Shown piece after piece: positions 1-64,000 of a stretch of DNA of 64,000 nucleotides (positions within the stretch are counted from its first letter, which is position 1; the number at the start of each line of letters is the position of its first letter). Under the pieces are notes generated by a model, which saw only the letters and a list, made by a program, of their open reading frames with translations, did no database searches and was not told the origin of the DNA. The position numbers and the translations under genes were made by a program. Location: assembly GCF_003473485.1 (NCBI RefSeq), contig NC_053049.1, positions 12,276,001 to 12,340,000 on the forward strand, written 5' to 3'. The stretch is from Medicago truncatula (lineage: Eukaryota > Streptophyta > Magnoliopsida > Fabales > Fabaceae).

Positions 1-144
1 CTGAAAATATGTTGTGTTTTAGCTTTTTAATTTGATTTTAACGGTTGGAAACAAAATAAAATTGTCTAAAAAACCGCATCAACCGATCCAATCCAAACCG
101 CATTGATTTGGTTCAGATTTTATTTTAAAAGTCAATCGAACCAT

Positions 145-998
145 GTTTGAGGTTGAACACTTGATATACAATCAGTGGTGTTCACAATACAAATCAGATA
201 CAAACTCTTAAGACTCTAGAATTTCTAAAATATGAAAGATGCTAAGAAATTCTAAGTGAACTATGATGTGAAAACAATTTCAGCAGAGTTTTGACACTTG
301 TAAAATTGTTCTTGAGTCTCTTACAATCTTCAAGTCTTCACTCCTTTATATAGAGGTGTGAAAGATACGTTGATGATTGTCAGCACATCAAAAAGAGTCG
401 TTGTTGAAGCTTGATCATCACCAACGATTTGTTGCTTGATTTGGTTGTTGTCCTAGGAGAGAATAATTTCAAATTAATTCCATGTTTGGAGAACAACCAG
501 AGTAGACACAACTATAGATAGTACTATTCCAGCCAAGGTATTGGAGTTGTGGTTGTACAACTGTACTTTGTCATTTTCCTGCGCTCTTCAATGGACAAGC
601 ATCCAATGCCTTCCAATTCTTCTGAAATAGTTGTTGTTCCAGGCTTCTATTCCCTCTACAATGATGTGTCTTCAGAATAACAAACTTTAACTAACTGTAG
701 TTTCCAGTCTTCAAACTCTGATGAACTTCAGCTTCTGAGGATCTTCATATGCCTGATGACGTCAGCTTTTGGCAGTCAGCTTCTGATGGTCCTCAGCTGT
801 CTTGCAACACAAGCTTCCTTTGTAAATTCCATTGCTCTCTTTTGTTCATTCAGAATCAATACTTGAAATTAATGACTTGTAAATTTTTGTCTATGGTCAT
901 GCACACTTGAAAAAATATTAGCATATCCAATCGACATTTTAATATTTTGTTATCATCAAAACTTAAGGTGACAATGTTAAACACATTTTATTCCAACA
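145..998 (-). mobile_element. Ty1/copia-type LTR relic
   Basis: Read on the minus strand, the block opens with TGTTGGAATAAAATGTG at 998 and runs to a CA end near 145. An internal promoter-like CTATATAAAGG lies around 338-352. The opening bases and the GATGATAACAAAA-type stretch that follows are typical of legume Ty1/copia LTRs. No interior domains are visible on either side within the window, so it is either a solo LTR or the end of an element running off the left edge. No clear 5-bp target duplication was found and the left end is uncertain. It is a fossil of moderate age. Bases 1-144 hold only an AACCG/GGTT-rich low-complexity stretch. Confidence 0.55.
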
Positions 999-1485
999 AT
1001 TTTTAGGGTCAGTCGATACGCGCCGCTACTTGCAATTGACTACTATAGTAAAAAGTAACCATAGACCCCAATATTCCCCATTATCAATGATTTAACCTTT
1101 AAACTTTAAAGCCAAACCTAGTAAACCGTTATTGCAATAACTAGAAATCAGATTATTTTTTGGTACAAAAAATAAATAAATAAATCAGATCATCAAAAGA
1201 AACAATATTAGGACACATGACCAATTGGGGTAGAGGAGAAAAACTGAATCACCCCCTTCTGGTGGATGAAGGAGAAAAATCTAGAGTTGTAGGTAGAAAG
1301 AGTTGTTTCTCTTTCTTTACAAAAGAAAAAAAGAAAGAGTTGTTTCGTGCTATCGTAAACTCGTCCTCTAAAAAACAATACTAATTTATTCACCTATGCA
1401 TTTCATCACTTGGAATCCCCTAGGGTTACGCGCAACACAGTTAAGGTTCATCACCTGGAACACCACAGAGAAGAATTACACTCGC
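999..1485 (+). promoter_or_regulatory. 5' flank of F-box gene 1, duplicated in front of gene 2
   Basis: Stretches of this flank recur in front of the second F-box gene (about 6225-6465). Examples are AATTGGGGTAG, the ACTGATTTATTCACCTAT-like stretch, and CCCTAGGGTTACGCGCAACA just before the start codon. The duplication therefore included the promoter. No clear TATA box could be assigned. Confidence 0.5.
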
Positions 1486-2577
1486 ATGGCGAAGATGAAA
1501 GAGACGTTATATCTTCCTTCTGAATTAATCATTCAAATCCTGCTGAGGTTGCCGGTGAAGTCTCTTTTATGTTTCAAATGCATTTGTAAGTCATGGTTAT
1601 CTCTTATCTCTGATCCACACTTTGCAAATTCACATGTTGATGTTTCCGCAGCAAAAATTGTGTCCATATCAAGAACTCGACCTCTTGCTGAAATTCGCTT
1701 TATAGATTTTGAAACATCCATTAACCATGATTCTGTTTCGCTGGACCATAGTTTTCTACTTCCAAAAGGTTATTTTTTTTATGAAATTAAAGGTTCGTGC
1801 AGAGGGTTTATATTATTGAATTGTTTGACAAACCTCTACGTATGGAATCCATCCTCTAGATTTCACAAAGAAATAAAATTGTCTCCTTTTGCTTGCAAAT
1901 TTCTTGCATATAATCCACGTCATCTTCTAGGTTTTGGTTATGACGGATTAAGAGATGATTACTTGGTCGTTTTATTGTCCTATGATCCAACCTTAGTGAA
2001 AACTTCATCGTATTTAGAATTTTTCTCATTGAGAGATAATAAGTGGAATGAAATTGAAGGTCCTCACATCACTTATTTGAATGCCACGGCTAATCGCAAA
2101 GCAGGAGGATCATTCTTTAATGGGGCTATTCATTGGTTGGCTTCTCCTTATCATAAAATACCATTGGAAGTTATTGTTGTCTTTGATTTAATGGAAAGGA
2201 AATTGTTAGAGATACCTCTTCCAGATGATTACGACCATGGTCCAGAGCATTATGGTTTGTGGGTATTTGGAAAATTTCTCAGTCTATGGAATATGAATTT
2301 TGATAATCGGACAGTTGAAATATGGGAGATGAAAGAATACAAACAACAATCATCTTGGACTAAGACTCTTGTAATTCCTATTGACAATGACATACCTTGG
2401 TTTTCCCCCGTATACTCTACAAAAAGTGGTGATATTATTGGAACTAGTAATATTGGTCTTGGATTGGTGAAGTATAATAATAAGGGACAGCTGTTAGAGT
2501 ATTTCGCAATGAATTCAATTGCATCTGAAGTGGCCATGTATACAGAGTCTCTGCTTTCACTCCCTGGTGGACCATGA
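1486..2577 (+). CDS. F-box protein with FBA-type C-terminal domain
   Basis: This is an intact single-exon gene of 363 aa. The start at 1486 (MAKMKETLY) is preferred over the in-frame ATG at 1396, because the 1396 ATG is not kept in the tandem copy while the MxKMKETLY region is. The F-box spans about residues 8-48 (LPSELIIQILLRLPVKSLL, then CKSW and LISDPHF). An F-box-associated interaction region follows, with GFGYD, YLVVLLS, EFFSLRDNKWNEI, FFNGAIHWLA and VIVVFDLMERKLLEIPLP in the usual order. Such proteins are substrate receptors of SCF (SKP1-CUL1-F-box) ubiquitin ligases; the target cannot be read from sequence. The family is very large and fast-evolving in Medicago, so no orthologue is named. 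A frameshifted tandem copy lies 5 kb downstream. Confidence 0.9.
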   Translation: MAKMKETLYLPSELIIQILLRLPVKSLLCFKCICKSWLSLISDPHFANSHVDVSAAKIVSISRTRPLAEIRFIDFETSINHDSVSLDHSFLLPKGYFFYEIKGSCRGFILLNCLTNLYVWNPSSRFHKEIKLSPFACKFLAYNPRHLLGFGYDGLRDDYLVVLLSYDPTLVKTSSYLEFFSLRDNKWNEIEGPHITYLNATANRKAGGSFFNGAIHWLASPYHKIPLEVIVVFDLMERKLLEIPLPDDYDHGPEHYGLWVFGKFLSLWNMNFDNRTVEIWEMKEYKQQSSWTKTLVIPIDNDIPWFSPVYSTKSGDIIGTSNIGLGLVKYNNKGQLLEYFAMNSIASEVAMYTESLLSLPGGP

Positions 2578-4318
2578 TGAAATTTAACAAGATGGCAAAA
2601 AATCACAAAGAATGAGGTTTTGAAATATTCTCCTTCTTCATTTTCTTGATATTTATAGTAATGTTGTATTATATTAATGTGATTGACTGCATTTGTAATA
2701 TGCTTACATGAAATGTTGACAGCTTTGTCTGTATGATTCACTTTTATTTATGCATGTCTCAGTGCTTGAAACTCTTTTTAATGATATGATAATTTATGGA
2801 TTTTGTGGCAAAAGGAAGGTTCCTCTAATTTCATTGGACTCTATTAACTTTGGACCTTTTATGGTTCCTTCATTTACATTTTGATCTACTTGATGATTGG
2901 TTCTTATTGTCTCATCCATGATAAGCTAACAATGCATGTTTGGATTGCCGGTGAGATTAGCAAATATCACGGTGGCGCCATAATCTTGTTGAAGCTACAC
3001 ACAGTTACTTAACTTAGAGAGAAAAATTAAATGCATTTTACATAGAATGTGCAATATATAATGGAATTGAGGTTGCGATTGTGTTGCAATTGCAGCTCTG
3101 ATGGCATACTAGATATCTCAAAAACCTATATGTTGTGACTTGTGAGTGAAAGGGGTTTACAAGCATGTGATCTTCGGGTCGATCTCGAAATCAAGCGTAT
3201 GAAAATAATTCTATAGGAAGAGGTTCTAGATTTGGATTGTCAGAACCTAGAAAATATTTCTTAGAAGAATAGTCATTTACGAAATACTTTGGAAATTGGT
3301 TCCTAATAAACATATGACTAGTGGATACTTAGGGTTTATTGCATTCTTGTTGCAGACAATATGTATTCTTCAACTGCCTTTGCCATTCCCACAAATGTGC
3401 AACTTTAAATTTTCGGTTAAATTTCTAGTTGATATCTCATAGAATAAAATCATACTGTGTTCACCTGCTCCTGAAACCTTTTGGTCTGTCCCTTATATGC
3501 TTATGTAAAGGGCCACTCTGAGTAGCTTCAGCTAGAGCGCTATAGCACAGCAAAATTTTAACAAACCGCTATTGTTTCGCTATATGTGTTTAGTACAATG
3601 TGTTGTAAAATAGCAGCTATAGCACAATAACGTAATTGACTTTAAATGTAGAATTATTTTCCGCGATCTGCAATTGACAACACTGATATTATAATAATTC
3701 CAATAATCGTATTACACTTCTTTATTTAGTTTGCTTTCATTTGAGTACGGTTCCACTGAACTCGAATCCTATATTTTTCTGACACATTTATTTACTTGTT
3801 TGCAATGAGTGTTTATATGAATATTGATCACTAGTACAATATTTGATTGAGTTGTTTGCAACATATTTTATTTTTGCAGGTTGAAGAATCATTTTCCTTC
3901 TCAGACTGAGTGCACAGCATCCAACCTTAGCGTAACTTTTTTTTGGAGCTTCTGGAGACCTTGTCAAAAAGAAGATACTTCAAACACTCTTTCTTCTTTA
4001 TTATTGGTACCTAGGTGACTGAATTGTCATAGTATTCAGTTTTATTCAGCAGCTTGAACATTAGCTAAATGAGCTGTTGTGGATGATTTTAATGTTTGAA
4101 TATTATGTTTGAGGATCTAGTTCTAATATTTATGCACAATTTTATTGTTTTTGGATATGCTCAGACCAAAATTACTTATGAATGATTGTAGAGAGTAAAA
4201 AAAAAGTTTCAGGTTTGAAAAATAATAGGCAATTGGCAAACATTTAACAAAATTCTTTCACGTTTTTCTTGACTCATTGGTACCATGACTTTGGTTCCAT
4301 TAGAAGAGACTGGTGCCA
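2578..4318. other. 3' flank of F-box gene 1, no further gene seen
   Basis: The first 200 bases resemble the 3' flank of F-box gene 2. At 3875-3900 a TTTTTGCAG acceptor-like site precedes GTTGAAGAATCATTTTCCTTCT. A near-identical GTTGAAGGATCATTTTCCTTCT occurs after gene 2 (about 8068). This hints at a 3'-UTR intron or simply duplicated flank. The region 3500-3680 has CGCTATAGC/GCTATAGC palindromic bits of unknown origin. No convincing coding region was seen. Confidence 0.4.
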
Positions 4319-4870
4319 CTTTTTTTTTTTAACAGTAAATTTTATTTAACAACGAGATCTATGCTCAAGACGAATAGAGATCGGTGAATCAGAGAATACA
4401 AACTAAAGGCGTCGTCTATAGGCGGAACACGGGAAAATAAACACCCTAAAAGACACCTCTGGGGACAACACCACAAAAATACACGTCACCACCTACAACA
4501 GACGCCTTCATGAACACGACCACTAAAAAAACGATATCCAGCACCACCCGTCGTCACTACTCACCCCCAAAGAAAAAATTAAACTCCCAGAACTCAACAC
4601 TAAAGATGAGGCGGCACATCCGAAAAGCTCATATCCGAAAGATCATTGAACTTCCATCACCTCTCGACCTCCGATCCATTGAAAGAACATCAAAAAAAGC
4701 TCAAAACCAAACTTGAGCCAAAGAACTGACTCCCAATTTTCAATTAAAAGTGATCGGTCCACCAGACTTCATGACCAAATTAGAAGAGCACACCTTACCC
4801 CCTTACCCCCGGTACACCAGAGAAACACAATATCAAACCAAACAAGATTGCAGCTAGGTGTCATCTCATT
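4319..4870 (-). mobile_element. Probable retroposon fragment, minus strand, poly(A)-tailed
   Basis: A poly(T) run at 4319-4331 abuts about 540 bases that are less AT-rich than the surroundings and contain no plus-strand gene signal. Seen from the minus strand this is an insert ending in AAATAAAATTTACTGTT plus poly(A), as expected of a 5'-truncated LINE or processed retroposon. Two short open frames on the plus strand (4510-4716, 4713-4937) have basic, low-complexity products and no recognisable domain. I do not call them genes. Confidence 0.35.
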
Positions 4871-5578
4871 CTTATCTAAGAGCTCTTGGATAAATAATCA
4901 TGAATTTGTATTGAATATTAGTTTAATGGTGAATTGAGTTGTATAAAAGTTTGACTTATGAAATCAGCTTACAACAAAAAAAAAAAAATCAGCTTACAGA
5001 TTTTATCAAAACAATTACATCGCAGCATTGATGAGTAACAAGTGGAGAATGGACCTTTCCAAAAACCAAAAAAAAAAAATGAAGAATGTTGAAGCTGTCA
5101 ATTACATGCTTCACCGTAAAGAATGTACCATTAAATAAACCACAAAAGATAAACATTTTGAGCTTGCGATCTATCTTTACTGCTCCATTTAGTTCACTTG
5201 TTATTCATCATTGGTACAAATCATGGAAGTAAAATCTGTAAGCTGATTATTTAACAAAATATTAATTTAATATTAATTTTTTAACACCAAAATCATAAAA
5301 AATTATATTTAATTTATGTTTTGTTAAAAAATTCTATTTGGTTTTTCATCAAAATCATAGTTGATTTTTAAGAGATTGCCATAATTTTTTGCCTGTTTTT
5401 GAAAAATTTCATTAAAAAATATGAAAGTTAGACATGAGTTAACTAAAAAGTAGGGACTAATTTCATGGATAAAATTTTTTGGATGGAACAAAAGCTTAAG
5501 AAATGTTTATCAAATATTGGTATATTTAACAAGACAATTTTCTTATTTAACCTTTGATTTAATGGTACATTCTTTATA

Positions 5579-5963
5579 GGCTTAAATATGTATTTGATCC
5601 TTGCAATTAGGGGTCGTTTAAAAATTGGTCCCTATAATCGCTAATCCTTGCAAACTAGTCTTGCAATCATTAATCATTTAAAATTTCGTCCTTTGACCAA
5701 TTTAATCACTGTCACGTCACTAATTTGATGACGTGGCAATCACGGCCACACATGAAATTCCAATTTTGCCCTTAAGAAGAGGACAAAATATTGAAGAAAG
5801 AATTGGAAACCCAGGGGTAAAATTGGAATTTCATGTGGTGTGGCAGTGATTAAGTGGGGAGAGAGACGAAATTTTAAATGATTAATGATTGCAAGGATTA
5901 GCGATTACAAGGACCAATTTTTAAACGACTCCTAATTATAAGGATCAAATACATATTTAAGTC
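5579..5963. mobile_element. Mutator-type foldback MITE, 385 bp
   Basis: The element is flanked by a perfect 9-bp direct repeat TTCTTTATA (5570-5578 and 5964-5972). Its ends are inverted: the left begins GGCTTAAATATGTATTTGATCC and the right reads GACTTAAATATGTATTTGATCC on the other strand. The pairing continues through most of the element, giving a near-complete palindrome. A 9-bp target duplication with long terminal inverted repeats is the signature of Mutator-superfamily MITEs. No coding capacity. Confidence 0.9.
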
Positions 5964-6489
5964 TTCTTTATAATGAAGCATGTAATTGGCAGCTTCAAAA
6001 ATCATATACATACTACACATAAGTAAACAAAAAGTAACCTAGAAAGTTCAATTGGTTGTGTCATTTTCTGAATTGGTGATGACTATTTTTTCACTATTAC
6101 TAACTTGACCAAACCCTTTCATCAAAGTATTATATTTCACAATATTAGGAGCCACGTTAGCCAACTTCAATAATTCCCCATCATCAATATTAGGAGCCAC
6201 ACAAGATTTCTTGTGGTTAACCAGAAATCAGATTATTTTTTTGGTCAAAAAAAAAAAACGAAATCAGATTATTAAAAGAAACAACATTTGGACACAAACT
6301 AATTGGGGTAGGAGAGAAAAAAGAAAGCGATGTTTTGTGCTATGGTAAACTACAAATAAATTTATTTTCCCTGGGCCTCGTCCTCTCAAAAACAATACTG
6401 ATTTATTCACCTATATATTTCATCACCTGAAATCCCCTAGGGTTACGCGCAACAGAGTCAAGAACATGGCAGAGAAGAAATACAATCGC

Positions 6490-7598
6490 ATGGTGAAGAT
6501 GAAAGAGACGTTGTATATTCCTTATGAATTAATCATTCAAATCCTGCTGAGGTTGCCGGTGAAGTCTCTTTTATGTTTCAAATGTGTTTGTAAGTCATGG
6601 TTTTCTCTTATCTCTGATCCTCACTTTGCAAATTCGCATGTTGATGTTTCCTCCGCAAGAATTGTGTTAATTTCAAGAACTCCACCTACTGTTGGGATTC
6701 GTTCTATAGATTTTGAAACATCCATTAACCATGATTCCTTTTCACTGGACCATAATTTTCTGCTTCACAGAGGTTACTATTTCCATGAAATTAAAGGTTC
6801 ATGCAGAGGGTTTATATTCTTGCACTGTTGGACAAATATCTACGTATGGAATCCATCCTCTAGGTTTCACAAAAAAATACCTTTGTCTCCTTTTGATTTG
6901 AAGTTACATGCATACCATCGACATCATCTATATGGTTTTGGTTATGACCGGTCAAGAGATGATTACTTGGTGGTTTTATTGTCCCTTTGTCCAGCCTTGG
7001 TGAAAACTTCATCAAAGTTGGAATTTTTCTCATTGAGAGATAACAAGTGGAATGAAATTGAAGGTCCTCACATCACTTCTTTTAATACCAGGGATCATCC
7101 CAAACCTTCCAAAGCAGGATTATTCTTTAATGGGGTGTTATTCATTGGTTAACTTCTCATTATCATCATGGTTTACCATTGGAAGTTATTGTTGCCTTTG
7201 ATTTAATGGAAAGGAAATTGGTAGAGATACTTCTTCCAGATGATTTCAACCATGGTCTTATGTATTATGGTTTGTGGGTATTTGGAGAATTTCTTAGTCT
7301 ATGGAATATGAATTTTGATAATCAGACGCTTGAAATATGGGCGATGAAAATATACAAACTGCGTTCGTCTTGGACCAAGACTCTTGTAATTCCTATTGGC
7401 AATGACATGCATTGCTTTTCCCCTATATACTCTACAAAAAGTGGTGATATTATTGGAACTGATAGTGGTCATGGATTGGTGAAGTATAATAATAAAGGAC
7501 AGCTGTTAGAGTATCTCAAAATGAATCCAAATGCATCTGAAGTGGCGATGTATACAGAGTCTCTGCTTTCACTCCCTGGTGATCGTGAGCAGGTTTAA
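6490..7598 (+). pseudogene. F-box/FBA gene copy 2, frameshifted
   Basis: This is a tandem copy of the gene at 1486-2577, clearly alignable over its whole length. The F-box (LIIQILLRLPVKSLLCFKCVCKSW) is open from the ATG at 6490; an upstream in-frame ATG at 6466 also exists. Around 7133-7138 a net gain of two bases relative to copy 1 shifts the frame, and a stop follows at 7150. The C-terminal FBA half continues in another frame from about 7160 to 7598. The predicted product would be about 220 aa, with F-box and the first part of FBA only. A short F-box protein could still be made, but disruption of a formerly full gene is the simplest reading. A sequencing error is not excluded from this window alone. 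Confidence 0.8.
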
Positions 7599-9290
7599 CA
7601 AGATGAATGAGGTTTTGAAATATTCTCTTTCATCATTTTTTTATATTTATAGTTATGTTGTATTGTCGAATCTCAGGTCACTGCATTTGTAGACTATTTG
7701 TAACATGAGTTGGTATGTGACATGAGCTGATTCAATGTCTTGAACTATTTATTAGTTAACTAATTGTAATATGCTTACAAGAAATATTGGCTGCTTTGTT
7801 TGTGTGATTCACTGTTATTTATGCATGTCATGTGTGGCTTGATTGAGTATAAATGTATTTTGCTATCACTGCTTGAAACAGTTTTTAATGAATTTTGAAA
7901 GAGAAAGAAGCTTTTGTTCTCTAATTTCATTGCACTCTATTAAATTTGATTGAAGCTGTGTAGTTTCAGCAAAACAATGTTTATATACATCATATATTGA
8001 CATATTTATTTTTGCAGGTTTAATTAACTGGAAGTTATTTGGCCAAAGAAGATGGCAAGTCAAAACAAGTTGAAGGATCATTTTCCTTCTAAATCTGTTG
8101 TTAGAAATTACAAGATATTTCCATCATTCTTTGCTCTTTTTTATGAACATTGGCTACTTGTTTCAAACTTTATGTTTCGTTTTCCCATTGATTTTTAGTT
8201 ATTTAATTGCCCTACATTGTTCTTACCGACATCAATTTTTTACTATGTTGTAGTAAGATGGAAACACCAATCTTTTACTATGTTGTAATCACACACCACT
8301 TTTATGTATATATACTTTTGCAAGAGTGATCTGCCTAGTGCCTACAATAACCGAAAGAGACATCTTTGTTGGAATAAAAGAATTGGCATACTTCAGTATT
8401 GAAGTTGGAGAATGCGCTAAACAGTGTACTAGGACATTGGTTAAGCAATTAAAATAAGCAAGTAATTAATACTTGATCAAAAGTAACAGCTTATATTTCC
8501 AAGACAAAATTTCTATTTTTGAATTTCTGAACGAGTGTTTTAGGGACAGCGGTTAACAGAACCCTTGAAATTTTATGCAAAAATAGACAGACTTTATGTT
8601 AGGTCTTGTAAACCTTAATACTCTTTATCCATATTCTTCTTCCAACTCTTTTTACAAGTACTACTTATCCACATTGAGCCTTGATCCTTAAATGCTTCGA
8701 GCAATATAGTATACCTTACCAATAATATTTTTATTGGTAATAATTTATTAGGTCTAGTCCAAATTTCAAAATATAGTTCACCTTACCAATAATGTTTTTT
8801 AGGATGCAAGAATTTAAGGATGAATCGTAGATTTAAAGAGGTGCTTAATCATAAATCAATGTAAAAGAGATTTGAATTGATTTTCAAATTCAATTAGAAA
8901 ATAATATTAGACGCATATACAGGAGGAAGTTAAGCCAGATTGATCAAAAAAACTTAATCAAGACAACAAAGCCAACGAGCTAAGTTTCTACTCCCAAACA
9001 CAAGAGGGAATTAAGTCACCAAAATGGAAATTGAAAACAAAATTTGTATATTTCGCTTTCAACCACCAAAAAGAGAAAAGTTTAACTTTGTCGAGTCGAC
9101 CATATGATACAAAATAGAAATATTTTATTTTTTTCTTCCCATATAACACAAACATACGATAACGTTATATCACAACGATGCAATACTTGTAGAAAAATCA
9201 TTTAACCAACCAAATTGGAGAAGGTGATCAAAGAGAAATGCTTGACTAACTGATTGTATACCTACCCAACGCGTTACTAACGACCAAATT
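7599..9290. other. Intergenic, 3' flank of the F-box pseudogene
   Basis: The start of the stretch matches the 3' flank of F-box gene 1, including the GATCATTTTCCTTCT piece near 8068. A small inverted repeat around TTACCAATAATATTTTTATTGGTAA sits at about 8718-8742. No gene is visible. Confidence 0.4.
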
Positions 9291-9999
9291 TTGCCAAAAA
9301 ATCGTATCCCTGACATGAGTCCATCTTTGCTTCATTTCCTTTTGCTCAATTTACCTCATTTCAAGTCATACGCGCTCCTACTTCCTTTCTCTCATAATCT
9401 CACAGCTGCCTCTCTCCCTCCCGTGCCGCCACCGCCCCTCTCCCTCCATCCACCGGCGCCGACTTCTGCTCCACATCATGTCACCTAAATCATCCTCAGT
9501 CAAACATTTCTCTTCACTGTTGTTGCCGCTTCAAACTGCCATAGTTATATATTCATGCAAATCTAGTGGCTGTAAAAAATGGCGATTTTATAGCTTTGAA
9601 ACCTTAAATTTCCACCAAATCTGAAATGGTTGTTTCAAATTTTGAATGGAGCTGAAATGGTTGTTTTCAATTTTGAAATATGTTAAGAGTTGCTTCATAT
9701 GTTTGTTATAATGAATGATTTAGAATTTGTTCAGGAGGCAGGCTGAATCACTATTTGAAATTCATGTGTTTGCTTAATTTGGTTCAGGTGCTGGTGGTTT
9801 TTGCAATCATCAAGTCCAATGCACACGACTACCACACAATTCCAAATACAAAAAAGAACAAGTAAAATACTATGTACAGAGTTTGTAGGAAGAAGCGCAT
9901 AGCCTTTATTTTTATTAAAGAATTGCTTTTTTCAAACCTTTTAATCACAATCATTGATTGTATTTTTTTCACATACCACACATCTATGACTTGAAATGG
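9291..9999. other. CT/GC-rich island in AT-rich DNA, identity unknown
   Basis: Bases 9300-9490 are rich in CTCCCTCC/CCGCCACCGCC runs, unlike anything nearby. A 65-codon open frame on the plus strand (9291-9488) is proline/leucine/serine-rich and low-complexity, with no domain. It could be the 5' end of an old retroelement or a gene remnant. No product is assigned. Confidence 0.3.
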
Positions 10000-10440
10000 T
10001 ATAAATTGAGGAAAATGAAATGGAGCAAAGATGGACTCCCCTGAAATAGATGATCCATATTTTCAATGGTAACGCAACCACTCACACACGGTTGATCATG
10101 AACATTAATAATACCTCATGTGAGCAAATTGTCTTTGGTAGTAATTCTACTACACAAAACTGCCAAGAAAAAATAGTGACTTTCTAAGGGATTGCCTTGT
10201 TCCAAATAATGTTGGTAAAATCATACCCTCCACTTGGCTCCCCTGATAATAACAACCGATAAATTCCACCGACTTGTGTACCCTTTCATTGGATCTAAGT
10301 ACCATAACCACATGTCGTCTATACATAATAGAAGTTAATAGCTTATTGCACTCCCTCATTTGATCTTCCACCCAAGCCAACAGTCGTCGTCTCCATTTCC
10401 ATGTCTCCCTCTCCACACCTCAACCTCAAGTGCTCATCTC
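10000..10440 (-). mobile_element. LINE fragment (zf-RVT region), minus strand
   Basis: Minus-strand frames give pieces of the conserved region between reverse transcriptase and RNase H in plant L1-type LINEs. WKWRRRLLAWVEDQMREC comes first, then an IIWNKAIP-like stretch, then a TKDNL...GC...HLF-type zinc-binding segment. The reading frame changes at least twice. Both ends are truncated; no poly(A) tail or target duplication was seen. It is an old internal fragment. Confidence 0.65.
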
Positions 10441-10481
10441 AGCAACAGACGATAACTTATTCTCAGCTAGATAATAAAATA

Positions 10482-10664
10482 GGGAAATGCTAACCGGTGC
10501 CCCCGGGTACCGGTTAAGGGTATGAAAAAAGAAATTATATAGTAGTTAATGCATTGAAATTGTGTAATTAATTTATAATAATGTCAAAAACAGTTTCCTT
10601 TTATGATAATAATTCCCTTTTATGGTATGCTGAACCAGTGTCCCGGGGACATCGGTTATAAATG
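10482..10664. mobile_element. Short foldback MITE with GC-rich ends
   Basis: Left end AAATGCTAACCGGTGCCCCC and the inverted right end ATTTATAACCGATGTCCCCG pair over about 35 bases. The middle is AT-rich and non-coding. The GC-rich tips stand out sharply. A target duplication was not resolved. Confidence 0.6.
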
Positions 10665-10951
10665 AATAGATTATCTTATTACTCTTGAAAGTTTTATGTA
10701 TTTACATCCTCACGAATGAAAGTGAGAGCCACATAAATATCTCCAACATATACACCAAAGTCGGTAAATATTTGATAATCAGTTTCCGGAACGCTATCCA
10801 CAAAGAACACTGTCTCTAAAGGAATGCTGCACATTGGATAGGAGAATTAATCTATATTAATTAGTTGATCAATAGACATAAATTAAATTACTCCCTCTGT
10901 AAAATTATAAATGTATTATTTCATTTGTCGTGATTTTTAAGAAAATAATTA

Positions 10952-11329
10952 GAGCATTCACAATAAAGTTCATCTATTTGAAAGTGAGTTTTACTTAGAT
11001 ATACACCTAAGTTATTTTATAATTTTTTGATGTCAATACCAAATAAACATCACATTCCTTCAACTCAATACCTCATTGTTTTTTGTTTTTCTGAAAGAAC
11101 CTCATTGTCTTTAATAGACAGGTCACGCTATTCACTAACTATATATCATTTTATTTCGATTAAATTTATTTATTTTTAAACAAAAATTGTTGCTTCATAG
11201 ACAATCTTCTCTTGTAACCAAAAAAAAAAAGACAATCTTCTCTATAATCATAAAAAATTATTGCTACACAATGAGGATATCTATTTAATTTGTTATTAAA
11301 TAGATGAAACATTCTTATTGTGGATGCTC
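10952..11329. mobile_element. Tourist-like (PIF/Harbinger) MITE, 378 bp
   Basis: The element is flanked by TTA on both sides (10949-10951 and 11330-11332). Its ends GAGCATTCACAATAA and (inverted) GAGCATCCACAATAA define 15-bp-plus terminal inverted repeats that continue loosely inward (CATCTATT). A 3-bp TTA target duplication with such ends fits PIF/Harbinger-derived MITEs. Just left of it, at about 10891-10948, a CTCCCTCTGT start looks like one end of a broken Stowaway element. Confidence 0.85.
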
Positions 11330-11509
11330 TTAGTTGTGTTAATTTTGATGCAGGTTAAATGAAAAGTAAACTCACTCTGTGATGCGAATAAATTTGTGTG
11401 GAGCATTACACAACTTACTTTTTCATGTGTCGAACTCGAACTATACTTGAGAATCACATAAGTATCTACATTTTCTGCTTAATTATCAAGAAAGAATTAA
11501 TATTAGAGA

Positions 11510-11640
11510 ATTAGTTAGCTTAACTGGTTACAGATAAAGATTAAGAAAGGCTAGAGGTCTTGATTCGAATTCAAACGAAGACGAGTATATATAATCCAAA
11601 AACAAATTGTTAATATTTGTCATTCATAAAAAAATGATAA
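11510..11640 (+). mobile_element. tRNA-derived SINE, degenerate
   Basis: A box A-like TTAGCTTAACTGGTTA (about 11515) is followed some 45 bases later by a box B-like TGATTCGAATTC, then about 60 bases of AT-rich tail ending in an A-run. The spacing and motifs fit a pol III SINE on the plus strand. The flanking duplication was not found. Confidence 0.5.
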
Positions 11641-13278
11641 TAAAGATTAACAATTCATTGCAAAATAAAATTGAATTAATTTTTTTAATGAAGGAGAGTG
11701 ATAATGTATGAACCCAATTGAACAAAAAATTAATTAAAAATTGAGTACTACTTACTGAGAAAATCATTGTTATCGAGGCCATTGGCCCTCAACAGAGTTA
11801 CCTCAAGCTCCCCTTTCATGGCTTTGGAAATGTATTAATTAATTTCAACAATTACAAACAAAACACTTTACAATTGAACTCTTTTCTGAACCTATTATTT
11901 ATATACAACAAGTTGAGTATAACCAATTTCATTTTGAATGTATGAGTCAGAAAAAAAATTCATTTAGAATGAATGTCCCTAGCTCATGGATTATTTTTTT
12001 TTCATTTACTAATCTATCATACATGGTATATTAAAAAAAAAAAAAAAACTTCAAAAATTATCTTGCTTTCTTAAATTGAATCAATCAGTGATTACTGTTT
12101 TCAAAATTAAAACCAAAGATGTTTAAATACATTAACTTGTTAGTTATTGGTTGCTTATTTGAAAAGAATATAGTAAACTTTTTTGTTTGTAATTTTCTCC
12201 ATTGCATACAATTATGATGTGAACAAGTTACAATCACACGAAATGTTATGTTCACTCTAACCTGAAATTCATAATCAAAACATGATTTCAAAACTCACTC
12301 ATGCATAAATCAAATAAAAGATTGGAATGCATTTCAAAAATTATGACTTGAAATGCATTTCAAATCAAAATTGGTTCATGAAAATCATTCACTTCAAAAC
12401 TAATTTTACAAACAATTCAAATAAAATACTAGTCTTAAAATCATTTTGCATATAAATTGAATTCACAACAAAAAGAATTCAAATAAAAGCTAGTTCTAAA
12501 ATCAATTCCTATAAACCGTGTGACTATAAGACAAACTCAAGAGAAAACTTTTTTTTTTTAAGAAGATAAATCAACCCCTTCAAATTGGCATCAGAGATAA
12601 TCAAACTGAGATCTTGAGAAGGAACTCAAGAGAAAACTTATTTATGAAACCTACGTAAAGCTAATGCTCAATAAAAATATCAAGTAGAAATATCGCGATG
12701 TAGTTGGGTTGTGAGTAAATGCAAAATTTACGCCCAGAATAGGGCTATCGCAAGTAGAAATATTGTGGGTTTTACTTTACACATACTGAAAGAAAAATAT
12801 GGATGGATATGGTGGTGTTATTAGAGGTAGTGATGATGGGAGTGGCTTAGTGCTTTTGCAGTGTGTTATTAGAGGTGGTGTTTTTTATCTTGTACTTCTT
12901 AACCATGCTTACTCACTTTTTCTTCATGTTTGTTTAATATAAAACTTTTCAACATTTTGAAATAAGCATATAGAAAAATTAAAAATCTAAAAGGACTATA
13001 AGAAATTAAATAAAGTATTTGTATTGATTCATATAAACTTTCCCAAACCCTACACTCCAAAGCCAACATAGCAAACAACTTCAAGGCTAAGTATATATAA
13101 GACCCTGCACTCCACAAAAACACCAAAACCCCATCCCAAAAGTCTCCATAATAAGAACTAAACAATCCAAGTATTAACATTACAATCAATAATTTATGTT
13201 TTGAAGAAAGAAATGAATTGATAGATTCTCCGTTTAAGAGAAATATAAACAGAAATGTTTGAAAAATCATAATTGCAA
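11641..13278. other. Intergenic, no gene recognised
   Basis: AT-rich sequence with many poly(A)/poly(T) runs. A 20-base GAAATGCATTTCAAA-type motif is repeated around 12326-12366. Minus-strand open frames (12085-12291, 12899-13270) have hydrophobic, low-complexity products and no domain, so they are not called. Confidence 0.4.
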
Positions 13279-13980
13279 AAAAAATTAGAGTATTGTTGTT
13301 GACACATTTAATTTAGTTGAGAAACACGATTAAATTACTCAAATGTCCATTGGCAGTTAACTGCCGAAGTTTAGTAAAACCGGGTGCAGTTAACCGTCGA
13401 GGAAAACCTCGGCAGTTAACTACCGAAGAAAATGAAAACTCAGAATTATCATCATCAATGGGTTCATTATCAAGAATCTGCACATTTCGATTCCAGCTCT
13501 CTTTCATTTCCAATTCCTAGTGTAACAGTGGTTACATCATCATCATCAATGGATTGAATTAAATTCGATTTCGATTTGTTATGGATATCGCTGCATAATT
13601 CACAAATCATTGAACACATGAGTTTTTTTAGTGATTTTTTAGTGATGATTTTGCCTTTGATTTGTCTTATAGAACTTGTTCAACAAGTTCCCTGTAATCA
13701 ACATAGCGTATTATAATTTTTGCCTTTGAATGCATTGGAGTTGTACCCATTGATGATGATAATTCTGAGTTCATTTTTCTCGGTAGTTAACTGCCAAGGT
13801 ACCTCGGCAGCTAACTGCAGCCGGTTTTACTAAACTTCAGCAGTTAACTGTCGAGGAGCATTTGAGTTAACTGCAGCCAATTTTACTAAACTTCGGCAGT
13901 TAACTGCCGATGGGCATTTGAGTAATTTATTCGTGTTTCTCAGCCAAATTAAATGTGTCAACATCAATACTCAAAAAATT
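13279..13980. mobile_element. Foldback element carrying eight GCAGTTAACTGC-like palindromes
   Basis: The two arms are long inverted repeats. The left arm reads GAGTATTGTTGTTGACAC then TTGAGAAACACG; the right arm, inverted, reads GAGTATTGATGTTGACAC then CTGAGAAACACG. The arms extend to an ATTATCATCATCAATGGG stretch about 180 bases in. Within them the palindrome GCAGTTAACTGC or a near copy occurs about three times on the left (13353, 13384, 13412) and five on the right (13783-13905). The central part is AT-rich with no coding region. A second element at 40300-40930 shares the palindrome and a GAGTATTGA end. I cannot assign a superfamily. Confidence 0.7.
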
Positions 13981-14395
13981 ATGACAAAAAATTTAAGTTA
14001 GACTTTGAAGTAAATATTTTTTCAACTTAATTAAAATATTATGATATGTGACGGAGTTAGAGAGAAGATGTCATAAGCTTAAATCATAATCTATGATACA
14101 TCTAAAATTAAGAGAGAAGAACACAATCTAATTATAATCTTACTTTATTTTATTTCTTTTTGAGAAAATTATATCTCGGAATACACAACCATAGGTCTAT
14201 GAAATTACGAAAAGATAAATTAAAATAAAAAATACAATTATCGGGAGCCAGCGCCAATATAAATAAATAAATAAATCAGAGCTACGAAATTTTTGGTACA
14301 AGATATATTGCATATTTTTTTTTTTCGAGTGCAAAAGAACTCATTCTTCCCTGCATGTAAGTTTGCTCTCTTGGGTCTTATCTTACAATAGGTTT

Positions 14396-14650
14396 CTACA
14401 TGACATCATATTTACATATACCGAAAAGGCAATAATACTTGCGATTCCGTCTTATTGGACAATCTTTAACAGTTTTACATTTAACTTGTGCTGTAACAAA
14501 AAAGAAAAAATAAAGCAATGTTACTAAATACAAACAAAAGATAGAAATTTGAAAAGGATGGAAAAATAGTTTACCGTCAACGTTCTTTACAATAAAAAAT
14601 AGGGTAAGAAATAAAATCGTAGCAATCACAAACTTAAATGTTTTAGTCAT
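14396..14650 (-). CDS. NCR: Nodule-specific cysteine-rich (NCR) peptide, two exons
   Basis: Exon 1 is 14575-14650 and exon 2 is 14396-14490. The 84-base intron (GTAAAC...TTACAG) is itself open in frame, so an unspliced reading gives a spurious longer product. The spliced product is 56 aa. The start is the ATG at 14650 (MTKTFKFV), which leads a hydrophobic signal peptide of about 25 residues; an in-frame ATG at 14668 would put charged residues in front. The mature part has four cysteines spaced C-x5-C-x9-C-x4-C and is clearly basic. The exon split after the signal peptide and the cysteine pattern are typical of NCR genes, which in IRLC legumes act in symbiotic nodule cells and drive terminal bacteroid differentiation. 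Expression in nodules is inferred from the family. Confidence 0.85.
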   Translation of the reverse strand: MTKTFKFVIATILFLTLFFIVKNVDGKLFFHPFQISIFCLYLVTLLYFFFFVTAQVKCKTVKDCPIRRNRKYYCLFGICKYDVM

Positions 14651-14690
14651 ATTTTTTTCTCTTTGCATGAAACAAATATAATGACTTGAT

Positions 14691-14699
14691 TAATTTATA
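14691..14699 (-). promoter_or_regulatory. Likely TATA box of the NCR gene
   Basis: The minus strand reads TATAAATTA about 40 bases upstream of the chosen start codon, a sensible place for a TATA box with a short leader. Nothing else nearby fits better. Confidence 0.5.
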
Positions 14700-15325
14700 G
14701 TGTATAAAACATATGTTGTACTAAAAACAATCAAATATTTTTAGTGGTGAAAGAGGTTTTATGAATACACCCTAAAATTAATTCATTATTAAATGTCTCT
14801 GGAATAGATTAATATGTTGTTTTTTGTCCTTTGAACACACTTAATAGAGGGGGTAACACAAAAAACTAACGAATTATTTGAATTTATTTTTATCAAGTTT
14901 TCAACCTTTGAAGATAGAAAAAGGGAAAATATTTTAACAATAATGATAATGCAGAATTGGTATCCCAACATAGTTAAGCACAAGTCAAACATCTTGTACG
15001 ATTTTTTTTATATTTTAAAATCGTAGTTGAGTCTAACACAACCCCAAAAACCAGTTTGTGAGGTGGGATTACTTCAAATTTTAAATACATGTTTAAGCCA
15101 TCTTTTATCCGATGTCTGACTCATTAAGAGTGATAGATCATGACATCAATCTTCTCGATATTATTGAGAAAATGTGTTCTTAATTCCATTACCCAGTTTA
15201 GACATGCTCTAAGGCTTCTATGGTTGTTCTGCTGTGGTGCTAATTGAAGCTCAAATTTCCCGATATGCATTCTTATGAATTTTTGCAACATGTTAACAAC
15301 AAATAGAAAAGTATTATTAGATATT
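14700..15325. other. Intergenic upstream of the NCR gene, no gene seen
   Basis: AT-rich DNA holding the presumed NCR promoter. Minus-strand open frames at 14789-14992 and 15124-15387 have no recognisable domain. Confidence 0.4.
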
Positions 15326-15335
15326 AGATATTGAG

Positions 15336-15422
15336 GGGTCCCCATGAGCTTAGCTCGGTTGGTAAGGACAATGTATAATATATCCAATGTTTGGGGTTCG
15401 AATCCTGGACACCACCAAAAAA
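15336..15422 (+). mobile_element. Very short tRNA-like SINE (about 85 bp)
   Basis: GAGCTTAGCTCGGTTGG (box A) and GGGGTTCGAATCC (box B) are 40 bases apart, ending in CACCACC plus an A-run, so almost the whole element is tRNA-like. The direct repeat AGATATTGAG lies at 15326-15335 and, displaced by a later hAT MITE, at 16148-16157. Related copies occur at 56095, 58170 and 59660. Confidence 0.75.
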
Positions 15423-15429
15423 AGATATT

Positions 15430-16147
15430 AGGGCTGTGTTTGGTAACACAAAAAAGCTAGCTTATAGCTTGTTGGACTAGCTTATAAGCTTGTTTTGATA
15501 AAATGAGACGTGTTTGGTAAAAAGCTTTTCTCACTAGCTTATAGCGTTTTTTAAGAAGCTAATCCAAGTAGCTTTTTAGCTTATAGCTTGTAGCTTTTTA
15601 TACTTTCTTCCTATTTTAACCTTTTCTTTATTTTATTTTATTTTATTATAATAAAAAAATAAAAAAAACTATCCACTATCTTCTTCAACTAACCATGTTT
15701 ACCATGTATGGTTTTTTAAATTTTCTTGTCCTCTTTTTTGTTTTCTTTTTTACTTTGCTCATAATTCATATAATATATAATTTTATATAAAATTTATAAT
15801 AGTGAAGCAAGTTTAGTTAAATAAAATTCATAAAAATAAAATAAAAATTGTTAAATAAAAAAATTCGATTGAATTCATAAATACATTTATTATTTTGGAG
15901 ATGAAAATAATTTGAAATATATTTAAATATTTAAAAATAAATGTGTTAAGTAATAAAAATTATATATATGATATTAAAAAAAAATAAACAAGCATGTTCT
16001 TTTATGTCATTTTATATTTATAGTCACTTCAACAGCTAATTTTACCAAACACTTTTAATTTTAATCAGCTAACTTTTCAGCTATAAGCTATCAGCTATCA
16101 GCTAGCTTTTCAGCTAGCTTATAACTTTTTTTTACCAAACACACCCT
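15430..16147. mobile_element. hAT-type MITE, 718 bp, inserted in the SINE target repeat
   Basis: The ends AGGGCTGTGTTTGGTAA and (inverted) AGGGTGTGTTTGGTAA are typical of plant hAT-derived MITEs, as are the many AGCT-rich subterminal repeats (CTAGCTTATAGCT types) at both sides. The flanking repeat AGATATT is on both sides (15423-15429, 16148-16154), one base short of the usual 8. The interior is AT-rich without coding capacity. Confidence 0.8.
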
Positions 16148-16320
16148 AGATATTGAGATCCAATTGCTTATTTTCAGACTGTTAATCTAACTAACTGTTT
16201 GCAAATAGTACTTATATTATTAGTAGGATAGTGCTTAACATCACAAGGAAATAACCACAACAATATCACGACCCTTGTAATTAAAAGTCTTCCTAAATTT
16301 ACAACCACTAATCGTCGTAT

Positions 16321-16539
16321 TTTTCGGCAAGGGTTTTTATAGGTCCACCTAAGATTCGTGAAACCTTCGTGAGCAATACTCGTGAGATAGACCTTTTCGG
16401 CAAGGGTTTTTATAGGTCCACCTAAGATTCGTGAAACCTTCGTGAGCAATACTCGTGAGATAGACCTTTTCGGCAAGGGTTTTTATAGGTCCACCTAAGA
16501 TTCGTGAAACCTTCGTGAGCAATACTCGTGAGATAGACC
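16321..16539. repeat. Perfect tandem repeat, 3 x 73 bp
   Basis: Three head-to-tail copies (16321-16393, 16394-16466, 16467-16539), each starting TTTTCGGCAAGGG and ending GAGATAGACC, appear identical by eye. A partial extra piece, ATACTCGTGAGATA, recurs after an A-run at about 16550. The unit length is not a multiple of three, so the overlapping minus-strand open frames are artefacts of the repeat. Identity of the copies implies a recent expansion. Confidence 0.9.
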
Positions 16540-17539
16540 TTCTCAAAAAAAAAATACTCGTGAGATATAGCACTGCCCTTATCAGTATATACTGTACTTA
16601 TATCATCAGACATTCTTTGTGAGTAATGTGCCTTGTTCAAAAGTTGTCCCCGGATGACAAAAACAATGAAATAAGACACCTCATTGAGAAGTTGAAGAAA
16701 GGAAGGAAAAAAATAATCACATAATCATTGACAAATAATGGACCATATGTTAGCTCATGTTTTCTGTGGTATCATTCATTTACATGGACACCACAACAAA
16801 ATCTTCAAGTTCAATGCCAAGAGTGGAAATAAACCATTGTCGTATTGTCCGAAACTGCCAACCACAAAGCATGCAAAGGGGTTATACCAGCTGAGTTACC
16901 TTCAAAGCAAGAATAGCTTCGCTTCCCCAAAATCATTTTCACCTTCTGCGAAGCTTGGCCTCTCAAGAATGGATTAAATGATAAAATGTTGTCTTTCTCT
17001 TTCCTGTGACCTAATGTTGCTCTGCATATTCGTGTAAATATGTGATTCTGAATCGTAGCATAGCCTGGTAAACCAAATAATAGTAAGAGTAGATTCATAT
17101 AGCCAATGTGCAACGAAGGAAAAATCAAGGTAAAGGTACTTCTGGTTACCCAAAAATGTGATTATCCATATTCTTTTTTTAGATTTTAGAGTAAACTATA
17201 CTTTCTTTATCTGGGAAAAGCTTAAATTACATTGCACTTTCCTCATTATTTTGGTGTCAGGAGGAGTCAGGGTTTAATCTCTCAAAATACGAGATCAATT
17301 TAAGAGGACGGACATTCTTCCAATGATTTTTTCCCTCTTATTTAAACTATACTTCGAGAGAGATATTACACGCAAATAAAAGGCAAATAAAAGTTTTAAA
17401 CGCACAATTTCAGCTTTGACACCTTGCCTAAAATTGTTGTTTCACTTTCATATGTCCCATAATAGTCAGTATGCATTCAAGACTATACTAATGATCTTAA
17501 GAATCACAAGTAGAGAAAAGAAAGTCCATAACAAATTAC
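16540..17539. other. Intergenic, possible old coding remnant at 16735-17130
   Basis: Opposed open frames lie at 16738-16977 (+) and 16811-17128 (-). Base composition here is less AT-rich and has coding-like texture, but neither product matches a family I recognise. The rest is plain AT-rich DNA. Confidence 0.3.
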
Positions 17540-17873
17540 GAGTAAATAATCATTTTGGTCCTCAAAATTGTAAGTGTCGACCAATTTAGTCCCTCAAATA
17601 TAAGAAATAACAATTAAATCCTTAAATTAAAGAATGTCAATCATTTTAGTTCTTTCACGCTCTTTAGTAATCATTCATCAAAACCTATCAAAGACTTACA
17701 TATTGAGTTGAATAGTCTCTTGTTACATCAAGTCCAACATAAAACCATTAAAATTGTTGAGTTAAATTTGAAAATACTAAATTGACTGACATTGGGACTG
17801 AATTGCTATTTTGTCAATTTGGATGACTAATTAACCAACCCTTACATTTCAATGACTAAAATGTGATTTACTC
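17540..17873. mobile_element. Foldback MITE, 334 bp
   Basis: Left end GAGTAAATAATCATTTTGGT and inverted right end GAGTAAATCACATTTTAGTC pair with interruptions for about 60 bases. The body has TTAGTCCCTCAA-type repeats seen in Mutator-like legume MITEs. The flanking 9-mers do not match, so the family is tentative. Confidence 0.6.
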
Positions 17874-18373
17874 AATTGTTTATATTAAAACTAACTTAGA
17901 AGTATAACAATATTCCTTTCTTAAAGGATGAGTATGTATACTTTAAAATAAAATTAACGTAAATTTAAACTTCATTAAGAGAAGGGATTGTAATTTACTC
18001 TTCTTTTATGCAGAAATAGAACCAAAGACATAGCCCTCACACTCGAAACTTAGCTGACATCCAAGTTGAAAGAGGAAATGTTCTAAATTAAAAAATTTGA
18101 TTATGCATAATACCAAATAGAAGACACATGCCTAGCAATACAACATATGAAATAAAAGGTCTGGATAAGTTGTCAAATAGCAAGATCCCCTAGAGTTAAG
18201 TATATCTGAGGTGTAGATTCCGAAAGAGTATGGTTATATCTTTTAATCTGTAATCATATATTGAATGGGAAATATTTTATAGTATGACTGGTTTTTTGAA
18301 AAGATTTCAGACTTCAATGTGAAAGGAATGAAAAGAATAAGTCATGATGTACATACCTAAGCCTACTTATGGT

Positions 18374-21300
18374 TTACAGAAAAATGGCATTGACAAAGGC
18401 CTCTGCATCAAAGGGTTGAAGGTCTTCAACACCTTCACCAACACCGACAAATTTTACAGGGATTCCAAGCTCATCAACCACACTGACCTGCCAACACAAG
18501 CAGCTTATTCCTTACTCTTAGTAATAAAAAAAAATTGAATTAAAAAAATATGTTTGAGGCTAAAAAAAAATTTAAAAAATTATTGAGATAATAATACCAC
18601 ACAGCCACCTCTTGCAGAACCATCCAGTTTGGTCAAAATTAAACCAGTTACACCCACAACCTGTCCCAAGACAAAAGAAACTTCATTAACAGCTTACAGA
18701 AAGCTAATATGAAACTGCAAGGAAACCGTAATAACAAATACTGAAATAGAGAAGAGCTAGCAACACTCTCTTTTCAACATTCTCTCTAACATTCACTCTT
18801 TTCTTGGGTGAAATCAATGTGGGTCCTACACTTTGGAAATGGGTCCCACATAAAGTGGTGAGATCCATATGAATTTTACCCGATAAAAGAGTAGAGAGAG
18901 TGTTGAAAAGAGAATGTTCCTAGTACTCCTCTACTGAAATAATATTATGCCCAAAAATAAAAAAACAATTAAGGCGGTGTAGAATTGTTTTTAATAGCTC
19001 TTCTCATTTCTATTATATCGAAAATTTAGATCTTTAGCTTCAAAATTCCAACACTCATCCCAAAGAAGAAATGTGAATGCCATATGGTATTTTCATATGG
19101 TGATAACGGAGTTTCAAATTCAAATATGTAAAATAACAAATTTCCCAATAGGAAGAAGATAGACACGAAATTCAAAAATGAGAACTAGAATTTACTTCAT
19201 TGAATTCTCTGGCTTGTGGCAACATATTCAAACCAGTAGTTCCATCCAGAACCAGTAAGATTTCCTGCAAGCATTGTAACACCGTTAATTCATACAATTT
19301 TAGATCTTAGTGTGTGTGAGCACGAGAGAGAGATAAAAAAGATGCTCAGGGAAGATATTTTTCCATCACATACTCTTAAAACACATACATCAACAAGCCT
19401 ACTTACGGAATGTGGATAAAAAACAAATTAATGTACATCCTATCAAATATGAAATTATACTAAAATATACAAAAAAGATGCTAAGGAAAGACACAAATAT
19501 GATCCATGGATGATAATCTCATAACCATAATAAAGTTCGCTGCAACAGCTCTAGCCGTGTCAAGAACCAAGATGTCCAAGGTGAATGAAACAAATGAGAC
19601 CTATGCAATTCAGTTGAAAGAGATGATAAATTCATAGATTTTAAAGAAAACATATAAGACAAAATCTAACATAAATCTCCTCATACACTACAAGTAGGGA
19701 ATGCATTGATTAATAGATAAATGGAAAGCAAGCAATGCTATCCCTTCAGGTCACGTGGATTACATCAAAAGAAACTATTACCCATCATCAGAAAACACTG
19801 TAATTTCTAAAGCACTTCCTAGAATTTCAGCTAGTTCTAATCCTCATTAAAAAAGATTGTGTTGCAAAATTTTGATACTGTAAACACCATTGCTGTAAAA
19901 TTCACAAGACATGAAAACCTACATGGAGTTAAGATATAAGTTCCCAATTCTGAAGGTGCTAACCAATGTCATTTTTTACGATAAATTTTCCCCACTTTGT
20001 TTGAAGAATAAAAAATATAAGAGAGCACAAGCTAGCTGTACTAGTATAAATGGACAAAAGCAAAATACTGATGTATTGAGTTTAAACACAAAGATGATAG
20101 ACCCCATCACATAATAACTGTTCATCAAGTTCCACATAAATGTCAAAAACATTACTACTAAAAAAATTTCCAGAAAACCAAAAAGAAGATAACAATATAA
20201 CTTGGGAAGTAACTTGAAAAAAAAAAAAAAAAAAAAAAAAGTCTTTAAAGAGGCAGTGGATTCAAAAGCAAGAAAATTATGATGTAAAGGTCAGAAACTC
20301 TCAATGATTTACTAGCAGAAAGATGACCAAGTTGAGAGGAAAAAGGGTCAAAAGCGCTTACATTGGGTGCACCAGCAACTACTTTAGCAACAGCCTTTTT
20401 ACAAGAAATTAACTCTTCCATTAGCCTGTAATTGGTGTGTAAACCTGAGAATATAACATGAACACCAATACTAATATACAACCTGCCAGGTATTAAAGTT
20501 CAAAACAGCTAGCCATAAAATTTTAGTACTTACGTCCAGATGTATCACATAATACAATATCATAACCTAGCTCTTTTCCTCTTTTTACAGCTTGTGAAAG
20601 CACTGCAGGTAATACAGAAGTTACAAAATTTAGAATCCAAACCATATATAATAATATAATAATAAGGATAATTACAAAATAAACAAACACTCTGTAAAAC
20701 TTATAAAGTGATAAATGGCAGGCTAGGAGTAAAATCTAATTCTATTTGTACCTGCTGATGCTTTGGATTTCTCAGACTCAGCTACAACAATCTCACACCC
20801 AGTCCTTTCAGCCCATATTTCTAGCTGATCACTAGCAGCTGCTCTGAATGTATCACCAGCTGCCAACAGTATCTGGTAGAATTTTGAGGAGAACGAAAAA
20901 TGAGCGTGAAATATTTTGTTCTAACATGTGACACATAAATAAGTGATCCAAGACAATATGATATGATCTTAGATACTAAAAATCACCTCAATTGGATATG
21001 AGAAAGAATCTTGAGGAATAAAGTATCATAATACTTCATACAGTATAAAACATATACATTGGGGTCAATTTTAAATGTTTGTGTCGAGGGAGAGAAAATG
21101 AGACATAAGTTGCTGAGAGAGTCTCCTTTGAACTACACAAAGGAGACTCTCTATATAAGCTTAAAAACAATCAAATAAGATAGTTACAAAGTATGCCATC
21201 CCTGTTTACAAGATATGATACAAGTCTATTGTATACAATAAATGCATGGATCCTAATCTCATTTTAAACAGTTTGAAAACTCGAGCTATGCGGAAGGGCT

Positions 21301-24300
21301 ATAGATTAATGAAGGTAAACTAAAACCTTCAAAGATGCAACAGAGATTTGGAAGTGCAGCAACAAAAACAGTGTTATCCCAGCAAACGTGGTAGGATACG
21401 TGGCTCAATTAATGCAATTAGTCTCTGTCAAAAACCAATTTTCCTGTAAAACAATTTATTGTTTGTCTTTTTATATTGTTTCTCCTAATTTTTGTTACTC
21501 TTCCTCTCCCATTTTGATTGGATTCTCTCCTATTTGACCCTCTTTTCTAATTTGAGTATAGTGCAGCTTCCAAGGATCTAAAGATATTTTTTACTCCTAA
21601 ATTTATACAAGAAATAGTTATTCCAAATGAGACAAAAATATTCTCTACAAGTAGAGTCATAAAAGATATCCAATAATGAGGCAGGGAATGCTCATCTTTC
21701 TGCATGTAGAGTCAGAATTCAGAAACACCGTTAAAACAACAGTTGGCTGAACCCTAAACTAAAGCCAAGAGTTGCTCACTGCTCCAGGTAGAAATGGGAA
21801 ATAATTTTCTGAATATTATTGCAAATACAAACGCTAATATGCCTAAATAGATTACTTTATACCTAACAGGCCTGATTAATGGTCAGATTGCAATTATTCC
21901 TTAATTACATAATATATGTTATTTACAGCAGCCTTTTGAAAGCTGAGAAGGAAATCCAGCTAGTTTAACAATCTAGATTTCTAGAACAATTGAAGTGTCG
22001 TTTAATTCTCTGATATCACCATCGAACTTTTTGGTGTAGATCAAAATAAAAAACCAAAGAAAAACTCACAGTATAATCTAACCTTAGCACCTCCATTCTT
22101 CAATCTATAAGCCAGCTTTCCTGCAAGGAAAAGTTTATCAAATCGGTTTGGTTTTGGATTTCTATATTGTTAATTGCTTGGGAGGACATGCTTCATTTGA
22201 CAATTATCTATTAACTTTAAAGACATGTAACACCTTTAAACATTTTGGTTTGTTCATTAACTTAAAGAAAATCTTTCCAGGTACATAAGGAGGGAAACAC
22301 TGCACATTGTCTCATTTTTCTGTTTCCTTGCTCCATAAATAATAGAATCAACAATTTAGTATTTTACTTACCCAAAGAAGTTGTCTTCCCACCACCATTA
22401 ACACCAACTATCATTATTACGGCTGGTTTCCTGTAAATGAAATTTAATTCAATATAAAGCACAAAAATGAACACAATAAAATTCAGTGACTTGCAGAAAA
22501 ACAAAACAAAAATCAGCAGTTAAATGCTCACACCTATATCCAAGTTGAAGTTCAGTTTTACTCCCCTTGTTGCTTAACAAATCCAAAACATTCTTCTTCA
22601 GTGCTTCCTAAAACCATTCATATCATAAAAATTGAAATTCCTATTTGATAAATGCAACGGACAGAAGATTATATTAATTAGTTCCATACCAAGACTTAAA
22701 ACCATAAATAAATATCCTATATAGTCAAATATTTATAAAATGCAGGATGGCAACAAATTTTAAAAAAAATATATGTTGGCTTCAAAAACAGAATAAATCA
22801 TAAAATAAAATTAATGTAAGTATTACATTAAGAACACAAAAACTTTCTTTTGTCTTTCTTCAGTCCCCTCCTTTGATGGTAGTACTGTGGGGGATTCTAC
22901 CAATTTAGCCTCGCCACAAGGATTGTATTGGCGGAGATCGAACCAGGGACCTTTCACGTAAGAGCATCTTTCTAACATTCTCATGTTGTGGATCAGCTTG
23001 GTGACTACTAATCCAAACTCCTTGGCTAAAACAAAATAGTTTGATATTCGTTTCTTTAAACAAAAATAAATCCATATACGTAGTAAAATAATATGATAAG
23101 GCAGTGATTCAATCAACACATGTGTCTTCTACGGAGTTTTTTCTCGGACAACACTTTTTCGGTATCCATGTTCATACTCGGATTCACGGCCACTGGTATT
23201 TATTATTTAAATTAAAGGATTACTTTCAAAGGTATTTAGTGTTGCTTAACCAATATTTGTATCGGTAATCATATTATAGGTATGAAGGTGACTAATCTCA
23301 ACCAGGGAACATGTTGGCACACAAGGTAAGTTCTCTCCTCTCTATCAAATTTTCTTCATACACAAAAACTCAAATCGGAATCCCTAACCACTTTTCTCGG
23401 TTGCTTCAGCTAATCACTCTGTTTTGAGTTCAGCTGATATGCTACCCAATAGTTTATATAAAGGCACAAATCACATTTCTATACAATGCAACCACATTCT
23501 CGTGTGTTCAAACTCAATCACGACAGTGTTACTGTTGTTTTAATTATGACTTTTATAATGGATATGATTAAAGTTAAATTCTTTCTACGATTCAGCAATT
23601 ATAATTGATAACAGTTTAAAAAAAAAAATTATATTGTCAGCACAATTCAATTAAATCCAAAAAAAAAAAGTATGTGACGCTTGTTAACATATTACAATCA
23701 ATCATAATGGTCATATCATTTGAAACATTTGACTTTTATAGTAAGTATTTCTAAGTTCACCACACACATGACTGGTTGTGATGCACCGACAGTGTAAATT
23801 TCTTATTTTTTTATAGAAACCCTGTAAAATTTCTTAAATGCATAAAAATTAAAATATTTAATTAAATACGATTTAATTTGTATACACGACAGTGTAGAAC
23901 TTTCTTACACATGCATCGAATCAAATCACTCTAAGATGCCACCTTTATAGGTAAGTTCATAAAATATCCCTAAAAATATCTACTTGGTATGATTTAGTTA
24001 CATGCATGTGAACAAAGTTTTACTTTTACACCGTCTGTGTAAAAAAAACAATTTCAACTAATTATACACACATACCTTAATCTCACTCCCTGATTTAAGC
24101 TTACCAGAAAGTATATCCTCCCTTAAATTCTCCACAATCTTAATAGTAATTTTCGGTCCAAAATCAGAAACTAATAAAGCCTGTAATAATAATTAATAAA
24201 CAAAGAACATTAATTAATCAACTAATTAATAAAAAAATTACTAGTAATGATAGTTTGGAATTGAATAAGATGAACGAAAACGAACCTCTTCAAGTTCATC

Positions 24301-24600
24301 AAGAACTTTATCAGTATCAGAGAGATTCCAATAAAGAAGAAGCTCATCAATGACGGAGAGATTGTTACGAGTTTTTGAGAAACCGGAGAAGAGTTTCTCT
24401 ACATCGCTTTTTGCTTTTTCTTTTAGTAACCGGCCGAGTTTTGTGAATAAACCGGTTTCACCGGCGGAGCATGTGAACCGGGTTCGAGATGAGGGGGATT
24501 TAGTTTGAAATGGGGAGGTGAAGATGAGGAATTGTGGTTGAGAGGGTGATTTTGGGGGAATGGAGAGGCGAGAGAATGAAGCGGAGGTGGTAGTAGCCAT
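18374..24600 (-). CDS. CPFTSY: Chloroplast SRP receptor cpFtsY, 11 exons
   Basis: Exons, in coding order: 24286-24600, 24076-24180, 22534-22607, 22372-22430, 22083-22120, 20752-20872, 20534-20602, 20362-20444, 19196-19264, 18598-18660, 18374-18487. All junctions are GT-AG and stay in frame, giving 369 aa (Arabidopsis cpFtsY: 366). The N-terminus ([12 protein letters not shown], Ser/Pro-rich) looks like a chloroplast transit peptide. The N domain follows, then the GTPase G domain with P-loop [10 protein letters not shown] (about residue 171), [15 protein letters not shown] (about 257), [10 protein letters not shown] (about 321) and GVGE; the end is [13 protein letters not shown]. The protein is the thylakoid-membrane GTPase partner of cpSRP54 in inserting light-harvesting proteins. 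All nucleotide-binding motifs are present. Introns hold a MITE (18760-18920) and a 14-bp-stem hairpin (21117-21151). Next to a BAP2-like array, as in Arabidopsis. Confidence 0.96.
18760..18920. mobile_element. TA-flanked foldback MITE in the last-but-one cpFtsY intron region
   Basis: TA dinucleotides flank it (18758-18759, 18921-18922). The left end is GCAACACTCTCTTTTCAAC; the inverted right end is GGAACATTCTCTTTTCAAC. Pairing continues through CACTCTTTT..GGGT, so most of the 161 bases fold back. It lies between exons 9 and 10 of cpFtsY and has no coding capacity. Confidence 0.8.
21117..21151. repeat. Perfect 14-bp-stem hairpin in a cpFtsY intron
   Basis: GAGAGTCTCCTTTG, a 7-base spacer, then CAAAGGAGACTCTC, followed by TATATAAG. 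It may be the fused ends of a lost transposon or a simple foldback. It lies between exons 5 and 6, far from splice sites. Confidence 0.7.
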
Positions 24601-25023
24601 TTTTGAGAGAAGGTTGAAGTTTTTTACTAGTTTTCACTGAAGCAGAAGAAGATAACGTGCCCAAATTTGACAAAATAGATATTGATTTTAGGTTCGGCAC
24701 CTCACCCGAGGTCCCTCCCTCGGCCTAAAATCTATACTCTCCGCGCCTAAATGTGATGATAAAATAAGCCACTAAACCGTTAAATTAATCAATGTCTTTA
24801 TAAATTAGTCTTTAACTCTATTAATATTTTAAAATAATATTTGTTGTTGTTAAAAAATTTTCAATTAAATCTCTCGTCGTGTAAAAAGAAATATGAAAAC
24901 AAAGATCTAATTGAAAAAATTTTGACAAAAAGATATAGACTATTTTAAAATTTTGTCAAAAGTTTCTAAATTAAATTCATGTTTCTATGTTTTTTTTAAT
25001 ATGACAATGAATTTAATTGAGAA

Positions 25024-27448
25024 GGTAAAGATGTTTCTATGTTTTTTTAATCGACTGTTTAATAATGTAATAACTCTCATTTCCCGTTTATTAGACAAGG
25101 AAAAGATATTGTCCTTAGGTTGGTTGAAAGCTAGAAAAGCTATCTTTATTTTTGGTACTCAGCAGTGGTGGTCATGCCCTTTTCTTTGTCTGGGTATTGG
25201 CTAACGTAGTCTTTTTTTTTTTTTTAAACTAATGCAAAAGCATCAAACCAAGTCAGGTGAAGCCAATGCAAGACCAATATTAACAAGGCTGTCCGGACAA
25301 GCATTGCCCTCTCTATATATATGAGACACCACAAATCTCATCTGTCTGATTCTAACTAAGCAATTGAGCCACCTATTTCTTAAAACCCAAGGAACCAAGG
25401 AAATAGATTTGAAAGCCAAAATAACCAATTGTGAGTCTGTCTCCAACCAAAAATTCCAGAAACCATTAATGTGAGCAATCTCAATGGCAGTCATAGCAGC
25501 TACCAGTTCAGCAAATAGAGCATCATGCTCCCCCAGATATTTAGTGAAACAACCAATACATATGCTATCAGAGTTTCTGAAGATGCCTCCTACAGCTGCT
25601 CTATTAGGGTTCTTTGTAGTTTCACCATCAGTGTTGGCTTTAATCCAAGATGACAAGGGAGGTGTCCAAATTACTTCTTTGATGATGGGAGCCCTCGGGG
25701 GTTTGATGTTAACTTTAAAAGTTTTGAGTATCCTGAATTCCTGCATATCCCCTCTATATACTTCATCAGTAAGATTACCTGTTATGGCAGTTTGAGCAAT
25801 AATAATATTAAGAGCAGGTTTCCAGTGCATCTGTGTGTCTTTAAATCTCACTTGGTTTCTTCTAAGCCATATAGTGTAAAGAATATTGAACATGCAGGCT
25901 TTCGGGACGGTCCTGCACTGCGGATACCAGTTTCTCTCCAAAAGATTCAAAAAGTCAAGACACGTGATAAATTGCATGTTTATATTTAAAATAGAGAACA
26001 ACCAGTTCCACAAATGCATAGCAAAAGGACATTCAAAAAATAAGTGGAAGGTAGTTTCACCCTGAAGGGAACAAGATGAGCATAAAGATGGAAACTGAAA
26101 CCCTCTGGATGTAAGGTTTTCATTCGTTGGAACCTTATTATGCATGATCCGCCAAACCAAAAGGGATTTGGTTGGAGGAATATCGGAACACCACAACTCT
26201 TTGGCCCATTTTATCTTCTGACCAACCCCATATTTGAACTCATAAGCTTGTTTGAAAGATAAATCACCATTATTGCTAGGATGCCAGATTATCTTGTCTT
26301 CAGTGGCTTCAAAATGAATTGTTATTTGTTCAGCAAGAAATTTGACCTGAGGGAAATAGATGAGAACAGAAAAAGGGACATTCCACTGACCATTGAGAAT
26401 GAAGTCTTTGACTTTAGCAGTTAAGTTTCCATGCAGATGTGGAGGAATATTTAGCTGAGAGGCTATGGAGACACCACACCAATTGTCAAGCCAGAAATTT
26501 ATGTCGTTACCATTACCAAGTTGCCAACCGCAATTAGATTGGACATTTGAAAACTCATTCTTGATGCTGCTCCAAATAGATGAGAAAATGTGGTGAGATA
26601 TCACTCTTCTGCCTCTAATAACCTTACTTCTGAGTAAAAGAGCCCAATCTTCCTTAGAGTTCAATAGATCCCAACACAACTTCAGATTAGTTGATTCATT
26701 AAGAATGGAGAGAGACCTGATGCCTAAGCCACCTTCTGAGAGAGGCTTGCAAGATTTTTTCCAAGAAACAGTCACTAATTTTCTTTTAGAGACATCACCA
26801 CTCCATATGAAATTCCTTGTCCAGAGTTCAATGTCATTAAGAAGCTTCTTGGGCCAAGAGTAAATGGATATTGAGTGAACCAACATACTTTGAATAACGC
26901 TTTGAACCATAATAACTCTACCAGCAATACTTAATAGAGAGGCTTTCCAAGATGCTAGTTTGGATTTGATTTTGTCTGCAATAGACTGTAGGTGGCATCT
27001 TTTAGGTTTCCCCTTGAAAATTGGAACCCCTAGATAATTGAACGGAAGAGAGCCCTTGCTGAACCCAATTAGATCAACGATTTGATTAATTCTAGAATAG
27101 AAATTGATCCATAGAACACAATAGATTTTGAAGGGTTAATCATTTGACCAGAAGCTTGAGCATATGAGTTGAAAAGTTGCATAAGAGCATGAATAGAGGA
27201 GATTTTACCTTTGCAAAATATCATAATGTCGTCAGCATATAAGGAATGAGAAGGAACATGTGTTGATCTTTTTGATAAGCTCCAACTTTCCCTGTTGCAC
27301 AAGATTGGTGATACTTCTTGATTGAACCTTTGGGAAGGTTTGTAATTGTTGTAACTCTTGATTCCTGTGGTAGTCTCTAAGGCACACCTTGTGCTCTAGG
27401 GATTGTTTTGTTATATATTTCATTTTTACTTTTTCAAAAAAAAAAAAA
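25024..27448 (+). mobile_element. 5'-truncated LINE, plus strand, 15-bp target duplication
   Basis: A perfect 15-bp direct repeat GAATTTAATTGAGAA (25009-25023 and 27449-27463) brackets the insertion, with a poly(A) tail at 27436-27448. Its own sequence is only the C-terminal end of ORF2 (RLFNN, LSLGWLKARKA, FIFGTQQWWSCP, stop at 25202-25204) and a 3' UTR. The rest of the UTR (AAGGCACACCTTGTGCTCT, then TATATATTTCATTTTTAC) resumes after about 27330. The gap is filled by a second LINE on the minus strand. Confidence 0.85.
25209..27330 (-). mobile_element. 5'-truncated LINE, minus strand, nested in the plus-strand LINE
   Basis: A poly(T) run at 25211-25224 marks the 3' end. Reading the minus strand, the reverse transcriptase C-terminal half comes first, with the catalytic LYADDIMIF (YADD at 27228-27239). 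A 555-codon frame (26910-25243) then covers the RT thumb (ELWTRNFIWSGD), the zinc-binding linker (LWCSDIPPTKSLLVWRIMHNKVPTNENL) and an RNase H domain (ANTDGE, FAELVAAM, LETDSQL, YREGNACPDSL). The frame shifts at least twice between 27330 and 26910. The N-terminal endonuclease and most of RT are missing. Both minus-strand size and the nesting show it is younger than its host LINE. Its own target duplication was not resolved. Confidence 0.9.
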
Positions 27449-27861
27449 GAATTTAATTGAGAAACTTTTAACAAAGACAAAGATTATTTTAAAATATTAA
27501 AAGAGTAAGGGACTTATTTAGTAATCACTTACAAAGACAGAAACCAAATTGTAGGTTTACTCTAAAATAATTAATATGAGTGTAAAAGCATCACACATAT
27601 AAAATAGGTTTCGCTAACAAGTGTCATTAGGGTAAGAAAATTAAAAGTATTAAATTATAACTTTTAAACTTTTAAAAAGTTGAATTCAACATTTTTCAAC
27701 ATATTATTTCTATATTTTTTTATAAATGTCTTAAGGGCACTCATTAATATTTTACATATAAAATTCAAACGATGTTTTTTTATCAGAAAAAGCTTAATTC
27801 ATTTCATTAAGCTTGAGATTGTGTTTCCTTATGTTATCACATGTCTATCCAAAAAGAATTT

Positions 27862-28114
27862 AAGTGTGTGCTTGGTTTTGCAATGTACATAGTTGATTTT
27901 AATAAAATTTATTGTGTTAGAATTGATTTTGAAGAAAAATAATTGATTGTAACAACAAAAATAAAAAATTTAATGTACAAATATTTGTAGAGATGAGAAT
28001 GGATTTTGATTTTTGAGAATCTAAACCGAACACTTAGATTTGCTAGTTTTCAGGTTTGAAGCAACTAAAAACGCTTTTGAGACCTCAAAAGCAATACCAA
28101 ACAAAGGCTTAGAA
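27862..28114. mobile_element. hAT-type MITE, about 250 bp
   Basis: Left end GTGTGCTTGGTTTTGC and inverted right end CTTTGTTTGGTATTGC, with a palindromic AT-rich body containing GATTTT/AAAATC repeats. It resembles the TGTTTGG-ended hAT MITEs elsewhere in the window. Ends are approximate. Confidence 0.5.
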
Positions 28115-29616
28115 TTATCCCAAATAATCAATGTACAACTTCTTTGTGAGTGATGTATGTGATGAATGTTGAACTTAAATTATTACATGCCACATAATAT
28201 ATTTTATATGATAAGCTACATAAGTGGATTTTTCGAGTACTCTCACTTGAAGAAGACGGTCTGATTAAGGTTAAAATAAACAAGATCCTGACAAATCTTT
28301 AAACTAGAAGCATTATAAACAACTGTGGTGATCTAATAAGATCCAAACCTAGAAGTAGGAGAACAAACTTTAAGTGAAGCAACACTCACTAACTTTTTAA
28401 TATTAACCTTCCAAACCGAATCGAACTCCTCGTCTATTTATCAATTTGAATACTTGATTTTATAAACATCTTGGCCAACAATATAGCTGATATGAATTAG
28501 AAATTTCACATTGGATAAAAAAGTCGATGTTAAATAATATATAAATAAATGACTATAAATTTATTGCCTGTTTAGAAAGACGTTACCCTCATCAAAGATG
28601 CATCTACACAATAACCAAAACAAATTTACCGTGATTTAAAAAAGCTAATATTCTTAATTTCACTGCAAACATGGATTCTATCGTGATTTATGTTGAACGT
28701 GGAATTTTCACCGCTAAACACAAACACATACTTGATGTCTTAAATTTTTAAGTTAAGATATAATCTTTAAATTTATTTATATAGTTGCTCTTGATTTTAA
28801 TGATCTAGATTAGATGATTCTTCGCGATCGAAAAAAGTTCACACCTTAACTTAAGTACTCCAAAGCTCACCTAGCTTTTTATGTAGGTTCCGATTTTAAA
28901 TTTTAAGTTCTTGGTTAAGATTTTTTAAAAAATCATTTTATCAATCTTTTTAAAAAATGAATTTCATAGATAGTAAACAAATAAAAATATATTCTGATTT
29001 TTTTTTAAAATCTTTACAGCACAATTTTTTTTTGAGCAATTACAGCACAAAATTTATTCTTTTTAAAACTTAAACAAACGTATTCTTAAAAGATTTTTTT
29101 TTTAACAAAAATGGATTTTAAAAAAAAATCTCAAATAAACACTATTTGGTTTATCACTTCATTCTTCAACCGGAAACACTGCTTTGTTCTTCAAACACAA
29201 TCTGCTTCTCTTCTCAGTGAGTTTCAAATTCTCCTTTTTCCCCTTCTCCCATTTATCTTCAAATTGGTTCATTTTGCTCATCAATTTTAACACTTGTTTT
29301 TGTTTTTGTTTTTTTGAATAAGCAATTTTAACACTTGTTATCTCTAACATTTATCATATTTAATCACTGTGTAATTGTACATATATTTTCACTGATTCAA
29401 ACCCAGTTGAAAATTATTGGCATGCCTCGATATTTTTGAATTTATGAATTTTTTTTAAGAGAATTGAATCATTTTGAACTGTTTATTTAATATTCCATAT
29501 CAAAATGTTGAATTTTAATGCATTTTTTCTCTGCAGGAAACCCTCATTTATGTGTTATTGATTAAAAAGGAATTATTTTTTGGTTAATTTGTTTTCTTTG
29601 AAGAGAATTGAAAAAT
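28115..29616. other. Intergenic and presumed 5' region of the RAP gene
   Basis: No gene is visible from 28115 to about 29150. From 29150 the sequence may be leader: a TTTTTTCTCTGCAG acceptor-like site at 29525-29537 precedes GAAACCCTCATT, which would allow a 5'-UTR intron before the ATG at 29617. A minus-strand frame at 29159-29350 has a lysine-rich, domainless product and is not called. Confidence 0.4.
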
Positions 29617-32453
29617 ATGGAAGGGTTATTGAATTCTTTGATTAACCAAAGTTGTTTAAAACCCTTTGGTTTTACTCCAATAGTTGGTTATAATTTCCCA
29701 GTTACCACGAGAACTTGGCGTTTAAATCGAAAACTTGATTCTTATAATACATTGAGAATCGATTGCACGCATTTAGATAGAGATAGTAACGCCAGTGCTA
29801 GAGGAAATAGAGTTGCTGCATTGGATAGTGGGGATAATGGAGAGGAATCTGATATGGATTGGGAATCAGAGTTTGTCGGAGAATTGGATCCGTTTGGTTA
29901 CCGAGCTCCGAAGAAAAGGGAAAAAGAGCAAAAGTCAAAGTTGCTTGAGGATACTGATGGAATGGATTGGTGTGTGAGGGCGAGAGAGGTGGCGTTAAAA
30001 TCGATTAAAGCGAAGGGTAGGGCTTATGCATTGGAAGATTTGGTAACTGTTAAGAAGAAGAAAAAGAAAAAGAAGGTTGAGGAGAAGGTGGTAAGCAAGA
30101 AGAAAACTGAGAAGAAAATCGATGAAATAGAAGATTTACTTGATTATGGTTCGGAGGAAGAGTTTGGACTGCCACAGGTGAAGGAAAATGATTTGAAAAG
30201 GCAAGTGAGTTTGATTGCGGATGGAATGTTTGCAGAAAATACGGAGAAAAGGATGGAAACGTTTTACAATAGACTGTCTCAATTCTCTGGGATATCTGAC
30301 CATAGAAAAGAAATCAACTTGAACAAAGCGATTATTGAATCGCAGACTGCGGATGATGTGTTGGATGTTACGTACGAAACAATTGTCGCGGTTGCAAAAG
30401 GATTGAGCCCCTCACCTCTCTCCCCTTTGAATATTGCTACTGCTCTTCATCGCATTGCTAAGAATATGGAGAAAGTTTCTATGATGAAAACTCGAAGGCT
30501 TGCTTTTGCTCGACAAAAAGAGATGTCTATGCTTGTCGGCGTTGCAATGACAGCCTTGCCTGAATGCTCTGCTCAAGGAATCTCAAACATAGCTTGGGCA
30601 CTGTCCAAAGTTGGAGGCGAACTGCTTTACTTTTCAGAAATGGATAGAATTGCAGAGATTGCACTGACAAAAGTTGGGGAATTAAACTCTCAAAACATTG
30701 CTAACATTGCAGGTGCTTTCGCTTCAATGCAGCATTCAGCTCCCGATCTTTTTGCAGAACTGTCGAAAAGGGCTTCAGAAATAATTCACACCTTCAAAGG
30801 GCAAGAACTTGCACAGCTTTTGTGGGCTTTCGCATCTCTATATGAGCCTGCTGACATTGTATTTGATTCTTTAGACAGACTTTTCGAAGATCATCGTCAA
30901 TCGAAAGGTTTCATAGGTGAACAGATCGGTGTGGAATCTGTTGATCGAAACGGGGACTCAACTTTACTTACTTTAAATAGGGATCAGCTTGGGACTATAG
31001 CTTGGTCCTATGCTGTCTTTGGACAAATGGACAGAAGTTTCTTCTCTTATGTATGGAAAACTCTCGGCTATTTCGAGGAGCAAAGGGTTTCAGAGCTGTA
31101 TCGGGAAGATATCATGTTTGCTTCTCAGGTTCATCTTGTAAACCAGTGCTTGAAACTTGAATTTCCACATCTTCAGCTGTCTCTATGCGGTGAGCTTGAG
31201 GATAAAGTTTCTAGCGCTGGAAAGACTAAAAGGTTTAATCAGAAGATAACTTCGTCATTTCAGAAAGAGGTTGGACATCTTCTTGTTAGCACTGGACTTG
31301 AATGGGTCAAAGAATATGTTGTAGATGGGTACACTTTGGATGCTGTGACAGTTGATAAGAAGCTTGCTTTAGAGATTGATGGTCCTACACATTTCTCTAG
31401 AAATACCGGTGCGTATATTTTGTTTACATATATTGAATTTAGAGCCTGTTTGGATTGAATTATTTGAGCTTATCTTTAATTATAAGCACTTGTGATACTA
31501 TTTGAGACAACTCATCAGAAACAACTTATGACATGTCCATCAGTTTTTTTCAGCTTATTTTTATGAGCTCTTCAGGATGGCTTATGAAAGTAGCTTATAC
31601 CCCATATGAAAATAGTTTGACTTTATTTTATCTTTTGTCTTAGAAATAACTTATACATAAGCTCTTAATTAAGTTGTTTATCCAAACAGGGCCCTAGTAT
31701 CCTTCTGTTCTCTTGTATCAATTTGAATCTTTACTACGTAGAATCACTCAGGTTGTTATTAATTGTCTTTTCATTTTATACAGGTGTTCCTCTAGGACAT
31801 ACCATACTTAAACGACGATACATTACTGCTGCCGGTTGGAAACTCGTATCATTATCCTATCAAGAGGTCAGCTCTCAACTTTCTTTAATTAGAGTTTTAC
31901 ATATCTCATTTTAATAACCGTCATTTTTTTCATCAAAATTTGAAAAAACAGAAAGTTGTTCCTATATTACCACTTCCACATCTATTGATTTGATTACATA
32001 TAGTTAATATATACAAAACATACAGAACTTGCCAGTTTATAACTTTATGCGCCTTTTGGTATATATGATTGGAGAGATTGTCTTCCAAGCTTCACTTCAA
32101 GGACACATTCTATCTTAATCTCTAGCCTCTATTTTTCAACTGTATTATTCCTACTATTGTTTTGAAAGATGTAATTTGTGCCATCTGTTTATCTGTTTAT
32201 GTATGCTACTTATTTTTAAAGCAGAGGATAAAAGGGTCATAGTTTTTGCACAACCAAATTATTTCAAGTACTCTATAGACTATAGGAATAGTCTTTTGTC
32301 GACGGAAAAAATTGTGAATGTTTGTGTACTTTTACTTTCCTGCAGTGGGAGGAACTTCAAGGAGGATCTGAACAGGTGGAGTACCTAAGGGAAATTCTAA
32401 AAGATCATTTAGATAAAAAATATGATAGCTCTACATTGACTGAGGTAAAGTGA
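29617..32453 (+). CDS. RAP: RAP-domain OPR protein, chloroplast
   Basis: Exons: 29617-31408, 31784-31866, 32346-32453 (GT-AG, in frame), giving 660 aa. The start is the ATG at 29617 (MEGLLNSL). The N-terminus looks like a plastid transit peptide. A lysine-rich stretch (about residues 144-166) follows an acidic region. Helical repeats with [36 protein letters not shown] and [12 protein letters not shown] (about 320-470) fit octotricopeptide (OPR) repeats. The RAP domain is at about 576-635 ([19 protein letters not shown], then [25 protein letters not shown]), split across the three exons. The Arabidopsis relative (At2g31890) is a chloroplast protein needed for 16S rRNA maturation and has also been linked to defence. 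An hAT MITE sits in intron 1. The last codons GAG-GTAAAG resemble a splice donor, so a further exon is possible but not needed. Confidence 0.92.
31441..31693. mobile_element. hAT-type MITE in RAP intron 1
   Basis: Left end AGAGCCTGTTTGGATTGAA and inverted right end AGGGCCCTGTTTGGATAAAC, with AGCTTAT-type subterminal repeats. About 250 bases, non-coding, lying entirely inside intron 1. Confidence 0.7.
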
Positions 32454-33339
32454 TCATTCAACGTTTTTTGCGAGGTATCGGGGGTTCTGTATGTTTAAGT
32501 TGTTATGCTTCTTTAAGAAATTTTAGTGAAGCCTTGTATATTTGTTAGACGGAAATTTAAACAGCTTTGCGCTCCTTACTATCATTGATATAAAAGAACT
32601 CGAGAGAAATGTCAATAACCTCACGGTGGACCATCTGAGCTAGTCGGCAAACTTGAAATTACATTTTTCAAATTATTTACTAACAGTAAAAACATGTTTT
32701 TGCTAGAGTCCTCTAAAGTCCTTTTGAAAAAAAGGATTTTGTTTGAAGGTTTAAAGCATAGGCTTGAGTCGTTTTATGCTTGGGTCGGCCCTTAGAAGTT
32801 TACAAGCTCTAACTGTTTTGTTTCTTTTCTTTTCATAATGTCAAAATGATACCATCTGACATTCATGTATACACAAAGGTGAAGTTGTGAAGTAACTGCA
32901 CTTGAGAGACTAAATAGTAGTAGAAGCTATGTAAATCTGTACTCATTTAACAACAAACTAACCAAAAATTTACTTAACACAATGAGCTGGTGTGCAAATT
33001 CTCTAATTGTGTGAAATTATTGAGAGATTTCAATGTTAATGAAAATAATCAAATAGTAAATTTTAACATACAGTTAAACAGTAAAATAATTAACTGTGCA
33101 CTTCTGATGTTCATTGAATTCAGAAATGGATATTCATCCCTTGTACCTCCACATAGAAATGCAACCCGTGGCATTTTCTCTCTCTCAATTCAGCCCTCAT
33201 CACTCATCAATCAACATGTGTCATGTTTTGGTTGGTTGTGAAAAGGGTGGTACAATGCATGTATAGGAAAAGGGTGTATGTGTATCTTTATTCTATTCGT
33301 ATATTACACATGGGGGATCATATTATACCGATGTAACAA
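32454..33339. other. Intergenic after the RAP gene, nothing assigned
   Basis: AT-rich DNA. The plus-strand frame at 32990-33241 has no domain. A stretch of altered texture at 33120-33290 (CATCCCTTGTACCTCCACAT) could be a repeat but has no visible partner here. Confidence 0.35.
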
Positions 33340-33665
33340 TTGAGTAATGTTTTACCGTTCAATATATTTTTACAGTGTACATAATTTACAAAACTCACAG
33401 CTGGGTAGAAAGTTTACATCATATAGATTATTTCTATAAAATTTCACATAAATATTAAATATTTTATATGTCGTTGATGAGATGCATAAAGATCACGTCT
33501 ACGTGGTTTTATTAAATCTTTATGCATCTCCAATACATATTAAATAATTTTGTATTTATATAAATTTTACAGAGATGTTTATATGATATAAACTTTCAAT
33601 CCAACTCAAAAATTTATAAAATATGTATTTGAAAAAATTTATTGAGCGACGTAACATTATCAGTG
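33340..33665. mobile_element. Long foldback MITE at the left edge of the C2 array
   Basis: The two halves pair around a centre near 33505. The left half runs GAAAGTTTACATCATATA...GAGATGCATAAAGAT; the right half inverted reads GAAAGTTTATATCATATA...GAGATGCATAAAGAT. A partial copy of the same element lies at 46255-46370. Non-coding. Confidence 0.65.
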
Positions 33666-33674
33666 TTACGAAGG

Positions 33675-34835
33675 TGGAATTTAATGATGAATGATTTTTA
33701 TTAAACAATATGACTCTCAATAAGTTATTTTACTTTCTGGTATTTATTTTCTTGATGGTATATATTGTTTTAATCATCTTTTGATTGACTATTAATCTAG
33801 TCTCCATTATCGTTATTAGTTTATGTTACATCTTTTTATAAAATGGTTTGTAAACAGCAAGGAAGATATCATACTTCTAACCACAATTCCATCCCTTCTT
33901 TTAATAATCATTCCACATTGATTAAAGTGAGTTTTATCTATCAAAATTAGCACAAGTTTGAACGTGGACATGCATGTTTAAGGTCTCACATATAAAATAA
34001 AACTTATTTCCACATTTTTTATGTCAAAATTCTTAGCCATTTGCAACACCTATTGTTGTTATTTGAGCCAACACGAGTTGCTACTTATTTAATTATTATA
34101 TGGATGAGAGGCAACAATGCAAGTTTTGGCCACGTATCAACGTGTGATTGGTCTTCTGAACATATAGTATTTTATTTCATTATATATGTTGCATTTTTTA
34201 GTCCATGGTTTGTCTCCTTACCCACTAGCCCCAATTTATTTAATGTACTACTAATGCAACAAGGGGAGGAAACATCCTTTAAGCATGCACCATTATTTTT
34301 TTCCCAACCATATCTTAATTCTTAATTTCTTTTCCTCATAGAGCTTCCAAACTCATTTATGGCTTTATTCATATACTCTGATAGGGACATATAGATAGTG
34401 GGACACATCATTGATATTGATACATACACATTGATATTAATTTAAAATTATAAAAATGATTGAGTGTAACCACTGCTGCTATAGTTTCCAAAACTACAAC
34501 CTTTCTTGGTATTTTTCTCTTGACGAATCCATGATTGTCTCTTAAGGGGTCAACCACTGTGTTTCCAAGGAAAAAGAGGAGATGACTTAAGTTGAGAACA
34601 GTCATTATTCATCAATTGGAAATTAGGAAGCACTAATTGTCATTGTAAAATGAATTAGGAGCCAACAAAATAAAACAAAAGATCGAACTTTTCTCCCCTT
34701 GAACTTACATAACAACGCAAGGCAACTTCTTCCTAAAATCTTCCAAAGCTGATCAAAGTATAGTCTTTATAATTAAAAATATAATACTGAAATTGTAAAT
34801 CAAAAGGAGAATTTCTTATTCAATAAGTCTACGCT
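33675..34835 (+). repeat. Array upstream block A
   Basis: This is one of five copies of the sequence preceding the BAP2-like genes (others at 38710, 42780, 47640 and 55695). Shared landmarks are ATTTGCAACACCTATTGTTG, CCCCAATTTATTTA, GGAAACATCC, CTCTTGACGAATCC and GGGGTCAACCACTGTGTTTC. Block A is closest to block B. No coding region. Confidence 0.8.
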
Positions 34836-34965
34836 AGATTTGTTAATAGTTTCACGTTGGATGGTATATAATTTGAACATGTGTTGGTAAATGACATAGT
34901 CTTCATCTTACAACTCGATTTTGTAAAGTTTATGATATCAGAGTCTATTTGCTATCAGGTCACCA
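34836..34965 (+). mobile_element. TRIM-like LTR relic
   Basis: A TTTCACGTTGGATGG start, an ATCTTACAACTCGATTTTGT middle and a TGATATCAGAGTC end resemble the LTR and primer-binding junction of small non-coding LTR elements (TRIMs) common in legumes. A matching relic lies at the same place after block B (39896-40030), so it predates the block duplication. Very decayed fossil. Confidence 0.45.
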
Positions 34966-35734
34966 CTATTGGACCACTCGTCTTACACTCCAGATGTCTA
35001 GTCATGAACGTTAGCGTTTACTATGTGATAGATGCAAAGTTTCCACTACGCCGTTTAACAATGACTAATATCCGTTGGGGAATCTTGGATATACAAAATG
35101 TGTTCTCTTGTTACAACCAATTTTCTTTCTATGCGCAAGAGTTAGAGATTAAACTTGTGACGACTTACTTAAGATGTTAAAATCTCTTACCGCCTAGATC
35201 AATTCATTGTTGGAGTGATGCGATGATTTTACTTGGTTGTTTGAGTTTTATTTATTTTCTTCGGGAAAAAGTTTTTTATTTTATTTTTGAAAAATACATT
35301 TTTATTATATTCTAATTCTTAAGCAGATAATGGTTTCTCCTACGAAATATTTAAAAGAACCCAAATTTAATTTGTAGATGAAACAATTTTTAATAAGACT
35401 TTACTTTTCTTTGAGACAAACTCCGAATTACCTTTTCCTATAAACCGAGAGTTAATCAAAACAGTGTGAATTCTTAAGATAACTATGAAATAAAGAATAA
35501 ATCTCAATTTTAAGCTTTTACAATAAGTCTAATTCATCCAAACAGAACCGCAATTTCCAAGTACATTCCACCGTCACATATTTTAAACGTTTCCAATCAA
35601 CTTGAATTGTCAAACACTTTCTTTTCAGTTTTCACGCCCGCCGAATTTTCCAACAGCTCAATTCCTTCAATACAAAAAGCACTCACACGTTAAAAAAGAA
35701 CCAACCACTCTCTTTACTTGTTTCTCAAAACTCC

Positions 35735-35744
35735 ATATATATAC
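35735..35744 (+). promoter_or_regulatory. TATA box region of BAP2-like copy 1
   Basis: CCATATATATACATAACAC about 150 bases before the ATG. The leader between them is pyrimidine-rich and shared with copy 2. Confidence 0.6.
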
Positions 35745-35890
35745 ATAACACAATCCTCTCCCTTCTCTTCAATCAACCTTCAACTCCCCAATTTCTCTAC
35801 ACTCTCAAATCATACTCATTTTACACATATTGAGTTGAAACGGAATTAATATCTATAGTTGCACGAGATATCTTGAAACACTAATATAAA

Positions 35891-36430
35891 ATGTCGCAAA
35901 CAATAGAGATAACAATTTTGTCAGCGGAGAATCTCCAAGAAAACAAAAAAGCCATAAAAGGAAACACATTTGTCACGGTTCAATGTGACGGAAGCAATAA
36001 TGAAGTGAGCACCACGAAACTTGATTCTGAAGGCGGAAGTTATCCTACATGGAACGAGAAGGTAGTGATCGACTTGCCATTACATGCAAGGTTCGTTACA
36101 ATAGAGGTGAAGTACAAAACTAGAGGAAGTAGTAGTAATAGTGTTGGAATAGCTAGAGTACCTGTTTCCGATTTTCTTGGAGGGTATGTACATGAAAATC
36201 AACTGCAATTTTTAAGTTATAGGTTGTGGGATAATAGAGTTATGAGAAATGGGGTTGTAAATATTTCAGTGAAGGTAAAAATGTCCCAACAAAATTCTTG
36301 CTCGAGTTCGATGTCATCGACGATGAATGGAGTTCCAGTAACTGGCGTTCCGGTGGCCGGTAATGGCTCCTGCAGCAGAGTTGCAACAGGGATTCCTGCT
36401 GTTTGGTTAAATTACCAAAGACACATTTGA
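35891..36430 (+). CDS. BAP2-like: C2-domain protein, BON1-associated (BAP1/BAP2)-like, copy 1
   Basis: Intronless, 179 aa, start ATG in AAAATGTCGCAAACA. One C2 domain fills about residues 4-130 (IEITILSAENLQ, KGNTFVTVQCDG, TTKLDSEGGSYPTWNEKVV, ARFVTIEVKYKTRG, GIARVPVSDFLGGYVHENQ, LQFLSYRLWDNRVMRNGVVN). The tail holds GVPVTGVPVAGNGSC and ends ATGIPAVWLNYQRHI. The order RxxVTIEV-GIARVPVSDFxGG-FLSYRLxD-RNGxxN matches Arabidopsis BAP1/BAP2, small phospholipid-binding C2 proteins that interact with the copine BON1 and hold back defence and cell death. First of four tandem genes on this strand; nearest in promoter to copy 2. Cold- or stress-related SRC2-like proteins are a wider alternative label. 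Confidence 0.9.
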   Translation: MSQTIEITILSAENLQENKKAIKGNTFVTVQCDGSNNEVSTTKLDSEGGSYPTWNEKVVIDLPLHARFVTIEVKYKTRGSSSNSVGIARVPVSDFLGGYVHENQLQFLSYRLWDNRVMRNGVVNISVKVKMSQQNSCSSSMSSTMNGVPVTGVPVAGNGSCSRVATGIPAVWLNYQRHI

Positions 36431-36589
36431 AAGGCTACATTGTAATCATCATGTACATTAAAAACAGAAAGCATACATTTCCATACTGACAATACACGTG
36501 GGAATTAAATTTGTCTCAATTTGTATATTTATTTCATGTTCTTCTTTTTTTTGTTTGCATTTATTTCATGTTCTTTTAACATTATATCA

Positions 36590-36780
36590 AGGGTCTTGTT
36601 AACGAGTGTCCTTTGAGCACTCTGCATTCTAAATCAAGAAATTATTCTTTAAAAAGTGAAATAGTTCAATTTCCAAGGCCTTGAATACATAATTTTTCAT
36701 AAAAAGTTTACAAATCATTTTTGTTAATAGTTTTTTTCTTTTATCAGTTTTACAACTCAACACTAAATATTGAGGTAAGA
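36590..36780. mobile_element. MITE remnant, same family as 41405-41580
   Basis: TTGTTAACGAGTGTCCTTTGAGCACTCT at its left end matches the ends of the MITE at 41405. The opposite end is missing or unrecognisable. Confidence 0.4.
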
Positions 36781-36825
36781 GATAAAATATATACAAAAGG
36801 ATGAGTTGTTCGGAACAACTCAAGT

Positions 36826-37555
36826 TTTTTTTTCTTAAACAAGACAAAATGAGATATATTAACAAAAAATTCTGCTCCCTATAACAAGGAATGCAAAGAG
36901 AAGCAGAACAAAATTACAACAATCAATCCTTCTGAATCAAAATAGTGGTAAACAACGGTCAACCAATCCTCAAACAAACAAGGAGTTGCTGCCACCACAT
37001 ATGGTAACCAAAAGGAAAGCAAACATTTTTCGCTTTCAACCACGTAAGTGAAGTGATTTTTACCTTTTCCATAAGCTGCACAACCAATTTTACATTATTA
37101 GAGAACAACTGTTTGTTTCGTTCATTCCAAAGAATCTAAATACAACAAAGTCAAATCATATTTAAGAATGAACGACAAGGAGTGTATCCTCCTGAAGAGT
37201 ATATGAATGGATGAAAATGATCCATAACATGTTGGAGATCCACATAATACACACCAAACCAGCTCTTCAAGTGTTGCCAAAGAGAACCAAAAGTAGAATA
37301 ATGTATTAATAGATGTTATGCTGTTTCATTTTGGCCACACCCTGAAACACACAATAAAGAGTCTGGGGAATGACTTCACGACGCCCTAAGTTATCCTTCG
37401 TAGGCCACCTGTTGTGGAATAGACGCCACACACAGATAGAAATCTTTAAAGGAACACTTTTATGCCACACCGCTTCTGAAATGTCGTCATGGTCGTGCAT
37501 CTCTTGCCGCATGAGCATTTGATACACCCCACGAACTGTGTAGCTATCTGTTAAC
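36826..37555 (-). mobile_element. LINE 3' fragment, minus strand
   Basis: A poly(T) run at 36826-36835 marks the poly(A) tail. The minus-strand frame 37557-37306 reads DSYTVRGVYQML, then AVWHKSVPLKISICVWRLFHNRWPTKDNLGRR, the zinc-binding linker region of L1-type LINEs. Sequence between is its decayed 3' part. It is cut off near 37555, where an LTR-like sequence begins. Confidence 0.75.
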
Positions 37556-38084
37556 ACAAAAAATAAAATATTTGGTCGAACTCATAATTCTATTTTCGAC
37601 AAGGCAGATGTGTTATTTCGACATGCTGCAAAGTGCAAAGAGATTTCGACCAAGAACATACAGACTTCGACATGCTGCATTTTCAACAAAGTAATTTAAT
37701 ATATTTCATGCATGTGGCTAATGAAGCCTTGGAGAACCATTAGTTTATCAAGTGATTCATTTTTGTGGGAAGAGCCTTGGAGAAATGAAGAAATTATTAG
37801 CACAATACGTGATGTAACATGATTATGCAAGATCCAATGTCTAAAGATTTAGTATACCTCAACGTGGACATGGTACTTGTAACAATAATAAGGCAAAGTC
37901 GAATATGCGGTGACAAACAAGACTGAAGTGCATTGAAGATTATTTCCTAGTGTCTTAGGAAGTTATTTCTACTTTCAATATAGACTGTAGGATTTAGTGT
38001 TAGTTTTCTCTACAAGGTCTATATATATCAGTTTGTAATAATAACAATGGGTTGGTTTCTTGATTTTTGAAAACTCTGTAACAC
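37551..38084 (+). mobile_element. Possible LTR-type relic
   Basis: The block begins TGTTAACACAAAAAATAAA and can be read to a CTCTGTAACA end. It has a TATA-like CTATATATATCAG near 38020 and lies directly at the truncation of a LINE. TG...CA ends and an internal TATA suggest a solo LTR, but the flanking 5-mers do not match and no interior is seen. Weak call. Confidence 0.3.
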
Positions 38085-38429
38085 CCACGCCATGGGAGCA
38101 AACGGGTTCAGGAGTGGAGAGATTGACAGATTCCGACCACCCTTTACATTCCTATAATTTAATATCATTATTCTTGTTTTACTTTCCTTTTTCTTTTGCA
38201 TTTCTTTTCATCTTTACTCTATTTCTTTTTATTTTTAACATGCTCACTTGAGCAATTTTCTATCATGTTGTCATGAGACAACTTGTTATTACAAGATGTT
38301 GGAAGCAATTCTGACATTAATGTTCTTAAAGAATGCATGAAGTGATGTCTTAAACCGCGAAGCTTGAACGATCCCCTTTAAAAATACATTTGTTATCATC
38401 GACGGCAAATGAAGTTTACGTTACCAAAA
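38085..38429. other. Unassigned stretch
   Basis: AT-rich with one more GC-balanced part (38085-38145, CCATGGGAGCAAACGGGTTC). The frame 38060-38251 has no domain. Nothing recognised. Confidence 0.3.
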
Positions 38430-38690
38430 ATCGGTGTAAACACTATCTCCTGCATTCGGGATCTGCCAACGGTATTTGATTGAAAGAGTGCGGTACCGGT
38501 ACGAAAGGGAGCTAGCTAAGGCAGCAAGCCAAGAAAGGCAGAATATTAGGCCTTTTTTTTAGAAAGGAAGCCAACTCTTGATTCTGAACTTCGTTCGCGA
38601 AGGAACCGGATGTTTGACGGGCCAGCCCTTTTTTATGCGCCGCTTTACCCTGAAAGGATAATTAGCTTTGCGTCAAACATCTGAAAAAAT
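38430..38690. other. Candidate mitochondrial DNA insert (NUMT)
   Basis: About 260 bases are far more GC-balanced than either side and have the texture of plant mitochondrial spacer DNA (GAAAGGGAGCTAGCTAAGGC, AGGAACCGGATGTTTGACGG, TATGCGCCGCTTTACCCTG). It lies exactly at the left end of upstream block B. No gene is visible. The call rests on composition and general resemblance only. Confidence 0.4.
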
Positions 38691-38699
38691 AAATTATCA

Positions 38700-39895
38700 A
38701 CTGGATTAAGCTCACGGGATTAATGATGAATGATCTTTATTAAACAAATAAATTACATGACTCTCAATAATTTTACCTTTTCCGACAGTTGGTATGTATT
38801 GTTTTAATCTTCTTTTAATTGACTATTAATCCAGTCTCCATTATCTTTTATTAGTTTATGTTACATTTTTATAAAATGTTTTTAAAGTTTATAAAATGAT
38901 TTGTAAACAGCAAGGAAGATATCATACTTCTAACCACCATCCCATCCCTTCTTTAAATAATCATTCCACATTGATTAAAGTGAGTTTTATCTATCAAAAT
39001 TAGCACAAGTTTGAACGTGGACATACATGTTTATGTCTCACATATAAAATACAACTTATTTCTACATTTTTTCATGTCAAAATTCTTAGCCATTTGCAAC
39101 ACCTATTGTTGTTATTTGAACCAACACGAGTTGCTACTTATTTAATTATTACATGAATGAGAGGCAACAATGCATCTTTTGGCCACGTATTGACGTGAGA
39201 TTGATCTTCTGACTGGTCTAGAATAGATGGTATTTAATTTCATTATATCTGCCGCATTTTTTTAGTCCATGGTCTGTCTCCTTACCCACTAGCCCCAATT
39301 TATTTAATGTACTACGAATGCAACAAGGGAAGGAAACATCCTTCAAGCATGCACCATTATTCTTCTCCAATCAAATCTTGATTCTTAATTTCTTATCATC
39401 CTAGATCTTCCAAACTCATTTTTGGCTTCATTCATACACTCTGATATGGACAAAGATAGTGGGGCACATCATTGATATTGATCCATATACATTAATATTA
39501 ATTTAAAATTATAAAAATGATTGAATGTCTATAGTTTCCAAAATTACAACATTTCCAGTATTTTTCTCTTGACGAATCCCTAATTGTCTCTTAAGGGGTC
39601 AACCACTGTGTTTCCAAGGAAAAAGAGGTGACGACTTAAGTTTAGAACGGTCATTATTCATGAATTGGAAATTAGGAAGCACTTATTGTCATTGTAAAAT
39701 GAACGAGTCAAACAAAATAAAACAAAAGATCGAACTTTTCTCCCCTTGAACTTACAAAACAACGCAAGGCAACTTCTTCATAAAATCTTTCAAAGTTGAT
39801 CAAAGTATAGTCTTTATAATTAAAAAACATATTACTGAAATTGTAAATCAAAAGGAGAATTTCATATTCGATGAGTCTATGCTAGATTTGTTGGG
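38700..39895 (+). repeat. Array upstream block B
   Basis: Closely matches block A (33675-34835) over its length, including GATGAATGAT.TTTATTAAAC at the start and GATCAAAGTATAGTC at the end. Differences are small insertions such as the ATAAATTACATG piece near 38750. Confidence 0.85.
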
Positions 39896-40030
39896 TTAAG
39901 ATCCTCTCCATTTAATAGTTCCATGTTGGATAGTGAGTTATTCTTCATCTTACATACTATGTTGTATAGTTTAGTTAGACCCGATCTAAAAAATTTAAAA
40001 TGGTATGAGAGCCTATCCAAGATCTGTTAT
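39896..40030 (+). mobile_element. TRIM-like LTR relic, partner of 34836-34965
   Basis: GTTCCATGTTGGATAGTGAG, ATCTTACATACTATGTTGT and AAAATGGTATGAGAGCCT resemble the LTR end and tRNA primer-binding site of legume TRIM-type elements. The matching position after block A shows it was present before the duplication. Decayed fossil. Confidence 0.5.
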
Positions 40031-40299
40031 CAGATCACTGCCATCAGACCACTCGATTTACGCTACAAATGTCTTGTCCTGGAAGCCATCAGTTATCATA
40101 TTATAGATGCGAAGTTTTCATAACCGTTGGTTAACGATGAATAATCCCTATTGGAAAACCTATTGCACACGAAGTATATTCTCTCCTCTTATTATTTTGA
40201 CCAATCTATTGTTTATGTGAAGTGATGGTTTTACTTGCATGTTTGAGTTTTGTTTTTAAAAAGGCAAAATGAAGCATATTTTTGAAACGGACAAAGAAA

Positions 40300-40930
40300 T
40301 ACCGAAATTGTTGTTCACACATGTGTTTAAGCTGAAACACACTAATAAAAGACCGAAATACCCCTTCGACAGTTAACTGCCGCGGAACTCCAAATCTAAA
40401 ATTATAGAGGATGCAGATCTGAAACAATAAATGAAATTCGTCTCAGTATTCTCTCCTGCAAGAAAAGACAATAAGATCCAACAAAAACATGATCATGGAG
40501 TGTGGGCATGTAACCACTAACTTGGAAAAAGAAAGTTCAAACCAGAAAGACATGACTATCTAGCTTTTAATAGTAATATATAAAACCTTCTGATGATGAT
40601 CATATTGCAGAATAATCTCACTCTATATTTTCATAGTAATGCTGAAATAATCTCAGTCTACATTATTAATTTATAAGTGCATATACAAATTCAAACTTTT
40701 GATGTGGTGCTGAGTCTGTACTCTTACTACAGAACAAAACATTGACATTCAGGGGAAGAAGATAGCAGAAAAACACCAGTATTGCTCCGCAGCAGTTAGC
40801 TGCTGAAGTTTCTGTGGTAGTTAACTGCCAAAGGGGTATTTCAGTATTTTATTGGTGTGTATAAGCTTAAACACATGTGTGAACATCAATTTTCAAGATG
40901 TGCAAGGACCATATTTGAGTATTGAGTTTT
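40300..40930. mobile_element. Second foldback element with GCAGTTAACTGC-type palindromes
   Basis: The left arm GTTCACACATGTGTTTAAGC..GAAATACCCCTT and the inverted right arm GTTCACACATGTGTTTAAGC..GAAATACCCCTT pair over about 70 bases. Next to the arms lie GACAGTTAACTGCC (40369), GCAGTTAGCTGC (40793) and GTAGTTAACTGCC (40816). The right end holds TTTGAGTATTGAG, as in the element at 13279-13980. It has inserted in the promoter side of BAP2-like copy 2, because block A lacks it. Confidence 0.65.
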
Positions 40931-41095
40931 TTCTTTGGAAAAAAAGATTTTTTTGAACCAAATTTTTCTCTATTCGTATTCTAATTTTGTAGTGTTAAAT
41001 GAGCTCTCGTAAAACGAATTCGGGTTCGATTTCTAGAAGCCGCAATTATTAACATAATTTTACTTATCTTTCGAACGAACTCTGAATTATTAAAA

Positions 41096-41267
41096 GGAGA
41101 AAACTTAGGTATAATTCTTTGGGTGCTTTTCGTATGGTTCTTAACTAAAAATACATATTTTTTGGATATAACAAACTTTGAGAAAATTATGGATTTGAGG
41201 AAATCATCGTGAATTTAGTTAATAACCATACGAAAAGCATCTAAGAAATTGTACCTAAGTTTTCTCC
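41096..41267. mobile_element. Mutator-type MITE with perfect ends, 172 bp
   Basis: A perfect 9-bp duplication TTATTAAAA (41087-41095, 41268-41276) flanks it. The 16-bp ends GGAGAAAACTTAGGTA and TACCTAAGTTTTCTCC are exact complements, and pairing continues inward (GCTTTTCGTATGGTT). It lies about 0.7 kb upstream of BAP2-like copy 2. Confidence 0.9.
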
Positions 41268-41404
41268 TTATTAAAACTCCCTTACCTTGAAAACTGAAGA
41301 ATCGGAGAGCTAACACAAAAAATGCTAATTATTAAGTTAGTTACATAATAAAGAATAATTCCCAACCTTAAGCTTTACAATAAGTCAAAAATCCCTTTAA
41401 AAAA

Positions 41405-41580
41405 AAGGAAATGTTAACGAATGTCTCGGAGCACTCTTTAATAACTATTAATAGTAAAAAATTTATGAAAAATTGTAAAATCAATGTATTGGAATTTGTA
41501 AAATTTAATTTCTTTAAAAAATATTTTTTAAATTTGAGATTCTAAAAGAGTGCTATGAGACACTCGTTAATTAAAACCCT
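41405..41580. mobile_element. Foldback MITE, about 175 bp
   Basis: Left GTTAACGAATGTCTCGGAGC and inverted right ATTAACGAGTGTCTCATAGC pair, with ACTCTTT following on both arms. A decayed relative occurs at 27608-27755, and a half copy at 36590. Confidence 0.7.
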
Positions 41581-41703
41581 AAAAAAAAAAGTTGAATATT
41601 CATGCAAACATAACCGAAATTTCCAAGTACATTCCGCCGTCACATATATTTAACGTTCCATATCAACTTGAATTGTCAAACACTTTCTTTTCACCGTCCA
41701 AAC

Positions 41704-41809
41704 CACGCGCCGATTTTTCCAACTTCTCAATTCCACGTTAAAAATGAACCAACCACTCTCTTTCTGTCTTGTTTCTCTCATGTTTCTCTAAACTCACATA
41801 TATATATAG
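41704..41809 (+). promoter_or_regulatory. CGCG element and TATA box of BAP2-like copy 2
   Basis: CACGCGCCG at 41704-41712 contains GCGCGTG on the other strand, a CGCG-box of the kind bound by calmodulin-binding CAMTA factors. The TATA stretch CATATATATATAGA is at 41797-41810. Copies 3 and 4 keep the same CGCG element; copy 1 has CACGCCCGCCG instead. Binding is inferred from the motif only. Confidence 0.45.
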
Positions 41810-41939
41810 ATAGCACAATCCTCCCCTTCTCTTCAATCAACCTTCAACTCCCCAATTTCTCTACACTCTCAAATCATACTATTTCATAAGGGAATTGGTC
41901 TCTATAGTTACACGAGATATCTTAAAACACTAATATAAA

Positions 41940-42476
41940 ATGTCGCAAACAATAGAGATAACAATTTTGTCAGCGGAGAATCTTCAAGAGAACAAAAAAG
42001 CCATAAAAGGAAACACATTTGTCATGGTTCAATGTGACGGAAGCAATAATGAAGTGAGCACCACGAAACTTGATTCTGAAGGCGGAAGTTATCCTACATG
42101 GAACGAGAAGGTAGTGATCGACGTGCCATTACATGCAAGGTTCGTAACAATAGAGGTGAAGTACAAAACAAGAGGAAGTAGTAATAGTGTTGGAATAGCT
42201 AGAGTACCTGTTTCCGATTTTGTTGGAGGGTATGTACATGAAAATCAATTGCAATTTTTAAGTTATAGGTTGTGGGATAATAGAGTTATGAGAAATGGGG
42301 TTGTAAATATTTCAGTGAAGGTAAAAATGTCCCAACAAAATTCTTGCTCGAGTTCGATGTCATCGACGATGAATGGAGTTCCAGTAACTGGCGTTCCGGT
42401 GGCCGGTAATGGCTCCTGCAGCAGAGTTGCAACAGGGATTCCTGCTGTTTGGTTAAACTACCAAAGACACATTTGA
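41940..42476 (+). CDS. BAP2-like: C2-domain protein, BAP1/BAP2-like, copy 2
   Basis: Intronless, 178 aa. It differs from copy 1 by a handful of residues: TFVMVQ for TFVTVQ, IDVPLH for IDLPLH, DFVGG for DFLGG, and one serine fewer in the GSSSNS loop. C2 landmarks (AENLQENKKAIKGN, GGSYPTWNEKVV, EVKYKTRG, FLSYRLWDNRV) and the GVPVTGVPVAGNGSC tail are intact. Its 5' region matches copy 1, but three later insertions (palindromic foldback element, Mutator MITE, foldback MITE) lie 0.4-1.6 kb upstream. Its coding region and about 230 bases of 3' flank are nearly identical to copy 3. Role as for copy 1: probable membrane-associated negative regulator of defence, by family. Confidence 0.9.
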   Translation: MSQTIEITILSAENLQENKKAIKGNTFVMVQCDGSNNEVSTTKLDSEGGSYPTWNEKVVIDVPLHARFVTIEVKYKTRGSSNSVGIARVPVSDFVGGYVHENQLQFLSYRLWDNRVMRNGVVNISVKVKMSQQNSCSSSMSSTMNGVPVTGVPVAGNGSCSRVATGIPAVWLNYQRHI

Positions 42477-42779
42477 AAGGGTACTTTGTAATCATCATGT
42501 ATATTAAAAACAGAAAGCATACATTTCCATATTGACAATACACGTGGGAATTATTTATGTCTCAATTTGTATATTTATTTCAATGTTCTTTAATATTACA
42601 TCAATCAGTATTGCAATTTAAACATGATCAAACTCAACACTAAATATTAAGGTAAGAGATAAAATATGTATCAAAGGATGAATCGTTCAAGACAACCCAA
42701 ATTTAGAATTTAATAAGTAAATATTTGTAATAACAATTACTCCATATATTAACATTTGTTATTAAAAAAAGAGATTGAT

Positions 42780-43160
42780 ATTGATACGTAAATATGTCAG
42801 TGCACATCAGATACATATGTTCTATACGAGTGTTGACTTGACTTAAATCCTATATGTTGACCAATTTTAGAAATTGCTCCTATAGAAATTTAGTATTTTT
42901 TTTTTCTCTTGACGCATCCCTGATTGTCTCTTAAGAATGGGTCAACCATTAAGTTTCCCAGGAACAAGGGGAGCTGACTTAGTTTAGAAATTAGAAAGTA
43001 CCAACTCTCATTGTAAAATGAAAGAATCAAACAAATAAAACAACAGATTGGAACTTTAAGCAACAACACAAGGGAACTTCTTGATTTTTATAACAAAAAT
43101 CATCCAAAGTTGATCAAAGTATAACAAATTGTATTTAAAACGACAACCGGTAGTAATTAA
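42780..43160 (+). repeat. Array upstream block C (short)
   Basis: Contains only the right part of the block (TTGACTTGACTTA.AT, TCTCTTGACG, GGGTCAACCATT, ATCATCCAAAGTTGATCAAA). It continues into a stretch to about 43380 that matches only block D (TAGTAATTAATTGTAA, AATGACCAATGTTAATA). It therefore pairs with D. Confidence 0.7.
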
Positions 43161-43424
43161 TTGTAACTTTAAGTTTGAATTTAGAATTTCTTAAATATTT
43201 ATGCATAAATTTCATCAATTTTTGTTGTATTTTAAAAATGACCAATGTTAATATATAGTTAGTCGTCATAATCCACTTGAAGTGTGCTTTTCATCAAGGT
43301 CGTGATTATCTTTGGTACTAATTTGGGTGAGTTAGTTTAACTTCTTTAAAAAAAAAAAATAGTTAGTCATCATTAAAAAGTTAGTCATCGCTTTAAAAAA
43401 AATAGTTAGTCGTCATTTTTATTA

Positions 43425-44465
43425 TATTTTTTATCGCCAAACCAGGAGAAATGACATGCATCAAAAGAAAACATCGATATCCCAATTAGGTTGGCACCCC
43501 GATAAACCCCATCCTCTACCGCAAAATTCAAAATATTATTAAAAAAGGGGGAAAAAATTTACAAGAGGGGAGACTATACCAAAACCCTTAAAAAAAACAA
43601 AAACAGAAAAAAAACAACCGTCTAGAGAAACCTATAACGAGGCATACCACAACAGTCTGAATAAAAATTCGCTTGCAAGTCAGGAGGTAGAACCGACAAC
43701 TACACTGCCCCATGAGTCGAGTGACCCATATTAGCCAACTTATCAGCACAACAATTACCTCTCTCATTAGTACAAATTCGTGACTCCAATACCATGTCAA
43801 TACCAAGAAGGGACATATACAAAATTGACCATAGGTTCAGCAAAAAAAATGAGAACAAGCTTATGAGAAAAAAGAAAAAGAAAAATTAAGGCAAATTTTG
43901 TGCCCGAGTTACCGAAGCCGCGAACATTTCAATACAAAACAATCATTGATCAGTTAGAGAGGTATCACCCCTAGAACGGGTTTTGTATGGCTTACCAATA
44001 GTAGTTTTCTTCAGATGATCATGCTTCTGTTTCTTACTTAGAACTGGAATAAATGGCAATTCAACTGACTTTTGATCATATTCACGAATACGGCGCCATA
44101 ACTTCATGTCTAGCTGAATTCTCGGATTACTCTGAATGGCTTCATGTGTTGTCTGCGCCAAACTATCTGGGGCCGCATCTTGCACCAAAGACTCAATCTG
44201 AGACTTCTCCTCAGTAACTGTTGCGAAAACCGAAGCCCTGAGAGGGCCAGTTGGGGAACCAAAATGCACGTCATGGTGCTCTACAACACGATGATCTGTA
44301 TGAACCGGTGGCACCTCCATACCTACCGGAAGAAACCAATTCAACAAACCTCTCTAGCACATCATCGTGCGCTACAGGGGATGAACGTGTCGCAGTCGCA
44401 TCCAAAACCTTGGGACTCTTCACCAGCTTCCGTGGTTGCAAATGCTCCTCTTCACTTTTCATACA
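43425..44465 (-). mobile_element. LINE with large internal deletion, minus strand
   Basis: Reading the minus strand from 44465, two overlapping frames give the hydrophilic end of ORF1 (..LPFIPVLSKKQKHDHLKK.., KPYKTRSRGD). About 50 bases on come the first residues of an ORF2 endonuclease (MIVLY then NVRGFGNSGTKFAL; a stop lies inside). After about 43870 the sequence jumps to the extreme end of RNase H (REGNCCADKLANMGHS, then a short tail and an A-rich end near 43425). About 3 kb or more of endonuclease, RT and linker is absent. Lies upstream of BAP2-like copy 3. Confidence 0.7.
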
Positions 44466-44923
44466 TACTTTTATTTTGACAAGTAATTATATTTTTTAAT
44501 ATAGTTACACATAATAAAAAACACAGTATTTTTCTTTATTCTTAACCTAATAATGAAATACCAATAAATGTTTAGACGAGTTACACTGGTTTCTTCTAAC
44601 TTAACCAAGGTCCTGAGTTTGAAAACCAAGGTCATAAGTTCGAATACAATATTGAACATGAGTTAACACTAAAATTCTTTAGGAGAGTTTGCCGCCTATT
44701 TAAATCTCATAAAACTTGACTAATTAATTTTCGTAGTTACACGCCTACCCGATTTCAAAACAAAAAAAAAAAAGAAACTAATAATAAAAAGTTCCTACTA
44801 ATTTCCACCGTCAAATATAACGGCCACATTTTTTTAACGCTCTCATTCAACTTGAATTGTCACCTTTATTTATTTTTTTTAAGAAAGAAGAATGTTACCC
44901 TTTATTTTATTTTTCGTTCAAAC

Positions 44924-45094
44924 CACGCGCCGTATTTCTAACAGCTCAAATCTAAACCTTTTTTTTTTCTTTTGTTTTTGTCTGCTAAATTTCGGTTCAA
45001 AAAAACAAAAAAGCCCCCAACTATTGAAAAGAAACAACCACCCTCTTTCTATCTCCTTTCTTTCATGTTTCTCAAAACTCCACATATATATAAA
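44924..45094 (+). promoter_or_regulatory. CGCG element and TATA box of BAP2-like copy 3
   Basis: CACGCGCCG at 44924-44932 and CATATATATAAAC at 45083-45095. The leader, with TTTCAATTCCTCAAATATTT, is shared with copy 4 and differs from copies 1/2. Confidence 0.45.
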
Positions 45095-45424
45095 CACCAT
45101 CCTCCCCTTCTCTTCAATTCAACCTTTCAATTCCTCAAATATTTCTATATCCATTATTTCATCCTATTTCTAATCCTTCACACTTTTCTTTTCCACAATA
45201 AAATTTAGGTGACCCTCATCATCAATTTTTTGTTCACATATTGAAAAATAAAATTATTTTGAGAGATTAGTCTCTAATTGTTGGCCGAATACGTGAAGTC
45301 ACCCTAAAGATTTACTTATTACTTGTGAAACAATAAACTATAGCATTTCATTTTTCACATACTTTGAGTTTAAAGGAATTATTCTCTAGCTTCCGATTGA
45401 GATATCTTGAAACACTTACATAAA

Positions 45425-45964
45425 ATGTCACGAACAATAGAGATAACAATTTTGTCAGCGGAGAATCTTCAAGAGAACAAAAAAGCCATAAAAGGAAACA
45501 CATTTGTCACGGTTCAATGTGACGGAAGCAATAATGAAGTGAGCACCACGAAACTTGATTCTGAAGGCGGAAGTTATCCTACATGGAACGAGAAGGTAGT
45601 GATCGACGTGCCATTACATGCAAGGTTCGTTACAATAGAGGTGAAGTACAAAACTAGAGGAAGTAGTAGTAATAGTGTTGGAATGGCTAGAATACCGGTT
45701 TCCGATTTTGTTGGAGGGTATGTACATGAAAATCAATTGCAATTTTTAAGTTATAGGTTGTGGGATAATAGAGTTATGAGAAATGGGGTTGTAAATATTT
45801 CTGTGAAGGTAAAAATGTCCCAACAAAATTCTTGCTCGAGTTCGATGTCATCGACGATGAATGGAGTTCCAGTAACTGGCGTTCCGGTGGCCGGTAATGG
45901 CTCCTGCAGCAGAGTTGCAACAGGGATTCCTGCTGTTTGGTTAAACTACCAAAGACACATTTGA
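45425..45964 (+). CDS. BAP2-like: C2-domain protein, BAP1/BAP2-like, copy 3 (mosaic)
   Basis: Intronless, 179 aa; the true start is the ATG at 45425 (MSRTIEITIL), not an upstream in-frame TTG. The product is like copies 1 and 2 over most of its length. It shares with copy 4 the third residue (MSRT against MSQT) and the GMARIPVSDF patch (GIARVPVSDF in copies 1/2). The promoter and leader are of copy-4 type, whereas the coding body and about 230 bases of 3' flank follow copy 2. This pattern suggests gene conversion between tandem copies. Domain layout and probable role are as for copy 1. Confidence 0.9.
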   Translation: MSRTIEITILSAENLQENKKAIKGNTFVTVQCDGSNNEVSTTKLDSEGGSYPTWNEKVVIDVPLHARFVTIEVKYKTRGSSSNSVGMARIPVSDFVGGYVHENQLQFLSYRLWDNRVMRNGVVNISVKVKMSQQNSCSSSMSSTMNGVPVTGVPVAGNGSCSRVATGIPAVWLNYQRHI

Positions 45965-46254
45965 AAGGGTACTTTGTAATCATCATGTATATTAAAAACA
46001 GAAAGCATACATTTCCATATTGACAATACACGTGGGAATTATTTATGTCTCAATTTGTATATTTATTTCAATGTTCTTTTAATATTACGTCAATCAGTAT
46101 TGCAATTTAAACATGATCAAAATCAACACTAAATATTAAGGTAAGAGATAAAATATGTATCAAAGGATGAATCGTTGAAGACAATCCGAATTTTAGACCT
46201 CTTAATATGTAAAAATTAATTTGAATCTTAACTACTCATATATTCATATAGATC

Positions 46255-46370
46255 ATTTCTAAGATTTTACGTAAATATGAAATTATTTGATATGATATTT
46301 TATGAGATGCATAAATAATTTTCTATTTATATAAAATTTTATAGAGATGTCTATATGATATAAAACTTGA
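46255..46370. mobile_element. Partial copy of the 33340-33665 foldback MITE
   Basis: Contains GAGATGCATAAATAATTTTC, TATATAAAATTTTATAGAGA and TGTCTATATGATATAAA, in the order seen in the right half of the element at 33340. Confidence 0.5.
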
Positions 46371-46655
46371 TCAGACAATTGTTAGGGTCAGCGAGTGAAT
46401 TGATGTTTTCCTCAAAACAGTAGACAATGACACAAAAATTTGAATTTTGATGTATAATTCCGCGCCTTACCCAATTATCTTTAGATGGTAACTGATTCTA
46501 TAACAAACGTAAAAAAAATATTGATACTTTTATCCGGACATTGTTGTTCCAAATAATATTATGAAATTCATTTTTATGCATCGGTTCAACTGCCGTAAAC
46601 AAATGATAAATCTCATTGACAGTGTAACCTTTGTCAGGTGTTAGTTGTCAAATCC
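46371..46655 (-). mobile_element. LINE fragment, minus strand
   Basis: Minus-strand frames give TVNEIYHLFTA, then IIWNN, KVSIF, LPSKDNWVRRGI and SLADPNN-like pieces, corresponding to the zinc-binding linker of L1-type LINEs. Short, frame-broken and truncated at both ends; joined at its right end to an LTR relic. Confidence 0.6.
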
Positions 46656-46659
46656 ACCT

Positions 46660-47636
46660 ATTTTCTAAACAACATGTATAGATAGGTTAGATAAAAGCTC
46701 ATGAAATTCTGGCATGCTAGCTTCCTGATGTTGTATGTAATGTTCCAATATTGAGACACAGTTGGAATGTTGAGTATAATGTTTCAACGTCAGACTAAAG
46801 ATAAACAAACAGAACAAGGAAAATATAAATGACAGAAACGTAAATGGCACAGGTTATTTGTTAACCCAGTTCGGTGACAAACACACCTACTCCGGAGGCT
46901 ACCAAACCAGGAAGGAAATCCGCTAGTGTAGTCCGACCTAGTTCTAAGTTCTCAGCAAACTCCAAGTTTACAACTTATCACCTAGCTACTACTCGTACTG
47001 ACTTCAGCCTAGGAACTCCTAGACCTGAGATCTCATCTCACTTCCACTCAATCACACACCCTGTGATTTCACGTTTACAATCAATATAATGAAGATACCT
47101 TCAGACACAAACTAACTCCGTACTTCAAAGCTTAGGAGTAGTGTACAATCTTACAACTCAATAAACACAGTCCTAAACTTGCATCAAGGTGACACAATAA
47201 AGGTTCACAATTAACAGAGACTCAAAACCCTAAAAACTCTATTTTTAATATGACGACTTCAATTATGAATTATGTTTTAAATTTGTGTCTTTCCTTATAT
47301 AATCTGAAGCAGTACGGGCTTGATATTCTTATTGGACTTCACAAAAAATGTCGATCCATGAATAGATCCGCTCACAAGAAACAGAACCAAATCACCAGTT
47401 TCCTAAAATGTTGGAACATCTTTAGGAGATAAACACAAGTCTGATTCTGGTAAAAAAAAAAAAACGCGTCTTCAGCAAGTAAAAAGGCGTAGATTCCTCA
47501 AATAATTAAAGTCTGTTAATTATGGCACGAAATCAGAGCACATTGAAGTCGTACCCACATGTTGAAACATTAGGTCCAACATCTTACTTGTATATTTGAT
47601 TTAGCAAAAATGATGCCAACATACAAATATCCAACA
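46660..47636 (-). mobile_element. LTR-retrotransposon LTR relic
   Basis: On the minus strand it begins TGTTGGATATTTGTATGTTG at 47636. The block includes a TTAACCCAGTTCGGTGACAA-type stretch with ACACACCTACTCCGGAGGCT, which I associate with LTRs of Medicago copia-like elements. No interior domains flank it, so it is best read as a solo or partial LTR. The right end abuts upstream block D precisely; the left end is approximate. Fossil. Confidence 0.5.
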
Positions 47637-47639
47637 ACC

Positions 47640-48850
47640 CACAACTTTTGATATGTGTTCTTTAAACTTCTTTTGATTGATTATTAATCTAGCCTCCCTT
47701 ATTATTTTTTATTTTTTTTTGACAAATAGCCTCCCTTATTCGACAACTTTATCTTTCATATACACATTGTTCTTCTACATTATCTCTCTATTGCTTTGAT
47801 TTTTATGTCACTATCTAAATTTCTTTGTATAATGTGGTTGTCCAACAAATTATCACATAAAAAAGTTGTTCAAATAACATTGCTCTTGACAAAATTATAA
47901 TGACACCATGGTTTTGTCGAAGCTTTAAAAATCACCGTGACACACATCATGCTTATGCAAAACTCATCGCCAATACATCTACATTTTTTATGTCAAATTT
48001 CGGTCCCATTTGCAACACCTATTGTTATTATTTGAATCAACACGAGTTAGTATTTATTTAATTATTATAATATAGTATTCCATCATTAGTTGTATCCAAT
48101 TGTATGATTGTTTTACAATAATCCATGACCTGCCTCCTTACCTACTAGACCCAATTTATTTATTGTACTATGAATGCAACAATGGAAGGAAACATCCTTG
48201 AAGTATGCACACCATTATTTTTTTAAACCAAATATTATTTTCTACCTAAAGCCTCCAAACTCATTTAATAATTAACATATTAATATTTGTCATTAAAAAA
48301 AATATAAATATTGATATGTTAATATCATAAGAACAATTTTTTTGGTTACAATCTATAAGAACAATTAATCTACTAACATTTATCATTAAAAAAAACCATA
48401 GATATTGATACGCACACATCCATAATATTTTAAAAGAATAAAAGTGATTGAATGTAACATTATGGATATTGATACGCATTTATCAGTAACATTGTGTTGT
48501 AATCTCTTATTAATATATTTCTTGAAAAGACCACATATGTTGGAGGAATATCAGATACATGTTCTATATAAAATGTCTGTGGACATAAAATATTTATGAG
48601 TGTTGACTTGACTTATATGCTATTTGTTGTCCAATTTTAGAAATGGTTCCCATAAAATATTTGTAGTATTTTTCTCTTGACGAATACTTGATTGTCTGTT
48701 AAGAAGGGGTCAACCATTGTGTTTCCAAGGAACAAGGGGACTTCTTGATTTTTATTACAAAAATCATCCAAAATTGATCAAAGTTTATAATATATTAGTG
48801 CGAATGCAAATCAAAAGGGAAATTCTTATTCAACAGTATTGGATTTAATA
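47640..48850 (+). repeat. Array upstream block D
   Basis: Matches blocks A and B (CTTCTTTTGATTGA.TATTAATCTAG, ATTTGCAACACCTATTGTTA, CCCAATTTATTTATTGTACTA, GGGGTCAACCATTGTGTTTC) with extra AT-rich runs (48290-48420). It is closest to block C where both exist. It precedes BAP2-like copy 4. Confidence 0.8.
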
Positions 48851-49689
48851 ATAATTAAAACATACCACACGTAAATTACATTACATGTTGGTTAAATTCA
48901 ATAAAATTTGACAATGAATTTACACATATGGGTTAGACCCCAACTTGTAATATTTTTTTTTTTTTTAAATAAAAAAAAATTGGAACGGAAAATTCTCACA
49001 CACATAAACAAAGGGAATGTTAAAAAGTGGAGAAATGTTTCGCACACAGTAACATTTTACTGTCAGATTTGTATTTAAAAAGACAACCAATAGTAATTAA
49101 TTGTAATTTAAGTTTGAATTTAGAGTTTCTTAAATATTTACACATAAATCTCTCTTCTTCTTTTTTTTTAATTTTAGAAATGACCAATGTTAATAGTTAG
49201 TCAATCCACTTGGAGTGTACTTCTACTCAATATTTCAGTTCAGTTCTCTTCAATGTCAATTTAATTGAGTTAGATGAGCTTCTTTAAACAAAAATAGTTA
49301 ATCATCAATAAAAAGTTGCTAATATTTAATAAATTTTGATCAAGTCTTGGCCGTTTGAATAGTAAATTTTCGTTATCTTATCTCTCTTACGAAATTGTTT
49401 CTTTTGTGAAAAATGTACTCCTCCATTTTTATTATATGTCACATTAAAAAATGTGTTAAATTATAAATCGTTTTACAACACGAATACAACATTAATGTTT
49501 TTTTTTATCATCCTTTTGTATTTATTGTTATATTTTCTTTCAATTCTTTTAATTTTTCCTTTTTACGACATTAATAAAGGATAACTTCTTAAGTCTGTCA
49601 TGACCTATTCCCTGTCTATACTCTTTCCTTCTTCGAAGCTCCATCAAGCATCATTTCCTCTATTGAACCTCTTTTGATTTTTTGATTTT
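48851..49689. other. Spacer between block D and LINE remains
   Basis: The part 49070-49310 matches the stretch after block C (AGTAATTAATTGTAA, AATGACCAATGTTAATAGTTA). At 49420-49480 TACTCCTCCATTTTTATTAT may be one end of a Stowaway MITE. No gene. Confidence 0.4.
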
Positions 49690-50497
49690 TATTTTTTTGG
49701 AGGTGGGGTGAGGATACTAGGAAAATTTCTTGGATCGATTGCAATTTGATTTGTTTGGATAAAGAGTTTGGGGGTTAGGAGAATTAGGGAATTTAATGTC
49801 GCCTTGCTATGTAAGTGGTGTTGGTGAATGGTGTAGGAGAGGGAGAGTTTGTGGTTTAAGGTGTCGGCAGTAAGATATGGTGTAGAAGGGGGGCGGTTGA
49901 AGGAGGGGGGATAGAAAATGATCTAGTTGGTGGAAGGAGGTGGCCTGCATCCTAGATAAAGGGGGCATGCAGGTGGGTGGGTCATTTGAGGATAACTTAA
50001 GTCGAAAGGTCGGTAATGACATTGATTCTTTTTTTTCTGGACTGTTAGGTGGTTAGAGGATGAAACTTTTTCTTGTAGGTTTGAACGTCTTTTTGAGTTG
50101 TCTGAGACTAAGGGGTTGTCGGTGGCAGAGATGTTTCGGTTAGGGTGGGAAAGAATGGTAAGGCGTGGAAGTAGAGGTAGAGGTTGATGGCGTGGAAGTG
50201 GAGGTAGAGGTTGATGGCGTGGGAGGAGGAGATGTTAGTGGAGTGTAGGGTTGTTCTTCATGATGTGTTTATGGAGGTGGATATTCCACCTAACAATTTT
50301 GGTGGTTAAAGGCAAAATCTAATATTATTGTTTTTGATTATCATAGGCGGTGGCTTAACTCCTTGTTGTGTGTGGGCATAGGCTGACTTTGTTTCTTTCC
50401 TTGGTTTTGTTCTTGCGGTTTTTGAAACACATTTATGTAACTTTATGAGCTTCTTCCTCGGTACACCTTGTGCTGGAGAGACTATGGTTTAGCAGTA
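49690..50497 (+). mobile_element. LINE fragment, plus strand
   Basis: The frames read GGGEDTRKISWI, KEFGGLGVRRIREFNVALLCKWCWW (end of RT) and, later, ETF..RFERLFELSETKGLSVAEMFRLGWER (linker region). The 3' tail CTCGGTACACCTTGTGCTGG is typical of these LINEs. Two to three copies of a 27-bp unit (GCGTGGAAGTGGAGGTAGAG...) lie at 50163-50225. Frames are broken repeatedly. Confidence 0.7.
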
Positions 50498-50500
50498 ATA

Positions 50501-51073
50501 TTTTTTTTGACAAAAAATTAGAGATATTCATTCGTTCAAACTGATAGAGTACATCGATATAATGCAAATTCACTAAAAATAAAAAGGATGAATCTGCGAA
50601 CAAACTCACAACATCCATGTTAATAACATAAAACGACAAAGTACAAAAGCCTACACATATAACTATATTCAAGTCTCTGGAATACCCATATCTCCGGAAC
50701 TGCAACATTGACGACATCAAAGTCATTGATTGGATCTGCATTGGATCAAAGCTGATATGACAATCTGAATCGAACAAATACCTGAACGAAACAAAAACGA
50801 CAAACAACGCCGCACAAAGTTGACGAACAAAACAACGTCGCACTAAGATGACGAAATCACGAAAGAAAAAACGAAATAAATTTGAAAATCACTTATATCA
50901 ACAAAAGGGAAAAGATGAAAACGAGTTAAAGGAGTGATTTTGGATAAAAAAATTGACCCAAAATCACCCTTCATTAATAGATGAAGGAGAAGAAACTAAG
51001 ATTTTGATGACGGCTCACAAGAGAGAAGGGAAGAGAGAGCTTGTGTCCTTTTTCCCTAAAATAATTACTTTTT
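50501..51073 (-). mobile_element. Retroposon of unknown family, copy 1 (573 bp)
   Basis: The direct repeat GCAGTAATA flanks it (50492-50500, 51074-51082). The poly(T) at 50501-50508 is its poly(A) tail; the end before the tail reads GAATGAATATCTCTAATTTTTTGTC. The body matches the element at 54998-55673 for about 380 bases. No tRNA-like box A/B was found, unlike the SINEs nearby. A minus-strand frame (50843-50433) is shared in part by copy 2 but lacks an ATG at its start, so coding is doubtful. Confidence 0.7.
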
Positions 51074-51183
51074 GCAGTAATATATTTTATTTTTTATTCT
51101 TATAAAAAAACGGAAGATAATTTTATAAATCACTTATAATTTCACTTTTCATACATACTTTTATTTAAACAAATAATTATATT

Positions 51184-51311
51184 ATTTTTTTGTCAAGTAG
51201 TTTGTCTAATGACTAAAGCTCACACAATTAAATTGTGGAGAAGTGAAGTATCCGGGGATCGAACCGTAACTCTGCATGTAATATGCTAGATTCCTACCAA
51301 TTGAGCTAAGC
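51184..51311 (-). mobile_element. tRNA-derived SINE, minus strand
   Basis: A 10-bp duplication TAATTATATT lies at 51174-51183 and 51312-51321. On the minus strand box A TTAGCTCAATTGGTAGG and box B GGTTCGATCCC are followed by a GAGCTTTAGTC tail and an A-run. The equivalent place upstream of copy 3 (about 44480-44500, CAAGTAATTATATTTTTTAA) lacks it, which is an empty site. Confidence 0.9.
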
Positions 51312-51542
51312 TAATTATATTTTTTAATATGCGTAGAAATAGAAAGTTACGTATAATAAAAAACTGAGAGAGTATTTTTGTTTATTCTTAAACTAATAAT
51401 GAAATAAAGAATAAATTCAAATCTTTAGCTGTACTAAAACAGAAAGTTCCTACTAAGTTCCACCGTCAAGTATAACGGCCACATTTTTTAACGCTCTCAT
51501 TCAACTTGAATTGTCACACTTTTTTCTTTTTTTGGTTCATAC

Positions 51543-51639
51543 CACGCGCCGTATTCTTCAACGACTAAAATTTAAAAAAGAAGCAACCACTCTCTTTCTC
51601 TCTCCTTTCTTTCATGTTTCTCAAAACTCCACATATAAA
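51543..51639 (+). promoter_or_regulatory. CGCG element and TATA box of BAP2-like copy 4
   Basis: CACGCGCCG at 51543-51551 and CATATAAACACC at 51632-51643, with the same leader style as copy 3. Confidence 0.45.
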
Positions 51640-51965
51640 CACCATCCTCCCCTTCTCTTCAATTCAACCTTTCAATCCCTCAAATATTTCTATATCCATT
51701 ATTTCATCCTATTTCTAATCCTTCAAACTTTTCTTTTCCACAATAAAATTTAGGTGACCCGCATCATCAATTTTTCTCACATATTAATTAGTTAAATTAA
51801 AAAAAATATTTTTAGAGATTAGTCTCTAATCTTCGCCCAAATACGTGAAATCATCCAAAATATTGACTTATTACTTTTGAAACAATATAACCAGAGTATT
51901 TCATTTGACGTATACTTTGAGTTCATAGGAATTAGTCTCGAAATATCTTGAAACACTTACATAAA

Positions 51966-52505
51966 ATGTCACGAACAATAGAGATAACAATTTTGTCAGC
52001 AGAGAATCTTCAAGAGAACAAAAAAGCCATAAAAGGGAACACATTCGTTACGGTTCAATGTGACGGAAGCAACAGGGAAGTGAGCACCACGAAACTTGAT
52101 TCCGAAGGAGGAAGTTACCCTACATGGAACGAGAAGTTGGTAATGGATGTGCCATTACATGCAAGGTTCCTAACAATAGAGGTGAAGTACAAAACAAGAG
52201 GTAGTAGTAGCAATAGTGTTGGAATGGCTAGAATACCTGTTTCCGATTTTCTTGGAGGGTATGTGCATGAAAATCAATTGCAATTTTTAAGTTATAGGTT
52301 GTGGGATAATAGAGTTAGGAGAAATGGGGTTGTAAATATTTCAGTAAAGGTAAAAATGTCCCAACAAAATTCTTGCTCGAGTTCGATGTCGTCGACAGTG
52401 AGTGGAGTTCCGGTAACCGGGGTTCCGGTGACCGGTAATGGCTCATGCAGCGGAGTTGTAACAGGAATTCCAGCTGTTTGGTTAAACTACCAAAGAAACA
52501 TATGA
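51966..52505 (+). CDS. BAP2-like: C2-domain protein, BAP1/BAP2-like, copy 4
   Basis: Intronless, 179 aa, start at 51966 (MSRTIEITIL). The most diverged of the four: GSNREVSTTK, EKLVMDVPLH, RFLTIEV, NRVRRNGVVN, a STVSGVPVTGVPVTGNGSCSGVVTG tail and the end NYQRNI. The 3' flank is also different from copies 1-3, while promoter and leader match copy 3. C2 core motifs are all present and the frame is clean, with changes spread as in a gene under constraint. It may be the copy least touched by gene conversion. Probable role as for copy 1. Confidence 0.9.
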   Translation: MSRTIEITILSAENLQENKKAIKGNTFVTVQCDGSNREVSTTKLDSEGGSYPTWNEKLVMDVPLHARFLTIEVKYKTRGSSSNSVGMARIPVSDFLGGYVHENQLQFLSYRLWDNRVRRNGVVNISVKVKMSQQNSCSSSMSSTVSGVPVTGVPVTGNGSCSGVVTGIPAVWLNYQRNI

Positions 52506-52861
52506 AATTTTACTTTGTCAATTGTAATAATGTATTCAAGAACAAAGGATAGTTTTTCCTTCACGATACACGTGTGATATTCTTTTTACAAAACGTTATA
52601 AATGTCTCAATTTTCTATTTATTTTATGTCATTGTTTATTTAACATAACATCAAAATGAGTAAAGAAAATATTACATCATTCGTCATTTTTGTTAAATAA
52701 CTTTTTAGCACTAATCTTGTAAAAAAATAAAAAAATACCTTTTAGCACAAATATACAATGGGTTAACAAAATTACAAATCGGGTGTAACTAGAAGAAAAA
52801 AAATACAACCGGTCTAAAGAATCACTAATAATATAGAACTATAACTAGATATTACTAATAA

Positions 52862-53850
52862 TTCTCATCTATGAAAACGAGGATGCTGGAGTGACATAAG
52901 GAGGTTGAAAGTACCACCAAAAGTCAAGAACTTGTTACGGAGAATCTGTAGAGATTGCTTCACTACAAGTGTAAGGCTAAAAAAAGTAGAGACATAAATT
53001 GTCCATATAATGATCCACATGAGGATAGCTACCACATTTTCTTTTATTGTAAAAACAACTATTGATGTGTGGAGTGCTGCTAATGTTTGGCACTTGATTG
53101 CAGTATCTCTGGTCATTTTGATAACGTGCCAGCCATCATTTTTAATCTTTTGCAACAGATGTCAAGCAGCACAACCATAATGTGGAGTATATGGAAAGCT
53201 CACAATCGTAAAGTATGGCAACATGTGTCAGGTACTACAATTCTCGAAAGAGCTAAGCATGTTTTAGAGGGATGGATGAGTGCTAACCGTACGTAGTGTC
53301 TCTTGGCTCAAGAACACACATCAGTAACTACAGGTGTTCGTCAACATTTTGATCAGAATCTGGGTAACATGAATAGGGATATCACGTGGAGGCAACCAAG
53401 ACATGGTAGGCTTAAATGTAATGTAGATGTCTCTTTTTCTAACTCTAGTAATAATTAGGTATAGGCATGTGCATTCGAGACTCGGGAGGAAACCATGTTA
53501 TCTCAAAAACAATGTGGTTTACTCCACTGTGTTTAGTTGATGCTGGAGAAGCTTTGAGACTTTACCATGCAATTCGGTGGATTCATGAACTTCAGCTCAC
53601 AAATGTTGATTTTGAGATTGATTCAAAAAGAGTAGTTGATTACTTTAATGGAGTCAAGGGAGATATCAGCGAATTTGATTCCATATTTAACAAACTCTCA
53701 TGTTGACTTTATTAAGAAGCAAACAAATGAAGTTGTTCATGAATTAGTCAAGGTAGCCACTTTCTTCCTAACTTTCGTATTTGTGATGAGATCTCGACAT
53801 TTATTACTGATTTAAATTTTAATGAAATGATATAAGTTACTTTTTCTAAA
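52862..53850 (+). mobile_element. LINE 3' fragment, plus strand
   Basis: Frames show MWSIWKAHNRKVWQ (linker) at about 53180, then RHGRLKCNVDVSF, MCIRDSGGNHV, AGEALRLYHAIRW and VDFEIDSKRVVDYF, which are RNase H-domain segments of plant LINEs. Stops interrupt it several times. The end is near 53850, in an A-rich stretch. It lies downstream of BAP2-like copy 4. Confidence 0.7.
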
Positions 53851-54329
53851 AAGAAAGAAACTAGAAGTTCATTTTGTTCAAAAAAAAAAAGAAAAGCTAG
53901 AAGTTCATGGGGTGTAATTAGGAAAGAAAATATGTTTACTAGAAATTTCTTTTAATTGAACAATCACGCATTTAATTTCTCTCTCACTAGTATACACTTT
54001 ATAGTTTAGAATAAATTAAAGTTGGGATTGCAATTTACCAAAAAAAAAAAAAAAATTGGGATTGCAATGTGTCACTTGTTATTATCGTAAAATAAGTTAA
54101 AAATTAAAGTGTTTGAAGAAATTATTAAAAATTATAGTTGGCAAAAAAAGAGAAACTGAAATGAATGAACGAGCTCTCTATATTCTGTTTTGATTAGTTT
54201 CGTTGCGAAAGAGAAATATACTCAAAGCGAATCTTGTCTGGCCTAAGTAGGTTTCTTTGAAAGTTTCCATTGTTACCTGACATTTGCTGAAAGACAGGTT
54301 ATAAACTAAACTCAACCTCCAAAGGCGTG
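53851..54329. other. Short AT-rich spacer
   Basis: Contains A-runs at 53881 and 54039, and no gene. Confidence 0.3.
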
Positions 54330-54838
54330 GCATTGTTCAGGTCACAGCGGTGCAGTAATGATGAGTCGACATCCCATTTGTTCCTTCATTGTTATGTTTT
54401 CGGTTCGCTTTGACAGCATATCAGGTGTTAGATTGGCATATCTGGTATAGATGCTGAAAATATATGTGAGCATTTTCACCAATTTATTCATTATTTAGGT
54501 TATTCAAAGGCTCGTCGTTCATTCTTACAATTATTTGGCTTCTTTGCGTTTGGCTGGTATGGAATGAACGAAACAACAGACTGTTCAATAACACTGAAAC
54601 ACCTATTGAGCAGCTCTTAGATAAAGTTAAATTTCATTCGTTGTGGTGGCTTAAAGCCAATAAAACCACTTTTGTGTTCGGTTCCCAAAGTTGGTGGTCC
54701 AGCCCTTTATTTTGTAATTATATTTTGTGATTATTTGTTTGCTGGGTTAGACCTTCTGATACTCCTTGTATTGAGAAGTTTACATCGCCGTTGTTAATAT
54801 ATCCCAATTTGATTTCTTAAAAAAAAAATAAAAAAAAT
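54330..54838 (+). mobile_element. LINE 3' end, plus strand, poly(A)-tailed
   Basis: Frames give a cysteine/histidine linker (STSHLFLHCYVFGSL-like), a RLFNN-like stretch (GMNERNNRLFNNT in changing frames) and FVFGSQSWWSSPLF before a stop, then a 3' UTR with CTCCTTGTATTGAG and an A-rich tail at 54820-54838. This is the same type of C-terminus as the LINE end at 25024-25204. Confidence 0.65.
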
Positions 54839-54997
54839 TGAAAGTTTGTGGCTTCAAAATTGTGCAATATATATTGACGGTCTTTTATCTATGTGAAAAT
54901 TAGAAGAAAAAAAAATTTACCTAAATTGTTAGACCGGACGTTAAGTTTAGCGTTTGAATTCGACTCTTCCATTTATGTGTATGAATCTCTAATACTT

Positions 54998-55673
54998 TTT
55001 TTTTGACAAAAATAAATGATATTCATTCATTCAAATTGGTAGAGTACATCGATACAATGAAAATTCGCTAAAAACAAAAAGGATGAATATGTGAACAAAC
55101 TCGCATCATCCATGTTAATAACATAAAACGGCAAAATACTAAAGCCTACACATATGACTATATTTAAGTCTCTGGAATACCCATGTCTCTGAATCTGCAA
55201 AGTTGACGACTCCAAAGTCATTGATTTGATCTGCACTGGTTCGAAGTTGATCATCTGATAATCTGAATCGAACAAATACCTGAATGAAACAAGAAAGACA
55301 AACAACGTCGCACAAAGACGACGAACAAAACAAGGTCGCACTAAGACGACGAAATCACAAAAAAGAAACGAAATAGATATGTACTACCTCCGTTCCTTTT
55401 TAATTGACAGTTTTTGACATTTTACACGAACCAAGACATTCAATAAATATTACTACTTTTGATACAATAATATATACTTTTACTATAATAACCTTATTCA
55501 TTTAATATTTCATTTTATATATTTCTTTCTCCACAATAAATAAGCAAGGATAATATTGGTAAAACAACATTTAATATTGCATTGAACTTCGAAAGTGACA
55601 GTTAAATGAGAACAATTTTTTTTCTTCAAAAGCGACACTTAAAAAAGAACGGAGGGAGTAAATCACAACCTGA
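54998..55673 (-). mobile_element. Retroposon of unknown family, copy 2, with nested Stowaway
   Basis: A perfect 17-bp repeat ATGAATCTCTAATACTT flanks it (54981-54997, 55674-55690). The poly(T) at 54996-55004 is the tail. The body 55005-55383 matches copy 1 at 50501-51073. A Stowaway MITE occupies 55384-55658, leaving about 15 bases of the retroposon beyond it. The copy is 5'-truncated relative to copy 1, as LINE-driven retroposition produces. Confidence 0.8.
55384..55658. mobile_element. Stowaway (Tc1/mariner) MITE, 275 bp
   Basis: Ends CTACCTCCGTTCCTTTTTAA and (inverted) CTCCCTCCGTTCTTTTTTAA with TA on both sides (55382-55383, 55659-55660). Classic Stowaway form. Confidence 0.9.
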
Positions 55674-55694
55674 ATGAATCTCTAATACTTATTG

Positions 55695-56541
55695 CCATGT
55701 TCGTCTGTCTTAAAAAAATGAGTTTATTCTATATCAAAATTGGAACAAGTTTGAACGTAGACATGTTTAAGCCATCATATACAAGACAACTTCTCCGAAA
55801 TTTTTATGTCAAAATTCGGAGCCATTTGCAACACCTACATATTTTCCTTGTTGAATTTATAATTATAATAATCCATGGCATGTCTATAAGAATGAAATAA
55901 AAATAATCCATGGCATGTCTCCTTACCTACCAGCCCCAATTTATTTATTGTACTACGAATGCAACAAGGGAAGGAAACATCCTTTAAAAATTGCCAACAT
56001 TATATTAACACCAAAAAATCAAAGCACAAAATCAACCTAGAGAAGGAAACATCCTTGAAGCATGCATCGTTATTTTTTCCAAAACAATTCTTAATTATTT
56101 TTTTTAGTGACCGATGTTTGAACACCGAACCTTGCATATATTATACATTATCTTTACCAATTGAGTTAAGCTCACGAAGACAAATGTTACTTCAAACACC
56201 AAGGTACACATTCTATATAAAATGTCATTGTTAAATGAGTGTTGGCTTAAAAAATTTGTCTCAAGATCCGTTACAATATTCTCCAAAATAAATAACTTTC
56301 TTAGTATGTTTCTCTTGACGATTTCCTAATTGTCTCCTAATAAGGGGTCAACCACTGTGTTTCCAAGGAACAAGGGAGCTGACTTAAGTTTAGAACAGTC
56401 ATTATTCATCAATTAGAAACTTGAAAGTACTAATTGTCATTGTAAAATGAAAGAGTCAACAAAATAAAACAAAAAATCGAACTTTTCTCCCCTGGAACTT
56501 ACTTAACAACGCAAGGCAACTTCTTCATTTTTATTACAAAA
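55695..56541 (+). repeat. Array upstream block E, left part
   Basis: Matches blocks A-D (ATTTGCAACACCTA, CCCCAATTTATTTATTG, GGGGTCAACCACTGTGTTTC, TTCTTCATTTTTATTACAAA). Its continuation TCATCCAAAGTTGATCAAAG, TATAGTCTTTATAATT lies at 61910-61965, beyond the Helitron. No gene follows within the window, so a fifth array gene may lie past the right edge. Confidence 0.8.
56095..56187 (-). mobile_element. Short tRNA-like SINE, minus strand
   Basis: On the minus strand GTGAGCTTAACTCAATTGG (box A) and GGTGTTCAAACATC (box B) are followed by CACTAAAAAAA. It is related to the elements at 15336, 58170 and 59660. Confidence 0.6.
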
Positions 56542-56550
56542 CTAGTTACA

Positions 56551-56571
56551 AACCCGTGCTTCGCACGGGTT
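56551..56571 (-). terminator. Helitron 3'-terminal hairpin
   Basis: A 9-bp perfect stem with a 3-base loop, 5 bases from the CTAG terminus. This is the transposition terminator of Helitrons, not a transcription terminator. Confidence 0.85.
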
Positions 56572-57127
56572 GAATAACATATCTTGTAAAAAATTTGTTC
56601 CAAAGGAAAAATGAGCAAATTAATGAATATTGCACAAACTCGGATATTATAAATGAATCACTTTTATTGTATTTTTGAAAAACTTTGTTATAAAGAAGAA
56701 ATGAGCAAATTAAGGGAAATATCTGCATTTTTCTTAAGAAAATGTTGTCGTTCATAAACGTGAAAATCAAGCAAGCATATTGCACAAATCTCAACTATAT
56801 GTACATTTCTAAAACATTTACCAAAGCATTATAAAGATTTGATGTAGGAAAAGAGCATGTTCTATTTTGTTCAAGAGATTAGGAAAACAACTTTATAATT
56901 AACATGATACTAATTGAAACCAACGAAGGAACCAACAATGTGCATATTAACGTTACATAATAGTTAGGTTTATAAAAGAGACTACAAGTGTCATAGACTA
57001 ACAAAAAAGGGATTTTTGCCAATATTTACATCAGATAAAATGAAAAGAACAAATGGCATCCCAAAGACAAGATAGTTTACGATTACAGTCCAAAACGGTA
57101 TGCCAAAATAGTAGAAGTTCAAATAGT

Positions 57128-57385
57128 TCAGCAGCAAAGATCTATTTTAACTCGAACGTGCATGTTCTTCAGTGACTTTTCGAGATCAAAGATGAGCTTA
57201 CCACCTTCTTCCATGACACGTTCTCTGCAGAAATTGAACCACTGCCCATCCAAGTATTTTTCATAGCATGCTCTTTCGGCGGTAATGAGGCGACACTTAT
57301 ACTTTCTCTGTGTCTGGTCATCAATGAGAATGTTTGTTTTGCGCTTTTCTTTCAGAATTGTTCTTGACACCTTTTTTGGGAAATG
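57128..57385 (-). pseudogene. B3 DNA-binding domain fragment captured by the Helitron, copy 1
   Basis: An open minus-strand stretch of about 85 codons with no ATG at its start. The sequence FPKKVSRTILKEKRK, ILIDDQTQRKYKCRLI, KYLDGQWFNFCRERVMEEGG, KLIFDLEKSL and MHVRVKIDLCC follows the B3 fold in order (PKKF-, L.D, W..F....L.EGD-.F.L, -.V.I); the usual GD is GG. An AG acceptor-like site (TATTGCAG) lies about 40 bases upstream, so this is probably a captured terminal exon of a B3 transcription-factor gene. Isolated in a transposon, it is unlikely to make a functional factor by itself. Confidence 0.7.
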
Positions 57386-58169
57386 CTAAACAGGGAAATA
57401 ACTGCAATATTAGTCTAATGCATATTAACATGGATAAGATGTATGGGAATGTAGTTACATATAATTTATAAAATGAAGGTAGCATGACAAATTTTAAGCT
57501 AAAGAAACCTGATCAATTTTTGTATCATCAAATCAACCTGATCATAAATCAAATATGAAAACTGTTACAACTTTATGATTACTCAGAAAACCTAAAATAA
57601 CTCACATGCATCAATTTTTTTCAACTATAGTACGAGAAGCTAAAATAACAATTGTGTCAAAATCTTACCATGAGCTAAAATTCAATCATCATGACCTCTA
57701 CTATACTCCACATAACAAAGGAAGATTTTTCTACAACCATGCAACATAAAAATTTCTGGTACATAATCCACTAACAATTGGAAAAAAAAAAAAAAAAAAA
57801 ACTCTTAAAATGTAGAATCGTGAAAAAAGGAAGAAAATCACCTATGATGAAGCAAAAACTCAAACAGTGTCAAAAAATGAACCCCTCAAGCCATAAAAAT
57901 CAGTCAACTCAAGTCATGCATGGTCTCAGAACCATGAAAAAAGGAAGACAATGACCTCTTAAGAAGAAGAAAGTGTAACAGTTTTCCCATCCGAACTCTG
58001 ATACCGTTTGACCAATGGTTTTTACGGTCTAAATGTTATTTCAAAACAAAGTTAAAATAAAGGCCTTTAAGAAAGAATCTAAAGTTGTTTGGTTTCTTTG
58101 TTTTCTTAATTTTAAAGCTATTTTTAAGTTAAATGTTGTTTGCAAAAATATTGTACAAACTTTGAATTT

Positions 58170-58255
58170 TTTTTTATGGTGTCCGGGGTTCAAACCCCGG
58201 GCCTGACATATATTTGTGCATTGTTCCTATCAACTGAGTAAAGCTCACGAGGACA
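58170..58255 (-). mobile_element. Short tRNA-like SINE in unit 1
   Basis: A 13-bp duplication AAACTTTGAATTT flanks it (58157-58169, 58256-58268). On the minus strand GTGAGCTTTACTCAGTTG and GGGGTTTGAACCCC are box A and box B; the end is GACACCAT plus an A-run. Confidence 0.85.
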
Positions 58256-58617
58256 AAACTTTGAATTTATTATGAATTAACATAATAAATAATAAAATGT
58301 TTAAAATATTTTCTGAAGGCTAAATATGTTAAAAAATATAAGATATTTTTTGACAAATACTATATTTACTCAATAACGTTTATTTTGTGTAACATGATAC
58401 TAATTGAAACCAACGAAGGAACCAACAATGTGCATATTAACGTTACATAATAGTTAGGTTTATAAAAGAGACTACAAGTGTCATAGACTAACAAAAAAGG
58501 GATTTTTGCCAATATTTACATCAGATAAAATGAAAAGAACAAATGGCATCCCAAAGACAAGATAGTTTACGATTACAGTCCAAAACGGTATGCCAAAATA
58601 GTAGAAGTTCAAATAGT

Positions 58618-58875
58618 TCAGCAGCAAAGATCTATTTTAACTCGAACGTGCAAGTTCTTCAGTGACTTTTCGAGATCAAAGATGAGTTTACCACCTTCTT
58701 CCATGACACGTTCTCTGCAGAAATTGAACCACTGCCCATCCAAGTATTTTTCATAGCATGCTCTTTCGGCGGTAATGAGGCGACACTTATATTTTCTCTG
58801 TGTCTGGTCATCAATGAGAATGTTTGTTTTGCGCTTTTCTTTCAAAATTGTTCTTGACACCTTTTTTGGGAAATG
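58618..58875 (-). pseudogene. B3 DNA-binding domain fragment, copy 2
   Basis: Same as copy 1, with one visible residue change (KNLHVRV for KNMHVRV). The frame is still open in both units. Confidence 0.7.
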
Positions 58876-59659
58876 CTAAACAGGGAAATAACTGCAATAT
58901 TAGTCTAATGCATATTAACATGGATAAGATGTATGGGAATATAGTTACATATAATTTATAAAATGAAGGTAGCATGACAAATTTTAAGCTAAAGAAACCT
59001 GATCAATTTTTGTATCATCAAATCAACCTGATCATAAATCAAATATGAAAACTGTTACAACTTTATGATTACTCAGAAAACCTAAAATAACTCACATGCA
59101 TCAATTTTTTTCAACTATAGTACGAGAAGCTAAAATAACAATTGTGTCAAAATCTTACCATGAGCTAAAATTCAATCATCATGACCTCTACTATACTCCA
59201 CATAACAAAGGAAGATTTTTCTACAACCATGCAACATAAAAATTTCTGGTACATAATCCACTAACAATTGGAAAAAAAAAAAAAAAAAAAACTCTTAAAA
59301 TGTAGAATCGTGAAAAAAGGAAGAAAATCACCTATGATGAAGCAAAAACTCAAACAGTGTCAAAAAATGAACCCCTCAAGCCATAAAAATCAGTCAGCTC
59401 AAGTCATGCATGGTCTCAGAACCATGAAAAAAGGAAGAAAATGACCTCTTAAAAAGAAGAAAGTGTAACAGTTTTCCCATCCGAACTCTGATATCGTTTG
59501 ACCAATGGTTTTTACGGTCTAAATGTTATTTCAAAACAAAGTTAAAATAAAGGCCTTTAAGAAAGAATCTAAAGTTGTTTGGTTTCTTTGTTTTCTTAAT
59601 TTTAAAGCTATTTTTAAGTTAAATGTTGTTTGCAAAAATATTGTACAAACTTTGAATTT

Positions 59660-59745
59660 TTTTTTATGGTGTCCGGGGTTCAAACCCCGGACCTGACATA
59701 TATTTGTGCATTGTTCCTATCAACTGAGTTAAGCTCACGAGGACA
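59660..59745 (-). mobile_element. Short tRNA-like SINE in unit 2
   Basis: Copy of the SINE at 58170 carried along by the tandem duplication. Here the box A region reads GTGAGCTTAACTCAGTTG, the less mutated form. Confidence 0.85.
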
Positions 59746-60248
59746 AAACTTTGAATTTATTATGAATTAACATAATAAATAATAAAATGTTTAAAATATT
59801 TTCTGAAGGCTAAATATGTTAAAAAATAAAAGATATTTTTTGACAAATACTATATTTACTCAATAACGTTTATTTTGTGTAACATGAATACAAATTTGTA
59901 TTATCATATAAATGACTTGTTAAATATTTGAATAGGAGAAACAATTTAAGAAGCCTGAAATAATAACATAAATAATATCAAAAGAGTTAGTTTTTTCTAT
60001 TTCAATTATACTCTATAACAAATTTCGTTATAAGAATACCATATTTTTTGTGTCTTTCAAAAATATAAGAATTTATATTATATGATATTATATTTGTTAC
60101 ATTGTTTGTGTCATGGAAACAAATTGTTTAGTTTTTTTAATAAGAAAAAGATATGCATAGTTTGTTATAATATAAAGGTGCAATATATATGTGTGAGTTT
60201 TATAATGGCTTTGCCATTTCGTCTATCTACCCAAAAAAAAAAAAGGTG

Positions 60249-60250
<2 letters not shown>

Positions 60251-60293
<43 letters not shown>
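60251..60293. repeat. (TA)n microsatellite
   Basis: About 21 uninterrupted TA units, preceded by an A-run, within the Helitron. Confidence 0.95.
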
Positions 60294-60298
<5 letters not shown>

Positions 60299-60392
60299 TT
60301 TAGGCATCTATACCTTTTTTGAAGAAAAGACATCTACAATTTTGCTTTTAATTAAAATAAAAATTTTATAAAAATAATCATACGTGTTATGC

Positions 60393-61703
60393 AACGCCAA
60401 AAAAAATTATAAGCATTAGCGTAACAAAAAACAGACACACATAAATATTACTCTAAATGCTAATGTGTGTGTGTATATTTTAGCGAGGTTGAAGAAAGAA
60501 AATAAAACTATTTGAAAAACGTGAATAAAAATATTTGTGAGGTTGTGATGATTAAACGATATTAAAATTAAATAGATAAGTGATAAAAAGATAATAAAAT
60601 TCCTTTAAAAAAGGTAATAAAATTAAATGGAACCTCCTTCAAAAAAATTAAATGAAACGGTTAAAAAATATTAAATGGAAGAAAAACACATATAGAAATA
60701 TAATATTAAAAAAAAAGGAATAGGTTCCAAACATAAATTGAAGAGAGATACTTGTGAAATAAATTGTCGAGAAATAGTTTTTTGAAGTAGCATTCAACAA
60801 CTTTTGGCCATAGCTCATTTCCATTCAATTTTATGCATTAAAAAAGTACATTTTTAAATAAGTATTTAATCGATATTTTATTTGGCCTAACTTCTCCTTA
60901 AAAATGTAGATAAGTTGAAAAAAAACTGAGTCAAACGGTATCTTAATATCCCACAATGGTAGTGTAGAAGCAACTGAATTTGGGAGAAAAAATTGAAAAA
61001 TAGTTAAAAATAAAAAAATTGAAAAATAGTTAAAAGTTTTTTAAAATATTAAAATTGAAAAATAGATAAAAAAAAAATAAATAGGTGAGGTAGCACTCAA
61101 CCAAGCAACAATAAAAAAAATTATATGCATTCGCGTAACAAAAAAACAGACAGACCGACATAAAATATTACTCTAAACGTTAATGTGTTTTTGTATATAT
61201 TCGCGAGGTTGAAGAAAGCAAATAAAAATATTTTGTATTATTAAATGACAGCGTGATGATTAAACGATATTGAAATTAAATATATAAGTGATAAAAGAAT
61301 AATAAAATTCATTTGAAAAAAAGATAATAAAATTAAATGGAACCCCTTTAAAAAAAATAAATGGAACGGTTTCAAAAAATAAAATAAAGTTAAATGGAAG
61401 AAAAAAAAATATTGAAATATAATATTATAAAATAAAATAAAAGGTTCCCAGCGTGAGTTCAAAAGAGATGCTTGTGAAATAAATGATCGAGAAGTAGTTT
61501 TTTAAAGTAAAATTCAACAACTTTTGGCCAAAGTTCATTCCATTCAATTTTAGGCATTCAATTTTTTTTTTTTTAGTAAGTACTAAATTGATATTGTGTT
61601 TAGTCTAACTTCTCCTTAAAAATATAGAGAAGTTGGAAAAAGTCGCGTCAAACGATACCTTAATCTCCCACAACGGCAATGTAGAAACAACTGAATTTAA
61701 GAT
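60393..61703. repeat. Diverged direct repeat inside the Helitron
   Basis: 60393-60983 and 61107-61703 align. Shared landmarks are GCGTAACAAAAAACAGACA, ATATTACTCTAAA, GAGGTTGAAGAA, CAACAACTTTTGGCCA, TCTCCTTAAAAAT and GTAGAAACAACTGAATTT. Divergence is much greater than in the 1,490-bp repeat, so this is the older duplication. Confidence 0.75.
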
Positions 61704-61909
61704 TATTTTTATTAATATAAAATAAAAAAGAAAATAATATAAAATAAATAAAAAATAATAAATATAAAAAAGAAAATAATACAAAAGTAAAAAAAATTGG
61801 ATGAGGTGGCAATCCTCAAAGTTAAGAAATTATGGAATTACCAAATTGCCCCTTTTAGGGACAAAATTGTAAATTTATATGGCATTAATTTTAATAAATA
61901 GTTAGTAGA

Positions 61910-61965
61910 TCATCCAAAGTTGATCAAAGTATAGTCTTTATAATTAAAAACATATTAGTACAGTT
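61910..61965 (+). repeat. Array upstream block E, right part
   Basis: TCATCCAAAGTTGATCAAAG then TATAGTCTTTATAATTAAAA resumes block E exactly where the Helitron ends. Confidence 0.8.
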
Positions 61966-62069
61966 TCCAAAAAAATATAAATTAGTGCAACAATACTAGA
62001 TTTAATTAAAAAAAATACAACAAGTAAATTCAAGAAAAAATAAGGCATGGGTTTTCTGTTTTTAAAGAA

Positions 62070-62330
62070 AAACGAATCGAACCATGCATCCTAACAATTC
62101 AAAAAAACTGAACCACACCGTTTGTGGTTTAAGACGAACCAAACCAAATCATTTTGCTAACTACAAGTTGAACCAAACCGAACCTAAATCAACCTTTTGA
62201 GAGATAAATGTTTTGGATACTATTTAAAGAATCCATTCATATAAAATTGCTAATTTGGTTCAAAACTGTTCATTAAAGGTTCGGTTTGGTTCAAAACGGT
62301 TAGGTTCAAAACTAAGGATTAAGTCAAAAA
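62070..62330. repeat. GGTTCGGTTTGGTT-rich foldback sequence
   Basis: AACCGAACC/CCAAACCGAACC runs on the left and GGTTCGGTTTGGTTC on the right form a loose palindrome of about 260 bases. It resembles the AACCG-rich stretch at 60-145. Probably a MITE; ends were not resolved. Confidence 0.4.
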
Positions 62331-62589
62331 ACACAATCGACTTTAAATATTATCTTTAACCTCAAAGAATACATACATACAAAGGATTTGCATTTTACTC
62401 GATAATTCTACTTGACTTTAAATATTATCGACTTTCTCATATAAAAAGGTGTTATGACTTTTCTTTAATATAAAATTTAAATTCATTAAAAAATTATTTA
62501 AGAAATCTTGACCATTGAATAAAAATTTAGGATTATGTAAAAAAAAAAAAAAAAAATCTTGGCTTGCTTTAGAAGAAATCCTAAGATTA

Positions 62590-63035
62590 TAAGCTAGTTG
62601 GATTATGTGATGCTGACTATGTTGAAGGCAGAATTGAAAGAAAAAACATCCATGGAAATTGTCAATTCATTGGTAAAAATCTAATCTCCTGATCTAATAA
62701 AAGACAATCCATTATTGCATTGTCCACAATAGAAGTAAAATACAAATGATATGGATGAAAAACCAATTAGAAGACCATCAGATTAGTGAAACCGGTATTC
62801 TTATTTTTTATTTTTTTGATAATATTGTTGCTATTTGTTTGTCTAAAAATCATATTCTACACCGAAGAGCTAAGCACATTATAATAAAGCATCACTTTAT
62901 AAGAGATTATGTTTAGAAATATGTTTTAGATATAAAGTTCATTGATATTGATCAATGATAAGCTGATATATTTACAAAACCCTTAACGGAAGAAAGATTT
63001 AACTTTATGTAGAAAAATCTGAACATGCATTTTAT
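62590..63035 (+). mobile_element. Ty1/copia pol fragment (RNase H region)
   Basis: Short segments reading like the end of copia polyproteins (CDADYVEG, KHIIIKHHFIRDYV, TKPLTEERF) occur in the usual order on the plus strand. The fragment is clearly broken and lacks LTRs and upstream domains. Old fossil. Confidence 0.7.
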
Positions 63036-63131
63036 TCAAGAAAGATTTAACTTTTTTTAGTTTGATAGTAGTGTTTATGATGTCAGGGTCACTGTTAACT
63101 GTTTATAGAATGCCTGCAATTGATTTGCAGT

Positions 63132-63410
63132 TTATACAGGAATTCTAACTACATGATAAGACGGAAAGAGTAACCGTCTTAAATTTTTTCTTATCCTTAA
63201 ACTCAACAGTCTCAAATTCACTAGAATTTCTAATAAGAATTTCTCCTCCCATGAAAGTAAACCCTCTGTCTCCTTCACCATTTTTGTCGTGCAAGAGTTG
63301 AGAGATTCAGCTCGAACAACAACATAAATATCTTTTGTCTTTGAATTTTGATCGACGCTTATGTTTTGTCCACTATTGGTAGCTAAATTATTATGAAACA
63401 TATAAGTAGT
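63132..63410 (-). pseudogene. Truncated BAP2-like C2 fragment, antisense to the array
   Basis: Within the minus-strand frame 63560-63132, the part SGQNISVDQNSKTKDIYVVVR, SLNSCTTKMVKETEGLLSWEEKFLLEI and ending VVRIPV corresponds to the first half of a BAP-type C2 domain (SAENLQENKK..KGNTFVTVQ, TTKLDSEGGSYPTWNEKVVID, GIARIPV). It stops where SDFxGG would follow, so the C-terminal third is missing. The part before SGQNIS has no family resemblance and the start is not defined. Its sequence (VVVRAES, TTKMVKE) is nearer to a different BAP2-like subtype than to the four array genes. It is probably a decayed relative at the right end of the cluster. Confidence 0.6.
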
Positions 63411-63648
63411 TTTAGGGTATGGTTTTGTATTTTTAGGAATGATTGTTTGAGATGAAAATGCTGGAAGAGGGTTTAAGTAATGGAATTTGATACGAAAATG
63501 TAAAGAAAGGAAGAAATAACTATGAATTAATTGTTTAATTAATATTTGTATACAATTCATTTATTTACTTTAGAAAAAAAGAATTTGTTGTCATGAAACT
63601 ACCAAGGACAAACAATAGTATCATACATTAGTATGTACAAAAATATTA

Positions 63649-63940
63649 CTCCCTCCGTCCCTAATTATAAGATCCTTTGAGAATTTTTTTTGTCCCTTTT
63701 TATAAGACCTCTTTGTTATTTCCAACTACATTAATTATTTCTTTACATACATGCCCCTATTTATTATACATCTTTTTCTTCAATCAGCAATAAATAGCAT
63801 ATGGAAAACATAAACTAACTCTCTTTCTTAAGGATAATATTGTAAAAACAATAGTGATTACAAACAACTTTAATACAAATATCCACTTTCTTAATTCCCG
63901 TGATTTTAGCAAAAGGGTTTTATAATTAGGGACGGGGGAG
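63649..63940. mobile_element. Stowaway (Tc1/mariner) MITE, 292 bp
   Basis: Ends CTCCCTCCGTCCCTAATTAT and (inverted) CTCCCCCGTCCCTAATTATA, with TA on both sides (63647-63648, 63941-63942). Inner sequence is palindromic and non-coding. Confidence 0.95.
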
Positions 63941-64000
63941 TAGTATATATAGGTATTGACCTTGATCTTGATTTAAGTATTAATTTTAACTTAACTTAAT

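Follow-up and report, generated by a model that had tools for sequence, protein, structure and literature searches.

Leader and body of different descent in copy 3 of a tandem C2-domain gene array of Medicago truncatula

Copy 3 of a tandem array of C2-domain genes in Medicago truncatula is a mosaic. Upstream of its ATG it goes with copy 4, and from about codon 12 on it goes with copies 1 and 2. Body and leader of this gene have different histories and the changeover is confined to a short interval within the first codons. We hold with good confidence that copy 3 is a recombinant of two lineages in this family, most likely generated by ectopic gene conversion. The conversion itself and its direction we infer from the patterns of similarity.

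The four copies and their relatives

The window, i.e., the whole stretch of DNA analysed (C8:12276001-12340000, 64,000 nucleotides), carries four copies of the gene, designated c1 through c4, all on the + strand (Table 1). All four are intact open reading frames of 178-179 aa which start at the ATGs opening the coding intervals in Table 1. Copy 2 is one codon shorter and is nearest to copy 3 across the 3' half and the 3' flank. A-type denotes the short leader and the kind of body found in c1 and c2, B-type the kind of long leader found in c3 and c4. The C2 domain (PF00168) is recognised in each copy with 48.4-54.8 bits, the curated Pfam cut-off being 22. Each protein has one C2 stretch and is in this respect a small single-C2 protein of the BAP1/BAP2 type. 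Otherwise BAP1/BAP2-type is a candidate name for c1-c4 only. When copy 3 is aligned to 1wfj, the acidic residues in the loops of 1wfj are paired with non-acidic ones. dN/dS is about 0.1-0.2 among c1-c4; therefore, all four copies look constrained.

Table 1. Features of the C2-domain gene array, in positions of the window.
Feature	Position	Strand	Description
Copy 1	35891..36430	+	C2-domain gene encoding 179 aa; short leader and body both A-type; Pfam C2 E 9e-13
Copy 2	41940..42476	+	C2-domain gene, 178 aa, A-type leader and body; Pfam C2 E 1.2e-12
Copy 2, end of homology to copy 3	42707..42728	.	blastn of 42700-42900 against the window
Copy 3, upstream region and long leader	44777..45424	+	B-type (copy-4-like), TATA-like site at -340 from ATG
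Copy 3, coding sequence	45425..45964	+	179 aa, A-type body past the switch; Pfam C2 E 4.4e-14
Copy 3, B-to-A switch interval	45433..45459	+	codons 3-12; maximum chi-square scan
Copy 3, 3' flank	45965..46196	+	near-identical to copy 2 42477-42707; alignment
Copy 4, upstream region and long leader	51433..51965	+	partner of the copy 3 leader; alignments
Copy 4	51966..52505	+	C2-domain gene encoding 179 aa; long leader of B-type, body diverged; Pfam C2 E 1.2e-14

The genome searched comprises 429.9 Mb in 42 contigs. The copy 3 protein has 13 matches in it: the four copies, one on C7 (58%), six further ones on C8 (12.343-12.367 Mb), one on C3 and a weak one on contig C2. The DNA of copy 3 (45425-46217) has five matches, all within the four copies. 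Outside the array the nearest relative is located on C7 (L022:4645-5148); it served as outgroup and is distant (dS 0.95-1.09), which limits polarity and rooting. A second cluster of C2 genes is located at C8:12343284-12367043 (L019-L021). Its members are 35-40% identical to copy 3 and highly alike mutually; one has an internal TGA.

The window holds further features. The segment 38459-38671 is made up of two abutting parts, each 98-99% like a part of the small contig C41, where the two lie far apart; it is putatively organelle DNA that was joined and inserted recently. Upstream of copy 2 (40305-40892), 83-base inverted repeats which are 87% alike surround about 590 bases and appear MITE-like. 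A direct tandem duplication of 1.5 kb, 99.07% identical, is present at 56900-59896. A 393-aa ORF at 1396-2577, which we take to be F-box-like, has a second copy at 6466-7598, about 89% alike and split into two ORFs. The ORF at 25243-26910 with zf-RVT and RVT_3 domains is a retroelement remnant.

Two kinds of sequence in copy 3

The four copies were aligned over 291 ungapped columns of 5' flank, 537 of coding sequence and 225 of 3' flank. In the 5' flank 32 of the 34 two-two sites join c3 with c4 (c1=c2/c3=c4); two are of the pattern c1=c3/c2=c4 and none is c1=c4/c2=c3. This confirms the initial annotation, which had assigned the leader and promoter of copy 3 (44800-45424) to the type of copy 4. 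The match falls short of near identity: copy 3 is 87.1% identical to c4, with large indels, compared with 75.9% to c2 and 73.9% to c1. In the coding sequence 36 sites set c4 alone apart. Two-two sites are few (c1=c2/c3=c4 four, c1=c3/c2=c4 two, c1=c4/c2=c3 one), and copy 3 is 98.3% identical to c2, 97.8% to c1 and 92.4% to c4. In the 3' flank seven two-two sites are c1=c4/c2=c3, two are c1=c2/c3=c4 and none is c1=c3/c2=c4; here copy 3 is 95.6% identical to c2, and over 45968-46183 the difference is down to 1.4%. The earlier proposal that coding sequence and 3' flank are copy-2-like thus stands for the near-identical 3' flank, whereas in the coding sequence the match to c1 is about equally good.

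A maximum chi-square scan of the 194 copy 3 sites which distinguish c2 from c4 places the last c4-type site at 45432 and the first c2-type site at 45460, with a permutation p at the floor of 1/2001. The longest run of c2=c3 extends from 45805 to 46088 over 66 consecutive polymorphic sites (p at the floor of 1/10001). It crosses the stop codon and continues into non-coding sequence, i.e., there is a tract of excess identity with sharp ends which includes the non-coding 3' flank. Because this part of c2 and c3 is non-coding and so little different, purifying selection on the protein is no explanation. Among the six pairs tested, with p uncorrected, the longest c3/c4 run (45063-45131) has a p of 0.0028 and the longest c1/c3 run (45496-45607) one of 0.013; the longest runs of c1/c2 (0.106), c1/c4 (0.44) and c2/c4 (0.85) are not significant.

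Probable conversion and possible crossover

The simplest account of these similarities is that body and 3' flank were exchanged recently. An A-type copy, copy 2 or an ancestor of it, would have replaced these two parts in a B-type unit and spared the leader; the overwritten stretch would start at about codons 3-12 and reach 46183 or further. More than one exchange is likely because c1 shares the homogenised coding sequence, yet not the 3' flank, which is 14-16% different from those of c2 and c3. Ectopic conversion most likely kept the bodies of copies 1, 2, and 3 alike and their leaders not. An unequal crossover perhaps preceded conversion.

Such a crossover might itself have made the junction, a possibility to which we give limited credence. 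A single unequal crossover of A-type with B-type in the first codons would have turned A-a, B-b into A-a, B-a, B-b with a gene added, and the bodies would have been homogenised later. The order of c2 (A-a), c3 (B-a), and c4 (B-b) is the product to be expected. Further, several blocks of the c2-c3 spacer recur in the same order in the c3-c4 spacer (42825-43123/48595-48787, 43129-43382/49069-49317, 44451-44879/51141-51533, and 42728-42795/48277-48412), yet a B-type unit that had been duplicated in tandem would leave similar spacers as well. Trees of the spacer blocks are too noisy to tell crossover from conversion. A crossover alone fails to explain the recent identity: the spacer blocks are 75-93% alike whereas bodies and 3' flanks of c2 and c3 are 1.4-1.7% different. 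It is compatible with later conversion.

Between c2 and c3 homology stops near 42707/46196, as the initial annotation had it. In a blastn search of 42700-42900 within the window, copy 2 beyond 42707 is like 48277-48412 and further on like 48595-48673, as though part of copy 2 had been deleted at this point. In that case 42707/46196 would not have to mark where a conversion tract stops. On the copy 3 side a palindromic element (46239-46362) and a dispersed repeat (46702-47637) are located beyond this end. The palindromic element is 73% self-complementary, MITE-like, and occurs twice in the array, the second time at 33413-33592. The segment 46244-46364, which is like 33419-33592, was considered as an anchor for the copy 3 spacer and dropped; 46239-46362 is an inverted repeat of itself and reads as a mobile element. 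The dispersed repeat between copies 3 and 4, perhaps a solo LTR, has at least 60 matches, 40 of 1870 candidates having been scored.

Topology and branch lengths

The initial annotation had anticipated that the topology would switch along the unit. No such switch is seen. AU tests leave c1c2|c3c4 unrejected in the coding sequence (12|34 0.667, 13|24 0.438, 14|23 0.177) and in the 3' flank (12|34 0.897, 13|24 0.104, 14|23 0.103), and as 12|34 is kept in all partitions the best tree inside the tract does not differ from that outside. This lowers the formal claim of gene conversion, not the claim of different histories. A topology test with four copies is uninformative because the unrooted 12|34 also fits (((c1,c2),c3),c4). 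Rooted with the C7 relative over 163 codons, the best tree is (((c1,c2),c3),c4), and without the first three codons it is (((c1,c3),c2),c4). The tree ((c1,c2),(c3,c4)) has p values of 0.106 with all codons and 0.066 without the first three, i.e., it is not rejected at the 5% level. The rooting thus points to a c1-c3 group, short of this level.

One may then ask whether recombination is required at all. A single history (((c1,c2),c3),c4), in which the leaders of c1 and c2 evolved fast after a deletion, agrees with the best rooted tree of all codons and with 12|34 being unrejected in every partition. In addition, what c3 and c4 have in common in their long leader is probably an ancestral trait, which by itself proves no kinship. 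We nevertheless consider a history free of recombination very improbable. The evidence for recombination sits in branch lengths, not in topology. The comparison omits 44770-44799 and codons 1-3 and uses 265 columns of 5' flank, 175 third codon positions and 212 columns of 3' flank. In the 5' flank the difference is 0.094 for c3-c4 and 0.211 for c2-c3, c1 being just as far from c3 (21.1%). At third positions c3-c4 is 0.171 and c2-c3 0.029, with c1 also at about 3% from c3. In the 3' flank c2-c3 is 0.014 and c3-c4 0.439, where c4 is too diverged for a good comparison. The quantity c3-c4 minus c2-c3 flips its sign between the 5' flank (bootstrap 95% interval -0.170 to -0.064) and the body and 3' flank (third positions +0.091 to +0.200, 3' flank +0.358 to +0.491).

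Proportional branch lengths are rejected for the 5' flank and third positions (2dlnL 48.9, 4 df, p 6e-10), for the 5' flank with the coding sequence (p 2e-11) and with the 3' flank (p 2e-29). Third positions and 3' flank are also not quite proportional to each other (p 0.014). Under HKY with three partitions, unlinked branches gain 155 in twice the log-likelihood over proportional ones for 8 parameters. dS is 0.045 for c2-c3, 0.054 for c1-c2, 0.063 for c1-c3 and 0.288 for c3-c4; therefore, the body of c3 is as far from c4 as A- and B-type leaders are from each other in raw terms (21%).

An assembly error, in which copy 2 and copy 4 would have been joined falsely and which the high likeness of the copies over about 780 bases would favour, is scarcely credible. 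On either side of the switch copy 3 carries substitutions of its own (12 in the 5' flank, two in the coding sequence, one in the 3' flank), the four-way alignment gives it private insertions upstream, its far flanks are unlike those of copies 2 and 4, and the window lies inside a 49.7 Mb contig.

Probable ancestral states in the coding sequence

The C7 relative has the c3/c4 base at 45432 (codon 3), 45685, and 45692 (GMARIP). For this reason the codon-3 (MSR) and GMARIP patches look ancestral and changed in c1 and c2, and we rejected them as conversion patches from c4 to c3. The outgroup turns seeming conversion patches into plain ancestral states. Accordingly, of the repeated gene conversion proposed earlier, recombination between paralogues is well supported, whereas repeated switches within short tracts are less so. 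At 45631 and 45655 the C7 relative has the c2/c4 base, at 45430 a third base and at 45710 a gap. Remaining candidates for small exchanges are the c1=c3 sites 45631 and 45655, which conflict with the c1=c2 sites, and the unpolarised c2=c3 site 45710. At the 36 sites at which c4 alone differs, the C7 relative agrees with c4 in 11 and with c1-c3 in 10, has neither base in 11 and a gap in four. Since it splits so evenly, c4 is not simply a fast copy.

Short and long leaders

The distance from a TATA-like site to the ATG is 155 bases in c1, 141 in c2 and 340 in c3. In c4 the strict TATA pattern is missing; at the aligned place, some 330 bases ahead of its ATG, it has TATAAA. In the 450 bases upstream of copy 3 the sole ATG was found at -360, ahead of the TATA-like site. 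From the end of the shared promoter block to the ATG there are about 282 bases in the C7 relative, 335 in c3 and 136 in c2. On the strength of this spacing in the C7 relative, the long leader of c3 and c4 is probably ancestral, and c1 and c2 would have lost about 190 bases. An inserted repeat as origin of the long leader was rejected: the segment 45136-45345 has two matches in the genome, copy 3 itself and c4, the C7 relative has about 280 bases here, and a loss in c1 and c2 is likelier. The leaders do differ, as the suggestion of two promoter types implied; better described, the leader behind one common TATA region is short in c1/c2 and long in c3/c4, with diverged surroundings. Raw counts of upstream motifs in the copies yielded nothing decisive.

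Discussion

The type of outcome encountered in copy 3 is known from recombination among tandem copies and involves no new mechanism. Concerted evolution of tandem paralogues with unconverted flanks likewise combines a homogenised body, a diverged flank and a sharp switch. There is no categorical difference; in copy 3 the unconverted part is the leader with the upstream region. Chimeric gene duplicates can also originate by unequal crossover, the classic case being CYP11B1/CYP11B2. Such a chimera resembles copy 3 in that the 5' regulatory part of one paralogue is joined to the body of another, in a crossover-like order. It differs in that the proteins of c1-c4 are nearly the same and mainly the leader differs; further, crossover is only a candidate here. 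A review describes gene conversion as ubiquitous and as restricted by non-homologous stretches (PMC3449122).

With respect to the protein, the likeness to the BON1-associated BAP1 and BAP2 consists in a small single-C2-domain protein: VvBAP1 is reported with 176 aa and a conserved C2 domain (PMC6016009), compared with 178-179 aa in c1-c4. Arabidopsis BAP2 is described as a small C2 protein which regulates cell death and the unfolded protein response, with a C2 domain characterised as calcium-dependent (PMC11237027). A literature search retrieved no title on this C2 array, which is no proof that the array is unpublished.

The copy 3 array is a clean small example of separate histories of leader and body in a tandem gene. 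Provided that the proteins are equivalent, a comparison of copy 3 with copies 2 and 4 amounts to a natural promoter/leader swap and could reveal the contribution of the leader. One may go further and propose that conversion keeps one protein uniform and that selection keeps an ancestral long (330-340) and a derived short (141-155) class of leaders apart; we consider this unlikely. An effect of the copy 3 leader on two-way expression or dosage, as envisaged in the initial annotation, is speculation. If the reading of two leaders is true, the array would supply one cell-death regulator at two expression levels or in two different conditions; copy 3 would then be a natural swap which parts leader from protein.
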